A stretch of 64,000 nucleotides of DNA from Streptomyces humicola (GTDB lineage: Bacteria > Actinomycetota > Actinomycetes > Streptomycetales > Streptomycetaceae), in assembly GCF_024436035.1 (NCBI RefSeq), contig NZ_JANFNG010000020.1, forward strand, positions 1 through 64,000, given 5' to 3'. How positions within the stretch are numbered: the stretch's first letter is position 1; the number at the start of each line of letters is the position of its first letter. The position numbers and the translations under genes are program-made. The notes under the pieces are model-generated. The model saw only the letters and a list, made by a program, of their open reading frames with translations. It made no database searches and had not been told where the DNA came from. Of this stretch, positions 1 to 64,000 are shown piece by piece.

Positions 1-654
1 GTGTTCGCCCGGCTCGCCGGCGAACACCACGGCGCCGCGCCGCAGCTCGTAGACTACGGCGGCCGCGGACCGCAGCCCCTCGGGAAGCCGCTGCTCGGCC
101 ACCACCACGGTGCGGCCCGCCGACGCGAGTGAGGCGAGCATCTGGTGAGTCCGCGCCGCGGCGGCGGCCGACAGCCCCTGGCCCGGCTCGTCGACGAGGA
201 CGAGCCGGGCGGGGCCGATCAGGAGCCGGGAGAGCGCCAGCATGCGCTGCTCTCCGCCGGACAGCGTCCCGGCGTGGTGGGAGAGCAGCTCCCGCAGCGC
301 AGGGAAGGCGGCGAGCGCGGGTGCCGGTTCCGTCGAGTCCGCACCGGCGACGGCGAGGTTCTCCGCGACGGTGAGCGAGCCGAACACCGCACGCTGGTCC
401 GGCACGAACACCAGGCCGCGACGGGCGCGGCGGTGCGCGCTCAGCCGGGTGACGTCCTCACTGCGCCAGACCACCCGGCCGGCGGCCAGCGGAACCGTAC
501 CGGCCAGAGCGCGCAGCACGCTGCTTCTCCCCGACCCGTTGCGGCCCACGAGAACGGTCAGCCGCCCCGCCGGGATGGCCAGGTCGATCCCGTGCAGCGC
601 CTCCAGCGGCCCATACCGCACACGCGCCGCCCGCAGCGCGATCTCGACGCTCAC
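1..654 (-). CDS. livF: Branched-chain amino acid ABC transporter ATP-binding subunit (LivF-type), 3' end outside window
   Basis: ATP-hydrolysing subunit of a Liv-type importer, expected on the cytoplasmic face with the LivHMG fusion encoded just upstream. About 218 residues are visible, and the family usually has about 235, so only the C-terminus is cut off. The signature LSGGEQRMLALSR and Walker B LVLVDEP are intact. The P-loop reads GRNGSGRSS: the normally invariant Lys is Arg43, encoded by the rare codon AGA at 526-528. The GTG start at 654 overlaps the stop of livHMG (GTGA), so the two genes are translationally coupled. Identity as a LivF-family ATPase is firm. Whether this copy hydrolyses ATP is open. 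Confidence 0.88.
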   Translation of the reverse strand, partial: MSVEIALRAARVRYGPLEALHGIDLAIPAGRLTVLVGRNGSGRSSVLRALAGTVPLAAGRVVWRSEDVTRLSAHRRARRGLVFVPDQRAVFGSLTVAENLAVAGADSTEPAPALAAFPALRELLSHHAGTLSGGEQRMLALSRLLIGPARLVLVDEPGQGLSAAAAARTHQMLASLASAGRTVVVAEQRLPEGLRSAAAVVYELRRGAVVFAGEPGEH

Positions 655-3341
655 GGCAGGGCCTCCGCGTACGCGCGCTGCACCCGCGGATCGGTCAGCA
701 CGGCTGCGGGCGGACCGGCGGCCAGCAGCCGCCCGCCCGCCATGGCGTATCCGAAGTCGGCAATGCCGCCGACCAGTTCGAGGTCGTGCTCGACGAGGAG
801 CAGCGCCATGCCGTCGGCGGCGAGGGCGCGCAACACCGTGCCGAGCGCCGCGACCTCTGCCTCGTCGAGCCCGGCCGCGGGTTCGTCGAGGAGCAGAACA
901 CGGGGCCCGGCCGCGATCGCCCGGCCCAGCTCGGCCCGGCGCAGCAGACCGGTGGGCAGACCGGCGGCCGGCTCGTCGCGCACCTGGTCGAGGCCGAGGA
1001 GGCGCAGCGTACGATCGGTGGCCGCGCTCACGTCCGGGCGGCGGCCCTGTTCGGCGCCGACGTGGATGTTCTCGGCGATCGTCAGGCCGGGGAAGACGGC
1101 GAGCTGTTGGAACGTGCGGGCAAGACCGAGCCGGGAGCGGGCGTGCGCCGACAGCCGGGTGACGTCACGCCCGCCGAGCAGCACCTGCCCGCCGCCGGGG
1201 CGCAACGTCCCGCACAGGCAGTGGAAGAGCGTGGACTTCCCGGCACCGTTCGGCCCGATCAGCGCCGTCACCCGGCCCGGCGGCACGACGATGTCGACGT
1301 CGTCGACTGCGGTGTTACCGCCGTAGGCGTAGGTGAGATGACGAGCCGTCAGCCGTACCGCCGGGCCGTGCCGCGCGGTGCCTTTGACGGCCCCGAGGCG
1401 GCCGTCGCGGGGGAGCGATACCGAATGGCGGGCGGGCACAGGCCGGTCGGCGCCGGTTCGCCGTGCGGCGATGCGCGCGCGCACCCGCTCACCCGCCGGG
1501 CTGAGCGACACGCGCACAGCCGGGGCCGCCGTGAACCGGGTGCGCAGACCGGCCAGTCCGCCGGGGAGCCGACCGAGGAGGATCGCCAGGACACCGATCA
1601 CGGCCGTCGCGACGCCCTCGCCCGTCCCGGAGTCGAGGCCGACGAGCAGGGCCGCGGCGATCAGCGCTCCGAGCGCGCTGTCCGTCCCGAATACCACCAC
1701 CGCCGCAAACCACAGAAGCCCGTACAGCGGATCGAAGGTGCCCGGGTCGAAGGCCTGCACCCCGAGTCCGAGCATGCCTCCGCCGAGCCCGGCGAGGGCC
1801 GCGCCCACCACGAACGTGAAGATCTTCAGCGTGGGCACCCGCACCCCGGCCGCCGCCGCGCCCGGCTCGTGCTCGCCCATGGCGGTGAGCGAACGCCCCA
1901 GCCGGCCCCTGCGCATCGTCGCCACGGCCGCCAGAACACAGCCGAGCAGCAGCAGTTCGAGCACGTAGTACGCCCGGTCATCGGAGAAACCGGCCGGACG
2001 CGGAAGCCCGGCCCCGAGCCCCGATGTGGCGTACGGCTGGGCGAGGACGAAGCGGCTGACGGCCGTTCCGACGGCGAAGGTGGCCAGCGCCAGCGCGAGC
2101 CCGCGTCGCCGGATCGCAGGTCCCCCGGTCAGCAGCCCGAGCGGAGCGACCAGCAGGACCGCGACGAGCAGCGCCGCGAGCCCGGGCAGCCGGGGTACCC
2201 CTGGGAAGCGGCCCGCCGCGAGCAGCCCGGTGAACAGCGCCCCGAGCCCGGCGTATCCGGCCTGCCCGAGCGAGATCTGCCCGCCGTACCCGCTCACCAC
2301 CACGATCGACAGCAGGATCACCGCCATCGCGGGGACCTGTACCGATGTGCTCAAGTCGGTCCCGGAGAAGCCGAGCGGGAGCAGGAAGAGCACCGCGCAC
2401 GCTGCCCATGACCGGTAGGCCCGGTACGAGCCACGTGACGTCACCCCCCGCACCGGCACCAGGCCCGATGTGACCGAAGCCCCGATCTGCGGGCCGGCCA
2501 CCACGGCGACGAGGAGGGCCACGACGAAGAGATTCGCCCCGACCGCCTGCAGCAGCGGCTCAGCCCACCCTTGCGGATGGAAGCGGGTCAACTGGCTCTG
2601 GCCGACGCCGATCGCCAGCGCCACGGCGACCACCGCCGGCAGGCTGCGCATGCCGGCGGCGACGGCCACCGCCATCGTCTCCATCACCAGCAACGACAGA
2701 CCGTACGGATCGAGCCGCAGGAACGGTGCGAGGAGCACCCCCACGAGACCGGCCGTGAATGCGCCGAATGCCCAACCGGCCGCCGCCACCCGGTCCGCGT
2801 CGATCCCGGCGAGCGTGGCCAGACGCCGGTCGTCGACGACCGCGCGCAGCCTGACGCCGTACGGCGTCCAGCGGGTGACCGCGGCGACCGCGCCGCCGAC
2901 CACGGCGACCGTGGAGAGCGCGGCGACCGACTGCGCCACGGGACCCCACGGCACCAGCGACGGCGCATCCGCCCGCGCGCCCCCGCCCCACAGCAGATAC
3001 GCCGCGCCGACGAGCGTGACGAAGACACCGAGCGTCGCCACCAGCGTCTCCGCGGGCCCGGCATCGCGCGCCGCCAACGGCCGGAAGACGGCGCGGTCGA
3101 GGAGGAGCCCGAGCCCCGGCGCGATGGCGCCGAGGCACGTCGCAGCGGCGAGCCAGAGCGGCCAGCCGTGCACGACGGCGAGCTCCCGCAGCGCATAGGC
3201 GGTCACGGTGGCGATCGCGCCGTGCGCGAGATTGAGCACCCCCGTGGCGCGGTAGGTCACCACCAGGCCGATGCCCGTCAGTGCGGCCGCGCCACCTACC
3301 GCGATCCCGGCAAGGGTGAGGTCGACGGTGAGCGAGGCCAC
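651..3341 (-). CDS. LivH-LivM-LivG triple fusion: two permease domains and an ATPase of a branched-chain amino acid ABC importer
   Basis: One 896-residue protein holds three normally separate subunits. Residues 1 to about 290 are a LivH permease (NLAHGAIATVTAY near the N-terminus). About 305-605 are a LivM permease (GYGGQISLGQAGYAGLGALF). About 660-896 are a LivG ATPase with an intact Walker A (GPNGAGKST), Walker B (VLLLDEP) and the LivG-style signature LPTGLLRRAELGRAIA. A hydrophilic Arg-rich linker of about 55 residues joins LivM to LivG. There is no internal stop. The adjacent livF and the divergent substrate-binding protein complete the importer. Substrate specificity (Leu/Ile/Val, urea, other) cannot be read from the sequence. 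Confidence 0.9.
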   Translation of the reverse strand: MASLTVDLTLAGIAVGGAAALTGIGLVVTYRATGVLNLAHGAIATVTAYALRELAVVHGWPLWLAAATCLGAIAPGLGLLLDRAVFRPLAARDAGPAETLVATLGVFVTLVGAAYLLWGGGARADAPSLVPWGPVAQSVAALSTVAVVGGAVAAVTRWTPYGVRLRAVVDDRRLATLAGIDADRVAAAGWAFGAFTAGLVGVLLAPFLRLDPYGLSLLVMETMAVAVAAGMRSLPAVVAVALAIGVGQSQLTRFHPQGWAEPLLQAVGANLFVVALLVAVVAGPQIGASVTSGLVPVRGVTSRGSYRAYRSWAACAVLFLLPLGFSGTDLSTSVQVPAMAVILLSIVVVSGYGGQISLGQAGYAGLGALFTGLLAAGRFPGVPRLPGLAALLVAVLLVAPLGLLTGGPAIRRRGLALALATFAVGTAVSRFVLAQPYATSGLGAGLPRPAGFSDDRAYYVLELLLLGCVLAAVATMRRGRLGRSLTAMGEHEPGAAAAGVRVPTLKIFTFVVGAALAGLGGGMLGLGVQAFDPGTFDPLYGLLWFAAVVVFGTDSALGALIAAALLVGLDSGTGEGVATAVIGVLAILLGRLPGGLAGLRTRFTAAPAVRVSLSPAGERVRARIAARRTGADRPVPARHSVSLPRDGRLGAVKGTARHGPAVRLTARHLTYAYGGNTAVDDVDIVVPPGRVTALIGPNGAGKSTLFHCLCGTLRPGGGQVLLGGRDVTRLSAHARSRLGLARTFQQLAVFPGLTIAENIHVGAEQGRRPDVSAATDRTLRLLGLDQVRDEPAAGLPTGLLRRAELGRAIAAGPRVLLLDEPAAGLDEAEVAALGTVLRALAADGMALLLVEHDLELVGGIADFGYAMAGGRLLAAGPPAAVLTDPRVQRAYAEALP

Positions 3342-3347
3342 GTGAGG

Positions 3348-3866
3348 TCAGCGCTCCGGTTCGGGCGCCGGTGGTTCGCACACGGGGCAGGGGCGCAGGC
3401 GCTCCTCGTCCGCGGGAGCCTCGGCGGCCTCCGGTTTCCCGGCCACCAGGGGGCAGTCCGCGCGGTGCAGCATCGTGCCGCCGGGAACGGCGACCAGATG
3501 TGCCGATGCGGGTGCTGCGGAGGTGGGCACCGGTTCTTCGTCCTGGGTCAGCAGCCGGTACAGCTCCTCGACACGGGACTCCGCCGCTCCCGCTGCGGTC
3601 CCGCTCCCGGTCCCGTCCCGGGCGAGTAGCACCGCGCCCGCGACGATCAGGGCGGCGCCGGGAATCGTCGCCGACGCGAGGTAAGGAAGCTGACGTTCCG
3701 TTAGACTCTGACCGGAGACGCCGTACCACCCCAGGACACACAGCACCGCGCCCGCGGCGAGCGCGACCCAGCCGCCCCAGTCGGAGACGGCTCTGCGCAG
3801 CCGCTCGTGTCCGTGGCGTTCCGCAGCGACGTCGGATGCCTCAGAGGCCTCAGAGGCTGCGACCAT
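3348..3866 (-). CDS. Small membrane protein with Cys-containing C-terminal tail, unknown function
   Basis: A 172-residue protein with two predicted membrane segments (about residues 31-50 and 66-83). Its cytoplasmic or exposed C-terminal half contains HRADCPLVAGK and RPCPVC, a His/Cys arrangement reminiscent of small metal-binding tails such as the Ada-like zinc motif. It ends 7 bp before livHMG on the same strand, so it is probably the first gene of the Liv operon. The ATG start is preceded by GAGGGGG. I do not recognise a named family. A role linked to the transporter is inferred from position only. Confidence 0.7.
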   Translation of the reverse strand: MVAASEASEASDVAAERHGHERLRRAVSDWGGWVALAAGAVLCVLGWYGVSGQSLTERQLPYLASATIPGAALIVAGAVLLARDGTGSGTAAGAAESRVEELYRLLTQDEEPVPTSAAPASAHLVAVPGGTMLHRADCPLVAGKPEAAEAPADEERLRPCPVCEPPAPEPER

Positions 3867-3910
3867 CGGGCCCCCTCGGGGTCGGCGGACGAGGACTGAC
3901 AGAGCGTCAA

Positions 3911-3942
3911 TTGAGTGTGCATGTCACTCGATTTGCTATAGT
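3911..3942. promoter_or_regulatory. Candidate promoter and operator between the divergent Liv genes
   Basis: The gap between the two divergent transcription units contains an inverted repeat, GAGTG-N7-CACTC (3913-3929), followed by a good minus-10-like TATAGT at 3937-3942 reading towards the lipoprotein gene. The minus-35 match is poor. The repeat is placed where a regulator could control the rightward promoter. No regulator gene adjoins it. Confidence 0.35.
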
Positions 3943-3998
3943 ATGTCGGCGACGGTAGGAGATCAATCGTCCGCACCCCGTCCGGGACGGTGAGGCAG

Positions 3999-4523
3999 AT
4001 GGCCAGCAACCCGCGCATGACGACGGCATCGGCTCTGATATCCGTGGCCCTCGCGCTGGCCGTCACCGGCTGTGGATCGACTGCGAGCAGCGGCAGTTCG
4101 AGCCCGACCCCGACCCCGACCCAGACGTCGACGCCCACCCCTTCCCCGACGGCGGCCGCGCCCGGCAACCCCGCCGCCGCCAGGACGCAGGTCGAGCAGG
4201 ACTGGGTGAAGTTCTTCAGCCCCAAGACCTCACTGGCGGACAAGACCACGCTGCTGGAGAACGGGCAGCAGCTCCAGCAACTCGTCCAGAGCTTCGCCAA
4301 CGACCCCCGGGTGGGCCAGGTCGAGGCCTCCGTGCAGAACGTGCAGTTCACCTCGCCGACCGGCGCCACTGTGACGTACACCCTCTCGCTCAAGGGCACA
4401 CCCGTGCTCCCCAACGCCTCCGGCACCTCCGTGCTGCAGAACAACGTATGGAAGGTCTCCGACAAGTCGCTGTGTTCGCTGATCGCGCTCGACACCAGTG
4501 CGCCCAAGGCCCCCGGCTGCTGA
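3999..4523 (+). CDS. Secreted lipoprotein, low-complexity Thr/Pro linker, function unknown
   Basis: A signal peptide ends in the lipobox VTGC (Cys about residue 25 from the ATG at 3999). A Ser/Pro/Thr-rich linker follows (about 30-50), then a roughly 120-residue domain ending SLCSLIALD. In actinobacteria such domains resemble small ligand-binding or stabilising lipoproteins, but I do not recognise a named family. GTG at 3990 and ATG at 4017 are alternative starts. 3999 was preferred because GGTGAGG lies just upstream. The next gene, a Liv substrate-binding protein, overlaps its 3' end by 26 bp, so the two are coupled and this protein may act with the importer. Confidence 0.75.
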   Translation: MASNPRMTTASALISVALALAVTGCGSTASSGSSSPTPTPTQTSTPTPSPTAAAPGNPAAARTQVEQDWVKFFSPKTSLADKTTLLENGQQLQQLVQSFANDPRVGQVEASVQNVQFTSPTGATVTYTLSLKGTPVLPNASGTSVLQNNVWKVSDKSLCSLIALDTSAPKAPGC

Positions 4524-5865
4524 GCGGCGAGCCGTCCGCAGGGCAGGCCTGGCCGCGCTTGCCGCCGCCGCGCTCGCGCTGAGCGCGGCCTGCGGAACCC
4601 GCCTCCCGGCCAGCGCGTTCAGCGGGAGGCCGACGGCCACCGCACCCACGGCCGCACCCATCAAGATCGGCATCGTGACCAGCACCACCAGCCCCGTCGG
4701 AGGAAGCACCTTCATCGGACCCCGGGACGGTGCCGAGGCCTACCTCGCCATGGTCGACGCCAAAGGCGGCGTCAACGGCCATCCGATTCAGGTGATCACC
4801 TGCGACGACGGCGGCAGCGGCGTCGGGAACACCTCCTGCGTGCACAAACTCATCGATCAGGACGGGGTCTTCGCCCTCGTGGCCACCACCTCCCTGGACT
4901 ACGCCGGCGCGCCGTACGTCAGCAGCAAGGGAGTGCCGGACGTCGGCGGCCAGCCCATTGGCACCGCCTACGACACCTATCCGCATCTGTACGGGATCTA
5001 CGGCAGCGACGAACCGCGGCAGGGAACACCCGGCTGGGGAGGCACCCTCTACGGCGGCACCGAGGTCTACCGCTACTTCAAGGAGGCGCTCGGCGCGCGC
5101 ACCGCCGCGGTCGTCTACTACGACCAGGCCGACTCCGCCCGCTACGCCGGCCAGATCATGGCCGGGCTGCGCACCGAGGGCTACCGGGTGGTGCCGGAGC
5201 AGGTCGACTTTGCGCTGCCCAACTTCCCCGCGGTCGCCGCCGATCTGCGCTCCCACGGCGTCGACCTCCTCCTCGACGCGATGGACACCCACGGCAACGC
5301 CCAGTTGTGCCGTGCCATGCAGGACGCCGGGGTGAAGGTCGCAGCCAAGGTCACCAACGTGCAGAACTGGGACTCGTCAGTGCCCTCCGACTACAGCGAC
5401 GCGCCGGGCTGCCGCAACGCGCTGTGGGTCACCGGATCCAGCCGGGACTACGACGACTCCTCCAACGCCGCAGTGCGCGCCTTCCGTTCCGGCATGGCCG
5501 CCTACGCCGCGAAGAACGGCGGCAGCCCCGCCGGGCTCTCGCAGTGGCAGCTCGAAGGGTGGGCGGCCGCGATGTGGCTCACCGACGCCATGTCCGGCTG
5601 CCCGTCTGCGGACAGCGCGGGAACGGGACCGGCTCGCGCCTGCGTGGAGCGGTTCATACAGCGCCCGCAGCCGTACGACGCGCGGGGCCTGCTGCTGCCC
5701 GTCTCGTTCAGCCGGGCCGCCTCGCCCCCGAGGACGGCGCGCACCTGCCTGTCGGTGGCGCGCTGGCAGGACTCGGCCGACGGCGGACGCGGCGGCTGGC
5801 TCCCTCAGGGGCCCGACATGACGCGCAACTGCTTCACCGTTCCGCAACTGCCGTACCGCCCGTGA
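4498..5865 (+). CDS. livK: Branched-chain amino acid-type ABC transporter substrate-binding lipoprotein
   Basis: A 455-residue periplasmic-binding protein type 1 (Leu/Ile/Val class) that would capture substrate outside the membrane for the divergent LivHMG/LivF complex. The signal peptide ends in the lipobox LSAAC (Cys about residue 32). The mature part begins IKIGIVTSTTSPVGG, typical of the family, and continues with AYLAMVDAKGGVNGHPI and the ITCDDGG motif. Several Cys pairs suggest disulfides, as in extracytoplasmic actinobacterial members. The GTG start lies inside the preceding gene (26-bp overlap). Substrate is unknown. Binding proteins of this family also serve urea, amides and aromatic acids. 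Confidence 0.88.
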   Translation: MRPRPPAAERRAVRRAGLAALAAAALALSAACGTRLPASAFSGRPTATAPTAAPIKIGIVTSTTSPVGGSTFIGPRDGAEAYLAMVDAKGGVNGHPIQVITCDDGGSGVGNTSCVHKLIDQDGVFALVATTSLDYAGAPYVSSKGVPDVGGQPIGTAYDTYPHLYGIYGSDEPRQGTPGWGGTLYGGTEVYRYFKEALGARTAAVVYYDQADSARYAGQIMAGLRTEGYRVVPEQVDFALPNFPAVAADLRSHGVDLLLDAMDTHGNAQLCRAMQDAGVKVAAKVTNVQNWDSSVPSDYSDAPGCRNALWVTGSSRDYDDSSNAAVRAFRSGMAAYAAKNGGSPAGLSQWQLEGWAAAMWLTDAMSGCPSADSAGTGPARACVERFIQRPQPYDARGLLLPVSFSRAASPPRTARTCLSVARWQDSADGGRGGWLPQGPDMTRNCFTVPQLPYRP

Positions 5866-6224
5866 GTGCTGTCGAGCACATCGGACGTCGTGGACAAGAG
5901 GTGCTTTTTGTGGAGGAGTTGTGTAATGGCTCCGAGGCGCGTGCAGGATATTCCATCTTAACTTCCGGATTAATCTCACGGATATGCGTAGGACGGTCGT
6001 TCGGTAGACGGACCGGATCCCTCCGGTGAATATTGCTGGCGCGTGCACGTATCAATGCGATGGGGGTCAGATGTCACCCATTTCGGTGAGCGGTCACCGC
6101 GCCCGAGAGTGACGGCGGGCCCCAAACTCCTTGACGCACACTGTGACAGAAGCGTGACGATGGACCGGGAACTCGGCACGGTTTGCGGTTTCCGAAGGGG
6201 CGCGTGGGTCTTACGGTGAGCTCC
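5866..6224. other. Intergenic region, AT-rich, no gene seen
   Basis: About 360 bp with lower GC than its surroundings, including an AT-rich patch near 5955-5990. It holds a small hairpin ACCGGA-TCCC-TCCGGT (6012-6027), too weak to call a terminator with confidence. The start of the next gene is set by GGTGAG just before ATG 6225. No convincing coding frame was found. Confidence 0.4.
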
Positions 6225-6449
6225 ATGACGCCAGTGACGAACCCCCGTCCGGAGGGGAACAATGCCCGCGACGACCCGGACAGCTATGTCGGGCTGCCCG
6301 TTGAGGAGGCTCGGCAACGGGCCGCGGAGCGCGGCTGGAGCCCGGTGCGCACTCTGCCGCCGGACGCGGTGGTCACCCTGGAGTACGTGGCGGGGCGGCT
6401 CAACCTCAGCGTCGACAACGGCCGCGTGGTGCGCTGCTGGCGCGGGTGA
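6225..6449 (+). CDS. Proteinase inhibitor I78 family protein
   Basis: A 74-residue small protein matching the I78 inhibitor fold: YVGLPVEEARQRAAERGW, then RTLPPDAVVTLEYVAGRLN and a terminal NGRVVRCWRG. The RLN and the terminal Arg-Cys region are family hallmarks. No signal peptide is visible from the ATG at 6225, so it would act inside the cell unless exported another way. The ATG has GGTGAG five to six bases upstream, better than the in-frame TTG at 6183. The window encodes two streptogrisin-type proteases further right, but there is no direct link beyond proximity. Confidence 0.75.
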   Translation: MTPVTNPRPEGNNARDDPDSYVGLPVEEARQRAAERGWSPVRTLPPDAVVTLEYVAGRLNLSVDNGRVVRCWRG

Positions 6450-6465
6450 ACGCGCAGACGCGGAG

Positions 6466-6504
6466 GGGCCCGCGGGGCGTCGTGCGTACCGTCCCCGCGG
6501 GCCC
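6466..6504. terminator. Bidirectional hairpin terminator
   Basis: A 12-bp perfect stem (GGGCCCGCGGGG, 6466-6477, with its complement at 6493-6504) and a 15-base loop lie between two converging genes, the I78 inhibitor (+) and the PAP2 phosphatase (-). GC-only stems without a U-tract are normal in Streptomyces. Confidence 0.75.
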
Positions 6505-6530
6505 TTCCGCGCTCGTCGTGGTTGGGCGGG

Positions 6531-7586
6531 TCAGACGGCCGGGCCTCCGCGGCCGCGTACGGTCGGCACCGGCACCGGCGGCGTGGGGCGCGCCGGGCGC
6601 TCGGCGTGCGGCCGCCGGGGGCCGGCCGGGGTGACCGGCGAGCGCTCGTGCCGCGGCGGGTACGTCCGTACCGGGTAGTGGGGTGCGCGCGGCGCGGCCG
6701 ACGGCGTACGGGCGCTGACCCCGGCGCCGACGGGCAGCCGCACGGGTGCGGTGTCGCCCTCCACGCGGTCCTTCGGCAGCCGCGGGGGGAGCAGCTCGCC
6801 GCCCGCGGCAACCGGCGGGGCCACGACCGGCGGTGCATAGGCCGGACGTCCGCGCCACTGCACCCACCGCGCCATCGCCCACTGCTCGGTGCGCGCCACG
6901 GCGGGCTCGAACCAGGGCAGGGCAAGCAGTACGAGCAACCCGGCGCACCAGCCGCTCAGTACGTCGCTGACCCAGTGCGTACCGAGGTAGATCGTGGTCA
7001 TCCCGACCGCGAGCGCGAGCATCGCACTGATCACGGAACCGACCCTGCGCGCCGACGGCGTGGTGGCCAGATAGGCGAGCACCCCCCAGGTCACGACCGC
7101 GTTGGCGGTGTGGCCGGAGGGGAATATGTCGCCGCCCGCGAACATCTCCGCGGAGCCGATCGTGGTCGCGTAGTGCGGGCCGAGCCGGCCGAGTCCGTAC
7201 TTGGCCGCGCCGACGGAGATGTTGAGCAGCAGCAAAGAGGTGCCGAGGACCAGCAGCGGACGCAGGGTCCGCTGCTTCCAGGTGCGCCAGCCCAGCCAGG
7301 CGGCCACTATGACGGCGGTGGGCCCGCGCTGTCCGAGGACGACGAAGTAGTCGAGGAGGGTGTGGATCTGCGGCCACTGCTTGTAGGGCCGGAAGAGCAT
7401 CACCTGCCAGTCCAGCTGCACGAGCCAGGACGTGGTGAGTACGGCTGCGACTATGGCCGCGTAGGCCACCAGCGTCGTGCCGAACAGCCAGAGGCGTGTT
7501 CGGCTCATCCGCGGGATCTCGCGGTCGCTCGGTCGCTCCGCTGCCGGTCGGTGTTCCGGCGGGGCGACGATTAGGTCGGTACGCAC
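6531..7586 (-). CDS. PAP2-family membrane phosphatase
   Basis: A 351-residue integral membrane phosphatase of the phosphatidic acid phosphatase type 2 superfamily, acting on lipid phosphates or pyrophosphates at the membrane. Several transmembrane helices occupy residues about 28-230. The three active-site motifs are present: KYGLGRLGP, PSGHT, and SARRVGSV leading to the GTHWVSD box with the catalytic His. The last about 100 residues are a Pro/Arg-rich cytoplasmic tail without a recognised domain. Undecaprenyl pyrophosphate or phosphatidate are plausible substrates, but the sequence does not decide. Transcribed alone. Confidence 0.85.
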   Translation of the reverse strand: MRTDLIVAPPEHRPAAERPSDREIPRMSRTRLWLFGTTLVAYAAIVAAVLTTSWLVQLDWQVMLFRPYKQWPQIHTLLDYFVVLGQRGPTAVIVAAWLGWRTWKQRTLRPLLVLGTSLLLLNISVGAAKYGLGRLGPHYATTIGSAEMFAGGDIFPSGHTANAVVTWGVLAYLATTPSARRVGSVISAMLALAVGMTTIYLGTHWVSDVLSGWCAGLLVLLALPWFEPAVARTEQWAMARWVQWRGRPAYAPPVVAPPVAAGGELLPPRLPKDRVEGDTAPVRLPVGAGVSARTPSAAPRAPHYPVRTYPPRHERSPVTPAGPRRPHAERPARPTPPVPVPTVRGRGGPAV

Positions 7587-8093
7587 GCATTCGACGTTAC
7601 AGGCTGTGACGGCAGTTTCCGGTCGCGGCAGGCGCTTTGTGATGACGATGTGATGTGGCCGTAGTCACGGGATGTCGCACAGCTCACATTTTCCACTTGT
7701 CGTTGCGGAGGCCGGACTTGGTGTCGCGCGGTGTGCGAGAAATTCGTTGCGGAATTCCGCGGCGGCTGTCCGGGCGATTTCCCTGCCCTGAATTGGCGGG
7801 GGCGTGCAGGACGCCTGACGCTGTTTCGGCTCCGCCGGGAGAGGGTCCTTCCCGTACGCCATCGCCCGGCGTGGTGTACGGCGTGCGCGGGTCCGGAGGG
7901 CGAAGAGTGACGAACAGTGGCGTCCTGGTGTGACCAAGCGCACAAGGAGCCCGCGGAGGGTGGGGCCGGTGAATCGCCCACAGCCGGCGCACAGCTGCGT
8001 TGTCCCGTTCGCGTACGCTGGCCGTTCACTCCTGCACCACCGGCCGGGTGTGAGGGGGTGGGTACGAGCGGACGAAGCGGCGGAGGTGCATGG
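7587..8093. other. Intergenic region between divergent PAP2 and MFS genes
   Basis: About 500 bp. Short open frames exist on both strands, but none has a ribosome site, codon bias or recognisable protein. The segment should contain both divergent promoters. The only clear signal is GGAGG at 8082-8086 before the MFS start. Confidence 0.4.
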
Positions 8094-9737
8094 ATGCCAG
8101 GGACGAGCACGGCCGGTACGCACGCGACGGCCGCCGTCCCCAGGAGCCGCAGCGCCGAGCCCGGCACCACGCCGGGCGTGGCCGCCGGCGCCCGCCCGGG
8201 CCCGGCGAACCGGTGGTCCGTCCTCGTCGTACTCTGCATCAGCTTGCTGCTCGTCGCCCTCGACACGACCGTGCTGCACGTCGCCGTCCCCTCGCTCACC
8301 GAGCAATTGCGGCCCGGTGCGACGCAACTGCTGTGGATCGTCGACGCCTATCCGCTCGCCGCCGCCTCCCTGCTCATCCTCTTCGGCACGCTCGGCGATC
8401 GCATCGGCCGACGGCGAGTCCTGCTCCTCGGCTACGGGCTCTTCGCCGCCGCCTCCGCGGTGGCCGCCTTCGCCGCCACCCCGCACGTCCTCATCGCAGC
8501 CCGCGCCCTGCTCGGCGCCGGCGGTGCGATGATCATGCCCTCGACGCTCTCGATCCTGCGTCAGGTCTTCCCGGACCGGCGCGAGCGCGCCGCAGCGATC
8601 GGCGTGTGGAGTGCGGTCTCCGCCGTCGGCGCCGCGGTCGGGCCCGTGCTCGGCGGCTTTCTCGTCGAGCGCTTCTGGTGGGGCTCGGTCTTCCTCGTCA
8701 ACGTCCCGCTCCTGGCGGTGATCTGGCCGGTCGCCCGACGGCTGCTGCCGGAGTCCACCGGCGACCGCGACGGACCGTGGGACCTGCTGGGGGCGATGAT
8801 GGCCGCCGCCGGCATCCTCGGCGCCGTCCTCGCGATCAAGCGCCTGGGCGCAGGCGCCCCGCTCCAGCAGCCTTCGACGCTCGTGCCGCTCCTCGGCGGC
8901 GCGGCGCTGCTGTGGCTCTTCGTGCGACGCCAGCGCCGCATCCGGCATCCGCTGCTCGACATGGCGTGGTTCGCGCGGCCGGCCTTCGGCACCTCCGTCG
9001 GTTGCATCGTGGTGGCGATGCTCGCGCTCGTCGGCCTCGAGCTGATCGCCGTCCAGTACCTCCAGCTGGTGCTCGGCCTGGAACCGGTCGAGGCCGGGCT
9101 GCGGCTGCTGCCGCTCACCGTCGCCGCGATGGCCGCAGGACTCGCCGGCGCACGGATGCTCCACCGCCTCGGCCCGCGGCTGATGACCGGCCTGGGTTTC
9201 GTGCTCACCGCCGGCGCCGTCCTCACCCTTACCGCCGTGGGCGAGCACGACCGCCCCTGGCTGCTCACCGGCGCCTTCGTGGTGCTCGGCTTCGGGGTGC
9301 AGACCGCCCTCTTCGGGGCGTACGAGTCCATGCTCGACGATGCCCCGGCCGACCGGGCGGGCGGGGCCGCGGCGATCGGCGAGACCTCGTACCAGCTGGG
9401 CGCGGGCATGGGCATCGCCCTGCTCGGCAGCGTGATGAACGCGGCATACGCGCCCGGCGTCCGGAGCGTCGCGGGGGTGCCCCCAGCGGCGCGCGAGGCG
9501 GCGGGCCGCTCGCTCGGCGAGGCATACGCGGCCGCCGGCGCCCTCGGTGAACCGGCCGGGGACGTGCTGCGCGGTGCCGCCCGACACTCCTTCGTCCACG
9601 GACTGCACGTCACCCTCGTCGTCAGCGCCGCCCTGCTGCTGCTCGGCGCGGGCGCGGCGCTGCGACTTCCGCGCGCGGCCGCTTCTGCCTGCCGGCCGGA
9701 CCGGGAGGGTCTTTACGGCGAGCCGTCGCGGCCGTAG
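8094..9737 (+). CDS. DHA2-family (14-TM) MFS drug/proton antiporter
   Basis: A 547-residue major facilitator exporter of the QacA/SmvA type. The helix-1 motif LDTTVLHVAVPSL lies around residues 55-67. Motif A, GTLGDRIGRRRV, lies near residues 97-108, and the antiporter motif C region has GPVLGGFLVERFWWGSVF. Fourteen hydrophobic segments fit the DHA2 layout. The ATG at 8094 with GGAGG seven bases upstream is preferred over an in-frame extension starting at 7917. No adjacent TetR or MarR regulator is present, so the exported compound is unknown. Quaternary cations and lipophilic drugs are typical for the family. Confidence 0.87.
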   Translation: MPGTSTAGTHATAAVPRSRSAEPGTTPGVAAGARPGPANRWSVLVVLCISLLLVALDTTVLHVAVPSLTEQLRPGATQLLWIVDAYPLAAASLLILFGTLGDRIGRRRVLLLGYGLFAAASAVAAFAATPHVLIAARALLGAGGAMIMPSTLSILRQVFPDRRERAAAIGVWSAVSAVGAAVGPVLGGFLVERFWWGSVFLVNVPLLAVIWPVARRLLPESTGDRDGPWDLLGAMMAAAGILGAVLAIKRLGAGAPLQQPSTLVPLLGGAALLWLFVRRQRRIRHPLLDMAWFARPAFGTSVGCIVVAMLALVGLELIAVQYLQLVLGLEPVEAGLRLLPLTVAAMAAGLAGARMLHRLGPRLMTGLGFVLTAGAVLTLTAVGEHDRPWLLTGAFVVLGFGVQTALFGAYESMLDDAPADRAGGAAAIGETSYQLGAGMGIALLGSVMNAAYAPGVRSVAGVPPAAREAAGRSLGEAYAAAGALGEPAGDVLRGAARHSFVHGLHVTLVVSAALLLLGAGAALRLPRAAASACRPDREGLYGEPSRP

Positions 9738-9782
9738 CGTCGGGAGCGCTATCCCAAGATCGTTCAGCCGGAGGTCCCACCC

Positions 9783-10970
9783 ATGAGTGGCAGTCCCTTG
9801 CCGTCCTTCGACCCGTCCGACCCGCTCGGGATCGACGACCTGCTCAGCCCGGAGGACCTCGCCGTCCGCGACACCATGCGCCGTTGGGCGAAGGACCGCG
9901 TCCTGCCGCACATCGCCGAGTGGTACGAGCGCGGCGAGCTGCCCGCCATCCGCGAGCTGACCCGTGAACTGGGCTCGATCGGTGCGCTCGGCATGTCGCT
10001 GAAGGGGTACGGCTGCGCGGGCGCGAGCGCCGTGCAGTACGGGCTCGCCTGCCTGGAGCTGGAGGCCGCCGACTCCGGCGTCCGCTCACTCGTCTCCGTA
10101 CAGGGTTCGCTCGCCATGTACGCGATCCACCGCTTCGGCTGCGAGGAGCACAAGCAGCAGTGGCTGCCGCGGATGGCGGCGGGCGAGGTCATCGGCTGCT
10201 TCGGGCTCACCGAGCCCGACCACGGCTCGGACCCGGCCGGCATGACCACGTACGCCAAGCGGGACGGCGGCGACTGGATCCTCAACGGCCGCAAGATGTG
10301 GATCACCAACGGCTCGGTCGCCGGGGTCGCCGTCGTGTGGGCCCGTACCGACGAGGGCATCCGCGGCTTCGTCGTCCCCACCGACACCCCCGGCTTCTCG
10401 GCTCCCGAGATCAAGCACAAGTGGAGCCTGCGCGCCTCGGTCACCAGCGAGCTGGTCATGGACGACGTACGGCTGCCGGCCGACGCCGTACTCCCCGGGG
10501 TCACCGGGCTGCGCGGGCCGCTCACCTGCCTGAGCCATGCGCGGTACGGGATCGTATGGGGCTCGATGGGCGCGGCCCGCGCCAGCTTCGAGGCGGCACT
10601 GGAGTACGCGAAGAGCCGTGAGCAGTTCGGCCGGCCCATCGGCGGCTTCCAGCTCACCCAGGCCAAGCTCGCCGACATGGCCGTCGAGCTCCACAAGGGC
10701 ATCCTGCTCGCCCACCACCTCGGGCGGCGGATGGACGCGGGCACGCTCCGTCCCGAGCAGGTCAGCTTCGGCAAGCTCAACAACGTGCGCGAGGCGATCG
10801 AGATCTGCCGCACCGCGCGCACCGTCCTGGGCGCGAACGGCATCTCGCTGGAGTACCCGGTGATGCGCCACGCCACCAACCTGGAGTCGGTGCTCACCTA
10901 CGAGGGCACCGTGGAGATGCACCAGCTGGTGCTCGGCAAGGCGCTCACCGGGCTCGACGCGTTCCGGTAG
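9783..10970 (+). CDS. Acyl-CoA dehydrogenase, glutaryl-CoA dehydrogenase-like
   Basis: A 395-residue flavoprotein that would oxidise an acyl-CoA, most likely glutaryl-CoA to crotonyl-CoA, in lysine/tryptophan degradation. Evidence: CFGLTEPDHGSDPAGM (FAD/substrate motif), NGRKMWITNG, and the catalytic base in LTYEGTVEMHQLVLGKALTG with Glu at about residue 374. This block closely matches glutaryl-CoA dehydrogenases rather than straight-chain enzymes. GGAGG lies about 10 bases before the ATG. Free-standing, without electron-transfer flavoprotein genes nearby. Glutaryl specificity is an inference from motif similarity. Confidence 0.85.
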   Translation: MSGSPLPSFDPSDPLGIDDLLSPEDLAVRDTMRRWAKDRVLPHIAEWYERGELPAIRELTRELGSIGALGMSLKGYGCAGASAVQYGLACLELEAADSGVRSLVSVQGSLAMYAIHRFGCEEHKQQWLPRMAAGEVIGCFGLTEPDHGSDPAGMTTYAKRDGGDWILNGRKMWITNGSVAGVAVVWARTDEGIRGFVVPTDTPGFSAPEIKHKWSLRASVTSELVMDDVRLPADAVLPGVTGLRGPLTCLSHARYGIVWGSMGAARASFEAALEYAKSREQFGRPIGGFQLTQAKLADMAVELHKGILLAHHLGRRMDAGTLRPEQVSFGKLNNVREAIEICRTARTVLGANGISLEYPVMRHATNLESVLTYEGTVEMHQLVLGKALTGLDAFR

Positions 10971-11007
10971 GCGGAGCGCGTGGCGGACGGGTCCGGAGCG
11001 CGCGGGC

Positions 11008-11454
11008 TCAGCTCTGGTTGAAGAAGCCGTCGGCCTTCCGGCCGGCGGCCTCCCCGTTGACGACCTTGTAGTCGGCGGGCGTCAGCAGGAACACCCTGCC
11101 GGCGACGCGCTCGATCGAGCCGCGCAGCCCGAACTGGAGCCCGGCGGCGAAGTCGACCACGCGCTTGGCGTCGGACGGCTCCATGGCGGTGAGGTTCATG
11201 ATGACCGGGATACCGTCGCGGAACAGCTCTCCTATCCCGCGCGCGTCGCGGAAGCTGTTGGGGGTGACGGTCGCGATGCGGCGGCCCTGCTCCTCGGCGG
11301 CATCGCCCACCACCCGCACCCGGGGGTCGGTCACCCAGGCATCGGCGGGCCCGGGTCCCTCCGCGTAGTCCGTGTACTCCTCGTCGTAGTACTGCTCGTC
11401 GCTGCCGTCGTCGACGAGCCCCAGCCAGGCGCTGGCCCTGCGCACCGAACCCAT
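11008..11454 (-). CDS. SepF-like cell division protein (paralogue outside the dcw cluster)
   Basis: A 148-residue cytosolic protein of the SepF family, which tethers FtsZ to the membrane. It starts [17 protein letters not shown], the amphipathic membrane-targeting N-terminus. An acidic Tyr/Asp/Glu linker follows, then the C-terminal SepF fold from about residue 58: [41 protein letters not shown] and RVFLLTP. Streptomyces carry a main SepF beside ftsZ plus SepF-like proteins (SflA/SflB) that modulate Z-ring placement. The absence of division genes here makes the paralogue reading likely. Which Sfl it is cannot be decided without comparison. Confidence 0.85.
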
Positions 11455-11873
11455 GGACGCCTCCTCTCGCGCGCGGTCCGTACCGTCCGCCCGTCCGCTC
11501 TCCTCATCCTCCTCCTATCGTCGTCCATGATGCTGATGATGCGCCAAGTGGAATGCGGTCCCGGTGGGGATTCGTGACGGTTCTGGTGCACAGCCATACG
11601 TGGCGATACGTCAGGTAATCGTAGAAATCCAGAAGGTGACGGCGTGAAAGGGTGCGCCCCGCAGGATTTCTCCCCGGCGGTGCGCCCGAAGGGGTGACGG
11701 GTGGCCCGAAGGCGTTCAGGCAAGCCCAGGCAAGGCAGGGTGGTGCGGTGCCGCAGTGCTGAGGGGGCGTCAGTTCCTTCGCAGTGCCTCCAATGCCACC
11801 TTGTGCACTGCGGACCGAGGGTGGGAGGAAGGGTCCTACCAGCGCGGAACCCTCCAGCCCACGGGAGGAACGA
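11455..11873. other. Intergenic region between divergent sepF-like and protease genes
   Basis: About 420 bp, likely with promoters in both directions. It includes a repeated ATACGT-like element near 11600 and an AT-richer patch at about 11600-11640. I found no convincing small gene or RNA. GGAGG at 11864-11868 is the ribosome site of the protease pseudogene downstream. Confidence 0.35.
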
Positions 11874-12777
11874 GTGACCTCCAAGCGCATCAGCGGACGC
11901 ACGGTGTCCCGATGGCGTTTCGCCGCCGCCGCGGCGGCAGCCGGCGCGGCAGCCCTCTGCGGCGCCGCAGCCGGCGCCTCCACCACCGCGGGCGCGATAC
12001 CGGAGCTCACCGCCGCGCGTGACGCGATCGCCGCGCTCTCCGTCCCGGGCACCGCGTGGTCGGTCGATCCGGTGCCACACCCTCTCCGTCACCGCCGACG
12101 CAGGCGTCGGCGACGCGCGGTTCGCCGCGCTGCGCGCGACGGCCGCCCGGTACGGGGACCTGGTGAACGTACGGCGCGTGGCGGGCACCCTCCATGAGGC
12201 GCTGCCGACCGGCCCCTTGCCGGGCGGTGCGGCCATCTACGGCGGCGGCTACCGCTGTTCGCTCGGTTTCACCGTGCACAGGGGGACCACGCCCTACTTC
12301 CTCACCGCGGGCCACTGCGGCCAGGCCGTCTCCACCTGGTACGCGGGCGCCCACCGCTCCGCGGTGCTCGGGCACACCGTCGCCTACACCTACCCCGGCC
12401 GTGACTACGCCCTCGTCGAATATGCCGGTCCGGCGTACCTCTGGCCGAGTACGGCCGGCGGCGGCCGTGCCGTAACCGGTGCAGCCGATCCGTACGTCGG
12501 CGAGCACGTCACCAGCCGCGGCAGTACGAGCGGTGTGCACAGCGGCACCGTCACCGGCCTCGACGCCACCGTCGACTACGGGAACGGCGAGGTGGTCAGC
12601 GGCCTGATCGAGACCGACGTCTGCTCCGAGCCGGGCGACAGCGGCGGTCCGCTCTACAGCGGAACCACCGCCCTCGGCCTCACCTCCGGTGGTGACGGCG
12701 ACTGCGCCTACGGTGGTGCGACGTACTTCCAGCCGGTCACGGCAGCGCTGAGGGCATACGGGGTGCGGATCGGATGA
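11874..12777 (+). pseudogene. Streptogrisin-like S1 serine protease, broken by a single-base frameshift
   Basis: GTG at 11874 (GGAGG upstream) opens a protein with an Ala-rich export signal and a propeptide ending PGTAWSVDPV. It then runs out of frame near 12073-12077. The rest continues one frame over as HTLSVTADAGVGD and onward. Removing one C there restores a continuous reading that matches the intact paralogue at 15307 (GTAWAIDP then VVVTAD). Downstream the mature protease is complete: FLTAGHCG (His), DYALVEY (Asp), EPGDSGGPLYS (Ser), TYFQPVTAAL. So the catalytic domain is preserved while export is uncoupled from it. It may be a true recent pseudogene or a sequencing error. Confidence 0.8.
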
Positions 12778-12849
12778 CGGGATGTCCGCACGCAGCGCCT
12801 GCGCTGCCTGCGGACACGCCCGGTCCGCAAGGGATGGCAGCATGGCCCC

Positions 12850-13800
12850 ATGCTGGAGACCTCGGCACGACTGCTGCGCCTGCTCTCCCTCCTGCAGACC
12901 CGCCGGGACTGGCCGGGGGCGGAGCTTGCCCAGCGGCTGGGGGTGACGCCGCGCACGATACGCCGCGACGTCGACCGGTTGCGGGGCCTCGGCTACCCCG
13001 TGCAGGGCACTACCGGCACGGCGGGCGGCTACCGACTCGGCGCCGGGGCCCAACTCCCGCCACTGCTGCTCGACGACGAGGAGGCCGTGGCGGTGGCGCT
13101 GTGCCTGCGCACCGGCGCGGGCGGCTCGGTCGCCGGCATCGAGGAGACGGCCGAGCGGGCCCTCGGCAAGTTGGAGCAGGTGCTGCCGTCGAGGCTGCGG
13201 CACCGGGTGCGGGCGATGGAGGCCGTCGCCGTCATGAACGATGCAACCCGGGCGGCGGTGAGCCAGGAGGTGCTCACCGTCATCGGGGTGGCCTGCCGCG
13301 ACCACGAACGGCTGCGCTTCGAATACCGCGACCACTCCGGCGCGGCGAGCCGCCGGGTCGTCGAGCCGCACCGCCTCGTCCAGCACGCCCGCCGCTGGTA
13401 CTTGCTCGCCTGGGACACCGACCGCGACGACTGGCGCACCTTCCGCGTCGACCGGATCACGCCCAGACAGCCCACGGGCCCGCGCTTCGTGCCGCGCGAG
13501 CCTCCGACCGACGCGGCCACCTATGTGGCGCGCGGGGTGAGCACGCGGCCGTACCGCTACCGGGCCGTGGTCACCCTGCATGCTCCCGCCGAGACGGTCG
13601 CCCGCTACACCGGGACGGGCTTCGCCACCGTGGAAGCGATCGACGCGTCGTCCTGCGTGCTCCGCACCGGTTTCGACTCGCTCGACTCGCTCGCGGTCTA
13701 CCTCGGGCTGTTCGGCGTCGATTTCACGGTGCAGAAGCCGCCGGAACTCGTCGAGCACCTACGGGCGGTATCCGATCGGCTACGGCGTGCGGCCCCCTGA
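12850..13800 (+). CDS. WYL-domain transcriptional regulator (YafY/DeoR-type HTH)
   Basis: A 316-residue regulator. The N-terminal HTH (residues 1-60, AELAQRLGVTPRTIRRDVDRL) is followed by GGYRLGAG and a WYL domain (about 140-215) carrying VVEPHRLVQHARRWYLLAWD. A WCX-type C-terminal extension ends the protein. Such proteins sense small ligands or nucleic acids through WYL and control nearby genes. Here the neighbour downstream is an SPFH protein 131 bp away, upstream is the broken protease. Target genes are not apparent. Confidence 0.85.
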   Translation: MLETSARLLRLLSLLQTRRDWPGAELAQRLGVTPRTIRRDVDRLRGLGYPVQGTTGTAGGYRLGAGAQLPPLLLDDEEAVAVALCLRTGAGGSVAGIEETAERALGKLEQVLPSRLRHRVRAMEAVAVMNDATRAAVSQEVLTVIGVACRDHERLRFEYRDHSGAASRRVVEPHRLVQHARRWYLLAWDTDRDDWRTFRVDRITPRQPTGPRFVPREPPTDAATYVARGVSTRPYRYRAVVTLHAPAETVARYTGTGFATVEAIDASSCVLRTGFDSLDSLAVYLGLFGVDFTVQKPPELVEHLRAVSDRLRRAAP

Positions 13801-13931
13801 CGGCGGAGCCGCCGAGGCGTACCGTGAAGTAAGGAAGAACGGTAGGGGAGAGCGGCGAGTCAGGGTTCGGGCGCATTCCCCGGGACCGTTCGTTTCACGA
13901 TGCCCGCGCGTGCGGACGGCAGGGGGCCGTG

Positions 13932-14921
13932 ATGGTCGTGGATGTAGTGGCCGCAGCCCTGAGCTTCGGCCTGGTGTATTTCCTCGCGGGCGCCCGCGTG
14001 GTCCAGCAGTTCGAGCGTGGCGTGGTGTTCCGGCTCGGGCATCTGAAGGACCCCGTCCGCGGCCCGGGCTTCACGATGATCGTTCCCGTCATCGACCGGC
14101 TGCGGAAGGTCAATCTGCAGATCGTGACGATGCCGATCCCGGCCCAGGAGGGCATCACCCGCGACAATGTCACGGTCAGGGTGGACGCGGTGGTCTACTT
14201 CAAGGTCATCCACCCTGCCGACGCCATCATCAACGTCGAGGACTACCGCTTCGCCGTGCTGCAGGTCGCCCAGACCTCGTTGCGGTCGATCATAGGCAAG
14301 AGCGAGTTGGACGACCTCCTCTCCAACCGCGAGAAGCTCAACGAGGGTCTGGCGTTGATGATCGACAGCCCGGCGCTCGGCTGGGGCGTGCAGATCGACC
14401 GGGTGGAGATCAAGGACGTATCGCTTCCCGAGACCATGAAGCGGTCGATGGCGCGTCAGGCCGAGGCAGCGCGTGACCGCCGGGCGCGCGTGATCAACGC
14501 GGACGCGGAGCTGCAGGCGTCGCGGAAGCTGGCCCAGGCGGCCGCGGTGATGGGCAGCCAGCCGGCCGCGCTCCAACTGCGGCTGCTGCAGACCGTGACG
14601 GCGGTTGCGGCGGAGAAGAACTCCACGCTCGTGCTGCCGTTCCCGGTGGAGCTGCTGCGGTTCCTGGAGCGTGCGGCGCAGAATCCCGGCGTGCTGCACG
14701 GCGGGCCGGACGGCGCAGGGTCGGCGGCGGCCGCCGAAGCGGCAACGGAGGCCGACGCCGGTCTGGACGCGGGGCTTGAGCCGGGTCTCGCACCGGAGTT
14801 GGAGACGGACGACCCGGTGGACCCGGTGAACCCCGTCGGTCCGGTGAACCCCGTCGGTCGGGTGGATCCGGTGGACCTTGCGGAGCCGTCGGACCCGGCG
14901 GAGCGTACAGCGGACGGGTGA
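13932..14921 (+). CDS. SPFH/band-7 (slipin-like) membrane scaffold protein
   Basis: A stomatin/slipin homologue with one N-terminal membrane segment (residues 1-20), then RVVQQFERGVVFRLGHLKDPVRGPG, the slipin hallmark. The band-7 domain runs to about residue 190, followed by a coiled-coil helix rich in Ala/Glu/Arg. These proteins oligomerise at the inner membrane and organise lipid microdomains or proteases. An NfeD partner is normally nearby but is absent here. The last about 60 residues are acidic, with tandem DPVNPVG/DPVD units encoded by a short DNA repeat (about 14815-14880). ATG 13932 follows AGGGGG with five-base spacing and is preferred to GTG 13929. Confidence 0.85.
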   Translation: MVVDVVAAALSFGLVYFLAGARVVQQFERGVVFRLGHLKDPVRGPGFTMIVPVIDRLRKVNLQIVTMPIPAQEGITRDNVTVRVDAVVYFKVIHPADAIINVEDYRFAVLQVAQTSLRSIIGKSELDDLLSNREKLNEGLALMIDSPALGWGVQIDRVEIKDVSLPETMKRSMARQAEAARDRRARVINADAELQASRKLAQAAAVMGSQPAALQLRLLQTVTAVAAEKNSTLVLPFPVELLRFLERAAQNPGVLHGGPDGAGSAAAAEAATEADAGLDAGLEPGLAPELETDDPVDPVNPVGPVNPVGRVDPVDLAEPSDPAERTADG

Positions 14922-15306
14922 CCGACCGAGTGGTGGGTTGAGCACCCGTAATACGGACGCGTGCGGTCGTTATCGGACAACCCGCCATTTTCACAGGGTG
15001 CTCACAGCACCGCGCGGTGCGTAGCGGGATCGAGGCGCAAGCGCTTGTTCCGCCGGCGCAATGCGCCAATCGTGCGGCCATGGAAGGCGAGGGCGGCGTG
15101 CGCGGAAGCGCACGCCGCCCTGTGCCCGGCCGGAATTGGGTCTTGCATGTCATCGGTGCCTGTCGGAATACTCGGCCGCGCTGATTGGCATGGGCACGAC
15201 GCATTCACTCCCTGTATGTCCCGCTTCGGCCCATCTCCTCAGCTGCTCCGCCCTCCGCGGCCCGTGACAACCGGGACGGGCCCACCCCCCACGGGAGGTT
15301 TCCGAG
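14922..15306. other. Intergenic region with a terminator hairpin and a CAAGCGCTTG palindrome
   Basis: About 385 bp. Notable elements are a CAAGCGCTTG palindrome (15038-15047), a smaller palindrome GGCGCA-A-TGCGCC (15054-15066), a terminator (listed separately), and GGAGG at 15292-15296 before the protease start. The promoter of the protease should lie between the terminator and that site. Confidence 0.45.
15091..15120. terminator. Strong hairpin terminator after the SPFH gene
   Basis: A perfect 13-bp stem (GGGCGGCGTGCGC, 15091-15103, and complement 15108-15120) is capped by a GGAA tetraloop. It lies 170 bp downstream of the SPFH stop and before the protease, separating the two transcription units. 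Confidence 0.75.
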
Positions 15307-16401
15307 TTGAGACACCGGCGAATACCGAACCGACGCGTGATCCTGGCCGGAGCGGGCGCCGCCGCTCTCGTCGCCGCCGCGATAGTGCTGCCGAACGCCG
15401 AGGCCGCCAACACATCGTCGGCCACCCCCGCCCCCGCGCCCGCCGGGCTCACCGCGGTCGCGGCGCAGACGCTCGCATCGAACCTCGCCCACCGCCTCGG
15501 CGGCAGCGCGGCCGGTTCCTATTTCGACGCACAGGCCAAGCGCCTCGTCGTCAACATCACCGATCCCGCGGATGCGGCCATGGTCCGCGCGGCAGGCGCC
15601 GTGCCGAAGACCGTCGAGCACTCGATGGCCCAACTCCGCTCCGCCACCGCCACCTTGGCGCAGCAGGCGCGCATCCCCGGCACGGCCTGGGCCATCGACC
15701 CGCGCGCCGACCAGGTCGTGGTCACAGCCGACACCACCGTGACGGGTACGAAGCTCGCCCGGCTGGACAAGGCGATGGGCGTCCTCGGCTCCATGGCGAC
15801 CATGCGCCACTCCAAGGGGCAGTTCAAGCCCTTCGTCGCGGGCGGCGACGCCATCTGGGGCAGCGACGTGCGCTGCTCGCTCGGGTTCAACGTCACCAAG
15901 GGAGGCGCACCGTATTTCCTGACCGCGGGCCACTGCGGCAATGCCGCCTCCAGCTGGTCGGACTCGCAAGGCGGCTCCGAGGTCGGGCAGACGGTCGACT
16001 CGCAGTTCCCGGGCACCGACTTCGCGCTGGTCAAGTACGACGACGCCAACGCCAACCCGCCGAGCGCCGTCGACCTCTACAGCGGAAGCCAGCAGCAGAT
16101 CACCCACGCCGCCGATGCGACCGTCGGCGAACAGGTGCAGCGCAGCGGCAGCACCTCCCAGGTGCACGGCGGCCAGGTCACCGGGCTGAATGCGACGGTC
16201 AACTACTCCGAGGGGACGGTCAACGGCCTGATCCAGACCAACGTGTGCGCCGAACCCGGCGACAGCGGCGGCGCGCTCTTCGACGGGGACGCCGCGATCG
16301 GTCTCACGTCGGGCGGCGACGGTGACTGCACCTCCGGCGGCACGACGTACTTCCAGCCGGTCACCGCGGCGCTGAGCGCGGAAGGAGCCACCATCCCGTA
16401 G
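15307..16401 (+). CDS. Secreted streptogrisin-type S1 (alpha-lytic) serine protease
   Basis: A 364-residue secreted protease precursor. The N-terminus is an export signal (RRIPNRRVILAGAGAAALVAAA) ending near PNAEAA. Residues about 45-175 are a prodomain of the alpha-lytic type. The mature chymotrypsin-fold enzyme begins about 178 and has the His in FLTAGHCG, the Asp in DFALVKY and the Ser in EPGDSGGALFDG. Conserved disulfide Cys pairs include RCSLGF with AGHC and NVC with GDC. The TTG start has GGAGG about ten bases upstream. Flanked on both sides by strong terminators, so monocistronic. Its broken paralogue lies 2.5 kb upstream. Confidence 0.9.
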   Translation: MRHRRIPNRRVILAGAGAAALVAAAIVLPNAEAANTSSATPAPAPAGLTAVAAQTLASNLAHRLGGSAAGSYFDAQAKRLVVNITDPADAAMVRAAGAVPKTVEHSMAQLRSATATLAQQARIPGTAWAIDPRADQVVVTADTTVTGTKLARLDKAMGVLGSMATMRHSKGQFKPFVAGGDAIWGSDVRCSLGFNVTKGGAPYFLTAGHCGNAASSWSDSQGGSEVGQTVDSQFPGTDFALVKYDDANANPPSAVDLYSGSQQQITHAADATVGEQVQRSGSTSQVHGGQVTGLNATVNYSEGTVNGLIQTNVCAEPGDSGGALFDGDAAIGLTSGGDGDCTSGGTTYFQPVTAALSAEGATIP

Positions 16402-16428
16402 CACCGGAACCGCACCAGGATCCCCCCA

Positions 16429-16476
16429 CGGGTGGAGGCCGTCTGCGCGAGCGATCGCGCAGACGGCCTCCACCCG
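16429..16476. terminator. Very strong hairpin terminator
   Basis: A perfect 22-bp inverted repeat (16429-16450 with 16455-16476) and a GCGA loop, 28 bp after the protease stop codon. Ends the protease transcript before the molybdoenzyme operon. Confidence 0.85.
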
Positions 16477-16598
16477 TTCGGCGTCCCGCAGTGGTGCCGC
16501 AGTGGTCCCGCAGGGGAACTCTTACGAATGCCTGACGGCTGCCGCATTGCGCGGACCGGCGCTGGTCGTCCCCCGGCCCGGCGTGCTCGAATGGACGT

Positions 16599-17333
16599 AT
16601 GAGCAGCGACGGCACAGGTGGTGCGGACCGCGCGGGCACGCCCGTCGGGCGGCGGGTGATCCTTGCCATGCTGGGGCTCGGCGCGGCCGGTGCAACCGTG
16701 GGCGGATACCTGCAGAACGGCATCGACAACGTCCTCGCCTCGGTCACCGCCAAGGATCCGACGGGCCTGAGCGGCTTGCTGCCCGGGGGCGGGGGATTCC
16801 GCTTCTACTCGGTCGCCGACACCATCCCGCACCGCTCGCCCGCGGACTACCGGCTCACGGTGGACGGCCTTGTCGAGCGCCCCGCGACCTACACGCTCGC
16901 GCAGCTGCAGGCCATGCCACGCACCCGGCTGGTCAAGGACGTGCAGTGCGTGACGGGCTGGCGCGTGCCGCACACCCCGTTCACCGGGGTGCTCCTCTCC
17001 CACCTGCTGGACGAGGCCGGGGTCAGACCCGGCGCCAAGGCGCTCACCTTCACTTGCTTCGACGGCGTCTACAGCGAGAGCCTCACCCTGGACCAGGCGC
17101 GTCGCCCCGACATGATGGTCGCCTACGCCATGGACGACAGGCCGGTCACCGACGCGCACGGCGGCCCCGTCCGCCTCTACGCCGCACCGATGTACTTCTA
17201 CAAGTCGGCGAAATGGCTGTCCGGGATCACCGTCACCGACCACGTCCAACCCGGCTACTGGGAGCACTACGGCTATGACGTCGACGCCTGGGTCGGCAAG
17301 TCCAACGGGCGGACCGATGCCCCTACCGACTGA
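16599..17333 (+). CDS. Molybdopterin-dependent oxidoreductase, sulfite-oxidase fold (YedY/MsrP-like)
   Basis: A 244-residue single-domain molybdoenzyme, probably exported by the Tat route: the N-terminus carries VGRRVILAMLGLGAAGATVGG. The catalytic domain shows the cofactor-ligating Cys in KDVQCVTGW, plus HTPFTGVLLSHLL and YFYKSAKWLSGI. The family includes the periplasmic methionine sulfoxide reductase MsrP (YedY), which takes electrons from a membrane haem protein. The next gene overlaps by 17 bp and encodes a cytochrome b, so the pair likely forms one respiratory-chain-linked system. Sulfoxide reduction is inferred by analogy. Other S- or N-oxide substrates are possible. Confidence 0.8.
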   Translation: MSSDGTGGADRAGTPVGRRVILAMLGLGAAGATVGGYLQNGIDNVLASVTAKDPTGLSGLLPGGGGFRFYSVADTIPHRSPADYRLTVDGLVERPATYTLAQLQAMPRTRLVKDVQCVTGWRVPHTPFTGVLLSHLLDEAGVRPGAKALTFTCFDGVYSESLTLDQARRPDMMVAYAMDDRPVTDAHGGPVRLYAAPMYFYKSAKWLSGITVTDHVQPGYWEHYGYDVDAWVGKSNGRTDAPTD

Positions 17334-17961
17334 CGCGACGCACACCACCGGTGAGGCCGGCGCGCCGGAGCTGCTGCGCCGCTTCACCACGGCCGAGCGC
17401 TGGATCCACCGCACCACTGCCCTGCTGATGGTCATCGCCCTGATCACCGCGGCCTTCCTCTACCTGCCCGCGCTCGCCGAACTGGTGGGCCGCCGCAGGC
17501 TGTTGGTCACCGTCCACGAATGGGCGGGGATCACCCTGCCGGTGCCGCTCCTTCTCGGCCTGCTCTCCCGCGCCTTCCGCGCCGACCTGGGCCGTCTCAA
17601 CCGCTTCGGCCCGCACGACCGCGGCTGGGTGCGGGCCGCGCTGCGCGGCCACCACCGGCCGTCGGGCAAGTTCAACGCGGGCCAGAAGCTGTACGCGGCG
17701 GTGATCGCCGGTGCCGTGCTCGTGATGATCGGCACCGGTCTGATCATGTGGTTTCCGCACCTCGCCCCGCTGATCTGGCGCACCGGCTCCACGTTCGTCC
17801 ACGACTGGCTGGCACTGCTCATCGGCGTGCTGGTGGCCGGCCACATCTGGATGGCCGCCCGTGACCCCGAGGCCCGCCGCGGCCTGCGCACCGGCCATGT
17901 CTCCCGCACGTGGGCGCGGCGCGAGCACCCGCTGTGGGAGAAGGAGCAGCGCGGCGAGTAG
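17317..17961 (+). CDS. Cytochrome b membrane subunit (formate dehydrogenase gamma/b561-like) partner of the molybdoenzyme
   Basis: A 214-residue integral membrane protein with four hydrophobic segments and His residues positioned for b-type haem ligation (RWIHRTTALLMV, TVHEWAGI, FVHDWLAL, AGHIWMAA). It would pass quinol electrons to the exported molybdoenzyme encoded directly upstream, the role MsrQ or a FdoI-type cytochrome plays elsewhere. The ATG at 17317 overlaps the previous gene by 17 bp, indicating coupling. An in-frame extension to 17275 lacks support. Confidence 0.82.
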   Translation: MPLPTDATHTTGEAGAPELLRRFTTAERWIHRTTALLMVIALITAAFLYLPALAELVGRRRLLVTVHEWAGITLPVPLLLGLLSRAFRADLGRLNRFGPHDRGWVRAALRGHHRPSGKFNAGQKLYAAVIAGAVLVMIGTGLIMWFPHLAPLIWRTGSTFVHDWLALLIGVLVAGHIWMAARDPEARRGLRTGHVSRTWARREHPLWEKEQRGE

Positions 17962-17999
17962 CGGTCCGCCACGGGACCGGACCCGGTCGTCGATCGCCC

Positions 18000-19211
18000 T
18001 CAGTCGTCGATCGCCTGGTAGGCCGACGTCCAGAAGTCGAGCCAGACGACGGGAGGTTCGGGTGAGGTCCAGGCGCACTGGGTCATCAGGATCCCGGTCA
18101 TCTCCTCCGTCGGGTCCGCGTACCAGGAGGTGCCGAGCCCGCCGTCCCAGCCGTAACGGCCGGGGACCGACCAGATGTTGTCGCGTGCCGTGATCACGGA
18201 CATGCCGAACCCCCAGCCATGGCTGTCCCAGAAGCCCGGGACGAACTGCGAGACCGCCTTCTGCGCGGGTGTCAGCTGATCGGTGGTCATGGCCTCGACC
18301 GAGAGCCGCGACAGGATGCGCTCGTTCCCGTACCGGCCCTTGCCCAGCAGCATGCGTCCGAAGGCCAGGAAGTCGTCGGCCGTCGAGACCAGCCCCCCGG
18401 CTCCGGAGGGGAACGCGGGAGGACGGCTCCACTCGCCGTTCTCCGCCTCGTCGTAGAGCGTCAGCGCACCGGTCCGGGGATCGGGGGCGTAGCCGGTCGC
18501 CAGCCGGGCGAGCTTGTCCGGCGGCACGCTGAAGCCGGTGTCCTTCATCCCCAGCGGACCGAAGAGCCGTTCGCGCAGGAACGTCTCCAGCGGCTGCCCG
18601 GAGGCGCGCGCGATGAGCACGCCGAGGACGTCGGCGCCCGTGTTGTACATCCATTGCTCGCCCGGCTGATGGATCAGCGGGAGCGTGGCGAGACGGTGCA
18701 TCCACTCGTCCGGTGCGGGCACCGTGGCGGGTCTCGGTGGGCCCTGGCCGAGGCGCAGCCCGTCCACGGCCGTCTGGAGCGGAAAGGTGCCGGGCGGCGC
18801 CATGACGACGCCGAAGCCCATCCGGAAGGTGAGCAGGTCGCGGACGGTGATCGGCCGGTTCGCGGGTACGGTGTCACCGAGCGGTCCTTCGAGCCGTTTG
18901 AGGACCTTGCGGCCGGCCAGTTCGGGGAGCAGCCGGTCCACCGGCTCGTCCAGCCGAAGCCTGCACTCCTCCACCAGGATCATCGCCGCCGCGGCGGTGA
19001 CCGGTTTGGTCATCGAGGAGATGCGGAAGATCGTGTCACGGCGCATCGGCCGGTCACCGCCGGCCGCCTGCGCGCCGATCGCGTCGACGTGCACCTCGCC
19101 GCGCCGGCTGATCAATGTGACGAGGCCGGGGACCTTGCCGTCCGCGACATGGCCTGCCATGACGTCGTGCATGCGGTCAAGACGCGCCTTCGACAGGCCT
19201 CCGGCGCCCAT
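18000..19211 (-). CDS. Serine hydrolase of the class C beta-lactamase/esterase (EstB) superfamily
   Basis: A 403-residue cytoplasmic hydrolase: no signal peptide is visible. The acyl-serine motif SMTK lies in FRISSMTKPVTAAAAMILVEE, followed by the YNT tyrosine motif in QWMYNTGADVLGVL, and the C-terminal WGFGMSV region stands for the KTG-equivalent. Such enzymes are usually esterases or D-aminopeptidase-like, not resistance lactamases. ATG 19211 has AAAGGGG seven bases upstream and is preferred over GTG 19226. Monocistronic. Confidence 0.85.
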   Translation of the reverse strand: MGAGGLSKARLDRMHDVMAGHVADGKVPGLVTLISRRGEVHVDAIGAQAAGGDRPMRRDTIFRISSMTKPVTAAAAMILVEECRLRLDEPVDRLLPELAGRKVLKRLEGPLGDTVPANRPITVRDLLTFRMGFGVVMAPPGTFPLQTAVDGLRLGQGPPRPATVPAPDEWMHRLATLPLIHQPGEQWMYNTGADVLGVLIARASGQPLETFLRERLFGPLGMKDTGFSVPPDKLARLATGYAPDPRTGALTLYDEAENGEWSRPPAFPSGAGGLVSTADDFLAFGRMLLGKGRYGNERILSRLSVEAMTTDQLTPAQKAVSQFVPGFWDSHGWGFGMSVITARDNIWSVPGRYGWDGGLGTSWYADPTEEMTGILMTQCAWTSPEPPVVWLDFWTSAYQAIDD

Positions 19212-19276
19212 CGCAGCCCCTTTCACCCGGGGTGTAACCCCGGGGGTGTCGCCCGGGAGTGCTGCTCACATGCCGT

Positions 19277-19831
19277 TCAGCTGTCCTGGGCCTGCTTGTG
19301 TTCGTGCCGCTCGTGGTGCCGTTCGTGCCGCTCGTGCCAGCGTTCGACGAGCTGCGTCTTCGCGTTGAAGGCAGCCAGCATCGCACGGTCGGCGGCCGAT
19401 CCGCGATGCGGCAGCATGCCGACCTGACGGGCGAACTCGGCGCCGTCGAAGGCGACCCGGTTGTGACGGATGCGACCGGAGTCGATCTCCATGAAGTCGA
19501 CGCCTTGGATGTCGATCTTGTGGTGGTTGGGCGCGATGCCGTGGAACGGCTTGCCCTCGAAGGTGCCGGTCATCCGCCACTCGATGGCCGCGCGCCGGTC
19601 GTCCCCGGTGACACCCTCCAGCGTCATCGAGGCGTCCGGCAGGGCGGCGCGGAGCTCTTCGAAGTGCTCCCGTATGGCGGTCCGCCCGCGCTGCTCACCG
19701 ACGGGAAGGACGTCGAAGACGGCGTCCTCGTGGGTGAGTTCGGCGAAGCGGTCGAGATCACCGGCGGCCAGCGCCTCGAAGGCGGTGCGAGCCACGTCGG
19801 CTGGTGCTACGGGTGCAGTGGGTGCGCTCAT
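19277..19831 (-). CDS. SnoaL-like (NTF2-fold) protein with a His-rich C-terminal tail
   Basis: A 184-residue protein. Residues 1-145 form a SnoaL/ester-cyclase-like cone fold: ADVARTAFEALAAGDLDRFAEL at the start, then TAIREHFEELRAALPD, and RMTGTFEGKPFHGIAPN with an active-site-like GVDFMEID strand. Family members are polyketide cyclases, isomerases or stress proteins, so activity is not assignable. The last about 30 residues are unusual: WHERHERHHERHEHK, a His/Glu/Arg repeat encoded by a short DNA repeat. It could bind divalent metal. The start is fixed by an ideal GGAGGAGG directly upstream of the ATG. Confidence 0.78.
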   Translation of the reverse strand: MSAPTAPVAPADVARTAFEALAAGDLDRFAELTHEDAVFDVLPVGEQRGRTAIREHFEELRAALPDASMTLEGVTGDDRRAAIEWRMTGTFEGKPFHGIAPNHHKIDIQGVDFMEIDSGRIRHNRVAFDGAEFARQVGMLPHRGSAADRAMLAAFNAKTQLVERWHERHERHHERHEHKQAQDS

Positions 19832-19939
19832 GGCCTCCTCCTGACGATCTCCTGAGCAGGCGCTCTTCCAGCGATTCCAGCGTCCCGCGGCCGACGGGAA
19901 CACGCCACACGCGGTGTGACTCTTTCGGGGGCACGTATG

Positions 19940-19955
19940 TCGAACGTGTATTCGA
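19940..19955. promoter_or_regulatory. LexA (SOS) box upstream of dnaE2
   Basis: TCGAACGTGTATTCGA matches the actinobacterial SOS box TCGAAC-N4-GTTCGA with one mismatch. It lies 75 bp before the dnaE2 start, so DNA damage should induce dnaE2 and the overlapping Y-family gene. Confidence 0.75.
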
Positions 19956-20030
19956 ACCTGGTCTATGGTGGAGACAGGGAGGTGAGAGGGACATGGCGGT
20001 CGGGGGGTGCGGGAGCAGCAGGAGGTGCGT

Positions 20031-23000
20031 ATGCCTGGCTTTACGCATCTGCATGCCGTTTCGGGGTTCTCGATGCGGTATGGGGCAAGCCATCCCGAGC
20101 AGCTCGCGGAGCGCGCCGCCGAGCGGGGAATGGACGTGCTTGCGCTCACCGACCGGGACACCCTCGCCGGGACGGTGCGATTTGCGAAGGCGTGCCGCGC
20201 GGCCGGGGTGCGGCCGGTGTTCGGTGCCGGTCTCGCCGTACCGGAGAAGCTCGCCGTACCGGAGAAGGGTGGGACGCCGGGGCGCGGGGCGCGACTGCGT
20301 ACCCCGGTACGGGGAGGTGCCTTTGTCGATGAATCGGCACCGCGTGCGGTCTTCCTCGCCCGGGACGGGGCGGCGGGCTGGGCTGCGCTGTGCCGGCTGG
20401 TCAGCGCCGCGCACCGCGCGGAGTCGGCCGCCGAACCGGCGAACGTACCCCGGCTGAGCCGGCAAGACCTGGCGGCAGCAGCCGAAGGGGAGGCGCTGGT
20501 CGTGCTGCTGGGAGCGGACTCCGAGGTCGGCCGCGCGCTCTCCGCGGGACGACCCGACCGGGCCGAACAGCTGCTCGCGCCCTGGCGCGAGATGTACGGG
20601 GAGGCGCTGCGGCTCGAAGTCGTGCACCACGGGCGCCCAGGCACGGGACCGGGCTCGCTGCGGCTCGCGGCCCGTACCCTCGGCTTCGCCGTCGAGCAGG
20701 GCGTACGGGCGGTGCTGACCAACGCCGTACGGTACGCCGACCCCGGACAGAGCCAGGTCGCCGACATCCTGGACGCCGCCCGCCGCCTCGTCCCCGTCGA
20801 CACGCGCAAGCAGGAGACGCTGGACAGCGGTGAGCGCTGGCTCAAGGACGCGGTCGGCATGGCGCTGATCGCCGAGCGGGTCGCCGAGGCGGCCGGATTC
20901 CGCCGTGATGCCGCACACAGGCTGCTGCGGATGACTGAGGAGACCGCGGCCGGCTGCACCGTCGACCCGGAGGGCGACCTCGGGCTCGGGCAGGTGCACT
21001 TCCCTGAGCCGGAGCTGGTCGGAGCGTATGTGCGGACCGCGGACCGCGTGCTGCGCTCCCGCTGCACCGCCGCCATGGTGGCGCGGCGGTACGACCACGA
21101 CCGCGTCCGCTGGAGGCGGTTGGACGAGGAGCTGCGTACCATCGCACGGCTCGGTTATGCCGGGTACTTCCTCACCGTCGCCCGGGTCGTCGACGACACC
21201 CGTGCGCTCGGTATCCGTGTTGCGGCCCGCGGCTCCGGTGCCGGTTCCTTCGTCAACCATCTGCTGGGCATCACCATCGCGGACCCCGTCGAGCACGGGC
21301 TGCTGATGGAACGTTTCCTCTCGGTGCAGCGCAAGGCGCTGCCCGACATCGACATCGACGTGGAGTCGGCGCGCCGCCTGGAGGTCTACCGGGCGATCTT
21401 CGACCGCTTCGGCGCCGAGCGCGTCGCGACCGTCTCCATGCCCGAGACGTACCGCGTACGGCACGCCGTGCGCGACGTGGGCGCCGCGCTCGGCATGGAC
21501 CCGGTGGAGATCGACCGGCTGGCGAAGGCCTTCCCGCACATCCGTGCCCGCGACGCCCGTGCCGCGCTCGCCGAACTGCCCGAGCTGCGCGGCATCGCAC
21601 AGGAGGACCACGGAGGGCTGTGGGAGCTGGTCGAGGCGCTCGACGGGCTGCCGCGCGGGGTCGCCATGCACCCGTGCGGGGTGCTGCTCTCCGACGCCGG
21701 GCTGCTCGACCGCACCCCCGTCATGCCGACCAGCGGCGAGGGCTTCCCGATGTCGCAGTTCGACAAGGACGACGTCGAGGAGCTCGGACTGCTCAAGCTC
21801 GACGTGCTCGGGGTGCGCATGCAGTCCGTGATGGCGCACGCGGTCGCGGAGATCGCCCGCACCACCGGCCGCCGTGTCGACCTCGACGACCCGGCGCAGG
21901 TGCCGCCGGGCGACCGGGCGACGTACGAGCTGATCAGGTCGGCCGAGACGCTCGGCTGCTTCCAGATCGAGTCGCCGGGCCAGCGTGACCTGGTGGGACG
22001 GCTGCAGCCCAGCACCTTCCACGATCTGGTGGTCGACATCTCGCTCTTCCGGCCGGGCCCGGTCGCGGCCGACATGGTGCGGCCCTTCATCGAGGCCAGG
22101 CACGGGCGCAGGCCCGTCCGCTACCCGCACCCCGACCTGGAGGAGCCGCTGCGGGAGACCTACGGCGTCGTGGTCTTCCACGAGCAGGTGATCGAGATCA
22201 TGCGCATCATGACCGGTTGTGACCGGGCGATGGCCGACGAAGCGCGGCGCGCCCTGTCGGATGCCGACCGGCAGGGGCGGGTGCGGGTCTGGTTCGGGGA
22301 GAAGGCCCGGGGGAACGGCTACTCCGCCGAGGTCATCCGCCGTACCTGGGAGATCCTCGAAGCCTTCGGCTCCTACGGGTTCTGCAAGGCGCACGCGGTC
22401 GCCTTCGCGGTGCCGACGTACCAGTCGGCCTGGCTCAAGGCGCACCACCCGGCGGCCTTCTACGCCGGCTTCCTCACCCACGACCCGGGCATGTATCCCA
22501 AGCGGCTGCTGCTCGCGGACGCGCGCCGACGCGGGGTGCCGGTGCTGCCGCTCGATGTGAACCGGTCCGGCGTGGACTATCGGATCGAACTGGTGTGCGG
22601 CAATGAGGGCGATGAGTGGGGGCTGCGGCTCGCGCTCTCCGAAGTGCACGGCATCAGCGAGGAGGAGACCGCCCGGCTGGTCGCCGGACAGCCGTACTCC
22701 TCGCTCCAGGACGTGTGGCAGCGAGCCCGTCCCAGCCGCCCGGTGGTCGAACGGCTGGTACGGGTCGGCGCGTTCGACGCCTTCGGCGTGGGCCGTCGCG
22801 ATCTGCTGCTCCAGGCCGCGGAGCTGCACCGGCAGGGACGGACGCGGGCCGCCGCATACGAGGGGCAACTCCCGCTCGCGGCGGGGGATTCCGGGACCGG
22901 CCGGTCCGGGGGCGGGCTGCCCGACATGGACGCGGACGAACGCCTCGGCGCCGAGCTCGGGGTCCTCGGTATGGACGTCTCCCGTCATCTGATGACCGAC

Positions 23001-23582
23001 CACGGCGCCTTCCTCGAGGAGCTGGGCGTCGTCCCGGCGAACCGGCTGCGCGAGGTGCGGCACGGAGGGACCGTGCTCGTCGCGGGCGCCAAAGCGGCCA
23101 CCCAGACCCCGCCGATCCGCTCCGGGCGCCGCGTCATCTTCACCACCCTCGACGACGGGACCGGGCTCGTCGACTGCGCGTTCTTCGACGACAGTCACGC
23201 GGCGTGCGCATACACCGTCTTCCACTCCTGGCTGCTGCTGGTACGGGGAGTGGTGCAGCGGCGCGGCCCGCAGAGCCTGAGCGTGGTCGGCGCTGCCGCG
23301 TGGAACCTCGCCGAACTGGCCGAGCTGCGGCGGGAAGGCGGTCTGGACGAGGTCGCGGCGCGGCTCGCGCGGGGCGCGGATGCGGCCGTGGACGCCGGTG
23401 CGGAGGCCGGTGCGGAGGCCGGCGCCGAGGTGCCCGTGGCCCCGGGCGACCGCACCGGAGGCCGGCGCATCCATCTGCCCACCGGCTACGAACTCCACCC
23501 GTGGGCCGATCTCCAGCCCCCGGGCGACCGCGCCGCCACCGGCCGCAAGCTGTGGCACTCCAGCCCGGGGAGCGCAGGATGA
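20031..23582 (+). CDS. dnaE2: Error-prone DNA polymerase III alpha subunit DnaE2
   Basis: A 1183-residue C-family polymerase for translesion synthesis after DNA damage. Domains: N-terminal PHP (FTHLHAVSGFSMRYGASHP, LALTDRDTLAG), palm with the catalytic Asp cluster LPDIDID at about 437-443 and GSGAGSFVNHLLG, then fingers and a HhH region, ending in an OB fold (VIFTTLDDGTGLVDCAFF). The length suits DnaE2 rather than the replicative DnaE1. ATG 20031 follows CAGGAGG. Oddities: an 18-bp direct duplication (20232-20267, LAVPEK twice) and an Ala/Gly/Glu repeat before the C-terminus. It overlaps the next gene by 4 bp and carries a LexA box upstream. Confidence 0.93.
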   Translation: MPGFTHLHAVSGFSMRYGASHPEQLAERAAERGMDVLALTDRDTLAGTVRFAKACRAAGVRPVFGAGLAVPEKLAVPEKGGTPGRGARLRTPVRGGAFVDESAPRAVFLARDGAAGWAALCRLVSAAHRAESAAEPANVPRLSRQDLAAAAEGEALVVLLGADSEVGRALSAGRPDRAEQLLAPWREMYGEALRLEVVHHGRPGTGPGSLRLAARTLGFAVEQGVRAVLTNAVRYADPGQSQVADILDAARRLVPVDTRKQETLDSGERWLKDAVGMALIAERVAEAAGFRRDAAHRLLRMTEETAAGCTVDPEGDLGLGQVHFPEPELVGAYVRTADRVLRSRCTAAMVARRYDHDRVRWRRLDEELRTIARLGYAGYFLTVARVVDDTRALGIRVAARGSGAGSFVNHLLGITIADPVEHGLLMERFLSVQRKALPDIDIDVESARRLEVYRAIFDRFGAERVATVSMPETYRVRHAVRDVGAALGMDPVEIDRLAKAFPHIRARDARAALAELPELRGIAQEDHGGLWELVEALDGLPRGVAMHPCGVLLSDAGLLDRTPVMPTSGEGFPMSQFDKDDVEELGLLKLDVLGVRMQSVMAHAVAEIARTTGRRVDLDDPAQVPPGDRATYELIRSAETLGCFQIESPGQRDLVGRLQPSTFHDLVVDISLFRPGPVAADMVRPFIEARHGRRPVRYPHPDLEEPLRETYGVVVFHEQVIEIMRIMTGCDRAMADEARRALSDADRQGRVRVWFGEKARGNGYSAEVIRRTWEILEAFGSYGFCKAHAVAFAVPTYQSAWLKAHHPAAFYAGFLTHDPGMYPKRLLLADARRRGVPVLPLDVNRSGVDYRIELVCGNEGDEWGLRLALSEVHGISEEETARLVAGQPYSSLQDVWQRARPSRPVVERLVRVGAFDAFGVGRRDLLLQAAELHRQGRTRAAAYEGQLPLAAGDSGTGRSGGGLPDMDADERLGAELGVLGMDVSRHLMTDHGAFLEELGVVPANRLREVRHGGTVLVAGAKAATQTPPIRSGRRVIFTTLDDGTGLVDCAFFDDSHAACAYTVFHSWLLLVRGVVQRRGPQSLSVVGAAAWNLAELAELRREGGLDEVAARLARGADAAVDAGAEAGAEAGAEVPVAPGDRTGGRRIHLPTGYELHPWADLQPPGDRAATGRKLWHSSPGSAG

Positions 23583-24652
23583 GCCGGCTCACGACCAGGC
23601 AGACCACGGCTGAACGGAAGCTCGCCGCCGCGCCGGACACCGGTGGCCGGCCCATGGGCGCGAACGTGCTGCACGTGCGCTTCCGCCCCGCCGGCCGCCG
23701 CACGCCCCTCACGGAGGAGTCGTACACCTGCCTACTCGGCCTGCTCATGGAGATCACGCCGGTCGTCGAGGCGTTGCCACCCGACGCCGCCCTTGCCGAT
23801 GTGCGCGGAAGCCTGCGCTACTTCGGCCGTACGCCGGCCGAACTCGCCGCCCTGATCAGGGTGCGGTCGCTGGCCCGTTACGGCATCGACTGCACCATCG
23901 GCGTCGCCGCCAACCCGCTGCTCGCCCGTATGGCCGCGTGCGAGGGCGGGCCCGGCGCGGTCTGTGCCCTCCCCGACGAGCCCGGTGCGGTCGCCGCGTT
24001 CCTCGACAGCAGACCGGCCGCCGCCCTGCACGGCGTCGGGCCGGCCACCGCCCAACTCCTGTGCGACTACGGGCTCGACAGCGTCGGCCGGATCGCCGCC
24101 GTGCCGCTCGGCACCCTGCAGCGCATCCTCGGTGCCTCCGCCGGGCGGCGGATCCATGACCAGGCCCGTGGCATCGATCCGACCCCGGTCACCCCGAACG
24201 CCCCCGCCCGTTCCGTCGCGGGCGAACGGCGCTTCGACCGCGACGAGCTGGACCCGGACCGCCATCGTCGCGCGCTGCTCTCCCTCACCGAGGAGCTCGG
24301 CACACGGCTGCGCGGCGACGAGCAGATCGCGGGATCGCTCACCCTCACCGTCCGTTACGCCGATCGGACCGCCACCACTCGTACCCGTCCGTTGCCCGAG
24401 CCGACCGCGCACACCGCGGACCTCACGCGCGCCGCGTACCGGCTGTACGCCTCGCTCGGTCTGCAGCGCGCCCGCGTGCGCGCGGTCGCACTGCGGGCGG
24501 AGGGCCTGACGGAGGCCGAACTAGCCGCACACCAGCTCACGTTCGACCCGGCCGACGACAAGGCGCGCCGGATCGAGGAGGCCATCGACCGTGCCCGCGC
24601 CCGCTTCGGGCCCCATGCCGTGCTGCCCGCCGCGCTCCTCGGCGCGGCGTGA
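23579..24652 (+). CDS. Catalytically dead Y-family polymerase homologue (ImuB-like partner of DnaE2)
   Basis: A 357-residue DinB/ImuB-like protein overlapping dnaE2 by ATGA. Active Y-family enzymes carry Asp in a VDMDAFF-type motif and SIDE/D in a second. Here these positions read VLHVRFRPAG (about 30-39) and ALADVRGSLRYFG (71-83), so metal-binding acids are missing. The rest is recognisable: YGIDCTIGVAANPLLARMA, the HhH segment ALHGVGPATAQLL and a little-finger domain. QLTFD near residue 319 may be a beta-clamp-binding peptide. ImuB recruits DnaE2 to the clamp in other bacteria. No ImuA' gene is present in the window. Confidence 0.82.
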   Translation: MSRLTTRQTTAERKLAAAPDTGGRPMGANVLHVRFRPAGRRTPLTEESYTCLLGLLMEITPVVEALPPDAALADVRGSLRYFGRTPAELAALIRVRSLARYGIDCTIGVAANPLLARMAACEGGPGAVCALPDEPGAVAAFLDSRPAAALHGVGPATAQLLCDYGLDSVGRIAAVPLGTLQRILGASAGRRIHDQARGIDPTPVTPNAPARSVAGERRFDRDELDPDRHRRALLSLTEELGTRLRGDEQIAGSLTLTVRYADRTATTRTRPLPEPTAHTADLTRAAYRLYASLGLQRARVRAVALRAEGLTEAELAAHQLTFDPADDKARRIEEAIDRARARFGPHAVLPAALLGAA

Positions 24653-24759
24653 ACCGTGAGGGTGGATCACGGATTTCACACGCATGGCCGATTTTTTACT
24701 CGCAGGTAACTAGTCATTTTTACTACTGGTCCGTAACTTGGCGGAACGCGCGGCGAAGC

Positions 24760-24775
24760 TGTGATCCGGATCACG
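24760..24775. promoter_or_regulatory. CRP-type palindrome upstream of the lipase gene
   Basis: TGTGATCCGGATCACG is a perfect 14-bp palindrome (24761-24774) that fits the TGTGA-N6-TCACA pattern of CRP/FNR-family sites except for its last base. It lies about 50 bp before the lipase start. An AT-rich stretch with promoter-like TAACTAG and TACTACT precedes it. Streptomyces Crp sites are looser than this, so the bound protein is uncertain. Confidence 0.5.
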
Positions 24776-24823
24776 GGCCGTACGGGTCGCGGGACCCCAG
24801 AGCCTGACCTGCGAGGAGATCAC

Positions 24824-25753
24824 ATGAGCCTGCCCGCATCACCGAAACCGCCGAAACACGCCCTGACGCGCCGACGGCGCCGCGGCCTCGGCACACTGTC
24901 CGCCCTCGCCCTGGCCACCGCGGTTGCCGCCACCCCCACGGCGGCGAGTGCGGCAACCTCCGCGACGTCGTCGGCATCGGCGACCGCGCCGTCCAGCGGC
25001 TGGAACGACTACTCCTGCAAGCCGTCGGCGGAACACCCGCGCCCTGTCGTGCTCGTGCCCGGCACCTTCGGCAACAAGACCGACAACTTCCTCGCCCTCG
25101 CCCCCTACCTGGTCGAGCGCGGCTACTGCGTCTTCTCCTTCGACTACGGGCAGTTGCCCGGCGAGACGCTCTTCGACGGGCTCGGCCCGATCGCCGCATC
25201 GGCCCAGCAGCTCTCCGACGAGGCGGACAAGGTGCTCGCGGCCACCGGCGCTTCCAAGGTCGACATCGTCGGGCACTCGCAGGGCGGCATGATGCCCCGT
25301 TACTACCTGGAGTTCCTCGGCGGCGCGGCCAAGGTGAACTCCCTGATCGGCCTCGCACCCGACAACCACGGGACCACGCTCGACGGGCTGACGGCGCTGC
25401 TCCCGTACTTCCCGGGCGCGGCGCAGGCGCTCCAGGGCGTCACACCGGGGCTGACAGACCAGGTGGCGGGTTCGGCGTTCATGCAGAAGCTCAACGCGGG
25501 CGGGGACACCGTGCCGGGGGTGCGGTACACCGTGATCGCGACCAGGTACGACGAGGTAGTCACCCCGTACACCTCGCAGTTCCTCTCCGGGTCCGATGTG
25601 CACAACGTCCTCCTCCAGGACCTGTGCCCGCTCGACCTCTCCGAGCACGTGACGATCGGTCTGACGGACCGCATCGCTTATCACGAGGTCGCCAACGCGC
25701 TCGACCCCGCGACCGCCACTCCGACCACGTGTGCGTCGGCGGCTGACGGCTGA
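24824..25753 (+). CDS. Secreted lipase, alpha/beta hydrolase of the class 2 lipase (EstB-like) family
   Basis: A 309-residue exported triacylglycerol lipase or esterase. The signal peptide has a polybasic n-region (TRRRRRGLG), a hydrophobic core and a cut near ASAAT. The mature part shows HPRPVVLVPGTFGN (oxyanion region), the nucleophile elbow GHSQGG around residue 149, TRYDEVVTPY with the Asp, and SEHVTIGLTDRIAYHEV with the His. Paired Cys (YSC, GYC, DLC, TTC) fit extracellular disulfides. ATG 24824 follows GAGGAG. Monocistronic and closed by a strong terminator. Confidence 0.9.
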   Translation: MSLPASPKPPKHALTRRRRRGLGTLSALALATAVAATPTAASAATSATSSASATAPSSGWNDYSCKPSAEHPRPVVLVPGTFGNKTDNFLALAPYLVERGYCVFSFDYGQLPGETLFDGLGPIAASAQQLSDEADKVLAATGASKVDIVGHSQGGMMPRYYLEFLGGAAKVNSLIGLAPDNHGTTLDGLTALLPYFPGAAQALQGVTPGLTDQVAGSAFMQKLNAGGDTVPGVRYTVIATRYDEVVTPYTSQFLSGSDVHNVLLQDLCPLDLSEHVTIGLTDRIAYHEVANALDPATATPTTCASAADG

Positions 25754-25775
25754 ACGGCTGACGGCTGACGGCGGC

Positions 25776-25811
25776 GGACGGGGTGCCCGGTTCACACCGG
25801 GCACCCCGTCC
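25776..25811. terminator. Hairpin terminator after the lipase
   Basis: A perfect 16-bp stem (GGACGGGGTGCCCGGT, 25776-25791, complement 25796-25811) with a TCAC loop, 23 bp past the lipase stop. It is preceded by short GGCTGACGGCTGA direct repeats. Confidence 0.8.
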
Positions 25812-26057
25812 AGTCATCCGCGCCCCGGCGTCACGAACGGCGGCGGCCTTGCGGCGTGCGGTCATCGTGGACGGCTCCTTCTCGGGTCGACGACGGAGCC
25901 GGGGGCGGCGAGGTGGGGGATCCGCACCCCGGCGCTGAGCACGCTAGCGGCGCGCGAGGGCCGGTCCGGCTGCTCGGACGGCGTATGAGCAATCCCTATG
26001 AGCCCGTTAGGGACCACTCATCGCTGATTAAGAACGGGACCGTGGCAGGGTGTCCGC

Positions 26058-27587
26058 ATGACCGTGCAACAGCTGATCGATTCGGCGCTCGATCCGGGCA
26101 CCTGGCGCAGTTGGGACGAGCCGGTGCCGGTGCCGGTGCGTGACGAGGACGCGTCGTACCGGGCCGCGTTGGAGCGCGCCCGCGCCAGGACCGGACGCGA
26201 GGAGTCGGTCGTGACCGGCGAAGGACGCATCCACGGGCGCCGGGTGGCGATACTCGCCTGCGAATTCGGCTTCCTCGCCGGTTCGATCGGGGCCGCGGCG
26301 GGGGAGCGGCTGGTACGAGCCGTCGAACGGGCCACCCGCGAACGCCTTCCGCTCCTGGCGTCTCCGGCGTCGGGGGGAACGCGGATGCAGGAGGGCACCA
26401 TCGCCTTCCTGCAGATGGTCAAGGTCGCGGCCGCGATCGCGGACCACAAGGCCGCCGGACTGCCGTACCTCGTCTATCTGCGCCACCCGACGACCGGCGG
26501 GGTGCTGGCCTCGTGGGGATCGCTCGGGCACGTCACGGCCGCCGAGCCCGGGGCGCTCATCGGTTTTCTCGGACCGCGCGTCCATGAGGCGCTCTATGGG
26601 GAGGAGTTCCCCAAGGGCGTACAGACCGCCGAGAACCTGCTCGCCCACGGTCTCGTCGACACGGTGCTGCCCGCAGGGCAGTTGGCGGACGCGGCGGCGC
26701 GGGCGCTGGACGTGCTGTGCGGGGAGCAACGGCAGGGCGGTGATGCGGAGCCGGCGCCGCAGGGTTCGGCGTCGGGTTCGGTGCCGGGGGCGACACCAGG
26801 GCCGGTGTCGGGGCCGGCTCCCTCGGCTGAGGAATCGATCCGCCGCTCGCGGCGGCCCGAACGGCCTGGTCTGAGGGCGCTGTTGCGGCATGCGGCCGCC
26901 GACGTCACCCCGCTGAGCGGCACGGGCGCGGGGGAGAGCGACCCGGGGCTGCTGCTCGCCCTCGCACGGTTCGGCCCGACGCCCTGCGTCGTCATCGGCC
27001 ACGACCACCGCAGCGAAGGCGCTCCGTCGCCGCTGGGGCCGGCAGGGTTGCGTGAGGCGCGGCGCGGGATGCGGATCGCTGCCCAACTCGGGCTGCCGCT
27101 CCTCACCGTGATCGACACAGCGGGCGCCGCGCTGTCGCAGGAGGCGGAAGAGGGAGGTCTTGCCGCGGAGATCGCGCGCAGCCTCGCCGATCTGGTCACT
27201 CTTCCCGCGCCCAGCTTGTGCCTGCTGCTCGGACAGGGCGCCGGCGGCGGCGCGCTCGCGCTGCTTCCCGCCGACCGGGTGCTGGCCGCGCGCCACGCCT
27301 GGTTGTCGCCGCTGCCTCCCGAGGGCGCCTCCGCCATCCTGTACCGGACGACGGAACGCGCCTACGAGATCGCTGAGCGGCAGGGCGTGCGCTCCGCCGA
27401 TCTGCTGGCGCACGGCATCGTGGACCGGATCATCGAGGAGACACCGGACGCCTCCGACGCACCAGAAGTCTTCCTCGGCCGGCTGGGTGAGGTCCTGGGC
27501 GCCGAGCTCGCAGCGCTCCGCGCCCAGGACCGCACCGCACGGCTCGCCGCCCGCCGCGCCCGCTACCGGAGGCTGGGCCTGGACTGA
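26058..27587 (+). CDS. Fused AccD-AccA-type carboxyltransferase
   Basis: A 509-residue protein uniting both carboxyltransferase halves of acetyl/acyl-CoA carboxylase. Residues about 1-235 are AccD-like (LLASPASGGTRMQEGTIAFLQMVK, VLASWGSLGHV). A Pro/Ser/Gly linker spans 240-270. About 275-509 are AccA-like (GLPLLTVIDTAGAALSQEAEEGG, LGQGAGGGALAL). The AccD zinc ribbon is missing. It would transfer CO2 from carboxybiotin to an acyl-CoA in the cytoplasm. No biotin carrier or carboxylase gene is adjacent. Whether it serves fatty-acid or secondary metabolism is open. Confidence 0.82.
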   Translation: MTVQQLIDSALDPGTWRSWDEPVPVPVRDEDASYRAALERARARTGREESVVTGEGRIHGRRVAILACEFGFLAGSIGAAAGERLVRAVERATRERLPLLASPASGGTRMQEGTIAFLQMVKVAAAIADHKAAGLPYLVYLRHPTTGGVLASWGSLGHVTAAEPGALIGFLGPRVHEALYGEEFPKGVQTAENLLAHGLVDTVLPAGQLADAAARALDVLCGEQRQGGDAEPAPQGSASGSVPGATPGPVSGPAPSAEESIRRSRRPERPGLRALLRHAAADVTPLSGTGAGESDPGLLLALARFGPTPCVVIGHDHRSEGAPSPLGPAGLREARRGMRIAAQLGLPLLTVIDTAGAALSQEAEEGGLAAEIARSLADLVTLPAPSLCLLLGQGAGGGALALLPADRVLAARHAWLSPLPPEGASAILYRTTERAYEIAERQGVRSADLLAHGIVDRIIEETPDASDAPEVFLGRLGEVLGAELAALRAQDRTARLAARRARYRRLGLD

Positions 27588-27643
27588 GCGGACCGGGCCG
27601 CAGGTCGCAGGCCGTTGTCAGTGGCGGGTGCGAAGATCGGGGC

Positions 27644-28897
27644 ATGGATACGAAGAGTGACCGGATCGGCAGTTCCCGGACCGACAGCAAGCAGGCCGAC
27701 AGCAAGCAGGCCGGCAGGAAGCAAGCGGACAACCGGACCGACGCGGCACCGGACTGGGATGCGGCTGCCGCATCGTTCGACGACGAGGCGGATCACGGCC
27801 TGCGCATCCCCCAGGTCCGTACGGCATGGGCGTCACGGCTGCGCGCATGGCTGCCGGATCCGCCGTCCGACGTACTCGATCTCGGGTGCGGTACGGGAAG
27901 CCTCACGCTGCTGGCGGCCGAACTGGGGTATCGGGTCACCGGCGTCGACCGTTCGCCGCGGATGGCCGAACGGGCCGCGTCGAAGCTTGCCGCGAGCGGG
28001 GGCAGTGCGTGGGCGCGTGTGCTGATCGGGGACGCGGCCGAACCACCCGTCGGCGACGGGCGGTTCGACGTGGTGCTGGTCCGGCACGTGCTGTGGGCGC
28101 TGCCGGATCCGCGGGCGGCGCTGCGGCGCTGGGTGCGGTTGCTGCGGCCCGGCGGCAGACTCGTGCTGGTCGAGGGACGCTGGGGTGCGGCAGAGCCCGT
28201 CGCCTCCCGCGCCGGCATCCCCGCCGAGGCCCTCGCAGAGCTGGCCGCGCCACTGGCATCGCGTACGTACGTCGAGCAGCTCGGTCACGACCAGGCGTTG
28301 TGGGGCCGGGAGGTGAACGATGAGCGCTATGTCGCGATCGTCCATCCGGAGCCGGTTCGGCGGCGCCACAGCGAGATCGTCGATGTCCATCTGATCCTGC
28401 GGCAGGACGACCGGATACTTCTCGCCCGGCGCGCCAACACCGGCTATGCCGACGGCCTGTTGCATGCGCCGAGCGGGCGTGTCGAGGATGGCGAGGACGT
28501 GCGGGAGGCGCTGATACGCGAGGCCCGGGAGGAGATCGGAGTCGTCATCGACCCCGGCGACGTACGGGCCGCGCTGGTGATGCAGCACCGTGCGCCGGAC
28601 GGGGATCCGCGCACCGGTTGGTTCTTCGAAGTCCGCAGTTGGAAGGGCGAGGCGGTCAATCGCGAACCCGACAAATGCTCCGAGCTCGGCTGGTTCCGGC
28701 TCGACGCGCTGCCCGACGACATGGTGGCGTACTGCAGGGCGGGCATCGACGCCTACCGCTCGGGCCGGCGCTTCGTCCTGCACTGGCACCGTCCGGGCGA
28801 CGCGATCGCATACGACCCGCAGGGTCCCAGCCGCGCTGTGGGCCTGGAGCACAATGAGTGGCACAATCCGTCGCACCCCGCGGGAGGCCGCACGTGA
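27644..28897 (+). CDS. Fusion of a class I SAM methyltransferase and a NUDIX hydrolase
   Basis: A 417-residue two-domain cytosolic protein. After a charged N-terminus with a DSKQA repeat, residues about 60-215 are a methyltransferase (VLDLGCGTGSLTLLAAELG as motif I, GDAAEPPVGDGRFDVVLVRH). From about 240 the chain is a NUDIX domain with a complete box, G(R)5E form: GRVEDGEDVREALIREAREE followed by IGV. The fusion suggests one pathway in which a product is methylated and a nucleoside diphosphate derivative is cleaned up, but no substrate can be named. The next gene starts within its stop codon (GTGA overlap). Confidence 0.83.
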   Translation: MDTKSDRIGSSRTDSKQADSKQAGRKQADNRTDAAPDWDAAAASFDDEADHGLRIPQVRTAWASRLRAWLPDPPSDVLDLGCGTGSLTLLAAELGYRVTGVDRSPRMAERAASKLAASGGSAWARVLIGDAAEPPVGDGRFDVVLVRHVLWALPDPRAALRRWVRLLRPGGRLVLVEGRWGAAEPVASRAGIPAEALAELAAPLASRTYVEQLGHDQALWGREVNDERYVAIVHPEPVRRRHSEIVDVHLILRQDDRILLARRANTGYADGLLHAPSGRVEDGEDVREALIREAREEIGVVIDPGDVRAALVMQHRAPDGDPRTGWFFEVRSWKGEAVNREPDKCSELGWFRLDALPDDMVAYCRAGIDAYRSGRRFVLHWHRPGDAIAYDPQGPSRAVGLEHNEWHNPSHPAGGRT

Positions 28898-29274
28898 GCC
28901 TGAAGATCATCGTCGATCCGGCGTCGGCCGCCCCGCCGTTCGAGCAGCTGCGGGAACAGATCGCCGGACAGGCGCGAAGCGGTGCACTGCCCGTCGGATA
29001 CCGGCTGCCGACCGTTCGCGGGCTCGCCGGAGAACTGGGCCTGGCAGCCAACACGGTGGCCAAGGCGTATCGCGCGCTGGAGGCCGACGGAGTGATCGAG
29101 ACGCGCGGACGCAATGGCACGTTCGTCGCTGCGGCGGGTGACGCGGCGGTCCACCAGGCGGCTGCAGCCGCAGCGGAGTACGCACGGCGCGCCCACCGCC
29201 TCGGCCTCGACCGCCGGGCCGCGCTCGCTGCGGTCGAGGACGCCCTGCGTGCGACATACGAACAGTCGGGATAG
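28894..29274 (+). CDS. Small GntR-family transcriptional regulator (YtrA-like)
   Basis: A 126-residue regulator: winged HTH across residues about 10-80 (PPFEQLREQIAGQARSGALP, LPTVRGLAGELGLAANTVAK, IETRGRNGTFVA) with only a short helical C-terminus, as in the YtrA subfamily. It lacks a ligand-binding FCD or UTRA domain. GTG 28894 overlaps the methyltransferase-NUDIX stop by 4 bp with GGGAGG upstream, so it is co-expressed with that protein and may control it. Confidence 0.87.
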   Translation: MSLKIIVDPASAAPPFEQLREQIAGQARSGALPVGYRLPTVRGLAGELGLAANTVAKAYRALEADGVIETRGRNGTFVAAAGDAAVHQAAAAAAEYARRAHRLGLDRRAALAAVEDALRATYEQSG

Positions 29275-29286
29275 GACCCGGCACGC

Positions 29287-30699
29287 TCATTGCCAGCGGG
29301 GCTCGTCCGTGCCGGGGCGGCCGGGCGGGCGTGACCAGTCGGACGGGCCGCCGTCGATGCGGACCGGAGGGAGGGCATGGCGGAGGCGGCCGAGCGCGGA
29401 GTCGGTCTCGGTGAGATGGAGGTGGGGATCGTATGGATCCAGAGGGCCGATGCGTGGTTCGGGCCGGATGCGGTCGACGAGCCAAGCGGCGGTTGCGGCC
29501 AGGCTGAACCGCAGCACCCGGCCACCGCCTGCCGTGTGCCGCTCGGCCAGGGCACGCAGCACCGCGGCCGCGATGAGATAGCCCGTGCCGTGGTCCAGCG
29601 CCTGGGCGGGAAGGGCGCCGGGCCAGCCGTCCGGTGCCGCCTCGACCGCCGCGATGCCGCAGGCCGCCTGTACCAGGCTGTCGAAGCCTCGGCGCGCGGC
29701 CCACGGTCCGTCGCCGCCCCACGCGCACAGTTGAGCGACGATCAGGTCGGGCCGCTGCTCCAGCAGGACACCGGCCGACAGGCCGTACCGGTCCAGGGCG
29801 CCGGGCCGGTAGCCCGTCACGACGACGTCAGCCGTGACGAGCAGCTCCTCGAAGCGGGAGCGGTCCGCCCGCACGTCCAGGTCGAGCAGACAGGACCGCT
29901 TGCCGAATCCGGTGTCGGCGTGCGCGTCCGCGCTCTCCGGCAGCTGTGGTGAATCGACGCGCAGCACATCCGCGCCGAGCAGCGCCAGCGTCCGGGTGGC
30001 AACCGGCCCGGCGATCACCCGCGTCAGATCGAGCACCCGGACGCCGCGAGCAGGCAGCAGCACGCCGCCGTCGAGCGGGCCGAGCCGCCGTACCGGGGCG
30101 GCGCCCCCAGCCGCCCTCTCGACGCCGATGAGAGGCCCGGCGGCCGAGGCCCGGCCGGGTTCCGATGCGGCCCACTCCTGCGGCGTGCGCACAGCGACCG
30201 CGAGCCCGCCCTCCGCGTAGACCTGCTCCTGCACGTGTTCCGCCGCCTCGTCCCGGATCACGGCGGCGAGATGGTCGGCGAGCACCTTGTCCTCGTCGCC
30301 GTCGGGGATGCCGAGGGCGGCCAGCAACCGGGCACGGTGATGCGGGTAGTTGGCGTGCGTACGCACCCATCCGTCGGCCGCGCGCCAGAAACCGGAGAGC
30401 GGAGCGAACGTCGCCCCGGGCCGGCCGCCGATCGTCAGATGCCGTTCGCTGGCGAACGCCGCGGCAACCGCCCCGTCGTCCACCCGCACCGCCGGCGGGT
30501 CGCCGCCCGAGCGCACCGCCGCCAGCTCCGCGGCGGCGAGCGAGCACGCGGTGACAGTCGCCCGCGCCAGCTCGATCACCGGCAGCCGAGCCGTCAGCAC
30601 ACCACCCGGCCCGCCGGACGCCACCCGTTCCAGCGCCTGAGGGGCGCCTCCGACAGCCGCCCACGCCTCTTGCGTCGCGCCCTTGATCCGACTCGTCAT
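29287..30699 (-). CDS. CaiB/BaiF (family III) CoA transferase with an N-terminal extension
   Basis: A 470-residue protein. The canonical CoA-transferase start, VRVLDLTRVIAGPVATRTLALLGADVLRVD, appears only at about residue 228. GFDSLVQAACG carries the catalytic Asp that forms the anhydride intermediate. The first about 210 residues look like a partial, degenerate second CaiB-like module (GGRPGATFAPLSGFWRAADGWV), so the chain may be a fused or duplicated form. The substrate acid is unknown, and neighbours give no pathway. Convergent with the GntR gene. Confidence 0.8.
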   Translation of the reverse strand: MTSRIKGATQEAWAAVGGAPQALERVASGGPGGVLTARLPVIELARATVTACSLAAAELAAVRSGGDPPAVRVDDGAVAAAFASERHLTIGGRPGATFAPLSGFWRAADGWVRTHANYPHHRARLLAALGIPDGDEDKVLADHLAAVIRDEAAEHVQEQVYAEGGLAVAVRTPQEWAASEPGRASAAGPLIGVERAAGGAAPVRRLGPLDGGVLLPARGVRVLDLTRVIAGPVATRTLALLGADVLRVDSPQLPESADAHADTGFGKRSCLLDLDVRADRSRFEELLVTADVVVTGYRPGALDRYGLSAGVLLEQRPDLIVAQLCAWGGDGPWAARRGFDSLVQAACGIAAVEAAPDGWPGALPAQALDHGTGYLIAAAVLRALAERHTAGGGRVLRFSLAATAAWLVDRIRPEPRIGPLDPYDPHLHLTETDSALGRLRHALPPVRIDGGPSDWSRPPGRPGTDEPRWQ

Positions 30700-30754
30700 G
30701 CGGACATTCTGCTCCGGCCCCGCTCCGGGCGGCCCGGCAGCCTACAGTTCCCTT

Positions 30755-32077
30755 GTGAGCCGCCGCATCGTCCTGCTGGCCGCCGTCGGCGTGACCGGCC
30801 TCGGGCTTCTGGTCGCCCTGTGCGGCGCTCCGCAGCCCCGCACGACCGGCAGACAGCCGACCGCGCAGCTCGGCTGGGGGTTCACCCACACCCAGTACAG
30901 TGCCGACCAGGGCAGCGCGGCCGACCGGAACACCGCCCTCGCCACCCTCTCCGCCCAGCCCCTCCCGCAGGACCAGGCCATCATGGGCTGGGGCACGGAC
31001 AACCCTGAACCCGCGGCCGGCCGCTACGACTTCACCACCCTCGACAGCCGCATCGCCCTGATCCGCCGCACGGGCGGCACACCGGTGATCACCCTGTGCT
31101 GTGCCCCCGACTGGATGAAGGGCGGTCGTCCCGGCACCACCGACTGGTCGACGCTGGAGACCGCGCCCACTCCCGGCCACTACGCCGACTTCGCCGCGCT
31201 CGCAGCCACCGTCGCGCGTCGCTACCCCTTCGTGCGCCACTTCATCGTCTGGAACGAGTTCAAGGGATTCTGGAGTGACACCGCGGGCCGCTGGGACTAC
31301 GAGGGCTACACCCGCCTGTACAACCTCGTCTATCGCGCCCTGAAGCACGTCGACCCGCAGATCATGGTGGGCGGCCCCTACCTCGACATGGACAGCCTCG
31401 CGCCCGGTGACGACTCCAACGCCTCAGCCGTCGGCGGCCCTTGGGGCAGCCTCGACCAGCGCACCGTCGATGCTCTGGACTACTGGCTGCGCAACAAGGC
31501 AGGCGCCGACTTCCTGGTGGTCGACGGCTCCAGCACGGGCAGCGACAACAGGCTCTCCCCTGACGCGTTCACCGCGACCACGAAGTTCTCCGCCGTCAGC
31601 CGGTGGCTGCGCCGGATCAGCGGCCTGCCGGTGTGGTGGGCCGAGTGGTACGTCGAACCCGAAGGCGTCCAATGGCCCGACGACGAACTCCTCGCCGTCC
31701 AGGCGGCCGCCATGATGGAGATCGCCAAGGGCGGCTCGTCCGCCGCCTTCTACTGGAACCCCGAGACCGAGAGCGGCAGTTGTCCCGGCTGCCTGTGGCG
31801 CAGCACGGCAGCGGGCGCCCCGGGCGGAGGCACCGGGCTGCCGATGCTTCAGCTGCTGCAGCGCTTCGCCTCGGCCTTCCCGCCCGGTACTCCGCTGCGC
31901 GCCGTCACCGTCGACACCCCGGCCGTGCGTGTGCTCGGCGACGCGCGAGCCGTCCTCGCGGTCAACACCACCGCCCGGACGGTGCGCGCCCGGGTCGACG
32001 GTCACCGCGTCGACCTGGGGCCGTACGCCGTCGTGTGGACGACATCGATGCCGTTGATGACGCCGACGACACCCTGA
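30755..32077 (+). CDS. Secreted glycoside hydrolase, GH39-like (clan GH-A)
   Basis: A 440-residue exported beta-glycosidase-like enzyme. The N-terminal segment RRIVLLAAVGVTGLGLLVALC acts as signal or anchor, and Cys23 does not sit in a standard lipobox. The TIM-barrel shows HFIVWNEFKGFW with Glu168 as probable acid/base, and LPVWWAEWYVEPEG with Glu297 as probable nucleophile. GH39 members include xylosidases, iduronidases and PslG, which trims an exopolysaccharide. It sits beside the predicted polysaccharide assembly genes, converging with the flippase fusion only 6 bp away, so a role in cutting that polymer is plausible but inferred. GTG 30755 is chosen as the start. Confidence 0.78.
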   Translation: MSRRIVLLAAVGVTGLGLLVALCGAPQPRTTGRQPTAQLGWGFTHTQYSADQGSAADRNTALATLSAQPLPQDQAIMGWGTDNPEPAAGRYDFTTLDSRIALIRRTGGTPVITLCCAPDWMKGGRPGTTDWSTLETAPTPGHYADFAALAATVARRYPFVRHFIVWNEFKGFWSDTAGRWDYEGYTRLYNLVYRALKHVDPQIMVGGPYLDMDSLAPGDDSNASAVGGPWGSLDQRTVDALDYWLRNKAGADFLVVDGSSTGSDNRLSPDAFTATTKFSAVSRWLRRISGLPVWWAEWYVEPEGVQWPDDELLAVQAAAMMEIAKGGSSAAFYWNPETESGSCPGCLWRSTAAGAPGGGTGLPMLQLLQRFASAFPPGTPLRAVTVDTPAVRVLGDARAVLAVNTTARTVRARVDGHRVDLGPYAVVWTTSMPLMTPTTP

Positions 32078-32083
32078 GCCGGT

Positions 32084-35000
32084 TCAGCTCAGCGTCACAA
32101 AGCGGTCGACGACGGAGATGAGGACCACCACGAGCAGCGGCACCGCGGCGATGAGCGACAGCCGCATGCCGCGCCCGCGCCGCTGCGGTGCCACCAGCAC
32201 CCGCGCCAGCTCGCGCGCCCCCAGCAGGACGATCAGCGCCAGGGCGGCGATCACCCCCGCGACCGTCCACGGCGTCCACGTGATCACCGGACCGGCCTCG
32301 CCGGTCACCGGCCGCGGCACCCGGCCCGCCGGCGGCGAGGAAAGCTGGTACACGGTGGCATCGGCATCCGACATCGCTACCTTCAGCTGCCCGTTCCCGG
32401 TCAGTGCGGCGCCGAACCGCCCCGGCCAGTCGGACGGATAGCCGCCGTCCAGCTCGAGCGACTCCGTCAGGCCGCTGCTGACGATCAGGTAGGAGTTGGG
32501 CCCGGCGCTGCGCAGATCGTCCACCAGTACCCCGACCCGCGTCGGATCGTGCGGTGCGAGCACCGGCACATAGTCGACCTTCTCCATATCGCGGGCCATC
32601 CACGGCAGGTTCGGCGTCACGTCGGTCGACGGATCCTTGCTCGGCCACAGCAGCCGGGCCGACGGCGAGTCGTGGTCGTAGACGAAGTCCATCGCCGCGA
32701 CCTCTCCCGTCCGCACCCGTTCGAACGGCTCGTTGCCCCAACGCGCCACCAGGAAACCGCCCATGAGGACGAGCCCGGCGAGCAGCGCGGCGAGCGGCCC
32801 GCGCCACGGACGGCCGGGGCGCGGCGTGCTACGGGGGAAGAAGGCCAGCGCGGCAAGCACGCTGGCCCCTGGCAACGCGAAGAGGAAGACTCGCAGCGCC
32901 ATTTCGCCGCCGTACGACTGCATGCCGAAACCGAGGAACGGAACGAGCAGCAGGATCAGCATCGCCCGGTCGCTGTAGCCGGTCCGTCGTCTGCGCAGCC
33001 AGCCGTAGGCCGCGAGCGCCAGCACCCCTGCGGCGAGCCCCACCCGTGCGTACAGCACCAGCTTGTGCGTGCTGCTGCCACCCTGGATACGGCCCGAGAC
33101 GCTGGAGGTGACGTTTGCGCCGAGCGAGCCGAAGCTGCCGAACAGATCGCCCCAGTGGCCCGACCAGTACGGCTCGGCGAGATAGGCGACCCAGCAGATC
33201 ACCATCACCCCGCACAGCAACGGAAGACCCCGCAGGTCCACGCGGCGCCAGACGACGAGGGCGGCCACCACCCCCGTCATCACAAAAGGGGTGAGCTGAT
33301 GGCTGACGACCGAGGCCGCAAAGAGCGCGATCACGAGGACGAGCAGCACCGCCCGTTCCCGCGGCTGCGCACGATGCGCCTGCGCCTCACCCGCAATCGG
33401 CCCCGTACCCTCACCCGGCGTGCCGAACCACACCAACAGCACGGCCACGAACATCAGATAGAAGAAGTAGTTGACCGACTGCGGTGAGAAGTAGTCCTGA
33501 CCCACCCAGCCGCACAGCGCGAACAGCCATGCCGCGCACCACTTGGTGCGCCACCCGGCCCGCACCGCCCGCAACAGCAGCATCATCGGCGCCAGATACA
33601 GCAGTTCGACGGCGAGCGGCCACCAGCGCAGCACCTGAGTCAGATCGCTGATCCCGCAGGCCTTGGTGACGAGCGCGACAGCCGCGAAGAATCCCGGCCA
33701 GGAGAACCGGGCATCCAGATACGGCCGTGCGGTGCCGGTCCGGTCGATGTACTCGATGAACCCGGCGTGCTGCCAGGCGGTCGCGAACCGCGGCTGGGCC
33801 TCGAGCAGCGCAGGCACGCCGTGCAGTGAGACGACCGTGGCCAGCAGGACGGTGAGCAGCAGCACCGTGCGCGGGGTGCGCAGCCACAGCCCCCAGCAGA
33901 AGGCCACGACCAACAGGGCCGAGCCGAGCAGCGTCAGCGGCGGCAGGACGGATATCAGGCCGAGCCCGTTCATCCGGTTGAGCGAGGCGTCGTTCATCCC
34001 CCGCAGCGGCAGCCAGTACAGGGCGAGCGCGACGACCAGCGTCACCCAGCTCCCCGCCCCGGGCGCCCGCCCTCGCCATGTCCTGCGCACTCGAGCCCAC
34101 ATCCGCGTCCGTGACGATTCCCGTATCTTCCGTACCGGCCGCGCCCTGAGCACCTGCGCAAGCCCGAAGCAGGCGACCACCGCGATCACGCTCTGGCTCG
34201 CCAGCTCCGCAACGCCCGCTCCCACGATGCCCAGCGGATGCAGCAGCGCCATCGTCGACCCCAGCACCAGCACGCACAACAGCCCCTGCAGCACGGCGAT
34301 CCTGGAGGTGCGGCTCTGCGCGCGCAGCACCCCGAAGTACGCCTCGAACAACACCCGCGTCAGCGACGCCAGCGCCATGAGGCGCAGCAGCGGTGCGGCC
34401 TCGGCAGCGTACGCGGGACCGAAGACATGCAGCACCGGCGAGGCGAAGACGGCCAGGAACATACAGATCGGGATCATGATCCGGGCCATCCGGCCCAGCG
34501 CCGCACGGCAGTTCTCCGCGATCCGCGAGGGATCGTGGGCGCCCTCGACGGTCAGCGATGCGCCCATGTTGATCGCCAGCAGGTCGACCGTGCTGCCGAT
34601 CGTCGACGTGACGTAGAAGTACGCGTTGTCCTGCGGGCTGATCCGGGAGGCGACCAGCACCGGCACGAGATAGACGACGGCGAGTGCGAACAGCGAGCCG
34701 GTGCAGTCACCGGCCAGGAACCGCCGGACCTCACGCCCCGTAGGCGGCACCGCGCCGGCCCGCGTGGCCTCGATGTGCCGCGGGATGAGCCGCCGGAAGA
34801 CCAGCCAGCCCAGCGGCAGCACGGACAGGGCGATCGCCGCGACCCACGAGACGAACACCCCCGTCGCCGGGACGAGCGCGGCGAGGACGACCAGAAGCAC
34901 CAGCTTCCCCGTGGAGAAGACGGTGTTCCCGACCGGCACCCACACCGCGCTGCGCAGCCCCGTCAACACCCCGTCCTGCAAGGTGAGGACCGACCAGGCG

Positions 35001-35623
35001 ATCACCGAGCCGATGAACGCGAGCCCGGGCAGAAGCCCGTGCAGGAAGTGGTACGACGGTCCCCACAGGCCGAGCGTGAGCAGAAAGACCAGTGCGGCGG
35101 CCGTCACCACTGCGGCGCTCGCCAGGTACGTGCGCACGACGAGCCTGGCCGTGTGCTTCCCCGCCACGGGGATGAAGCGTGCCAGCGCCCCCGTGAGCGT
35201 CACCGCGGCGATCCCGGCGAGGAACTTCATCGCCGCGATCGCCGCGGAACCACGGCCGACCGCAGCGTCCGGGTAGTACCGCGCTGCAACCAGCCAGTAG
35301 CCGAGGCCCAGCACCGCCGACACCCCGGTGTTGAGCATCAGCGCATACGCATTGCGGAACAGCGGGTCGCGCGCGCCCCGGCCGCGCGGCGGCCGGACCG
35401 GCGGTGCTTCGTTCGCTTCTCCGCCCTCCCCCTGATCCGCGGGGGGACCTCCGCCCAGGCTCCGCGGACGGCCTGCGGTGCCGGAGGCATGCCTCTCGAC
35501 AGGAGCCTCGGCCGGCCTCCCCCACCTCCGCGGGGGGACGCCCTCCGCCTGCTGGCGTGCGTCGCTCAATGGCGTCTCCTCCGGCTCCTGAGCCGGCTGC
35601 TGGGCGGTGGTCGTCTCAGACAC
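32084..35623 (-). CDS. Fusion of a polysaccharide flippase (Wzx-like) and a large membrane glycosyltransferase/polymerase-like domain
   Basis: A 1179-residue membrane protein. Residues 1-85 are a disordered Pro/Arg/Glu cytoplasmic tail. About 88-515 form a MATE/MVF-type flippase (FRNAYALMLNTGVSAVLGLGYW, LLPGLAFIGSV, ISPQDNAYFYVTSTIG). About 540-1060 hold about twelve further helices of a glycosyltransferase- or O-antigen-ligase-like unit (QPRFATAWQHAGFIEYIDRTG, YFSPQSVNYFFYLMFVAVL, VVSHQLTPFVMTGVVA, GGEMALRVFLFALPG). An extracytoplasmic domain and a last helix follow. It likely moves lipid-linked saccharides outward and processes them there. It is the last gene of the run and overlaps the deacetylase by 8 bp. 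Confidence 0.78.
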   Translation of the reverse strand: MSETTTAQQPAQEPEETPLSDARQQAEGVPPRRWGRPAEAPVERHASGTAGRPRSLGGGPPADQGEGGEANEAPPVRPPRGRGARDPLFRNAYALMLNTGVSAVLGLGYWLVAARYYPDAAVGRGSAAIAAMKFLAGIAAVTLTGALARFIPVAGKHTARLVVRTYLASAAVVTAAALVFLLTLGLWGPSYHFLHGLLPGLAFIGSVIAWSVLTLQDGVLTGLRSAVWVPVGNTVFSTGKLVLLVVLAALVPATGVFVSWVAAIALSVLPLGWLVFRRLIPRHIEATRAGAVPPTGREVRRFLAGDCTGSLFALAVVYLVPVLVASRISPQDNAYFYVTSTIGSTVDLLAINMGASLTVEGAHDPSRIAENCRAALGRMARIMIPICMFLAVFASPVLHVFGPAYAAEAAPLLRLMALASLTRVLFEAYFGVLRAQSRTSRIAVLQGLLCVLVLGSTMALLHPLGIVGAGVAELASQSVIAVVACFGLAQVLRARPVRKIRESSRTRMWARVRRTWRGRAPGAGSWVTLVVALALYWLPLRGMNDASLNRMNGLGLISVLPPLTLLGSALLVVAFCWGLWLRTPRTVLLLTVLLATVVSLHGVPALLEAQPRFATAWQHAGFIEYIDRTGTARPYLDARFSWPGFFAAVALVTKACGISDLTQVLRWWPLAVELLYLAPMMLLLRAVRAGWRTKWCAAWLFALCGWVGQDYFSPQSVNYFFYLMFVAVLLVWFGTPGEGTGPIAGEAQAHRAQPRERAVLLVLVIALFAASVVSHQLTPFVMTGVVAALVVWRRVDLRGLPLLCGVMVICWVAYLAEPYWSGHWGDLFGSFGSLGANVTSSVSGRIQGGSSTHKLVLYARVGLAAGVLALAAYGWLRRRRTGYSDRAMLILLLVPFLGFGMQSYGGEMALRVFLFALPGASVLAALAFFPRSTPRPGRPWRGPLAALLAGLVLMGGFLVARWGNEPFERVRTGEVAAMDFVYDHDSPSARLLWPSKDPSTDVTPNLPWMARDMEKVDYVPVLAPHDPTRVGVLVDDLRSAGPNSYLIVSSGLTESLELDGGYPSDWPGRFGAALTGNGQLKVAMSDADATVYQLSSPPAGRVPRPVTGEAGPVITWTPWTVAGVIAALALIVLLGARELARVLVAPQRRGRGMRLSLIAAVPLLVVVLISVVDRFVTLS

Positions 35624-36425
35624 TGGCCTCGCGTACCTTCCGCACTGCGCGGCGCGTTCGCCGGATGATCGCGTAACTGCGGGTCAGCGCCCGGTCGCTG
35701 GCGAAGTGGAATCCAAGACGCCGACCCTCCACCAGCCGCTCGAACTCCTCGATCCCGGTGGACCGCCGTACCGTCACCCGCCGCAGTGCGTACGGCCCCT
35801 GCGTCGGGTGGGCCATGCCATTGCCCACCGCGAGCCCGACTCCGTAGCCGGCGGCGCGCACGAAACGCCGTACCCGGCGGCTCGAATATCCGTACGGGTA
35901 GGCGAACGAGCCCGGAGCCGTCCCCAGCTCCTCGTGCAGGATCTCCTTGCAGCGCACCACCTCGAACCACAGGTGTTCGTCGGGGAGCTGGTCCAGCTGG
36001 GGATGGCTGTGGCTGTGCGCTCCGATCTCCAGTCCTGCGGCGGCCAGTTCACCCACCTGCGCCCAGTCGAGCATGGTGTCCGGTGCGCCGGGGGTCAGGT
36101 CGGCGGCGGGCCGCCCGCGCAGCCAGCCGGTGGAGACGAACAGCGTCGCCACGAATCCGTGGCCCTTGAGCGCGGCGAGGGCATGGCGGTGCACCCCCTC
36201 GTAGCCGTCGTCGAACGTGATCAGCACGGGACGCGGCGGCAGCGGCCGCCGGTCCCGCCAGGCCTCGGCGAGCCGCCCCGCGGTCACCGGGGTGAACCCG
36301 CCCGCGGCGAGAAGCTCCATCTGCTGGGCGAACGCCACGGGTGCCACCGACAGCCGTCGCGCCGCCCGGGACGGGACGTCCGCCACGGCGTGATACATCA
36401 GCACCGGCACCGGCGAACCGCTCAT
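35616..36425 (-). CDS. Polysaccharide deacetylase (NodB/CE4 family)
   Basis: A 269-residue metal-dependent deacetylase that removes acetyl (or formyl) groups from amino sugars or wall glycans. Motif 1 is TFDDGYEG with Asp72 and the metal-binding Asp73. Motif 2 is HSHSHPQL with His137 and His141. Motif 3 is SFAYPYGYSS. No signal peptide is evident, so it may act on cytoplasmic or lipid-linked precursors, unless exported by another route. It overlaps both neighbours: the flippase fusion by 8 bp, and the GT2 gene upstream by 4 bp (ATGA). Confidence 0.88.
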   Translation of the reverse strand: MSGSPVPVLMYHAVADVPSRAARRLSVAPVAFAQQMELLAAGGFTPVTAGRLAEAWRDRRPLPPRPVLITFDDGYEGVHRHALAALKGHGFVATLFVSTGWLRGRPAADLTPGAPDTMLDWAQVGELAAAGLEIGAHSHSHPQLDQLPDEHLWFEVVRCKEILHEELGTAPGSFAYPYGYSSRRVRRFVRAAGYGVGLAVGNGMAHPTQGPYALRRVTVRRSTGIEEFERLVEGRRLGFHFASDRALTRSYAIIRRTRRAVRKVREASV

Positions 36426-37393
36426 GCGACCGCTCCCCCCGTCCCCCCACGGCCCCCGCGCGCCCGCAGACTGCCGAGGGCGTACCCCGCGCCGGCCGTC
36501 GCCACGCCGGCCACGATGGCCCCCGCACGGGCCGCGCCTCCTGCGCGCCCCAGCAATGCGTCACGCGCTCCTCGCAGCGCGCCCACCGGCAGCACGCGCG
36601 TGGTGTAACGGCGCTCGGAGGCGAGCCCCGCCCCCACGCCCACACGACGGGTGACCAGCGCCTTCGACAGGCCCTCCGCCCAGCAGCGGGCGCGGAAGTA
36701 CGAGAAGCTCTCCCGCGCCCGCGGCACCCGGTGGTGGATCACGGCGCGGTCGTCGATGAGCACCACCGCGTCCGGCAGCGCCCGCTGCAGCCGGATGCAC
36801 AGCTCGGTCTCCTCGCAGCCCAGCGGCCGCCGGTCGCCGTCACGCCCGATGCCGGTGGCGAAGCCGCCCGCCGCGTCGAACGCCGTGCGCCGGAAGGACG
36901 CGTTGCCACCCAGCACATTGCGCACCTGCACCCGGCCCGGCGGCAGTCCCAGATAGCTGCAGCCGACCACCCAGTCGAACTCGCGCGGGAACCACACGGG
37001 CCGGCGGCCCGACGACCAGACGGGCACCGTCCGTCCGCCGACCGCCATCACCCGCGGCTCCTCGTACGCCGCCGCGAAGTGCCGCAGCCAGTCGCGCTCG
37101 GCCACCGCGTCGTCGTCGAGGAACGCGATCACCGAGCCGGTGGCGGCGGCGATGCCGGTGTTGCGGCCGGCCGACAGGCCGCGCGGACCGGCGTTGGGCA
37201 GGACGACGACCGACGGATCGTCCTCGTAGTGTGCGCAAAGGCGGCCCAGCAAAACGGGGTTGTGGTCCACCACGAGCAGCATCTCGTGCGCGGGCAGGCT
37301 CTGCGTGGCCACCGAGGCCACCGAGGCGAGGATGTCGTCCCAGCGGTCCTCGGTGTACACGCAGATCACCACGGAGAGGGTCTCCGTGCTCAA
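36422..37393 (-). CDS. Family 2 glycosyltransferase
   Basis: A 323-residue inverting GT-A enzyme. It opens with TETLSVVICVYTEDRWDDI, the usual GT2 nucleotide-binding strand. The LDDDA acid triad lies at residues 93-95. GGNASFRRTAFDAAGGF and a CEETELCIRLQ acceptor-side helix follow. The C-terminus has Ala/Gly-rich hydrophobic stretches that may touch the membrane. TTG 37393, with GGAGGG upstream and overlapping the previous stop as TTGA, is the best start. It would add sugar to a lipid-linked polysaccharide precursor. The sugar is unknown. Confidence 0.87.
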   Translation of the reverse strand: MSTETLSVVICVYTEDRWDDILASVASVATQSLPAHEMLLVVDHNPVLLGRLCAHYEDDPSVVVLPNAGPRGLSAGRNTGIAAATGSVIAFLDDDAVAERDWLRHFAAAYEEPRVMAVGGRTVPVWSSGRRPVWFPREFDWVVGCSYLGLPPGRVQVRNVLGGNASFRRTAFDAAGGFATGIGRDGDRRPLGCEETELCIRLQRALPDAVVLIDDRAVIHHRVPRARESFSYFRARCWAEGLSKALVTRRVGVGAGLASERRYTTRVLPVGALRGARDALLGRAGGAARAGAIVAGVATAGAGYALGSLRARGGRGGTGGAVA

Positions 37394-38235
37394 GAGCCCT
37401 CCCCCAGACCCACACCGCCCGCTGCCGTGAGCACGGCGGGCCGCCGTCTGCGACGTCTGCCGCCCCGCTCCCGCACGATCACCTTCAGCACCCGCAGACC
37501 GTCGCGGACCGCTCGCAGGTTGCTCGCGCCGTGGATGCGCAGATGTTCGTGGCTGGGGATCTCCTGGACCCGCAGCCCGGCCTTGACCACCCGTATGTTC
37601 ATCAGGGTCTCCACTTCGAATCCGGCGCAGTCCAGGGCGATGTGGTCCAGGCAGTGGCGCCAGAAGGCGTTGTAGCCGTAGCACAGATCGGTGTACCGGG
37701 CGCCGAACTTGGCATTGACCAGGGCACACAGCACCCGGTTGCCGAGTCTTCGGATCAGCGTCATGTCGTCGGTGCCGCCGCCGTTGGCGAACCGCGAGCC
37801 TTTGGCGAAATCGGCCCCTCCCACGAGCGCCGAGACGTACGAGACGATTTCCCTGCCGTCGGCGGACCCGTCCGCGTCCACCATCACGATGATCTCTCCG
37901 GTGCATGCGGCGAAGCCGCTGATCAGTGCGTCTCCTTTGCCTCTGCCGAACTGGTCGACGACGGTGACCGACGGCCACAGTTCACGGGCGACCTTCACGG
38001 TGTCATCGGTGGAATGCCCGTCCACCAGAATGACTTCATGTATCCAGGGCGGGAGTGTTGCGAAAACGTGCGGGAGATTTTCCGCCTCGTTCATCGCGGG
38101 TATCACGACACTGACGGGCGGTGCAATTGCCAGATGCGAAGAAACCGGCCGGAAGGCCGGCCCGGCGACGGAGCCGGCTAATGTCGCTCTTAAAGGCGGC
38201 TGGTCCGGCGCGGCTGGTTGCGCGTAGGAAGTCAC
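37390..38235 (-). CDS. DPM1-type family 2 glycosyltransferase (polyprenyl-phosphate sugar synthase-like)
   Basis: A 281-residue soluble GT2 related to dolichyl-phosphate mannosyltransferase, which loads a sugar onto polyprenyl phosphate for use outside the membrane. Evidence: PVSVVIPAMNEAENLP at about 40-55, the DADGSADG metal motif near 120-127, RFANGGGTDDMTLIRRLGNRV and a LCYGYNAFWR segment typical of DPM1-like proteins. There is no C-terminal membrane domain. GTG 38235 is preceded by GAGGGA and is preferred over a long upstream extension without codon bias. First gene of the overlapped four-gene run. Confidence 0.85.
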   Translation of the reverse strand: MTSYAQPAAPDQPPLRATLAGSVAGPAFRPVSSHLAIAPPVSVVIPAMNEAENLPHVFATLPPWIHEVILVDGHSTDDTVKVARELWPSVTVVDQFGRGKGDALISGFAACTGEIIVMVDADGSADGREIVSYVSALVGGADFAKGSRFANGGGTDDMTLIRRLGNRVLCALVNAKFGARYTDLCYGYNAFWRHCLDHIALDCAGFEVETLMNIRVVKAGLRVQEIPSHEHLRIHGASNLRAVRDGLRVLKVIVRERGGRRRRRRPAVLTAAGGVGLGEGS

Positions 38236-38713
38236 GATTCCAATTCCCTCTCGTCCGGGGGATCGTTCACGCGGGACGGTCCTGAGGTATGTCCGGTTCG
38301 AAAGGGGGGTCTCACCACGCCCAGAGAATGCCCCCAACTGGCATGCGGGCATGATGAGTTGGCATAGGTGACAGGCCGCGCGGCGCGCGGCTCGGCACAT
38401 ACGCGGTGTCCGAGCACGGCACCCCCCTACCGCGCCCCGCACCGGAACCCATCGCGGCCTGCTCAGCCCTCCCCTGGGACCGCTTTTCATGATGGGGCGA
38501 TGCGGGTGGAAGTACGACGGTATTGATAGTCGGCACTCTATGGCAAGACCTGCACCGAGGATTACCCTTTGGCGGAATTGCCGTCATGATGTCGCTTTGA
38601 TCTTGTTGTATCGACAGATCATGTGCGATGCCGCAATTTTTCTGCCATGACCACAGACACATGAGCCGCGCGCGAGGTTGTACGAACGGAAGTGCGATAC
38701 AGGCCAGCGGTGT
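38236..38713. other. Intergenic region holding the promoter of the polysaccharide run
   Basis: About 480 bp with an AT-rich core (about 38500-38650), notably poorer in GC than the flanks. It contains an imperfect inverted repeat bounded by CCAACT (38335) and AGTTGG (to about 38363). No convincing small gene was found. Transcription towards the glycosyltransferase run should start here. Confidence 0.45.
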
Positions 38714-39808
38714 TCACCCGCGGGAGCGCAGCCGCCCCAGCCGCTTGAGAAGCCAGTCGGCCGGATCGCGCAGCTCCGGGCGGCCGACCACGGTGTTGCG
38801 CAGCGCCCGGACGGGCGCCCGCCGGGTCCGGTGCAGGGCGGCGACCGGGTGCGGACGCGTCACCCAGCCTTCGCCGACGGTCAGATCGCGTGTCTTCAGC
38901 GACTCCTTGTACGGCATCGCACCCCGCCCGAGATCGAGATAGGCGGTGCCGTCCAGCGCGGCCGCCTCGGCCATCCGCAGGCACAGCACCAGACCGGGGG
39001 AGTACTTCGCGTACCCGGTGTCGTAGGCCGGGAACCAACAGGCCAGGACGTGCGGCGAGTGCAGCCCGAAGTGCGCGGCGACCGGCAGCCCGCCCGCGTA
39101 CAGCACCGAGAGCCGCCCGGCGAAGTGGTCCTCGCGCGAGTGGAAGAGATGCTCGACGAGCCCGACGATCCACGGGCGCGCAAACCGGTCGCTGCGCCCC
39201 GTCCGCCGGTACTGCGCCGACTTCCAGGCCATCAGGGTACGCAGCACCGCCGGGTCCCGCTCGTCGTGCACATAACGCAGCTCTCCCGCATCGCGCGCAA
39301 GGCGGCGCTCCTTGGCGAGCGTGGTGCGCGTGAACTTCGGTGCGTGGCTGCGCAGATGGCGCAGATACGCCTCGTACCCCAGCTCGATGTCGATCACCGG
39401 CGAGGCGTAGCAGCCGCTCACTCCGGACTCGAACGGTTTCTGGCCCTCCACCAGGTGGTCGAACTCCCAGATCGCAAGCCCGCAGGCGCGCAGCAGCTCC
39501 CGGGCGTCCCACTGGAAACCCGGCCGGTGGACGAGCCCCTGGCAGTCCGAGAGCCCGAGCCCGACCGCCCGTCCCACCCCCGTTGCCGTGCGCTCGAAGG
39601 CGAAGAATCCGGCCGGCTCGCCGTCCTCACGGATCACCGCGACGCGCACCCCGCGCCGGAACCGGCCCACGGCCAGGGCGAATTCGAGTGACAGAAACGG
39701 ATTGGCGAGGCCCGGGAAGCCGGAGCGCCAGGCCCGGGACTGCATGCGGGCCCACGCCGCCCGGTCCGCACCGCTCAGTTCCCCGGGCCGGTGGAGCGTG
39801 ATGTCCAC
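38714..39808 (-). CDS. GNAT-fold acyltransferase, BioF2/CelD-like (FemAB-related)
   Basis: A 364-residue protein of the peptidoglycan-bridge/BioF2-like acetyltransferase class. The core is in the second half: LRTLMAWKSAQYRRTGR, FAGRLSVLYAGGLPVAAHFGLH, and AYDTGYAKYSPGLVLCLRMAEAAALDG, then DLGRGAMPYKESLKTRD. This Lys-x-x-(Tyr/Phe) pattern is typical. Such proteins N-acylate sugars or peptides during surface polymer synthesis (CelD in cellulose clusters). GTG 39808 is the start, two bases after the previous stop, so it forms an operon with the small membrane protein upstream. Its function in the polysaccharide locus is inferred by position. Confidence 0.8.
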   Translation of the reverse strand: MDITLHRPGELSGADRAAWARMQSRAWRSGFPGLANPFLSLEFALAVGRFRRGVRVAVIREDGEPAGFFAFERTATGVGRAVGLGLSDCQGLVHRPGFQWDARELLRACGLAIWEFDHLVEGQKPFESGVSGCYASPVIDIELGYEAYLRHLRSHAPKFTRTTLAKERRLARDAGELRYVHDERDPAVLRTLMAWKSAQYRRTGRSDRFARPWIVGLVEHLFHSREDHFAGRLSVLYAGGLPVAAHFGLHSPHVLACWFPAYDTGYAKYSPGLVLCLRMAEAAALDGTAYLDLGRGAMPYKESLKTRDLTVGEGWVTRPHPVAALHRTRRAPVRALRNTVVGRPELRDPADWLLKRLGRLRSRG

Positions 39809-39810
39809 GG

Positions 39811-40233
39811 CTAGGGTGCCCTCTTTCCCGGTGCCGTCGGCCGGCGGTAGGCGCGCCGCACCAGCGGCAGCAGGAAGAGTGCGATGCTCACCACGGCCAC
39901 CGCGGCGACGCCGCCGCGTATCGACCACAGATGCAGCATCAGCATCACCTGCGCGACGATCAGGTCGATCACGACCGAGCCCGTCACGGCCACGACGATC
40001 CTGCTCAGCGGGTCCAGGCCGCGCAGTACCGAGGCGAGCGCCGCGCCCGGAGCGACGACCAGGAAGAAGAAGGTGAACGGTGCGCGCAACGGCGAGCCGA
40101 TGTCCGCCAGGGCGAGCACGGCACCGACCCCGCCGGTCCCGAACGCGGCTCCCGCGAGAAGCGGCAGCGATTCCCTGGCGACCGACTGCCTGACGGATGG
40201 CCTTGTGACGGATTCCTTGGTGATGGGATGCAT
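39811..40233 (-). CDS. Small multi-pass membrane protein of the polysaccharide locus, unknown function
   Basis: Four hydrophobic segments in about 140 residues (LPLLAGAAFGTGGVGAVLALA, PFTFFFLVVAPGAALASVL, IVVAVTGSVVIDLIVAQVML, GGVAAVAVVSIALFLLP) and a basic C-terminus. I recognise no family. ATG 40233 follows GAGGGGGG. The frame stays open upstream to ATG 40347 without a ribosome site, and a TTGACG element sits in that upstream part, so the shorter form was chosen. It is coupled to the BioF2-like gene. Confidence 0.65.
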   Translation of the reverse strand: MHPITKESVTRPSVRQSVARESLPLLAGAAFGTGGVGAVLALADIGSPLRAPFTFFFLVVAPGAALASVLRGLDPLSRIVVAVTGSVVIDLIVAQVMLMLHLWSIRGGVAAVAVVSIALFLLPLVRRAYRRPTAPGKRAP

Positions 40234-40464
40234 GGACGGCTCGCCCCCCTCAACCCCCGCGACCCGGGCTTCAATGTCGCGCAGCGTACACAACTCCGTC
40301 AAGTACGTCCGCGAAGGACCGGTCTTGCCCAGATCGTTATGGAACATGGCGTCAACACGCGGGCATGGCAGGTGAATCCGCGGCCTCGGATCCCCGCGTG
40401 ACGCGTAGGAGCGATAGGGTTACGCTGCCCGGGCCGGGTGCCCTCGTACGGGTGGGGAGTGTCA

Positions 40465-40725
40465 ATGGAACAGATAGTGCGCAGCAGGGCGCGAGTCCCT
40501 GCCATCAACTGCGGTAGTCGCGCGAGCAGTGCGCGTCTCGACCGCCATCTCGCGGTCCTCGGCGGCCCTGCCGTGCCGCCGCGCGAGACGGCCGAGGCGA
40601 CATCGCTGATGCGTGAGCTGACGACGCGCGACCAGGCCTGCGCCAAGGAGAACCGCGGCGCCCGGCTTTCGCTGTTCGCCCCGCTGCGCAGGCTTCGCCG
40701 CACGCTCTTCGGCAACCGGGGCTGA
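40465..40725 (+). CDS. Small basic hypothetical protein
   Basis: 86 residues, strongly basic, no signal or membrane segment. It ends in an Arg-rich tail (LRRLRRTLFGNRG) after RELTTRDQACAKENRG. GGGGAG precedes ATG 40465 with good spacing, and an upstream ATG at 40438 is weaker. GC at third positions supports coding. I recognise no family. Confidence 0.6.
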   Translation: MEQIVRSRARVPAINCGSRASSARLDRHLAVLGGPAVPPRETAEATSLMRELTTRDQACAKENRGARLSLFAPLRRLRRTLFGNRG

Positions 40726-40753
40726 ACGGCGGAGGTATCGGTCGCACCAGCCG

Positions 40754-41944
40754 TTACACCAGCACGAACTGCCCCTCCGGCCCTTCTTCGTGATGGTCGA
40801 GCACGGAGGCCGGGCGCCGCACGGCATCCGGCACCGGCAGGATCCCCGCCCGCCGAAGATCGTCCGTGCCGATGCAAGGGCCCGCGTCCAGGAGCCGGCC
40901 CAGCTCCCGCTGTTCGCCGCGCAGGCCGGCGAGCAGCGCGAGGACCGTGACCAGTTCGAGCAGCTCCGACGTCCACTCCTGCGGCCAGGCGCGTACTCCG
41001 ATCGCCGCAAGCGTTCCGGCGGGCGCTGTGGCGGTGCGCGAGGCGAACCAGCTCTCCAGCACGCCGACCCCGCCCACCCGGAACTCCCACACCGCCTTCG
41101 GCACGGGGGCGATCCGGCCCTCCCCGACGAGAAGCGCCCGCTCCTCGGCGTCGTACCGCAGTCCTGCTGGGCACGCCGGCAGCGGTGCACGGACGTACGG
41201 CCGTTGCCCGCCGGGGAGCCGCGGCCGCTTCCCGGAACCCTCTCCCCGCAGCTCGACCCACCGCATCCGCCGCCCGACGGCGACCCCCATGTCCCACAGC
41301 TCGGGACGGGTGGTCAGCGGCACGACGTGTCCGCCGAACCCGTCCGCGCCGGGGTGCGCCGTCGCCGTGATCCAGGCGAGCACGTCGTCGGCGCCGACCT
41401 CGCGCCCCAGAAGCCCTGCGAGAAGCCCGGTCAGCCCGGGTGCCAGATTGGGCTCGCGCCCACCGGGGCGCCGGTACAGCGGCCGGATCCGCCCCGCACG
41501 CCCGGCCGGTGACCGCCCGTCCGGCACCAGCGTGCTGAGCACCAGCAGCTCGTCCTGTTCGACGACGAAAACCTGACGCGCGTCCGCAACCCGCCACATT
41601 TCGGGCCGTGCTGCATCGATCAGCCGTTGATCGGGTATCAGCCACTGCTGGTCGAACGCGCCGTGCAGCACCCGCACCGGCTCGGGGCACGGGCCGCTCT
41701 CCCGGGCCATCCTGCCCGTCGGCGCGGCATGTCCCGGCAGTTGACCGACGGCGCTGTGCAGCGTACGGGAGCGCGTGGGGCAGAAGAGCACGCCCCGCTG
41801 CTCCTCCTCCGCAACACCGACCAGTGCGTTCCAACGGGCTCGCAGCGAGCCGGCATCCGGAGCCATCACCCAGCCGCGGCCGAGCCGTAGCGGAGCGGCG
41901 GACCAGGGCATCAGATCATCGAGCAGGGGCACGTCGTCGCTCAC
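40754..41944 (-). CDS. Stand-alone recognition-domain-like relative of type ISP restriction/modification enzymes
   Basis: A 396-residue protein. The first half carries FCPTRSRTLHSAVGQLPG, the second YDAEERALLVGEGRIAPVP and VWEFRVGGVGVLESWF. These blocks match the C-terminal target-recognition part of type ISP (LlaBIII/LlaGI-type) enzymes, in which nuclease, helicase and methyltransferase normally come first. None of those is encoded in this gene or next to it: no DPPY-type methyltransferase motif and no Walker A box are present. It may be a DNA-binding relic or a protein with a new role. Assignment rests on remembered family motifs. Confidence 0.65.
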   Translation of the reverse strand: MSDDVPLLDDLMPWSAAPLRLGRGWVMAPDAGSLRARWNALVGVAEEEQRGVLFCPTRSRTLHSAVGQLPGHAAPTGRMARESGPCPEPVRVLHGAFDQQWLIPDQRLIDAARPEMWRVADARQVFVVEQDELLVLSTLVPDGRSPAGRAGRIRPLYRRPGGREPNLAPGLTGLLAGLLGREVGADDVLAWITATAHPGADGFGGHVVPLTTRPELWDMGVAVGRRMRWVELRGEGSGKRPRLPGGQRPYVRAPLPACPAGLRYDAEERALLVGEGRIAPVPKAVWEFRVGGVGVLESWFASRTATAPAGTLAAIGVRAWPQEWTSELLELVTVLALLAGLRGEQRELGRLLDAGPCIGTDDLRRAGILPVPDAVRRPASVLDHHEEGPEGQFVLV

Positions 41945-42123
41945 CGCTCAGATGGTACTGACGGTGGCCGACAGTGTGCCTCCGGCCGGGTGGATCCGGC
42001 CGGTCCGTACGGAGCAACGCGGCGCGCCGCCTCGCCTGCCGCACGCGGCCGAGGTGCGCTGTCAGAAGTCGTCGCTGTCCGAAGTCGTCCCCGTCCCATG
42101 GTCCTCTACGGAAGGGGTTCCCG

Positions 42124-42306
42124 GTGAGACGTTGCAACAAGCCGCTGCTGCGGCGGGCCACCCGAGCCGTCGCCCTCGCGGTCTTGGCGGTGTTCTGTCT
42201 TGCGAGCGCGCCCGCCGCCCTGGCCCGGGAGGTCCACCACCCCAGGCCGCACCGGCATCAGTCGGTCTCCAGGGTGACGGAGAAGGAGAAACGGTCGCCC
42301 CGGTAG
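42124..42306 (+). CDS. Possible small secreted peptide
   Basis: 60 residues from GTG 42124 with AAGGGG upstream. The N-terminus looks like an export signal: basic RRCNKPLLRRATR, hydrophobic AVALAVLAVFCLASAPAALA, then AxA. The mature part is a short His-rich basic peptide (EVHHPRPHRHQS). Its 3' end overlaps the convergent GntR gene by 49 bp. It is unusually small and no homologue is known to me, so it could be chance. Confidence 0.35.
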   Translation: MRRCNKPLLRRATRAVALAVLAVFCLASAPAALAREVHHPRPHRHQSVSRVTEKEKRSPR

Positions 42307-43004
42307 TGGATGCGGGCAACGTCCACCACCCGGCCGCTCTCGTCGTAGGTCACGCCTGTGTAGTGCAGGATCGGGCTGAGCAGCGGCACCTGGAGCAGCT
42401 CGGCGGTCTGCGGGTCGGCGAGCCGTGCCTCGACGGTGTCGGTGATCCGGCTGATCCGTACCCCGAGACGGTCCTTGAGCACCTTCGTCATCGGCCACCG
42501 TTCCAGGTCGCGGGGGTCGATCCGGTCGCCGAGACCGGGGAGTACATGGTTCTCCGCCCAGTTGGTCGGCTCGCCGCCGTCGTCGACGCGCAGCCTGCGG
42601 AACCAGGCGGCCTCGGCCAGGTCCGGGAAGTACCCGCCGAGCTCGGGCGGTACGGGACGGCGGCCGTGGTCCAGCAGGGTCGACCGCATGCCCGACTGCT
42701 GGGCCACGATCGCGTCCACCGAGCCGAGCAGCCGTACCGGTGCAGCCCGCCGTGCACCGGGCTCGATGAAGGTGCCGCGCCGCCGGTGACGGCTGATCAG
42801 CCCCTCCTCGACCAGCGGCTTGAGCGCCTGCCGGACGGTCAGCACGCTCACCCCGTAGTGCGCCGCCAGCGCGTCCTCGGTCGGCAGCCGCAGGGGCGCG
42901 TCCTGCGGCCTGCCGAGTATCGAGGCGCGCAGCGACTGCGACACCTGATACCACAGTGGCAGCTTGCGGTTCAGGACGATCGAGTCGGGCGCGAATTCGG
43001 TCAC
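42258..43004 (-). CDS. GntR-family regulator with UTRA domain (HutC subfamily), likely hmgA regulator
   Basis: A 248-residue repressor-type protein. Winged HTH at residues 15-78 (LRLPTEDALAAHYGVSVLTVRQALKPLVEEGLISR). UTRA ligand-binding domain at about 95-245 (GGYFPDLAEAAWFRRLRVDDGGEP, ILHYTGVTYDESGRVVDVARIHYRGDRFSF). It follows hmgA by 18 bp on the same strand, so the two form an operon. A likely target is the palindrome overlapping the hmgA promoter. The ligand may be an aromatic intermediate such as homogentisate. Confidence 0.87.
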   Translation of the reverse strand: MTEFAPDSIVLNRKLPLWYQVSQSLRASILGRPQDAPLRLPTEDALAAHYGVSVLTVRQALKPLVEEGLISRHRRRGTFIEPGARRAAPVRLLGSVDAIVAQQSGMRSTLLDHGRRPVPPELGGYFPDLAEAAWFRRLRVDDGGEPTNWAENHVLPGLGDRIDPRDLERWPMTKVLKDRLGVRISRITDTVEARLADPQTAELLQVPLLSPILHYTGVTYDESGRVVDVARIHYRGDRFSFSVTLETD

Positions 43005-43022
43005 GGGGCGTATCCGATGCGG

Positions 43023-44366
43023 TCAGGACGTGAAGTGGCGCTCCAGACCCTGCCATACCGCGTCGTACCCCGGCTGGCGGTGGTCCGCGCCGAGCGCCTG
43101 CGCCGTCGGCACCACAGGCCAGCGCGTTTCGAACATGAAGGCCAGGCCGTCGTCGACCTTGTGCGGCTTCAGCTCGGCCGAGCTCGCCGCCTCGACGGTC
43201 TCACGGTCGGGCCCGTGTGCCGACATCATGTTGTGCAGCGACGCCCCGCCCGGCACGAACCCCTCCGCCTTCGCGTCGTACGCCCCCTCCACCAGGCCCA
43301 TGAACTCGCTCATCACATTCCGGTGGAAGTACGGAGGACGGAAGGTGTCCTCGCCGACCAGCCAGCGCGGGGCGAAGACCACGAAGTCCGCATTGGCGAG
43401 CCCCGGGGTGTCGGACGGCGAGGTGAGCACTGTGAAGATGGACGGGTCGGGGTGGTCGTAGCTGATCGAACCGAGCACGTTGAAGCGATTCAGGTTGTAG
43501 ACGTACGGCACGTGGTTGCCGTGCCACGCGACGACGTCGAGGGGGGAGTGGCTGTACTCGGCCGCCCACAGGTTGCCGCCGAACTTGTTCACCACCTCGA
43601 CCGGTTCGTCCCGGTCCTCGAACCAGGCGACGGGCGCGAGGAAGTCCCGTGCGTTCGCCAGGCCGTTGGCCCCGATCGGGCCGAGCTCGGGGAGGCGGAA
43701 CGGCTGCCCGTAGTTCTCGCAGACATAACCGCGCGCCTCGCCGTCGAGCAGCTCCACCCGGAAGCGGATCCCGCGCGGGATCAGCACGACGTGCCCCGGC
43801 TCGGCGCTCAGCAGCCCCAGCTCGGTGCGGAGCAGCAGCCCGCCGCGTTCGGGCACGATCAGCAGTTCGCCGTCGGCGTCCGAGAAGACCCGGTCGGTCA
43901 TCGAACGGTTCGCCGCATACCAGTGGATGCCGATCCCGGTCCGCTGCAGCGCGTTGCCGTTGCCGCCCACCGTCACCAGGCCGTCGACGAAGTCGGTCGG
44001 CGCCTGGGGGAGCGGCAGCGGGTTCCAGCGCAGCCGGTTGGGGTCGGGTTCGACCTCGGTGAAGGGTGCCGTGCGCAGCTGCCTGTTGCCGATCCGGTGG
44101 AACGCCGGATGGGCCGCCGAAGGCCGGATCCGGTACAGCCAGCTGCGCTGGTTGTGGTGGCGCGGCTCGGTGAAGGCCGTGCCGGACAGCTGCTCGGCGT
44201 AGAGGCCGAGCGGTGCGCGCTGTGGTGAGTTGCGGCCCACCGGCAGGGCGCCGGTCACCGCCTCGCTGACGTGCTCGTTGCCGAAGCCGGGGGAGTACGT
44301 GAGACCGGCCGCGATCTTGCGGGCCGCCTCCGAGCCGCCCGCGACCCCGTCGTGCGTTGTGCCCAT
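43023..44366 (-). CDS. hmgA: Homogentisate 1,2-dioxygenase
   Basis: A 447-residue Fe(II) ring-cleaving dioxygenase of phenylalanine/tyrosine degradation, opening homogentisate to maleylacetoacetate. Highly characteristic blocks: [16 protein letters not shown] at the N-terminus, the metal ligands in [15 protein letters not shown] (His, Glu), and [14 protein letters not shown] (His). Length is standard. ATG 44366 with GGGAG upstream is preferred over GTG 44387. First gene of an operon with the GntR regulator. Maleylacetoacetate isomerase and fumarylacetoacetase genes are not present in the window. Confidence 0.95.
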
Positions 44367-44400
44367 CGCCTGCTCCCTCTCCCTCACCTAGTCGCCACTG

Positions 44401-44443
44401 AATCCTATGCTCGACCATAGGATTGCGCGCGGCAGGCCGTCAA
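44401..44443 (-). promoter_or_regulatory. hmgA promoter with overlapping palindromic operator
   Basis: A perfect inverted repeat AATCCTATG-N6-CATAGGATT (44401-44424) covers the minus-10 element TATGGT (complement 44414-44419) of a promoter. Its minus-35 box TTGACG is at complement 44438-44443, spacer 18. Binding here would block hmgA transcription. The linked GntR protein is the best candidate. Confidence 0.7.
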
Positions 44444-44550
44444 TGATGCGGGGGCACCTGGCGCCGCCTGCTGCGGTGTGACTACGTTGAGGAGCTACCG
44501 GCGAGTCACCGCACCCGCTGCGACCGCACCCGTTCTGGGAGGACGACGAC

Positions 44551-45969
44551 GTGAAGGCCCACGAGGCGATGTACATCGACGGTGACTGGCGGCTGCCGGC
44601 GGGCCCGGAGACGGTCGAGGTGGTGAACCCCGCCGACGAGCAGGTCATCGCCGCCGTCCCGGCCGGAACGCCCGCCGACGTGGACGCGGCCGTCCGGGCC
44701 GCGCGCGAGGCCTTCCGCGGCTGGGCGGCCACCCCGCCCGCCGAACGCGCCGCATGCATCGCCGCGCTGAGCGAGGCCATCGGGTCGCGCAAGGACGAGA
44801 TCACGGCCACCGTGACCGCGGAGCTCGGCTCGCCGCTCTCCTTCAGCCGCGTCGTCAGCGCCGATCTGCCGGCCACGGTCGCCGCCTCGTACGCCACGCT
44901 GCTGCAGACCCACCCCTTCGCCGAGCGGATCGGCAACTCCACCGTCCACCTCGAACCGGTCGGCGTGGTGGGGGCGATCACGCCCTGGAACTACCCGCTG
45001 CACCAGATCGTCGCCAAGGTGGTCCCGGCGCTCGCCGCAGGCTGCACGGTGGTGCTCAAGCCCGCCGAGGACACCCCGCTCGTCGCCCAGCTCTTCGCCG
45101 AGGCGGTGCACGAAGCCGGCTTCCCGGCAGGGGTGTTCAACATGGTCACCGGCTACGGCCCGGTCGCGGGCCAGGCGCTCGCCGAGCACGAGGGCATCGA
45201 CATGGTCTCGTTCACCGGGTCGACCGCCGTCGGCCGGAAGATCGCCGCCGCAGCAGGCGCCTCACTCAAGCGCACCGCCCTCGAACTCGGCGGCAAGTCG
45301 GCCAATGTGATCCTTCCGGGCGCCGACCTCGCCCGAGCCGTCAACGTCGGAGCCGCCAACGTCTTCGCCAACTCCGGCCAGACGTGCAGCGCCTGGACCC
45401 GGATGCTCGTCGACGCCGAGGGCTACGACGAAGCCGTCGCGCTCGCCGCGGCCGCCGCCGCCAAGTACGTGCCGGGCGACCCGACGGACCCTGCCACCCG
45501 CATGGGGCCGCTCGTCAACGCCAAGCAGCGCGACCGGGTGCGCGGCTACATCACCAGGGGCATCGAGGAGGGCGCCCGGCTGGTGGTGGGCGGCCCCGAG
45601 GCACCGGAGGGCCGCAAGCGGGGCTTCTACGTCCGCCCGACCGTCTTCGCCGACGTGAGGCCCGGCATGACCATCGCGCAGGAGGAGATCTTCGGTCCCG
45701 TACTGTCCATCCTGCGGTACGAGGACGAGGATGAGGCGCTGCGGATCGCGAACGGCACGGTCTACGGCCTGGCGGGCGCCGTGTGGTGCGACGACGAGGA
45801 ACGCGCCGTCGCCTTCGCCCGCCGGATGGACACTGGCCAGGTGGACATCAACGGCGGCCGCTTCAACCCGCTGGCCCCCTTCGGCGGGTACAAGCAGTCC
45901 GGTACGGGGCGGGAGCTCGGCGCCCACGGCCTGGCCGAGTTCCTCCACACCAAGTCGCTGCAGTTCTGA
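44551..45969 (+). CDS. NAD(P)-dependent aldehyde dehydrogenase
   Basis: A 472-residue class-typical aldehyde dehydrogenase oxidising an aldehyde to an acid in the cytosol. Evidence: GAITPWNYPLHQ, the SFTGSTAVGRKI coenzyme motif, the general base in LELGGKS, the nucleophilic Cys in FANSGQTCSAWTRM, and EEIFGPVLSILRYEDEDEA. GTG 44551 follows GGGAGG. The alcohol dehydrogenase gene begins 67 bp downstream, so the two probably act in sequence on an alcohol and its aldehyde. The substrate is unknown. Divergent from hmgA. Confidence 0.9.
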   Translation: MKAHEAMYIDGDWRLPAGPETVEVVNPADEQVIAAVPAGTPADVDAAVRAAREAFRGWAATPPAERAACIAALSEAIGSRKDEITATVTAELGSPLSFSRVVSADLPATVAASYATLLQTHPFAERIGNSTVHLEPVGVVGAITPWNYPLHQIVAKVVPALAAGCTVVLKPAEDTPLVAQLFAEAVHEAGFPAGVFNMVTGYGPVAGQALAEHEGIDMVSFTGSTAVGRKIAAAAGASLKRTALELGGKSANVILPGADLARAVNVGAANVFANSGQTCSAWTRMLVDAEGYDEAVALAAAAAAKYVPGDPTDPATRMGPLVNAKQRDRVRGYITRGIEEGARLVVGGPEAPEGRKRGFYVRPTVFADVRPGMTIAQEEIFGPVLSILRYEDEDEALRIANGTVYGLAGAVWCDDEERAVAFARRMDTGQVDINGGRFNPLAPFGGYKQSGTGRELGAHGLAEFLHTKSLQF

Positions 45970-46036
45970 TCCCCTCACCCTGACCCCCGAACCCGCACAC
46001 GCAACCCCGCACACGCAACTACCGCAAGGAGCCGCT

Positions 46037-47119
46037 GTGGTCCGCGCCGCTGTCCTGCCCGCCGTGGGCGCCCCGCTGGAGATCGCGGAGATCGAGCTGC
46101 CGGAGCCCGGTCCGGGCCAGGTCCGGGTGCGGCTCGCGGCCGCCGGGGTCTGCCACTCGGACCTCTCGCTCTCCAACGGAACGCTGCGGCAGCCGGTGCC
46201 GGCCGTGCTCGGCCACGAGGGCGCCGGCACGGTGGCGGCGGTCGGCGAGGGCGTCACCTCCGTCACGCCGGGGGAGCATGTGGTCCTCAACTGGGCGCCG
46301 TCGTGCGGGGCGTGCCACTTCTGCGGGCTCGGCGAGCCGTGGCTGTGCGCCAACGCCGCGGCGGGCACCACGCACCCGTACGCCAAGCGGTCGGACGACG
46401 GCAGCGAGCTCTACCCGGGACTCGGCACCGCCGTCTTCGCCGAGGAGACCCTGGTGGCGGCGAACGCCGTGCTCCCGCTGCCCGCGGGCGTGCCGCTCAC
46501 CGAGGCGGCCCTTCTCGGCTGCGCGGTGCTCACCGGCTACGGCGCCGTGCACCACGCGACCCGGCTGCGGGCCGGCGAATCGCTCGCCGTCTTCGGTGTC
46601 GGGGGGGTCGGCCTCGCCGTCCTGCAGGCCGCACGCATCGCAGGGGCCGGACCGATCGTCGCCGTGGACGTCTCGCCGGAGAAGGAGGAGCTGGCGCGCG
46701 CTGCCGGTGCCACCGACGTCCTCCTCGCCTCCGAGGAGACGGCCAAGCAGATCAGGAAGCTGACCGGCGGCTACGGTGCTGATGCGGCCATCGAGTGCGT
46801 CGGCCGCGCGGAGACCATCCGCACCGCGTGGTCCGCGACCCGCCGCGGCGGCCGCACCACGGTGGTGGGCATCGGCGGCAAGGACCAGCAGGTCACCTTC
46901 AGTGCCCTCGAACTCTTCCACTTCGCCCGCACCCTCACAGGCTGCGTCTACGGCAACAGCGATCCGGCGAAGGACCTGCCCGTGCTCGCCGAGCACGTCC
47001 GTGCCGGACGGCTGGATCTGGGTGGTCTCGTCACCGAGCGGATCGGCCTGGAGGAGATCCCGGCGGCCTTCGACGCGATGCTCGCGGGCCGAGGCGGACG
47101 CGCGCTCGTCGTCTACTAG
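46037..47119 (+). CDS. Zinc-dependent medium-chain alcohol dehydrogenase
   Basis: A 360-residue MDR alcohol dehydrogenase. The catalytic zinc site has CHSDLSLSNG and LGHEGAG, and the structural zinc Cys set lies in WAPSCGACHFCGLGEPWLC. The Rossmann turn is GVGGVGLAVLQ. GTG 46037 follows AAGGAG, and the preceding in-frame sequence is not coding-like. It lies downstream of the aldehyde dehydrogenase on the same strand and is probably co-transcribed. It resembles the aryl/S-(hydroxymethyl)mycothiol-type group, but exact substrate cannot be decided. Confidence 0.88.
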   Translation: MVRAAVLPAVGAPLEIAEIELPEPGPGQVRVRLAAAGVCHSDLSLSNGTLRQPVPAVLGHEGAGTVAAVGEGVTSVTPGEHVVLNWAPSCGACHFCGLGEPWLCANAAAGTTHPYAKRSDDGSELYPGLGTAVFAEETLVAANAVLPLPAGVPLTEAALLGCAVLTGYGAVHHATRLRAGESLAVFGVGGVGLAVLQAARIAGAGPIVAVDVSPEKEELARAAGATDVLLASEETAKQIRKLTGGYGADAAIECVGRAETIRTAWSATRRGGRTTVVGIGGKDQQVTFSALELFHFARTLTGCVYGNSDPAKDLPVLAEHVRAGRLDLGGLVTERIGLEEIPAAFDAMLAGRGGRALVVY

Positions 47120-47144
47120 CCCACTGCGCCCCGCCCGGCTTGGC

Positions 47145-47159
47145 CTAAGCGCTTGCTCA
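47145..47159. promoter_or_regulatory. Candidate TetR operator, copy 1
   Basis: CTAAGCGCTTGCTCA lies 64 bp before the TetR start. The same 15-mer occurs upstream of the maoC-like gene at 48400. The right half fits CTTG-N-T as in KstR2-type operators (AnCAAGnnCTTGnT, from memory), the left half diverges. Confidence 0.6.
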
Positions 47160-47223
47160 GCCATGACGGTATGGTGGTCGCGCGAGGCCGACTGCGGCAG
47201 AGCTCGGGAGGACGGGACGCGCG

Positions 47224-47853
47224 ATGGGTGTGGAGGAGACGACGGCACCGGTGGCGAACGTGCCGTGGCAGCAGATCACCCCGGACGCGGCACGGCGGCT
47301 GGTGATCGCCGCGGTGGAGGCGTTCGCCGAGCGCGGCTATCACGCCACCACCACCCGGGACATCGCAGGCCGGGCCGGAATGAGCCCCGCCGCCCTCTAC
47401 ATCCACTACAAGACCAAGGAAGAGCTGCTCTACCAGATCAGCAGCGTCGGCCACTGTCTCGCGCTGCGGCTGCTCGAGGACGCCTCGTCCGGCGAGGGCA
47501 CCCCCGCCGACCGGCTCGCCGCGGCGGTGCGGGCCTTCACCCGCTGGCACGCCGAGCACCACACCACGGCCCGGGTGGTCCAGTACGAGCTGGGCGCGCT
47601 CTCCGAGGAGCACCTTGCCGAGATCGTGGATCTGCGCCGCCGTACCGACCGGGTGGTCAGAGGCATCATCCAGCAGGGTGTGGACGCGGGCGACTTCGCC
47701 GTGCCGGACCTGGCCGGGACGACGCTCGCCGTGATGTCGCTCTGCATCGACGTGGCGCGCTGGTTCGGCTCGGAACGCCGCCGCTCGCCCGAGGAGCTGG
47801 GCGGGCTCTACGCCGACCTGGTGCTCCGGATGGTCCGGCCCGCGGCCTGTTGA
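47224..47853 (+). CDS. TetR-family transcriptional regulator
   Basis: A 209-residue regulator with the HTH at about residues 22-65 (AFAERGYHATTTRDIAGRAG, then PAALYIHYKTKEELLY) and an all-helical ligand domain. Identical operator-like 15-mers upstream of itself and of the maoC-like gene suggest it controls both, plausibly with an acyl-CoA thioester as inducer. Convergent with the maoC-like gene. GC-rich tandem repeats fill the gap between them. Confidence 0.87.
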   Translation: MGVEETTAPVANVPWQQITPDAARRLVIAAVEAFAERGYHATTTRDIAGRAGMSPAALYIHYKTKEELLYQISSVGHCLALRLLEDASSGEGTPADRLAAAVRAFTRWHAEHHTTARVVQYELGALSEEHLAEIVDLRRRTDRVVRGIIQQGVDAGDFAVPDLAGTTLAVMSLCIDVARWFGSERRRSPEELGGLYADLVLRMVRPAAC

Positions 47854-47869
47854 CCCGGCTGCGAGCCGT

Positions 47870-47923
47870 GCTCACACGTCAGCGCTCACACGTCCGCGCT
47901 CACACGTCCGCGCTCACAGGTAG
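47870..47923. repeat. 14-bp tandem repeat between tetR and the maoC-like gene
   Basis: GCTCACACGTCCGC-type units start at 47870, 47884, 47898 and 47912. The last runs into the maoC-like stop codon region. The copies are nearly identical, so recent slippage is likely. Confidence 0.75.
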
Positions 47924-48375
47924 TAGCGGGCCACCGTCTCCGCGACGCAGACCGGCTTGTCGCTGCCCTCGCGCTCGATCGTCACGCGCACGACGATCTG
48001 CGCCCCGCCCGGCACGTCGCTCACCTCGGCCAGCTGGGCGGAGGCGCGCAGCCGTGAGCCGACCGGAACGGGGGAGGGGAAACGCACCTTGTTCACACCG
48101 TAGTTGACGCCCATCGTCACGCCCTCGACCGCCATCAGCTCGGGCATGAAGGACGGAATGAGGGAGAGCGTCAGGTAACCGTGCGCGATGGTCGTGCCGA
48201 ACGGCCCCTGGGCGGCCTTCTCCGGATCGACGTGGATCCACTGGTGGTCACCGGTCGCCTCGGCGAACAGATCGATCCGCTTCTGGTCGATCTCCACCCA
48301 GCCCGTCGGCCCCAGCTCTTCCCCGACGGCCGTGCGCAGCTCGTCCACCGAGGCGAAGATCCTGGCCTGCGACAT
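47914..48375 (-). CDS. MaoC-like (R)-specific enoyl-CoA hydratase/dehydratase
   Basis: A 153-residue hot-dog-fold protein. The hydratase 2 motif is present: FAEATGDHQWIHVDPEKA followed by GPFGTTIAHGYLTLSL. The conserved Asp/His pair is positioned to hydrate enoyl-CoA to (R)-3-hydroxyacyl-CoA in fatty-acid or sterol side-chain oxidation. The gene stands alone, convergent with the TetR gene, with a shared operator motif 25 bp before its start. The chain length of the acyl substrate is unknown. Confidence 0.88.
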   Translation of the reverse strand: MSQARIFASVDELRTAVGEELGPTGWVEIDQKRIDLFAEATGDHQWIHVDPEKAAQGPFGTTIAHGYLTLSLIPSFMPELMAVEGVTMGVNYGVNKVRFPSPVPVGSRLRASAQLAEVSDVPGGAQIVVRVTIEREGSDKPVCVAETVARYYL

Positions 48376-48399
48376 AGCGTACCTCCCACTGGCTGCTGT

Positions 48400-48414
48400 C
48401 TAAGCGCTTGCTCA
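48400..48414. promoter_or_regulatory. Candidate TetR operator, copy 2
   Basis: CTAAGCGCTTGCTCA, identical to the copy at 47145, lies 25-39 bp upstream of the maoC-like ATG, in promoter position. Confidence 0.6.
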
Positions 48415-48467
48415 CCGCGCCTGCCCAGCATGGTTCGCCCGTGCGGAGCTGTCAACGGACGGGCGGC

Positions 48468-49067
48468 TCAGTGCAGGGCGAGTCGCGCGGCCCTCGCGAC
48501 GTCGAGCGCCTGCTGCGTCAGCACCGGCTGCGGTACGACGATGCCGCAGTTGCCGCAGACGGCGCCCGTGTGCGGGAAGCGGTGCAGATCGGTGCGCCAG
48601 ACGATCCGGACGTCCTGGCAGACCGGGCAGGTGTTGCCCGGATCGGACTGGAGCGCCGAGATGAGCCGGCGCAGCACCTCGGCGAGCCGGTCCGTCGGGT
48701 GGACCAGCGGGTCGTCGCACCAGGCGATCCCGCACCCGCCCCAGGTGCGCCGGTGCCAGTCGTCGAGGGCGGTCGGCTGGCGTATGCCGTTGTGCTTCTC
48801 GCGCTTGCGGCGGGCGGCGAACTCCCCCTCGTACGCCAGCCACACGGCGCGCGCCTCCTCCAACTCCTCCAGCGCTGCCACGAGTCGATCCTGCCCCGGC
48901 CACCTGTCCTCGGTGCCGAACCTGGCACGGGTGCACAGATGGTGCCAGGTCGCCCGGTGGCCGTAGGGGGCGAAGCGCTCAAGGCATCTGCGCAGTGAAG
49001 AACGTTGCTGGGCCGCCACCAGACGTGGATCGCGAACTTGGCTTGCGAGACTGCGGAAACCGGCCAT
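48468..49067 (-). CDS. Hypothetical protein with a CPVC/CGNC zinc-ribbon-like pair
   Basis: A 199-residue protein: helical N-terminal two thirds (RRCLERFAPYGHRATWHHLC, LVAALEELEEARAVWLAYEG) and a C-terminal CPVC-N20-CGNC arrangement that would bind one zinc ion. I recognise no named family. GAGGTGG precedes the ATG. Transcribed alone. It could be DNA- or RNA-binding, by analogy only. Confidence 0.7.
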   Translation of the reverse strand: MAGFRSLASQVRDPRLVAAQQRSSLRRCLERFAPYGHRATWHHLCTRARFGTEDRWPGQDRLVAALEELEEARAVWLAYEGEFAARRKREKHNGIRQPTALDDWHRRTWGGCGIAWCDDPLVHPTDRLAEVLRRLISALQSDPGNTCPVCQDVRIVWRTDLHRFPHTGAVCGNCGIVVPQPVLTQQALDVARAARLALH

Positions 49068-49295
49068 ATCGTCCCACCTCGGTCATTGCTCGGCCATCAC
49101 GGGCGACGCGCGACGTCGCGGTGCTGTGAGTTGGACGTACAAGTCCGCGATTCGGCTCCCGCCTGCCGGCTGCAGCGGCCATCATCGGCCACCGGCAGAA
49201 ACATGACGGGGGCTCATCTTTGCTTGTTCATTTGTCTTCCCATGTGCTCCTACCGGCGGTAACGTCCGTCGCGTTGCCTCACCGGAGGAGCAGGC

Positions 49296-52226
49296 ATGCG
49301 ACGAAAATTCTGGCGGTCTTCCTGCTCGCGGACCGCGCGGACGGCCTCGCCGGCGCTCAGTCGGCCCACCTTGCCCGCCATCGGGCAGGGGTCCGGCCCG
49401 CTCGGGCGTCAGACCGCAGGCACCCTCAACCTCAGAACTGCCGCGGCGGCCGCGCTGCTCGCGCTGGGCGCCACCCTCATCGCACCCGTCACACCGGCGG
49501 CCCGCGCCGCCGACTCCGGCGCCGACTACTGCCACGGCCAGTGCAACGACATCCTGCCGCCCGGCGAGAACGGCAACGAAACCCTCGCCGACATCCTCGG
49601 CAACCGGCTCTTCGGCACCCATCCCGCCCACAGCACCGACCAACTGGGCCCCTACGACGCGCTGTCCGGCGGTTACCCCGGGCTCACCGACGCAAGCCTG
49701 AGCCAGTTCTTCAACGACGCCTCGTTCGGCGTCCCGAAGGACCAGATCGCTTCCGTGATCAGCCCGCGCCCGGACGTCACCATCACCCGCGACAAGGCCA
49801 CCGGCGTGCCGCACATCCAGGGCACCACCCGCTCGGGCACCGAGTTCGGCGCCGGATACGCCGCCGCCCAGGACCGGTTGTGGCTGATGGACCTGTTCCG
49901 GCACGTCGGCCGCGGGGAGCTCACCTCGTTCGCGGGCGGCGCCGCCGCCAACCAGGGTCTGGAGCAGGAGTTCTACCAAGCCGCCCCGTACACCGAAGCC
50001 GATCTGCAGGCGCAGGTGAACCGGATCGCGAGCGCCAACGGGGCTCGCGGCCGCCAGGCGCTGGCCGACGCCCAGAACTACGTCGACGGCATCAACGCCT
50101 ATATCGCGCAGGCGAAATCAGGACGATACTTCCCCGGCGAGTACGACCTGACCGGCCACGTCGACCCGATCACCAACATAGGTGAAATCCAGCCGTTCAG
50201 ACTCACCGACCTGATCGCCCTCGCCTCGGTCATCGGCGCCCTCTTCGGCTCCGGGGGCGGCGGCCAGGTCCAGTCGGCGCTCTCGCTCCTCGCCGCACAG
50301 CAGAGATACGGAGTCGCCGAAGGCACAAAGGTCTGGGACTCCTTCCGGGAGCGCAACGACCCCGAGGCCGTGCTGACCGTCCACGACAAGAGCTTCCCGT
50401 ACGCGGGCGAGCCGGCCCACCCGCAGGGCGTCGCCCTGCCCGACGCCGGATCCGTCACCCCGGAGCCCCTGGTCTACGACCGCACCGGATCCGCGGCCTC
50501 CGCCTCCGCGGCGGCCAAGAAGGCCCCGGTCGCCGCGCCGGCCAAGCTCAAACCGTTGCAGGGGATCTTCGACAACGGCGTGCTCCCCGCCAACCTCCTC
50601 TCCTCGCCCCGGAAGGGCATGTCCAACGCCCTCGTGGTCTCCGGCAAGCACACCGCAAGCGGCCACCCCGTCGCTGTGTTCGGCCCGCAGACCGGCTACT
50701 TCGCCCCTCAGCTGCTGATGCTCGAAGAGCTCCAGGGGCCCGGCATCAGCGCGCGCGGCGCGGCCTTCGCCGGGCTCAGCCTCTACGTCGAGCTCGGCCG
50801 CGGACAGGACTACGCGTGGAGTGCCACATCGGCCGCGCAGGACGTCACAGACACCTACGCCGTCCCGCTGTGCGACCCCAAGGGCGGCACCCCGTCCAAG
50901 GACTCCCTGTATTACATGTGGCACGGCTCGTGCATCCCGATGGAGAAGCTGGAGCGCTCCGACTCCTGGTCACCCACGCTCGCCGACTCCACGCCCGCGG
51001 GCTCGTACCGCATGCAGATGCTGCGCACCAACTACGGACTGGTGCTCTACCGGGCCACGGTCGCCGGCCGGCCCGTCGCCTATACCGAGCTGCGCAGCTC
51101 GTACATGCACGAGGCCGACTCGATCATCGGCTTCCAGATGCTCAACGATCCCGGCTACGTCCACGACGCCAGGTCGTTCCAGAGCGCCGTGCAGCACATC
51201 AACTACACCTTCAACTGGTTCTACGCGGACTCCCGGCAGACCGCCTACTACAACTCCGGCTCGAACCCCGTGCGTGCGGCGGGCGTCGACCCCTCCCTGC
51301 CCATCCGGGGTGAACAGCAATACGAATGGCGGGACTTCGACCCTGCCACCAACACCGCCGCCTACACCCCGCCCTCCCAGCATCCGCAGTCCATCGACCA
51401 GGACTACTACATCTCCTGGAACAACAAGCAGGCCAAGGACTACACCTCGGCCGGGTTCGGCGACGGCTCGGTCCATCGCGCCAACCTCCTCGACGCCCGC
51501 GTCAAGGCACTGGTGCGCAAGGGCGGGGTCACCCGCTCTGAACTCACCCAGGCGATGGCCGACGCCGCCGTCACCGACCTGCGCGGCGAGGACGTGCTGC
51601 CCGACCTGCTCGCCGTGCTGGGCAACGGTCCCATCACCGACCCGCAACTCGCTCAGGCCGTCGCCGAGCTGAGGAACTGGAGCCAGGACGGAACCAAGCG
51701 GCGCGAGACCACTCCGGGTTCGCACACCTACGCCGACTCCGACGCCATCCGCATCATGGACGCCTGGTGGCCGCTGCTGGTGCAGGCGGAGTTCGAACCC
51801 GGCCTCGGCAGCGGCCTGTACAACGCGCTGACCGCCGACGTCCCGGTCGACCAGCCGCCGTCGGCGAGCCAGGGACCGACGGGCGGGCACGCCGGCAGCT
51901 CCTTCCAGTACGGCTGGTACTCCTACGCCGACAAGGACCTGCGAGCGGTGCTCGGAGAACACGTCGAGGGCGGCCTCGCCCAGCGGTACTGCGGCGGCGG
52001 CGACCTGACCGCCTGCCGGGCGACGCTGCTGGCCACCCTCAAGCAGGCGGTCGCGACCCCGGCGACGCAGGTCTACCCCGGCGACAGCACGGGCTGCGCG
52101 GCCGGCGACCAGTGGTGCGCCGACTCCATCGAGCAGCATCCGCTCGGCGGCATCAACGACGACCGCATCTCCTGGCAGAACCGGCCCACCTACCAGCAGG
52201 TGGTGGAGTTCCCCGCGCACCGCTGA
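49296..52226 (+). CDS. Secreted penicillin-acylase-family (S45, Ntn hydrolase) amidohydrolase
   Basis: A 976-residue precursor of an Ntn hydrolase that self-cleaves into alpha and beta chains. The export signal is at about residues 47-71 (TAAAAALLALGATLIAP ending ARAAD) after a long basic leader. The autoproteolysis site and nucleophile is Ser443 in RKGMSNALVVSGKH. VTITRDKATGVPHI and GAGYAAAQDRLWLMDLFRH are standard alpha-chain blocks. The family cleaves penicillins, lipopeptides (aculeacin, echinocandin) and acyl-homoserine lactones, and this protein's substrate is unknown. ATG 49296 has GGAGGAG upstream. Monocistronic, closed by a strong terminator. Confidence 0.9.
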   Translation: MRRKFWRSSCSRTARTASPALSRPTLPAIGQGSGPLGRQTAGTLNLRTAAAAALLALGATLIAPVTPAARAADSGADYCHGQCNDILPPGENGNETLADILGNRLFGTHPAHSTDQLGPYDALSGGYPGLTDASLSQFFNDASFGVPKDQIASVISPRPDVTITRDKATGVPHIQGTTRSGTEFGAGYAAAQDRLWLMDLFRHVGRGELTSFAGGAAANQGLEQEFYQAAPYTEADLQAQVNRIASANGARGRQALADAQNYVDGINAYIAQAKSGRYFPGEYDLTGHVDPITNIGEIQPFRLTDLIALASVIGALFGSGGGGQVQSALSLLAAQQRYGVAEGTKVWDSFRERNDPEAVLTVHDKSFPYAGEPAHPQGVALPDAGSVTPEPLVYDRTGSAASASAAAKKAPVAAPAKLKPLQGIFDNGVLPANLLSSPRKGMSNALVVSGKHTASGHPVAVFGPQTGYFAPQLLMLEELQGPGISARGAAFAGLSLYVELGRGQDYAWSATSAAQDVTDTYAVPLCDPKGGTPSKDSLYYMWHGSCIPMEKLERSDSWSPTLADSTPAGSYRMQMLRTNYGLVLYRATVAGRPVAYTELRSSYMHEADSIIGFQMLNDPGYVHDARSFQSAVQHINYTFNWFYADSRQTAYYNSGSNPVRAAGVDPSLPIRGEQQYEWRDFDPATNTAAYTPPSQHPQSIDQDYYISWNNKQAKDYTSAGFGDGSVHRANLLDARVKALVRKGGVTRSELTQAMADAAVTDLRGEDVLPDLLAVLGNGPITDPQLAQAVAELRNWSQDGTKRRETTPGSHTYADSDAIRIMDAWWPLLVQAEFEPGLGSGLYNALTADVPVDQPPSASQGPTGGHAGSSFQYGWYSYADKDLRAVLGEHVEGGLAQRYCGGGDLTACRATLLATLKQAVATPATQVYPGDSTGCAAGDQWCADSIEQHPLGGINDDRISWQNRPTYQQVVEFPAHR

Positions 52227-52247
52227 ACCCGCGGACCGGGCGCGGAA

Positions 52248-52285
52248 GGGCCGGGCGCATCGTCAGCCGACGATGCGCCCGGCCC
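52248..52285. terminator. Bidirectional hairpin terminator
   Basis: A perfect 17-bp stem (GGGCCGGGCGCATCGTC, 52248-52264, complement 52269-52285) with an AGCC loop, between the penicillin acylase gene and the converging hydrolase gene. The right arm lies in the last codons of the hydrolase. Confidence 0.8.
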
Positions 52286-53462
52286 GCAGCACGACCCGTC
52301 CCAGTGCCGCGTGGCAGATGTCCGAATGCGCTCCGACCGGCGGCCGGCCGGCGCGTACCACCGCCCGCGCGTCGACGCTGACGCACCCCCGGGAAGGGAA
52401 CGGCCCCGCGCTCGGCGCGGTCTGCGCAAGCGTCATGCGGACGGCTGCGCCGTCGCCGTGCACACCCTCGTAGCCGACCGCCGCATGCCCATCGCCGAAA
52501 GCGGTGCCGTCGATCAGGCGCGAGGCGAGCGGGTAGAGGACGCCCAGCGCATTGTCGTGGACCGAATGGCACGCCACCAGCGGGCCGTCGATCCTGTGCA
52601 GCTGGTCAGCCAAGGCAGGGTGCGAAAGGGCCCCCTGGAGCAAGGTGACCGAGCGCACGCACCCGGGCTCCCGTGGCAGCGCCGGCAGCGCGGAGCAGAC
52701 CAGACGCCCCCCGAGGCTGTGCCCGAGCAGATGGATGCGCAGTGTCGGCGCGGCATCGGCGATCCGGCGCAGCAGCGGACCGAGCCCCGACTCGCCGACC
52801 ACACCCGCGCGTTGCGCCGTCAGCGAGTACACCGCCCAGCGCAGCACCTCGCGCGCCCCGCTCCACACCCTGGCCTGCCCGGGGGCGGCTCCGGCGCCCG
52901 CGCTCTGCAGCGCATCGGCGAACGACTCGCAGATCTCCCGCGGGGTGTGCGCCGATGCGTGGTCGGTCGTGCGGACGAACCCGCGCAGCAGACCGATGTA
53001 CTCCCGGAGCGCGTCGTCGGACGCCGGTCGGTCGCGCAGCAGCTCGGCCATCCGGCCCAGGTCGTCGGCGCGCCCGGGGAACTGCTGCGTCAGTGCGGTC
53101 AGCGTCGGCTGGTCGAGGCCCTGCCGTACCGCCCGGTCAGCTGCTTCCTCAGCGTTGGGTGAGGGGCGGTAGTCGGGGACGGCTTCGTCGGTGAAGCGCA
53201 TCGACGGCCAGTGCACGCCCGCGTATCCGACGCGGGCGGTGGCGCGTCCGGCTTCGAGCAGGGCGGGAAACGGTGTGAAGAAGCGGCGGAAGACCCGGGA
53301 CGCCGTCGGGTGGTCGTTGTTCCACGCGTGCGCGAAGACGATCAGATCGGTCAGGCCGGCCGAGGCGATGGAGCGCACGAGAGCGTCCGGGCGCTGCGGG
53401 GCGGCCCGCCCGTCCGCGTCGAAGCTCACGTCCCAGTACGGATCCACGCCGATGCCCGCCAT
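52263..53462 (-). CDS. Alpha/beta hydrolase, unclassified
   Basis: A 399-residue cytosolic hydrolase-like protein. It has DLIVFAHAWNNDHPTA near the N-terminus (oxyanion region) and the nucleophile elbow LLGHSLGGRLV at 245-255. Candidate acid and base are in ACHSVHDNALG and YEGVHGDG. A helical insert of about 110 residues separates the first strands. The chain ends in a polar region without motif. Start ATG 53462 was chosen because MAGIGVDPYWDVSF begins the conserved-looking part. GTG 53495 is possible. Substrate unknown. Confidence 0.78.
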   Translation of the reverse strand: MAGIGVDPYWDVSFDADGRAAPQRPDALVRSIASAGLTDLIVFAHAWNNDHPTASRVFRRFFTPFPALLEAGRATARVGYAGVHWPSMRFTDEAVPDYRPSPNAEEAADRAVRQGLDQPTLTALTQQFPGRADDLGRMAELLRDRPASDDALREYIGLLRGFVRTTDHASAHTPREICESFADALQSAGAGAAPGQARVWSGAREVLRWAVYSLTAQRAGVVGESGLGPLLRRIADAAPTLRIHLLGHSLGGRLVCSALPALPREPGCVRSVTLLQGALSHPALADQLHRIDGPLVACHSVHDNALGVLYPLASRLIDGTAFGDGHAAVGYEGVHGDGAAVRMTLAQTAPSAGPFPSRGCVSVDARAVVRAGRPPVGAHSDICHAALGRVVLRAGRIVG

Positions 53463-53532
53463 GCCCGCATCATCGCCGGAGCGTGCCGTTCCCACCAGGG
53501 CGGCTCGCGACGCCCGACGACTTCCGCAAGGC

Positions 53533-53552
53533 CATACCGACTGGTTAGTATG
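53533..53552. promoter_or_regulatory. Palindromic operator, copy 1, upstream of the SDR gene
   Basis: CATACCGACTGGTTAGTATG, 28 bp before the SDR start. It shares the core CATACCGACTGGT with the inverted copy at 58331 that fronts the kinase/acyl-CoA dehydrogenase operon. It is probably bound by the TetR protein encoded at 54392. Confidence 0.75.
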
Positions 53553-53580
53553 TTGCCTGGCCGAGCCGAAAGGAGCCGTC

Positions 53581-54357
53581 GTGGGCGCTCATCAGGGAGT
53601 ACGAATCTTCGTCAGCGGAGCCGGGCGGGGCATCGGCGCCGCGCTGGCCCGCCGGTTCGCCGCCGAGGGCGCGCGGGTCGCGGTCAACGACCTCGACTCG
53701 GACGCGGCGAAGTCGGTCGCCGACGAGACCGGCGGGGTGGCGCTCCCCGGCGACGCGGCCGGCGAGGACGGCGTCGCCGGACTGATCGCCCAGGCCGAGG
53801 CCGCGCTCGGCGGCGGGATCGACATCTACTGCGCCAACGCGGGAGTGCCGACCGGCGGAGGCCCCGACGCACCCGAGGCCGACTGGGCGCTCGCCTGGGA
53901 CGTCAATGTGATGGCTCATGTCAGGGCCGCCAGGGTGCTGCTCCCGGGCTGGCTGGAGCGCGGCGAGGGCCGGTTCGTCGCCACCGTCTCGGCGGCCGGG
54001 CTGCTGACCATGGTCGGCGCCGCCCCGTACTCGGTGACCAAGCACGGTGCGCTCGCCTTCGCGGAATGGCTCTCGCTCACCTACCGGCACCGCGGCATCC
54101 ACGTGCACGCGGTCTGTCCGCAGGGCGTACGCACCGACATGCTGGCCGGCACCGGCGAGACCGGCCAACTCGTGCTCGCCCCCACCGCGATCGAGCCCGA
54201 GCAGGTCGCCGACGCGGTGCTCGACGGCATCGCCGACGAGCGGTTCCTGATCCTGCCGCACGCGGAGGTCGCGGCATACTACGGTGCCCGTGCCGCCGAC
54301 CCGGACCGCTGGCTCGACGGCATGAACAAACTCCAGCGCAAGCTCGAAGGCCGGTGA
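53581..54357 (+). CDS. Short-chain dehydrogenase/reductase
   Basis: A 258-residue NAD(P)-dependent SDR oxidising or reducing an alcohol/ketone. The cofactor turn SGAGRGIGAALA (first residue Ser instead of Thr), CANAG, the catalytic Ser in ATVSAAGL and YSVTK are all present. GTG 53581 follows AAAGGAG. It starts an operon with TetR and quinone-oxidoreductase genes on the same strand. The operator upstream is shared with the acyl-CoA dehydrogenase operon, so it probably oxidises a hydroxyacyl-CoA in the same pathway. Confidence 0.87.
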   Translation: MGAHQGVRIFVSGAGRGIGAALARRFAAEGARVAVNDLDSDAAKSVADETGGVALPGDAAGEDGVAGLIAQAEAALGGGIDIYCANAGVPTGGGPDAPEADWALAWDVNVMAHVRAARVLLPGWLERGEGRFVATVSAAGLLTMVGAAPYSVTKHGALAFAEWLSLTYRHRGIHVHAVCPQGVRTDMLAGTGETGQLVLAPTAIEPEQVADAVLDGIADERFLILPHAEVAAYYGARAADPDRWLDGMNKLQRKLEGR

Positions 54358-54391
54358 GCACCCCAAGGCCGGCACGCAAAGGACGGTAGTC

Positions 54392-54988
54392 GTGGCACAC
54401 GCACCCAGCAGCAAGTCGGCGGCCGTGGCACAACGGCTGCTGGCCGAGGCCACCCGGCTCTTCGCCGAGCGTGGCTTCGAGCGAACCTCCGTCCAGGAGA
54501 TCGTGGAAGCCGCCGGCGTCACCAAGGGCGCCCTCTACCACTACTACGGCTCCAAGGACGACCTGCTGCACGAGGTGTACGCGCGGGTGCTGCGGCTGCA
54601 GACCGAGCGCCTGCAGCAGATCGCGGGCGGCGAGGGCACGGTCGGGGAGCGTCTGCACCGTGCGGCGGCGGACGTGGTCCTCACCAGCATCGAGAACCTC
54701 GACGACACCAAGATCTTCTTCCGCTCGATGCACCAACTCAGCCCCGAGAAGAACAAGGCGGTGCGGGCGGACCGCCGCCGCTACCACGAGATGTTCAGAT
54801 CGCTGATCGAGGAGGGGCAGCGGGACGGGACCTTCCGGACCGGGCCGCGCCCCGATCTCGTCGTGGACTACTTCTTCGGCTCGGTGCACCACCTGGGCAC
54901 CTGGTACCGCGAGGACGGCCCGCTCTCCGCAGAGCAGGTGGCCGCGGAATTCGCTGATCTGCTGCTGTATTCGCTACGGCGGCCCTGA
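54392..54988 (+). CDS. TetR-family regulator of the acyl-CoA module
   Basis: A 198-residue repressor. The HTH is at about residues 12-55 (ATRLFAERGFERTSVQEIVEAAG, then KGALYHYYGSKDDLLHEVY), followed by a helical ligand-binding domain. It sits inside the SDR operon, 34 bp after the SDR. The 20-bp palindrome present in front of this operon and of the kinase/acyl-CoA dehydrogenase operon is its probable target, which would make it auto- and cross-regulating. The inducer is likely an acyl-CoA. Confidence 0.88.
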   Translation: MAHAPSSKSAAVAQRLLAEATRLFAERGFERTSVQEIVEAAGVTKGALYHYYGSKDDLLHEVYARVLRLQTERLQQIAGGEGTVGERLHRAAADVVLTSIENLDDTKIFFRSMHQLSPEKNKAVRADRRRYHEMFRSLIEEGQRDGTFRTGPRPDLVVDYFFGSVHHLGTWYREDGPLSAEQVAAEFADLLLYSLRRP

Positions 54989-55004
54989 ACACGCGGGAGG
55001 CGTG

Positions 55005-55991
55005 ATGCTGGCATGGCGCGTCGAGAAGAACGGGGAGCCGCACGAGGTGATGCACCTCGACGAGATACCTGACCCGGTGCCCGGCCCGGACCAGGCGCTG
55101 GTCCGGGTGCGGGCGGCCGCCGTCAACTTCCCCGACGCCCTGTTGTGCCGGGGCCAATACCAGGTCCGGCCCCCGCTGCCGTTCACCCCGGGCGTAGAGC
55201 TGTGCGGCGAGGTGCTGGCGGCGGGCGAGGAGGCCATCTCCGTCGCGCCCGGCAGCCGGGTGATCGCGCAGCCGGTGCTGCCCGGCGGTGCCTTCGCCGA
55301 ACTGGCGGTGGTCCACGCGTCGAGCGTACGGCCCGCCCCTGAGGCCTTGGACGACGCCGAGGCGGCGGCCCTGCACATCGGCTACCAGACAGGCTGGTTC
55401 GGCCTGCACCGCCGCGCCGCGCTGCGCTCCGGCGAGACGCTGCTCGTCCACGCCGCCGCAGGCGGGGTCGGCAGCGCCGCCGTTCAGCTCGGCAAGGCGG
55501 CGGGCGCCACGGTCATCGGGGTCGTCGGGGGTCCGGACAAGGCCGATGCGGCCCGCAAGCTGGGCTGCGACGTCGTCGTCGACCGGCGCGCGCAGGACTT
55601 CGTCGCCGTGGTGAAGGAGGCCACCGGCGGCCGGGGCGCCGACGTGGTCTACGACCCAGTGGGCGGCGACGCCTACACGAAATCCACCAAGTGCATCGCC
55701 TTCGAAGGCCGCATCGTCGTCGTGGGCTTTGCGAGCGGCACCATCCCGGCGCCCGGCCTCAACCACGCACTCGTCAAGAACTACTCGATCCTCGGCCTGC
55801 ACTGGGGCCTGTACAACACCCACGACCCGGCGGCGATCGAGGAGTGCCACCGCGAGCTCACCCGGCTCGCCGCAGAGGGAGCCGTCAAACCGCTGGTCAG
55901 TGAGCGTGTCGCGCTCGACGGCGCGGCGCAGGCGGTGCAGCGCGTCGCCGACGGCACCACCACCGGGCGAGTCGTGGTCACGCTCGGCTGA
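55005..55991 (+). CDS. Quinone-oxidoreductase-like MDR protein (NADPH:quinone/enoyl reductase)
   Basis: A 328-residue medium-chain reductase of the zeta-crystallin/QOR branch, without zinc ligands. It has RAAAVNFPDALLCRGQYQ, LPFTPGVELCGEV, the nucleotide fold VHAAAGGVGSAAVQLGKAAG and GADVVYDPVGGDAYTKS. In acyl-CoA operons such proteins can reduce 2-enoyl or quinone-like intermediates. ATG 55005 after GGGAGG was chosen over GTG 55002. It follows the TetR gene by 16 bp, so it is in the same operon. Confidence 0.85.
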   Translation: MLAWRVEKNGEPHEVMHLDEIPDPVPGPDQALVRVRAAAVNFPDALLCRGQYQVRPPLPFTPGVELCGEVLAAGEEAISVAPGSRVIAQPVLPGGAFAELAVVHASSVRPAPEALDDAEAAALHIGYQTGWFGLHRRAALRSGETLLVHAAAGGVGSAAVQLGKAAGATVIGVVGGPDKADAARKLGCDVVVDRRAQDFVAVVKEATGGRGADVVYDPVGGDAYTKSTKCIAFEGRIVVVGFASGTIPAPGLNHALVKNYSILGLHWGLYNTHDPAAIEECHRELTRLAAEGAVKPLVSERVALDGAAQAVQRVADGTTTGRVVVTLG

Positions 55992-56005
55992 ACACCACGA
56001 AGCGG

Positions 56006-56041
56006 GAGGGGGGCGGACCGCCGGAGCGGACCGCCCCCCTC
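56006..56041. terminator. Bidirectional hairpin terminator
   Basis: An 11-bp perfect outer stem (GAGGGGGGCGG, 56006-56016, complement 56031-56041) with further internal pairing, between the convergent quinone-oxidoreductase and acyl-CoA dehydrogenase genes. Confidence 0.7.
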
Positions 56042-56054
56042 AACCGGCGCCCCG

Positions 56055-57263
56055 CTACCGGTACTTCTTCAGCTCGCGCCGGGCGAGCGACCGCTTGTGC
56101 ACCTCGTCCGGACCGTCGGCGAGCCGCAACGACCGCGCCGCCGACCACAGTCCGGCGAGCGGGAAGTCCTGGCTCACTCCGCCGGCGCCGTGCACCTGGA
56201 TCGCCCGGTCGACGATCCTCTGGACCGCCGACGGTGTGGCGATCTTGATGGCCTGGATCTCGGTGTGCGCGCCCCGGTTCCCCACGGTGTCCATCAGCCA
56301 CGCTGTCTTGAGCACCAGCAGCCGCAACTGTTCGATCTCCACCCGCGCTTCGGCGATCCACTCCTGGACGACACCCTGAGCGGCGAGCGGCTTGCCGAAG
56401 GCCGTACGGGACACAGCGCGCTGGCACATCAGCTCGACTGCCCGCTCGGCCATGCCGATCAGCCGCATGCAGTGATGGATCCGTCCGGGGCCGAGCCGGG
56501 CCTGGGCGATGGCGAAGCCGCCGCCCTCCTCGCCGATCAGATTCTCCACCGGGACGCGCACGTCCTCGAAGACCACCTCGGCATGGCCGCCGTGATCCCC
56601 GTCGTCGAAGCCGAAGACGCGCATCCCGCGCCGGACGTCGAGGCCCGGTGTGTCGCGCGGCACCAGAATCATGCTCTGTTGGCGGTGGTGTTCCGCCGAT
56701 GGATCGGTCTTGCCCATGACGATGAAGATCCGGCAGTTGGGGTTCATCGCCCCGGAGATGTACCACTTCCGGCCGTTGATGACGTACTCGTCACCGACGC
56801 GCTCGATACGCGTCTCGATGTTGGCAGCGTCGGACGAGGCGACATCGGGCTCGGTCATCGCGAAGGCGGAACGGATCTCCCCGGCGAGCAGCGGCTCCAG
56901 CCATTGCTTGCGCTGCGGCTCGGAACCGAACTCGCTGAGCACCTCCATGTTCCCGGTGTCCGGTGCGGCGCAGTTGAGCGCGGGAGGCGCCAGGTGCGGG
57001 CTGCGGCCGGTGATCTCGGCGAGCGGCGCGTACTGCAGATTGGTCAGCCCGGCACCGTACTCCCCCGGAAGGAAGAGGTTCCACAGGCCCTGCCTGCGCG
57101 CCTGTGCCTTCAGCTCCTCGACGACCGGGGGAGGCGACCACGGGTCGCCGGCGTTCTCCCGCTGTTCGGCGAAGACCGGTTCGGCCGGATACACGTGCTC
57201 GTCCATGAACGCCCCGAGCCGCTGGCGCAGCTCTTCGGTGCGGGCGTCGAAACCGAAGTCCAT
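56055..57263 (-). CDS. Acyl-CoA dehydrogenase, ACAD10/11-like
   Basis: A 402-residue flavoprotein. It has SAFAMTEPDVASSDAANIET and NGRKWYISGAMNPNC, then AFGKPLAAQGVVQEWIAEAR. The usual YEGT catalytic segment is replaced by RLADGPDEVHK, the signature of ACAD10/11 and plant IBR3-like enzymes, where Asp acts as base. The gene follows an aminoglycoside-phosphotransferase-fold kinase by 5 bp. In animals the two are fused, and in the bacterial levulinate pathway separate equivalents turn 4-hydroxyacyl-CoA into a beta-oxidation substrate. The same role is likely here. ATG 57263 follows AAGGAGG. Confidence 0.88.
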   Translation of the reverse strand: MDFGFDARTEELRQRLGAFMDEHVYPAEPVFAEQRENAGDPWSPPPVVEELKAQARRQGLWNLFLPGEYGAGLTNLQYAPLAEITGRSPHLAPPALNCAAPDTGNMEVLSEFGSEPQRKQWLEPLLAGEIRSAFAMTEPDVASSDAANIETRIERVGDEYVINGRKWYISGAMNPNCRIFIVMGKTDPSAEHHRQQSMILVPRDTPGLDVRRGMRVFGFDDGDHGGHAEVVFEDVRVPVENLIGEEGGGFAIAQARLGPGRIHHCMRLIGMAERAVELMCQRAVSRTAFGKPLAAQGVVQEWIAEARVEIEQLRLLVLKTAWLMDTVGNRGAHTEIQAIKIATPSAVQRIVDRAIQVHGAGGVSQDFPLAGLWSAARSLRLADGPDEVHKRSLARRELKKYR

Positions 57264-57268
57264 GGCGG

Positions 57269-58291
57269 TCAGTCCTCCTTGATGATGGTCAGTCCGCGGT
57301 CGATGAAGACCGGCACGAGGGTGCCGATCCGGTCGAAGCCCGCCCCCACGGTCCGGCCGAGGGTGAAGCGGTAGTGGATGCCCTCCAGGATCACCGCGAG
57401 CTTGAAGTACGCGAATGCGGCGTACCAGGCGACGGCGGAGACGTCCCGGCCCGAGCGTTCGGCATAACGGGAAATCAGCTCTGCGGTGCCGGGGTGGCCC
57501 GGCGCGCTGCTGGCTGTGGCGACGGGAGAGTTCTCGACCGGCAGCCGGTCGCTGTACATCACCAGCAGCCCGAGGTCGGTGAGCGGATCGCCGAGTGTCG
57601 ACATCTCCCAGTCGAGCACAGCGCGGATCCGGTCGTCCGGGCCCACGAGTACGTTGTCGAGCCGGTAGTCGCCGTGGACGACCGTCGGTGCGCCGGAGGC
57701 CGGCAGCGATGTGCCGAGCCGCTCCTGGAGGAGGTCGATGCCGGGCAGCTCCCTGCTGCGCGAGGCGGCGAGCTGCTTGGCCCAGCGGCGCAGCTGTCGT
57801 TCGAGGAACCCGTCCGGGCGTCCGAACGAGCCGAGCCCGGCCGCCTCGGGGTCGACGGCGTGCAGGTCGACGAGGGTGTCGAGGAGTGCGAGCACCACGC
57901 CGCGGGTGCGCTCCGGGCCGATCGCGGCGAGCTGTGCGGCGATGCGGTACGGCGTGCCGTCGACGTGCTCCATGACGTAGAAAGGTGCCCCGATCACGTC
58001 GGCGTCGTCGCAGAGCAGCAGTGTTTCGGGGACGGGGACAGGCGTGGGGTGCAGCGCCTTGATCACCGTGAACTCGCGGGCCATGTCGTGCGCGGTGGCG
58101 AGGACGTGGCCGAGCGGCGGCCTGCGGACCACCCAGCGTGAACTGCCGTCCGTGACGGTGTAGGTGAGGTTGGACCGGCCGCCCTCGATGAGCGTTGCCT
58201 GCAGGGGGCCGCGCACCAGGCCCGGCCGTTCCCGGTCCAGATGGGCGCGCAGCCGCTCCGGGTCGAGGCCGGGTGGGGTGTCGGTGCTCAT
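57269..58291 (-). CDS. Phosphotransferase of the APH fold, probable hydroxyacyl-CoA kinase (LvaA/ACAD11 kinase-like)
   Basis: A 340-residue kinase-fold protein with YTVTDGSSRWVVRRPPLGHVL, the Brenner-type catalytic loop VVHGDYRLDNVLV and the metal motif VLDWEMSTLGDPLTDLG. The APH fold is known from aminoglycoside resistance, but this subgroup accompanies acyl-CoA dehydrogenases and is likely to phosphorylate a hydroxyl on an acyl-CoA, preparing it for elimination. ATG 58291 has GAGGAG upstream. First gene of the operon, with the shared palindromic operator 40 bp before it. Confidence 0.87.
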   Translation of the reverse strand: MSTDTPPGLDPERLRAHLDRERPGLVRGPLQATLIEGGRSNLTYTVTDGSSRWVVRRPPLGHVLATAHDMAREFTVIKALHPTPVPVPETLLLCDDADVIGAPFYVMEHVDGTPYRIAAQLAAIGPERTRGVVLALLDTLVDLHAVDPEAAGLGSFGRPDGFLERQLRRWAKQLAASRSRELPGIDLLQERLGTSLPASGAPTVVHGDYRLDNVLVGPDDRIRAVLDWEMSTLGDPLTDLGLLVMYSDRLPVENSPVATASSAPGHPGTAELISRYAERSGRDVSAVAWYAAFAYFKLAVILEGIHYRFTLGRTVGAGFDRIGTLVPVFIDRGLTIIKED

Positions 58292-58330
58292 GGACGGCTC
58301 CTCGGGGGCTCGGCGGGCTCTCCGCACCAT

Positions 58331-58350
58331 CATGCCGACCAGTCGGTATG
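58331..58350. promoter_or_regulatory. Palindromic operator, copy 2, upstream of the kinase/acyl-CoA dehydrogenase operon
   Basis: CATGCCGACCAGTCGGTATG. Its complement shares CATACCGACTGGTC with the copy at 53533. It lies about 40 bp before the kinase start and 18 bp before the minus-35 of the divergent glucarate dehydratase promoter, so it could also influence that gene. Confidence 0.78.
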
Positions 58351-58367
58351 TCGTCCAGTGGGCGGCA

Positions 58368-58396
58368 TTGACGCTTGGCGCGCACGCGCCTAGCCT
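58368..58396 (+). promoter_or_regulatory. Promoter for a leaderless glucarate dehydratase mRNA
   Basis: TTGACG (58368-58373), a 17-bp spacer and TAGCCT (58391-58396). Transcription should begin about 7 bp later, at or next to the ATG at 58405, which has no ribosome site. Confidence 0.65.
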
Positions 58397-58404
58397 CTGA
58401 CTCT

Positions 58405-59736
58405 ATGGGTGAACAAAATTCAGATATGCGAACAGGTGGCCTCCGGCGCGCTTCCCTCGCCATCACGGAGGTCCGGCTCACCCCGGTCCTCGTCGCGGAC
58501 CCGCCACTCCTCAACGTCCAGGGTGTTCACCAGCCGTACACCCCTCGTCTGATCATCGAGGTCCTCACTGCGGACGGCATCACCGGCATCGGCGAGACCT
58601 ACGGCGACACCGCCTACCTCGACCTCGCCCGCTCGCTCGCCGATGCCCTGCCCGGACATCTGGTCAGTGAGCTGAACGGGCTGTTCACCCTGGCCGACCG
58701 GGTGTGCGGTGAGCCCCAGGACGTCTCCGACGCCGTCGACGTCGGCGGACTGCGCGGCGTGCGCACCGCCGACAAGCTGCGGCTCTCGGTCGTCTCCGGC
58801 TTCGAGGTCGCCTGCCTCGATGCCCTCGGCACGTCCCTGGGCCTGCCGGTCCACGCACTGCTCGGCGGCAAGATCCGTGACCACGTCGACTACAGCGCCT
58901 ACCTCTTCTACCGGTGGGCCACCCACCCCGGCGGTGCGGGCGAGCCCGACGACTGGGGCGCCGCACTCGACCCGGAGGGCGTCGTCGCCCAGGCCCGGCG
59001 CTTCGCGCGCACCTACGGGTTCTCCTCGTTCAAGCTCAAGGGCGGCGTCTTCCCGCCCGACGAGGAGATCGCCGCCGTCCGCGCGCTCGCCGAGGCGTTC
59101 CCCGGCCGTCCGCTGCGGCTGGACCCCAACGGTGCCTGGTCGGTGGAGACCTCGCTGTATGTCGCGCGCGAACTGGCGGGCGTCCTGGAGTACTTGGAGG
59201 ACCCGGCGAGCGGCACCGCCCGCATGGCCGAGGTCGCCGCCGCCTGCGACACCCCGCTGGCCACCAACATGTGCGTGACCACCTTCCCGGAGATCAGGGA
59301 GGCGTTCACGACCGGTGCCGTCCAGGTGGTGCTCTCGGACCACCACTACTGGGGCGGACTGCGCAACACCCGCGAACTCGCCGCGATCTGCCGTGCATTC
59401 GGCGTCGGTCTGTCCATGCACTCCAACACGCATCTCGGCATCAGCCTCGCCGCGATGACGCATGTCGCCGCGACCGTCCCCAACCTCGACCACTCCTGCG
59501 ACACGCACTACCCGTGGCAGACCGAGGACGTCATCACCGAGCGCCACACCTTCTGCGGCGGCCGTCTCGCCGTCAGCGACGCCCCCGGCCTCGGCGTCGA
59601 ACTCGACCACGAGGCGCTCAAGAGGCTCCATCAGCGGTGGCTGGACGACGACGGTGCCATGCGCGACCGCGACGATGCCGCCGCGATGCTCAGGGCCGAC
59701 CCGGGCTGGGGCAGTCCCGCCGTTCCTCGCTGGTGA
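58405..59736 (+). CDS. gudD: Glucarate dehydratase (enolase superfamily)
   Basis: A 443-residue enolase-superfamily dehydratase converting D-glucarate (or L-idarate) to 5-keto-4-deoxyglucarate. Diagnostic blocks: FSSFKLKGGV with the KxK bases, metal ligands in LRLDPNGAWS, LEDPASG and ATNMCVTTFPE, then QVVLSDHHYWGG and the His in MHSNTHLGISLAAMTHV, plus NLDHSCDTHYPWQ. The divergent kinase operon and the downstream gluconate transport genes put it in a sugar-acid neighbourhood. ATG 58405 has no Shine-Dalgarno and a promoter directly in front, so the transcript looks leaderless. ATG 58426 is an alternative. Confidence 0.9.
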   Translation: MGEQNSDMRTGGLRRASLAITEVRLTPVLVADPPLLNVQGVHQPYTPRLIIEVLTADGITGIGETYGDTAYLDLARSLADALPGHLVSELNGLFTLADRVCGEPQDVSDAVDVGGLRGVRTADKLRLSVVSGFEVACLDALGTSLGLPVHALLGGKIRDHVDYSAYLFYRWATHPGGAGEPDDWGAALDPEGVVAQARRFARTYGFSSFKLKGGVFPPDEEIAAVRALAEAFPGRPLRLDPNGAWSVETSLYVARELAGVLEYLEDPASGTARMAEVAAACDTPLATNMCVTTFPEIREAFTTGAVQVVLSDHHYWGGLRNTRELAAICRAFGVGLSMHSNTHLGISLAAMTHVAATVPNLDHSCDTHYPWQTEDVITERHTFCGGRLAVSDAPGLGVELDHEALKRLHQRWLDDDGAMRDRDDAAAMLRADPGWGSPAVPRW

Positions 59737-59740
59737 TGCC

Positions 59741-59796
59741 GTCGACGCGAGTGCCTCCCCCTCCGGCTTTCGGCAGGGGGAGGCACTCGCGTCGAC
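59741..59796. terminator. Very strong bidirectional terminator
   Basis: A perfect 21-bp inverted repeat (59741-59761 with 59776-59796) and a 14-base loop, between the convergent gudD and gntP genes. Confidence 0.88.
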
Positions 59797-59812
59797 TTGC
59801 CGCGTGCCGCGG

Positions 59813-61219
59813 CTACATCAGCAGCGACAGCGCGAGGATGAAGACCAGCGCCACGACCGACAGCACCGTCTCCATGAGCGACCAGCTCTTGAAGGTCTGC
59901 GGGACGTCCATCCCGAAGTACTCCTTGACCAGCCAGAAACCGGCGTCGTTGACGTGCGAGAGGAACACCGACCCGGCGCCGACGGCCAGCACCAGCAGCG
60001 CCACGTGCGTCGGGCTCATCCCCGCGGCGAGCGGCCCGACCAGACCGGCCGTGGAGATCGTGGCGACCGTCGCCGAACCGGTGGCGACACGGATGAGAAC
60101 GGCGATCAGCCAGGCCAGCAGCAGCGGCGAGATGTGCCAGCCGTGCGTCAGATGGACGATCATGTTCCCGACGCCGGCGTCCACCAGCACCTGCTTGAAG
60201 CCGCCGCCCGCGCCGACGATGAAGACGATGCCGCAGATCGGGCCGAGCGACTTCTCCACCGTGGCGGAGATCTGGCCTTTGGAGAAGCCCGCGGCACGGC
60301 CGAGGGTGAACATGGCCAGCACGACCGCGGCGAGCAGCGCGATCATCGGCGTGCCGATGACGTCGAACGTCCGGTACAGCAGGCCGGCCTTGTTGGTGAC
60401 GGTGACGTCGACCAGCGCCTTGGCGAGCATCAGCACCACCGGCAGCAGCACGGTGCAGATGGTCGCGGTGAAGCCGGGGCGCCTGTCCAGGTCGTCCGAG
60501 GCACGCGTCGGCGTCAGTCCCTCCGGCGGCGTGACCTTCACCCAGCGGTCGGCGAGGCGGCCGAAGAGCGGTCCGGCGATGGCCACCGAGGGAATCGCGA
60601 CGAGCACACCGAGCGCCAGCGTGGTGCCGAGGTCGGCGTGGAGTGCGCTGACCGCCGCGAGCGGCCCGGGGTGCGGCGGCACCAGGCCGTGGATGGCGGA
60701 GAGACCGGCGAGCGCCGGAATGCCGACGCGCATGAGCGAGTAGTTGCCCCGCTTGGCCACCAGCAGCACCACCGGGATCAGCATCACGATGCCGATCTCG
60801 AAGAAGAGCGGAAGGCCGACGACGACGGCGACGAGCGCCATCGCCCACGGCAGCCGCCGCTCGCTGGTCCTGGCCAGGATGGTGTCGACGATCTGGTCGG
60901 CACCGCCGGAGTCGGCGAGCAGCTTGCCGAGTATCGCGCCGAGCGCGATGAGGATGCCCGTCGATGCGACTGTGGAGCCCAGGCCGGTGCTGAAACTTGT
61001 GATCGCCTTGTCCAACGGCGCCCCCGCGACGATGCCGAGCACCAGCGAGCCGATGGTCAAAGACAGGAAGGCGTGCATCCTCCAGCGCGTGATCAGCAGG
61101 ACGATCACGGCGATGCCCACCAGGGCCGCGATCCCCAGCTGGGTGTTGCCTGCGCTGGTGATGGGGGGCGGGGCCGGGGCGGCGGCCGCGGCCAGCAACT
61201 CGACGCTGAGTGCAGACAC
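59813..61219 (-). CDS. gntP: Gluconate:H+ symporter, GntP family
   Basis: A 468-residue membrane transporter with about 13 hydrophobic segments. The family features are clear: LAALGAILGKLLADSGGADQ-like region near 90-110 (here IALGAILGKLLADSGGADQI), GLPLFFEIGIVMLIPV, GLSAIHGLVPPHPGP and a C-terminal VGAGSVFLSHVNDAGFWLV. It imports gluconate for phosphorylation by GntK, encoded upstream in the same operon. GTG 61219, eight bases after GGAG, is the better start than the TTG two codons earlier. A heptad DNA repeat lies between it and gntK. Confidence 0.92.
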   Translation of the reverse strand: MSALSVELLAAAAAPAPPPITSAGNTQLGIAALVGIAVIVLLITRWRMHAFLSLTIGSLVLGIVAGAPLDKAITSFSTGLGSTVASTGILIALGAILGKLLADSGGADQIVDTILARTSERRLPWAMALVAVVVGLPLFFEIGIVMLIPVVLLVAKRGNYSLMRVGIPALAGLSAIHGLVPPHPGPLAAVSALHADLGTTLALGVLVAIPSVAIAGPLFGRLADRWVKVTPPEGLTPTRASDDLDRRPGFTATICTVLLPVVLMLAKALVDVTVTNKAGLLYRTFDVIGTPMIALLAAVVLAMFTLGRAAGFSKGQISATVEKSLGPICGIVFIVGAGGGFKQVLVDAGVGNMIVHLTHGWHISPLLLAWLIAVLIRVATGSATVATISTAGLVGPLAAGMSPTHVALLVLAVGAGSVFLSHVNDAGFWLVKEYFGMDVPQTFKSWSLMETVLSVVALVFILALSLLM

Positions 61220-61272
61220 GATCAATCTCCGTAGAAAGGGGGCGGCGGGAAGAGCCGGCGGGAGGGGGGCGG

Positions 61273-61328
61273 CCGGAAGCCGGAAGCCGGAAGCCGGAAG
61301 CCGGAAGCGGGAAGCGGGAAGCGGGAAG
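61273..61328. repeat. 7-bp tandem repeat (8 copies) between gntK and gntP
   Basis: Five CCGGAAG units then three CGGGAAG units, head to tail, filling most of the 112-bp spacer in the gntK-gntP operon. The repeat ends 3 bp before the gntK stop codon position. Confidence 0.9.
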
Positions 61329-61331
61329 CGG

Positions 61332-61844
61332 TCAGAGGGGCAGGGCCTCGTACGCGCGCTCGGCGATCGCCTGCGGGCCGCCCTCGATCGAGACGACGGT
61401 CCCGTTCTCGTCGGCTTCGAGCGGTTCGAGCGCGTCGAACTGCGAACGGAGCAGGCCGGGCGGCATGAAGTGCTCCATGCGCGCGGCCAGCCGCGAGGAG
61501 ATCAGCTCCAGCGGTCCGTCGAGGTGGACGAAGAACAGATCCGGGGCGTCGGCGCGCAGCCGGTCGCGGTAGCGGCGCCTGAGAGCCGAACAGCTCACCA
61601 CCCCGCCGCGTCCGTCCCGCGCCTTGATCCATGCGCCGATCGCATCCAGCCAGGGCGCACGGTCCGCATCGTCCAGCGGGTGGCCGGCCGACATCTTGGC
61701 GATGTTCTCGGCCGGGTGGAAGTCGTCCGCCTCGGCGTACGGAACGCCCAGCCGCTGCGCCAGCAGCAGGCCTACGGTCGATTTGCCCGATCCGGACACC
61801 CCCATGACGACCACCACGGGAAGCTGCGGATCTGCCGCGGTCAT
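61332..61844 (-). CDS. gntK: Gluconokinase
   Basis: A 170-residue P-loop kinase phosphorylating gluconate to 6-phosphogluconate. The Walker A is MGVSGSGKSTVG. ADDFHPAENIAKMSAGHPLDD is the gluconate-binding block, with WLDAIGAWI and CSALRRRYRDRLR following. Length is typical. ATG 61844 has the ideal AAGGAGGT eight bases upstream. First gene of the operon with gntP, divergent from gntR. Confidence 0.94.
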   Translation of the reverse strand: MTAADPQLPVVVVMGVSGSGKSTVGLLLAQRLGVPYAEADDFHPAENIAKMSAGHPLDDADRAPWLDAIGAWIKARDGRGGVVSCSALRRRYRDRLRADAPDLFFVHLDGPLELISSRLAARMEHFMPPGLLRSQFDALEPLEADENGTVVSIEGGPQAIAERAYEALPL

Positions 61845-61904
61845 GTCCTGGTACCTCCTTGTCCGAAACTGCGCCCCTCAATAAACGCCATAGGTACTAC
61901 TTAT

Positions 61905-61934
61905 TCAAGAGCTTGAGACGAAAACGTCATATGA
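61905..61934. promoter_or_regulatory. Candidate GntR operator region between gntK and gntR
   Basis: In the AT-rich divergent gap two palindromes occur: TCAAG-AG-CTTGA (61905-61916) and TCATATGA (61927-61934). Position between the divergent promoters suits autoregulation and control of gntKP. Neither exactly matches a motif I know. Confidence 0.45.
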
Positions 61935-61973
61935 AAGAGGTAGCGTCGCCCGGGGCCGCATAGGCTGTCGCTC

Positions 61974-62702
61974 ATGCCGAAGCAGGGTGGGACCGCCCGA
62001 ACCGCAGGTCATGACGCCGGACTCCACGCCCGCGTGCTGGACGAGCTGGGCCCGGCCATCGCCTCGGGCGTCCACCCGCCCGGCACGGTGCTGCGCATCG
62101 ACGAGCTCGAACGCACCTATGGCGTCTCGCGGACCGTTGTCCGGGAGGCGGTGCGGGTCCTGGAGGCGATGCACCTGGTCGAGTCGCGCCGCCGGGTCGG
62201 CATCACCGTGCGGCGCACCGAGGAGTGGAACGTCTTCGATCCGGCCGTCATCCGCTGGCGCCTCGCCGGCGCCGACCGCCCGCGTCAGCTGCGCTCGCTG
62301 ACCATGCTCCGTACCGCCGTCGAACCGGTCGCCGCGGGCCTGGCGGCCGCTGCAGCCACGCCCGCGCAGTGCCGCAGGCTCACCGTGCTCGCGGCGGACA
62401 TGGCGGCCGCCGGCCGCGCCGCGGACCTCGATGAATACCTCGTCCATGACGTCGCGTTCCACCGGGTGATGCTGGAGGCATCGGGGAACGAGATGTTCGC
62501 GCGACTCGGTGACGTTGTCGCCGAGGTGCTAGCCGGGCGGACCGAGCACCATGTGATGTTCAGCGCCCCCGACCCGGAGGCGGTCACGCTGCATGTGCGC
62601 GTCGCCGACGCGGTGCGGGCGCGCGACGCCGAGGGCGCCGAGCATCTGATGCGCGAGATCTGTCTCGGCGCGCTGCGCGAGCTGGACATCCTGGCGCCCT
62701 GA
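61974..62702 (+). CDS. gntR: FadR-type GntR transcriptional regulator of gluconate genes
   Basis: A 242-residue regulator: winged HTH at residues 22-85 (LRIDELERTYGVSRTVVREAVRVLEAMHLVE, HTH core RTVVREAVRVLE) and an FCD domain with a metal-binding Asp/His set (DEYLVHDVAFHRVMLEASGN, VADAVRARDAEGAEHLM). Divergence from gntKP and the palindromes between them indicate it represses that operon, relieved by gluconate or its phosphate. ATG 61974 has no ribosome site and TAGGCT seven bases upstream, so the mRNA may be leaderless. Confidence 0.88.
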   Translation: MPKQGGTARTAGHDAGLHARVLDELGPAIASGVHPPGTVLRIDELERTYGVSRTVVREAVRVLEAMHLVESRRRVGITVRRTEEWNVFDPAVIRWRLAGADRPRQLRSLTMLRTAVEPVAAGLAAAAATPAQCRRLTVLAADMAAAGRAADLDEYLVHDVAFHRVMLEASGNEMFARLGDVVAEVLAGRTEHHVMFSAPDPEAVTLHVRVADAVRARDAEGAEHLMREICLGALRELDILAP

Positions 62703-62710
62703 AGTCGCTG

Positions 62711-62727
62711 TTGCGAACAATGTGCAA
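62711..62727. promoter_or_regulatory. Nur box (nickel-responsive Fur-family operator)
   Basis: TTGCGA-ACAAT-GTGCAA fits the Streptomyces Nur consensus tTGCaa-N5-ttGCAA, with the TTGC/GCAA ends intact. It lies 70 bp before the nickel/cobalt transporter start, where bound Nur-Ni would repress. Confidence 0.75.
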
Positions 62728-62796
62728 TAGCGATTCAATACTGGGAGTACGTCGCACCAGAGCACCGCTGTACTTCTCCCAGGGGGGACCTTCACC

Positions 62797-63924
62797 GTGG
62801 CCATGACCCAAGCCTCGCTCTCACCGGCCGTCCGGCGACTCCGCCCGTCTCTGTCGCCGGCCGAACGCGCACAACTCGGCGGCATGGCGCTGTTCGTCCT
62901 GTTGCTGCACATCGTCGGCTTCGGGGTTCTGGCGCTCTTCGTCGTGCCCGCGCACTACCGCCTCTCCACCGGCGCATTCGGTTTCGGCACCGGTCTGACC
63001 GCGTACACCCTCGGCCTGCGCCACGCCTTCGACGCCGATCACATCGCGGCGATCGACAACACCACGCGCAAGCTGATGGCGGACGGCAGGAGGCCGCTGT
63101 CGGTGGGCTTCTGGTTCTCTCTCGGGCACTCCTCGGTGGTCTTCGGGCTCACCTTCCTGCTCGCCCTCGGCGTCAAGGCGGTCGGCCACGACCTCTCCGA
63201 CGGCAACTCGCGACTGCACCAGGTCGGCGGCCTGATCGGCACCCTGGTGTCCGGCGCCTTCCTCGTCCTGATCGCGGCCATCAACCTGGCGATCCTGGTG
63301 GGCCTGGTCAAGGTCTTCCGCGCCATGCGGAGCGGCGAGTACGACGAGGCCGCCCTGGAGGAGCAGCTGAACAAGCGCGGTCTGATGAACCGCATCCTGG
63401 GCCGTGCCACCCGCGCCATCCGCAAGCCCTGGCAGATGTACCCGCTCGGCATCCTCTTCGGCCTGGGGTTCGACACCGTGACCGAGATCAGCCTGCTGGT
63501 GCTCGCCGCGGGGTCGGTCGCCTCGGGGCTGCCCTGGTACGCCATCCTCTGCCTGCCGGTCCTCTTCGCGGCAGGGATGTCGCTGCTCGACACGATCGAC
63601 GGCTCGTTCATGAACTTCGCCTACGGCTGGGCCTTCTCCAAGCCGGTGCGCAAGGTGTACTACAACCTGACCATCACCGGTCTGTCGATCGCCGTCGCAC
63701 TCATCATCGGCGGCATCGAGCTGATGTCGATCCTGGCGGAGGAGCTGTCGCTCACCGGGCCTTTCTGGGATGCCGTCTCCTCGGTCGACCTCAACACCGT
63801 GGGCTTCTGGATCGTCGGGCTCTTCGTCGTCACCTGGATCGCGGCGCTCGCGGTGTGGAGGTTCGGCCGCATCGAGGAGAAGTGGGACGCAGGCGTGCGT
63901 GCAGTGCGCGAACCGGCTCAGTGA
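62797..63924 (+). CDS. Nickel/cobalt transporter, NiCoT family
   Basis: A 375-residue high-affinity permease with eight membrane segments. The NiCoT signature is RHAFDADHIAAIDNTTRKLM. LGHSSVVFGLTF and the downstream FGLGFDTVTEISLL and LFAAGMSLLDTIDG motifs confirm the family. It supplies nickel for urease, hydrogenase or Ni-superoxide dismutase. GTG 62797 follows GGGGGG, and ATG 62803 is also possible. It carries a Nur box upstream, and its stop overlaps the convergent neighbour by 7 bp. Confidence 0.9.
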   Translation: MAMTQASLSPAVRRLRPSLSPAERAQLGGMALFVLLLHIVGFGVLALFVVPAHYRLSTGAFGFGTGLTAYTLGLRHAFDADHIAAIDNTTRKLMADGRRPLSVGFWFSLGHSSVVFGLTFLLALGVKAVGHDLSDGNSRLHQVGGLIGTLVSGAFLVLIAAINLAILVGLVKVFRAMRSGEYDEAALEEQLNKRGLMNRILGRATRAIRKPWQMYPLGILFGLGFDTVTEISLLVLAAGSVASGLPWYAILCLPVLFAAGMSLLDTIDGSFMNFAYGWAFSKPVRKVYYNLTITGLSIAVALIIGGIELMSILAEELSLTGPFWDAVSSVDLNTVGFWIVGLFVVTWIAALAVWRFGRIEEKWDAGVRAVREPAQ

Positions 63925-64000
63925 ACCGCGGGCCAGGTGCCGCCGCGCAGCTGCGTCAGACGCCGGAACGCCTCGACTCCGTCCGGCACCCAGGGCCACT
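63918..64000 (-). CDS. C-terminal fragment of an unknown gene, 5' part outside window
   Basis: The frame reads WPWVPDGVEAFRRL then TQLRGGTWPAVH and a stop. Third positions are almost all G or C, unlike the other two frames, one of which stops. It overlaps the NiCoT stop codon by 7 bp in convergent orientation. No family can be named from 26 residues. Confidence 0.5.
   Translation of the reverse strand, partial: WPWVPDGVEAFRRLTQLRGGTWPAVH

Follow-up and report, generated by a model that had tools for sequence, protein, structure and literature searches.

A candidate surface-glycan assembly locus with a structured leader RNA in Streptomyces humicola

Gene content of the locus

The analyzed DNA (the window) is a 64,000-nt stretch of the Streptomyces humicola genome. 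Between positions 30755 and 40233, a GH39 hydrolase gene on the plus strand converges on six minus-strand genes (Table 1), all found where a preliminary description had placed them. The families assigned there, namely four overlapping glycan genes with an acyltransferase, a small membrane protein and a convergent hydrolase, were also confirmed. Coding GC3 bias was seen in all genes of the locus. At the end of the minus-strand run, the four AglJ-like, AglG-like, NodB and fusion genes overlap by 4 to 8 nt, suggesting translational coupling. The genes for the small membrane protein and the acyltransferase stand apart as a pair, separated from the AglJ-like gene by 478 nt on its upstream side.

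Table 1. Positions of genes, protein halves and upstream elements at the locus
Feature	Position	Strand	Evidence
GH39 hydrolase, PslG-like, N-terminal TM/signal anchor	30755-32077	+	Pfam Glyco_hydro_39, catalytic Glu, Foldseek
Fusion of a probable MOP-type flippase half and a GT-C-like multi-TM half, 1179 aa	32084-35623	-	Single ORF kept in near relatives
GT-C-like half, residues about 525-1120	32264-34051	-	Invariant motifs; hhalign to PMT_2
Flippase half, residues about 86-493	34145-35368	-	Polysacc_synt, weak in the window
NodB/PgaB-like polysaccharide deacetylase, 269 aa	35616-36425	-	Polysacc_deac_1, PDB 5bu6
AglG-like GT2, 323 aa, TTG start	36422-37393	-	Glycos_transf_2; best NCBIfam AglG
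AglJ/DPM1-like GT2, 281 aa	37390-38235	-	Glycos_transf_2; best NCBIfam AglJ, best PDB 5mlz
Structured 5' leader RNA, conserved	38236-38493	-	Alignment and covariation; no Rfam entry
Hairpin P5/P6 covering Shine-Dalgarno GAGAGGGA (38245-38252)	38245-38306	-	Pairing in 27 sequences
ACCCCCC strand, able to pair with AGGGGGGT (38421-38428)	38304-38310	-	Overlaps the SD-sequestering hairpin
Promoter-like block TTGCCA-18-TACCGT	38501-38548	-	Conserved in alignment of 8 loci
Acetyltransf_6 (BioF2/CelD/FemAB-type) acyltransferase, 364 aa	38714-39808	-	Pfam
Small multi-TM protein, 140 aa	39811-40233	-	TM prediction; homologs in other loci

The AglJ-like GT2 aligns with solved dolichol-phosphate mannose synthase over the catalytic core. 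Its best PDB match was the Pyrococcus furiosus enzyme (5mlz, E 3.7e-17, residues 40-242), followed by ArnC. It scored 135.6 bits against NCBIfam AglJ, below the cut-off of 325, and the AglG-like GT2 scored 210.4 bits against AglG, below the cut-off of 440. The AglJ/DPM1-like protein is probably a polyprenyl-monophosphate sugar synthase, judging from these alignments. The cluster contains only these two glycosyltransferases, and no polymer-length or anchoring gene was present in it. No phosphoglycosyl transferase (Bac_transf or Glycos_transf_4) was found among the cluster genes of the window or the scanned selected genes of related clusters.

The deacetylase matched Polysacc_deac_1 with 90.6 bits (Pfam), and its best PDB match was BpsB/PgaB (5bu6, E 1.8e-16). 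The CE4 motifs TFDD and HxxxH are present, with D72, D73, H137 and H141 invariant in 26 homologs. Neither a signal peptide nor a TM helix was predicted, so the enzyme probably works in the cytoplasm, ahead of export. In sequence it is nearest to PgaB/BpsB of the PNAG systems (PgaB/IcaB; Streptomyces MatAB, PMC5972031), whereas the locus has no processive synthase and its deacetylase lacks both the signal peptide and the C-terminal hydrolase domain. The acyltransferase matched Acetyltransf_6 with 136.5 bits (Pfam). A deacetylase paired with an acyltransferase is also known from the Caulobacter holdfast, where HfsH is accompanied by the GNAT-type HfsK, which is proposed to modify exposed amines (PMC5362036, PMC8449245). 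In contrast to the holdfast system, the locus has no HfsE-type initiator, and HfsK is encoded outside the hfs locus.

The hydrolase matched Glyco_hydro_39 with 31.3 bits against a cut-off of 26 (Pfam). Its two catalytic glutamates (WNE and AEW) align with those of GH39 enzymes and structures and are at least 90% conserved. The best Foldseek matches of its low-confidence model (pTM 0.53) were PslG structures (9g17, 5bx9 and 4zn2). The likeness to PslG proposed in the preliminary description thus held at the level of fold, as seen with this model. As in the Pseudomonas Psl system, a PslG-like GH39 protein with two catalytic glutamates and a membrane anchor, here an N-terminal TM segment, adjoins assembly genes. 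The remaining Psl components are missing here, the envelope is Gram-positive and the hydrolase gene lies on the opposite strand.

The fusion protein

The whole fusion protein had no Pfam match, and its halves, not the full 1179 residues, were used as separate queries in the many-genome searches. The flippase half of the window protein reached only E 0.16 against Polysacc_synt; a stand-alone homolog at locus L024 passed the cut-off (28.9 vs 28.2 bits). The flippase-half profile found no relative in PDB. The fusion is one ORF in near relatives and two separate genes at loci L069-L071 and L075. Other combinations were AglG-GTC (L022-L024) and flippase-AglG-GTC (L025).

The GT-C-like half carries the invariant motifs AWxH, W(P/A)GFF, GQDYFxPQ, HQLTP and YGGE...R. 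Neither this half nor the small membrane protein had a sequence relative in Pfam, NCBIfam or PDB. In hhalign, the half matched the PMT_2 profile with 90.6%, whereas a reversed control reached 59% over 25 columns; its match to the Wzy_C profile was 0.7%. This single profile comparison leans to GT-C/PMT_2 rather than Wzy, and the whole genome contains no Wzy_C protein. An AlphaFold model of the half built from five sequences (pLDDT 43.5) gave meaningless Foldseek matches and was discarded. Of the "flippase/membrane-glycosyltransferase fusion" described earlier, the probable flippase half joined to a multi-TM protein stood; the second half belongs to no Pfam family and leans to GT-C/PMT_2.

The leaning to PMT_2 and the lack of Wzy would also suit protein O- or N-glycosylation, with the GT-C-like half moving a lipid-linked oligosaccharide to surface proteins like AglB or PMT. 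AglJ- and AglG-like enzymes are paired in haloarchaeal N-glycosylation too; these are the best curated matches of both GT2s, the initiator appears to be of the monophosphate type and a monophosphate lipid carrier is likely. However, the scores are far under the family cut-offs, and the locus has a deacetylase and a hydrolase and no AglB. Neither a target protein nor an OST family match was found, and a dedicated GH39, GH16 or GH26 hydrolase kept with the set suits a polymer better. We consider protein glycosylation quite unlikely.

Distribution of the gene set

The nearest named relatives of this Streptomycetaceae genome are Streptantibioticus and unplaced Streptomyces. Orthologs of the GH39 hydrolase and the GT-C-like half always occurred together: of 61 Streptomycetaceae genomes, 13 carried both, adjacent in every case, and none carried only one (Fisher p 1.5e-13, with phylogeny not corrected for). 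The distribution is patchy within genera, and flanking genes vary between relatives while the synteny of the set persists. Conservation of the set rules out chance. The set is kept as a unit, the opposite of the scattering in relatives against which the preliminary description had weighed its proposal. Its inclusion of the acyltransferase was borne out in the window, but this gene is gone from the locus in several relatives, including L064 and L065, and was rejected as an essential part.

Related sets are present in other Actinomycetota orders and on a Deinococcus plasmid. Homologs of the small membrane protein were found at Nonomuraea and Pseudonocardia loci; the Deinococcus match was short and weak. 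In related clusters the hydrolase recurs with a changed family (GH39, GH16 or GH26). DegT aminotransferases, encoded nearby, point to amino sugars.

The patchy presence bears on another reading, in which the locus adds short side chains of amino sugar to a wall polymer made elsewhere, such as teichuronic acid, teichoic acid or the CslA/GlxA glycan, and the GT-C-like half is the side-chain transferase. Glycosyltransferases are few here, and a polyprenyl-monophosphate donor, a flippase and a GT-C protein are the classic layout of such decoration (PMC13390465). Against this, the flippase appears to be a large MOP-type protein and not of the GtrA type, the set retains its own hydrolase and its presence in the family is patchy. 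This reading appears unlikely.

A structured leader before the AglJ-like gene

The preliminary description had overlooked a structured leader of about 250 nt ahead of the AglJ-like gene. It had no match in Rfam 15 at the gathering cut-off, nor at E up to 1. A leader model search of 150 family genomes gave 27 positives with one copy each, always preceding AglJ-AglG-NodB. An AglJ ortholog (at least 79% identity) was present in 28 genomes; the leader was found in 27 of them and in none of the remaining 122, and the 28th genome (G349) has a diverged copy. The site is reduced to the leader and the AglJ-AglG-NodB trio in 7 of the 28. Two of these reduced-site genomes were checked, and both carry flippase, GT-C and acyltransferase homologs at a second locus. 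A sigma-70 consensus scan found nothing, including in the upstream block TTGCCA-18-TACCGT.

Leader helices were paired in 94.6% of cells, compared with at most 48.3% in slid controls. Changes on both sides of a pair occurred in 17 cells versus 6.0 in shuffles, and 0 of 500 shuffles reached this number. These compensatory changes are located in P1, P4 and P6. PK and P5 show no covariation of their own because their pairs are nearly invariant. The minimum free energy was mildly low (z -1.87), and the MFE fold does not contain P5. Two drawings were rejected: an RNAalifold fold in which CGG paired with CCG at P3, since the hand-drawn P3 (GCUCGG/CCGAGC) covaries, and an outer P2 (GGTGCG/CGCGCC), which breaks in several sequences while the inner CGCGG/CCGCG is intact in 27 of 27. 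With conserved helices, compensatory changes and a 5' position, the leader is a candidate new class of cis-regulatory RNA.

P5 and P6 were paired in 97.2% and 94.6% of cells, respectively (27 sequences), and the computed unpaired probability of the Shine-Dalgarno was 0 at 7 of 8 bases. Modeling suggests that this 3' hairpin would hide the Shine-Dalgarno and gate translation of the first, AglJ-like, gene. Long-range pairing of the G-run with the C-run would remove three GC pairs from the hairpin and open the Shine-Dalgarno in a signal-dependent way, so the leader may switch translation on and off. Some leader blocks are invariant at the base level, which is also compatible with protein binding to a DNA element (an operator cluster). 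The compensatory changes, pairing far above slid controls and the hairpin at fixed spacing over the Shine-Dalgarno in 27 loci argue against a DNA element, which we hold to be very unlikely. Like the EAR/epsC motif of Bacillus eps operons (PMC2864571), the leader is a structured RNA ahead of polysaccharide genes, but its layout suggests Shine-Dalgarno sequestration, not antitermination.

Proposed pathway and comparison with known systems

With the gene set, its families, catalytic residues, linkage and fusions and the conserved RNA helices established computationally, we propose a dedicated surface-glycan assembly line whose first gene would be translated under control of the folded leader (probability about two-thirds). 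Counting against it are the small number of glycosyltransferases, the missing polymer-length and anchoring genes, and the seven genomes with a site reduced to leader and trio. The AglJ/DPM1-like GT2 would put the first sugar on polyprenyl monophosphate at the cytoplasmic face, and the AglG-like GT2 would add the second. Removal of an N-acetyl group while the sugar is still lipid-linked would fall to the cytoplasmic NodB-like enzyme, and in loci that encode the Acetyltransf_6 enzyme this protein may acylate the product. The MOP-type half of the fusion would flip the unit, and the fused, outward-facing GT-C-like half would polymerise it or pass it to an acceptor. The membrane-anchored PslG-like GH39 would then trim or free the product. 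The product is most likely a partly de-N-acetylated glycan, assembled on polyprenyl phosphate and exported. We infer the sugars, the order of steps, polymerisation or ligation, acylation of the product and switching by the leader. The statement in the preliminary description that the cluster genes together suffice for the whole pathway is likewise an inference.

Wzx/Wzy-dependent exopolysaccharide clusters such as imp and wps-1 of Actinoplanes (PMC13390465) resemble the locus in having GT2s, a MOP-type flippase (putative in the locus), a transferase integral to the membrane, modification by acyl or other groups, and a glycoside hydrolase within or beside the cluster. Unlike in those clusters, no phosphoglycosyl transferase was seen among the cluster genes here, and a Wzy_C/O-antigen-ligase protein and Wzz are lacking; the initiator is DPM1-like, and the flippase and transferase are fused. 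A rather unlikely extension of the assembly-line proposal is a separate class of glycan export, in which a polyprenyl-monophosphate oligosaccharide is flipped and handed within the fused protein to a new GT-C polymerase or ligase, and a new riboswitch-like leader senses an envelope precursor or second messenger. Among open-licence papers, none was found on this gene set or leader, in agreement with the earlier statement that no named Streptomyces glycan is tied to the set.

A conserved, unannotated membrane protein family, labelled "hypothetical protein" in the NCBI annotation of Deinococcus and Pseudonocardia, is linked by the analysis to putative glycan export in both Actinomycetota and Deinococcota. 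The analysis also provides a concrete candidate locus for an unassigned surface polymer of antibiotic-producing soil bacteria, in which clumping and adhesion matter in fermentation.

Gene organization of the locus

Codon-bias gene calling and Pfam bore out the genes and coordinates of the preliminary description. Four minus-strand genes (AglJ-like, AglG-like, NodB-like and the fusion) run into one another with overlaps of 4-8 nt. A paper describing this gene set was not found in the searchable literature. The Streptomyces matrix glycans of MatAB and CslA depend on other genes. We rated the glycan system as a variant, not described in the searchable literature, of a known system type.

Features at and beside the locus
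Feature	Position in window	Strand	Remarks
ORF	27644-28897	+	By eye, SAM methyltransferase-NUDIX domain fusion; kept beside the locus in near relatives
CoA-transferase III gene	29287-30699	-	Pfam match from residue 219, half of the profile only; possibly a divergent two-domain form
GH39 gene		+	Opposite side of locus, convergent to the overlapping genes
Fusion gene	32084-35623	-	Flippase half, GT-C-like half
Fusion residues 17-80	35383-35575	-	Disordered-looking N-terminal tail
Structured leader RNA and promoter-like block	38236-38548	-	Conserved, upstream of AglJ-like gene
Small membrane protein and Acetyltransf_6 acyltransferase		-	Separate pair, 478 nt upstream of the four overlapping genes
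396-aa ORF	40754-41944	-	Between GntR gene and locus; 55-67% identity in near relatives; no NCBIfam match
Homogentisate dioxygenase	43023-44387		Adjoins locus

Predicted functions of the proteins

The nearest structure-database match of the first GT2 was P. furiosus dolichol-phosphate mannose synthase, followed by ArnC, so its product is likely of the polyprenyl-monophosphate type. For the second GT2, AglG was the nearest NCBIfam family. Both scored far under the NCBIfam equivalog cut-offs, and the names AglJ and AglG are therefore unwarranted for them. The NodB-like deacetylase was closest to PgaB/BpsB. Its D72, D73, H137 and H141 were kept across 26 homologs, and a signal peptide was looked for in its sequence and was absent. 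The pairing of deacetylase and acyltransferase parallels Caulobacter HfsH and HfsK (PMC5362036, PMC8449245).

Weak Pfam evidence marked the N half of the fusion as a flippase, and for a stand-alone homolog this evidence reached significance. Pfam has no entry for the family of the C half, which shows the invariant motifs AWxH, W(P/A)GFF, GQDYF, HQLTP and YGGE. The C half scored 90.6% in profile comparison with PMT_2-type GT-C enzymes (59% over 25 columns for the reversed control) and 0.7% with Wzy_C. This is a lead, not proof, that the C half is close to the former rather than the latter. At some other loci the two halves are separate genes; the AglG-like GT2 and GT-C half share one frame at loci L022-L024, and flippase, AglG and GT-C form a single 1423-residue frame at locus L025. 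The N-terminal tail of the fusion was 47-72% identical to six other genome places, probably as low-complexity sequence.

GH39 is membrane-anchored and retains the two catalytic glutamates. Its model, of modest confidence, retrieved PslG structures at Foldseek ranks 1, 2 and 4. Since Pseudomonas PslG is membrane-located and required for normal Psl (PMC9075953), a processing role for GH39 by analogy is reasonable.

The favoured reading of these sequences is that the proteins assemble a glycan step by step on polyprenyl phosphate. The glycan would be built on this lipid, deacetylated in the cytoplasm and then flipped, and the GT-C-like half would perform the outer-face transfer. The outcome might be a polymer, side-chain decoration or protein glycosylation.

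A structured leader RNA

The gap before the AglJ-like gene contained long invariant alignment blocks. The leader RNA was not in Rfam. Of the 150 family genomes, 27 each gave a single full-length leader hit with a covariance model, and the others gave no hit. AglJ-AglG-NodB lay downstream of all 27, with genome G029 a partial exception (its contig stretch stops within AglG, and NodB is on a different contig). AglJ orthologs of at least 79% identity occurred in 28 of the 150 genomes, namely these 27 and G349, which carries a diverged leader copy lacking P3. The covariance model reported no leader in genomes with only distant AglJ (at most 52%) or in G023 (69%).

Across the 27 aligned leaders, 94.6% of cells were paired, versus at most 48.3% with slid partners. 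Both sides had changed in 17 cells at 8 pairs, versus 6.0 in shuffles (0/500; sequences counted, not events). Covariation sits in P1, P4 and P6; P2, P5 and the G-run/C-run pairing were near-invariant, and in locus L177 both runs changed with complementarity kept. The leader is a candidate new RNA family. The 3' hairpin covers GAGAGGGA, which was partly freed in a model with ACCCCCC held away. We infer from this model that a trigger may free it in the cell.

Conservation and splitting of the gene set

Two Streptantibioticus and two Streptomyces, all named relatives, showed the whole synteny, with the acyltransferase missing in two of the four. Strong orthologs of the GT-C half and of GH39 occurred in the same 13 of 61 family genomes, adjacent each time (Fisher values ignore phylogeny). 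Across the phylum, the GT-C family was detected at E 1e-20 in 11 of 246 sampled genomes. An AglG-like gene was nearby at 6 of 7 loci inspected outside the family, and an AglJ-like gene at 5 of 7. Nonomuraea gerenzanensis has the full set, GH39 included; one plasmid of Pseudonocardia autotrophica carries AglJ, AglG, NodB, GT-C, GH39 and flippase, and one of Deinococcus aetherius carries AglJ, AglG, GT-C and flippase. The hydrolase at other loci was GH16 or GH26.

Sister modules L072-L074, L076, L089 and L091 have an additional GT2 of ~430 aa, and L074 and L091 a GH16 gene. ATP-grasp and FAD-oxidoreductase genes adjoin the module in L074 and L069.

In 7 of 28 genomes, only the leader and the trio of AglJ-like, AglG-like and NodB-like genes remain at the site. 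Both such genomes checked had a second locus (L195 in G067, L196 in G063) with a flippase (~55% identical), a GT-C homolog, an Acetyltransf_6 acyltransferase (~57%), another NodB and a GT2; Pfam annotation, made for L195 only, added a DegT aminotransferase and GH26. Fumarylacetoacetase (L195:3767-5077) adjoins the second locus in G067; like homogentisate dioxygenase it is a tyrosine breakdown gene, and the presence of such genes beside both loci may be chance. The arrangement fits a shared function with its parts split; it shows as well that trio and export genes are separable.
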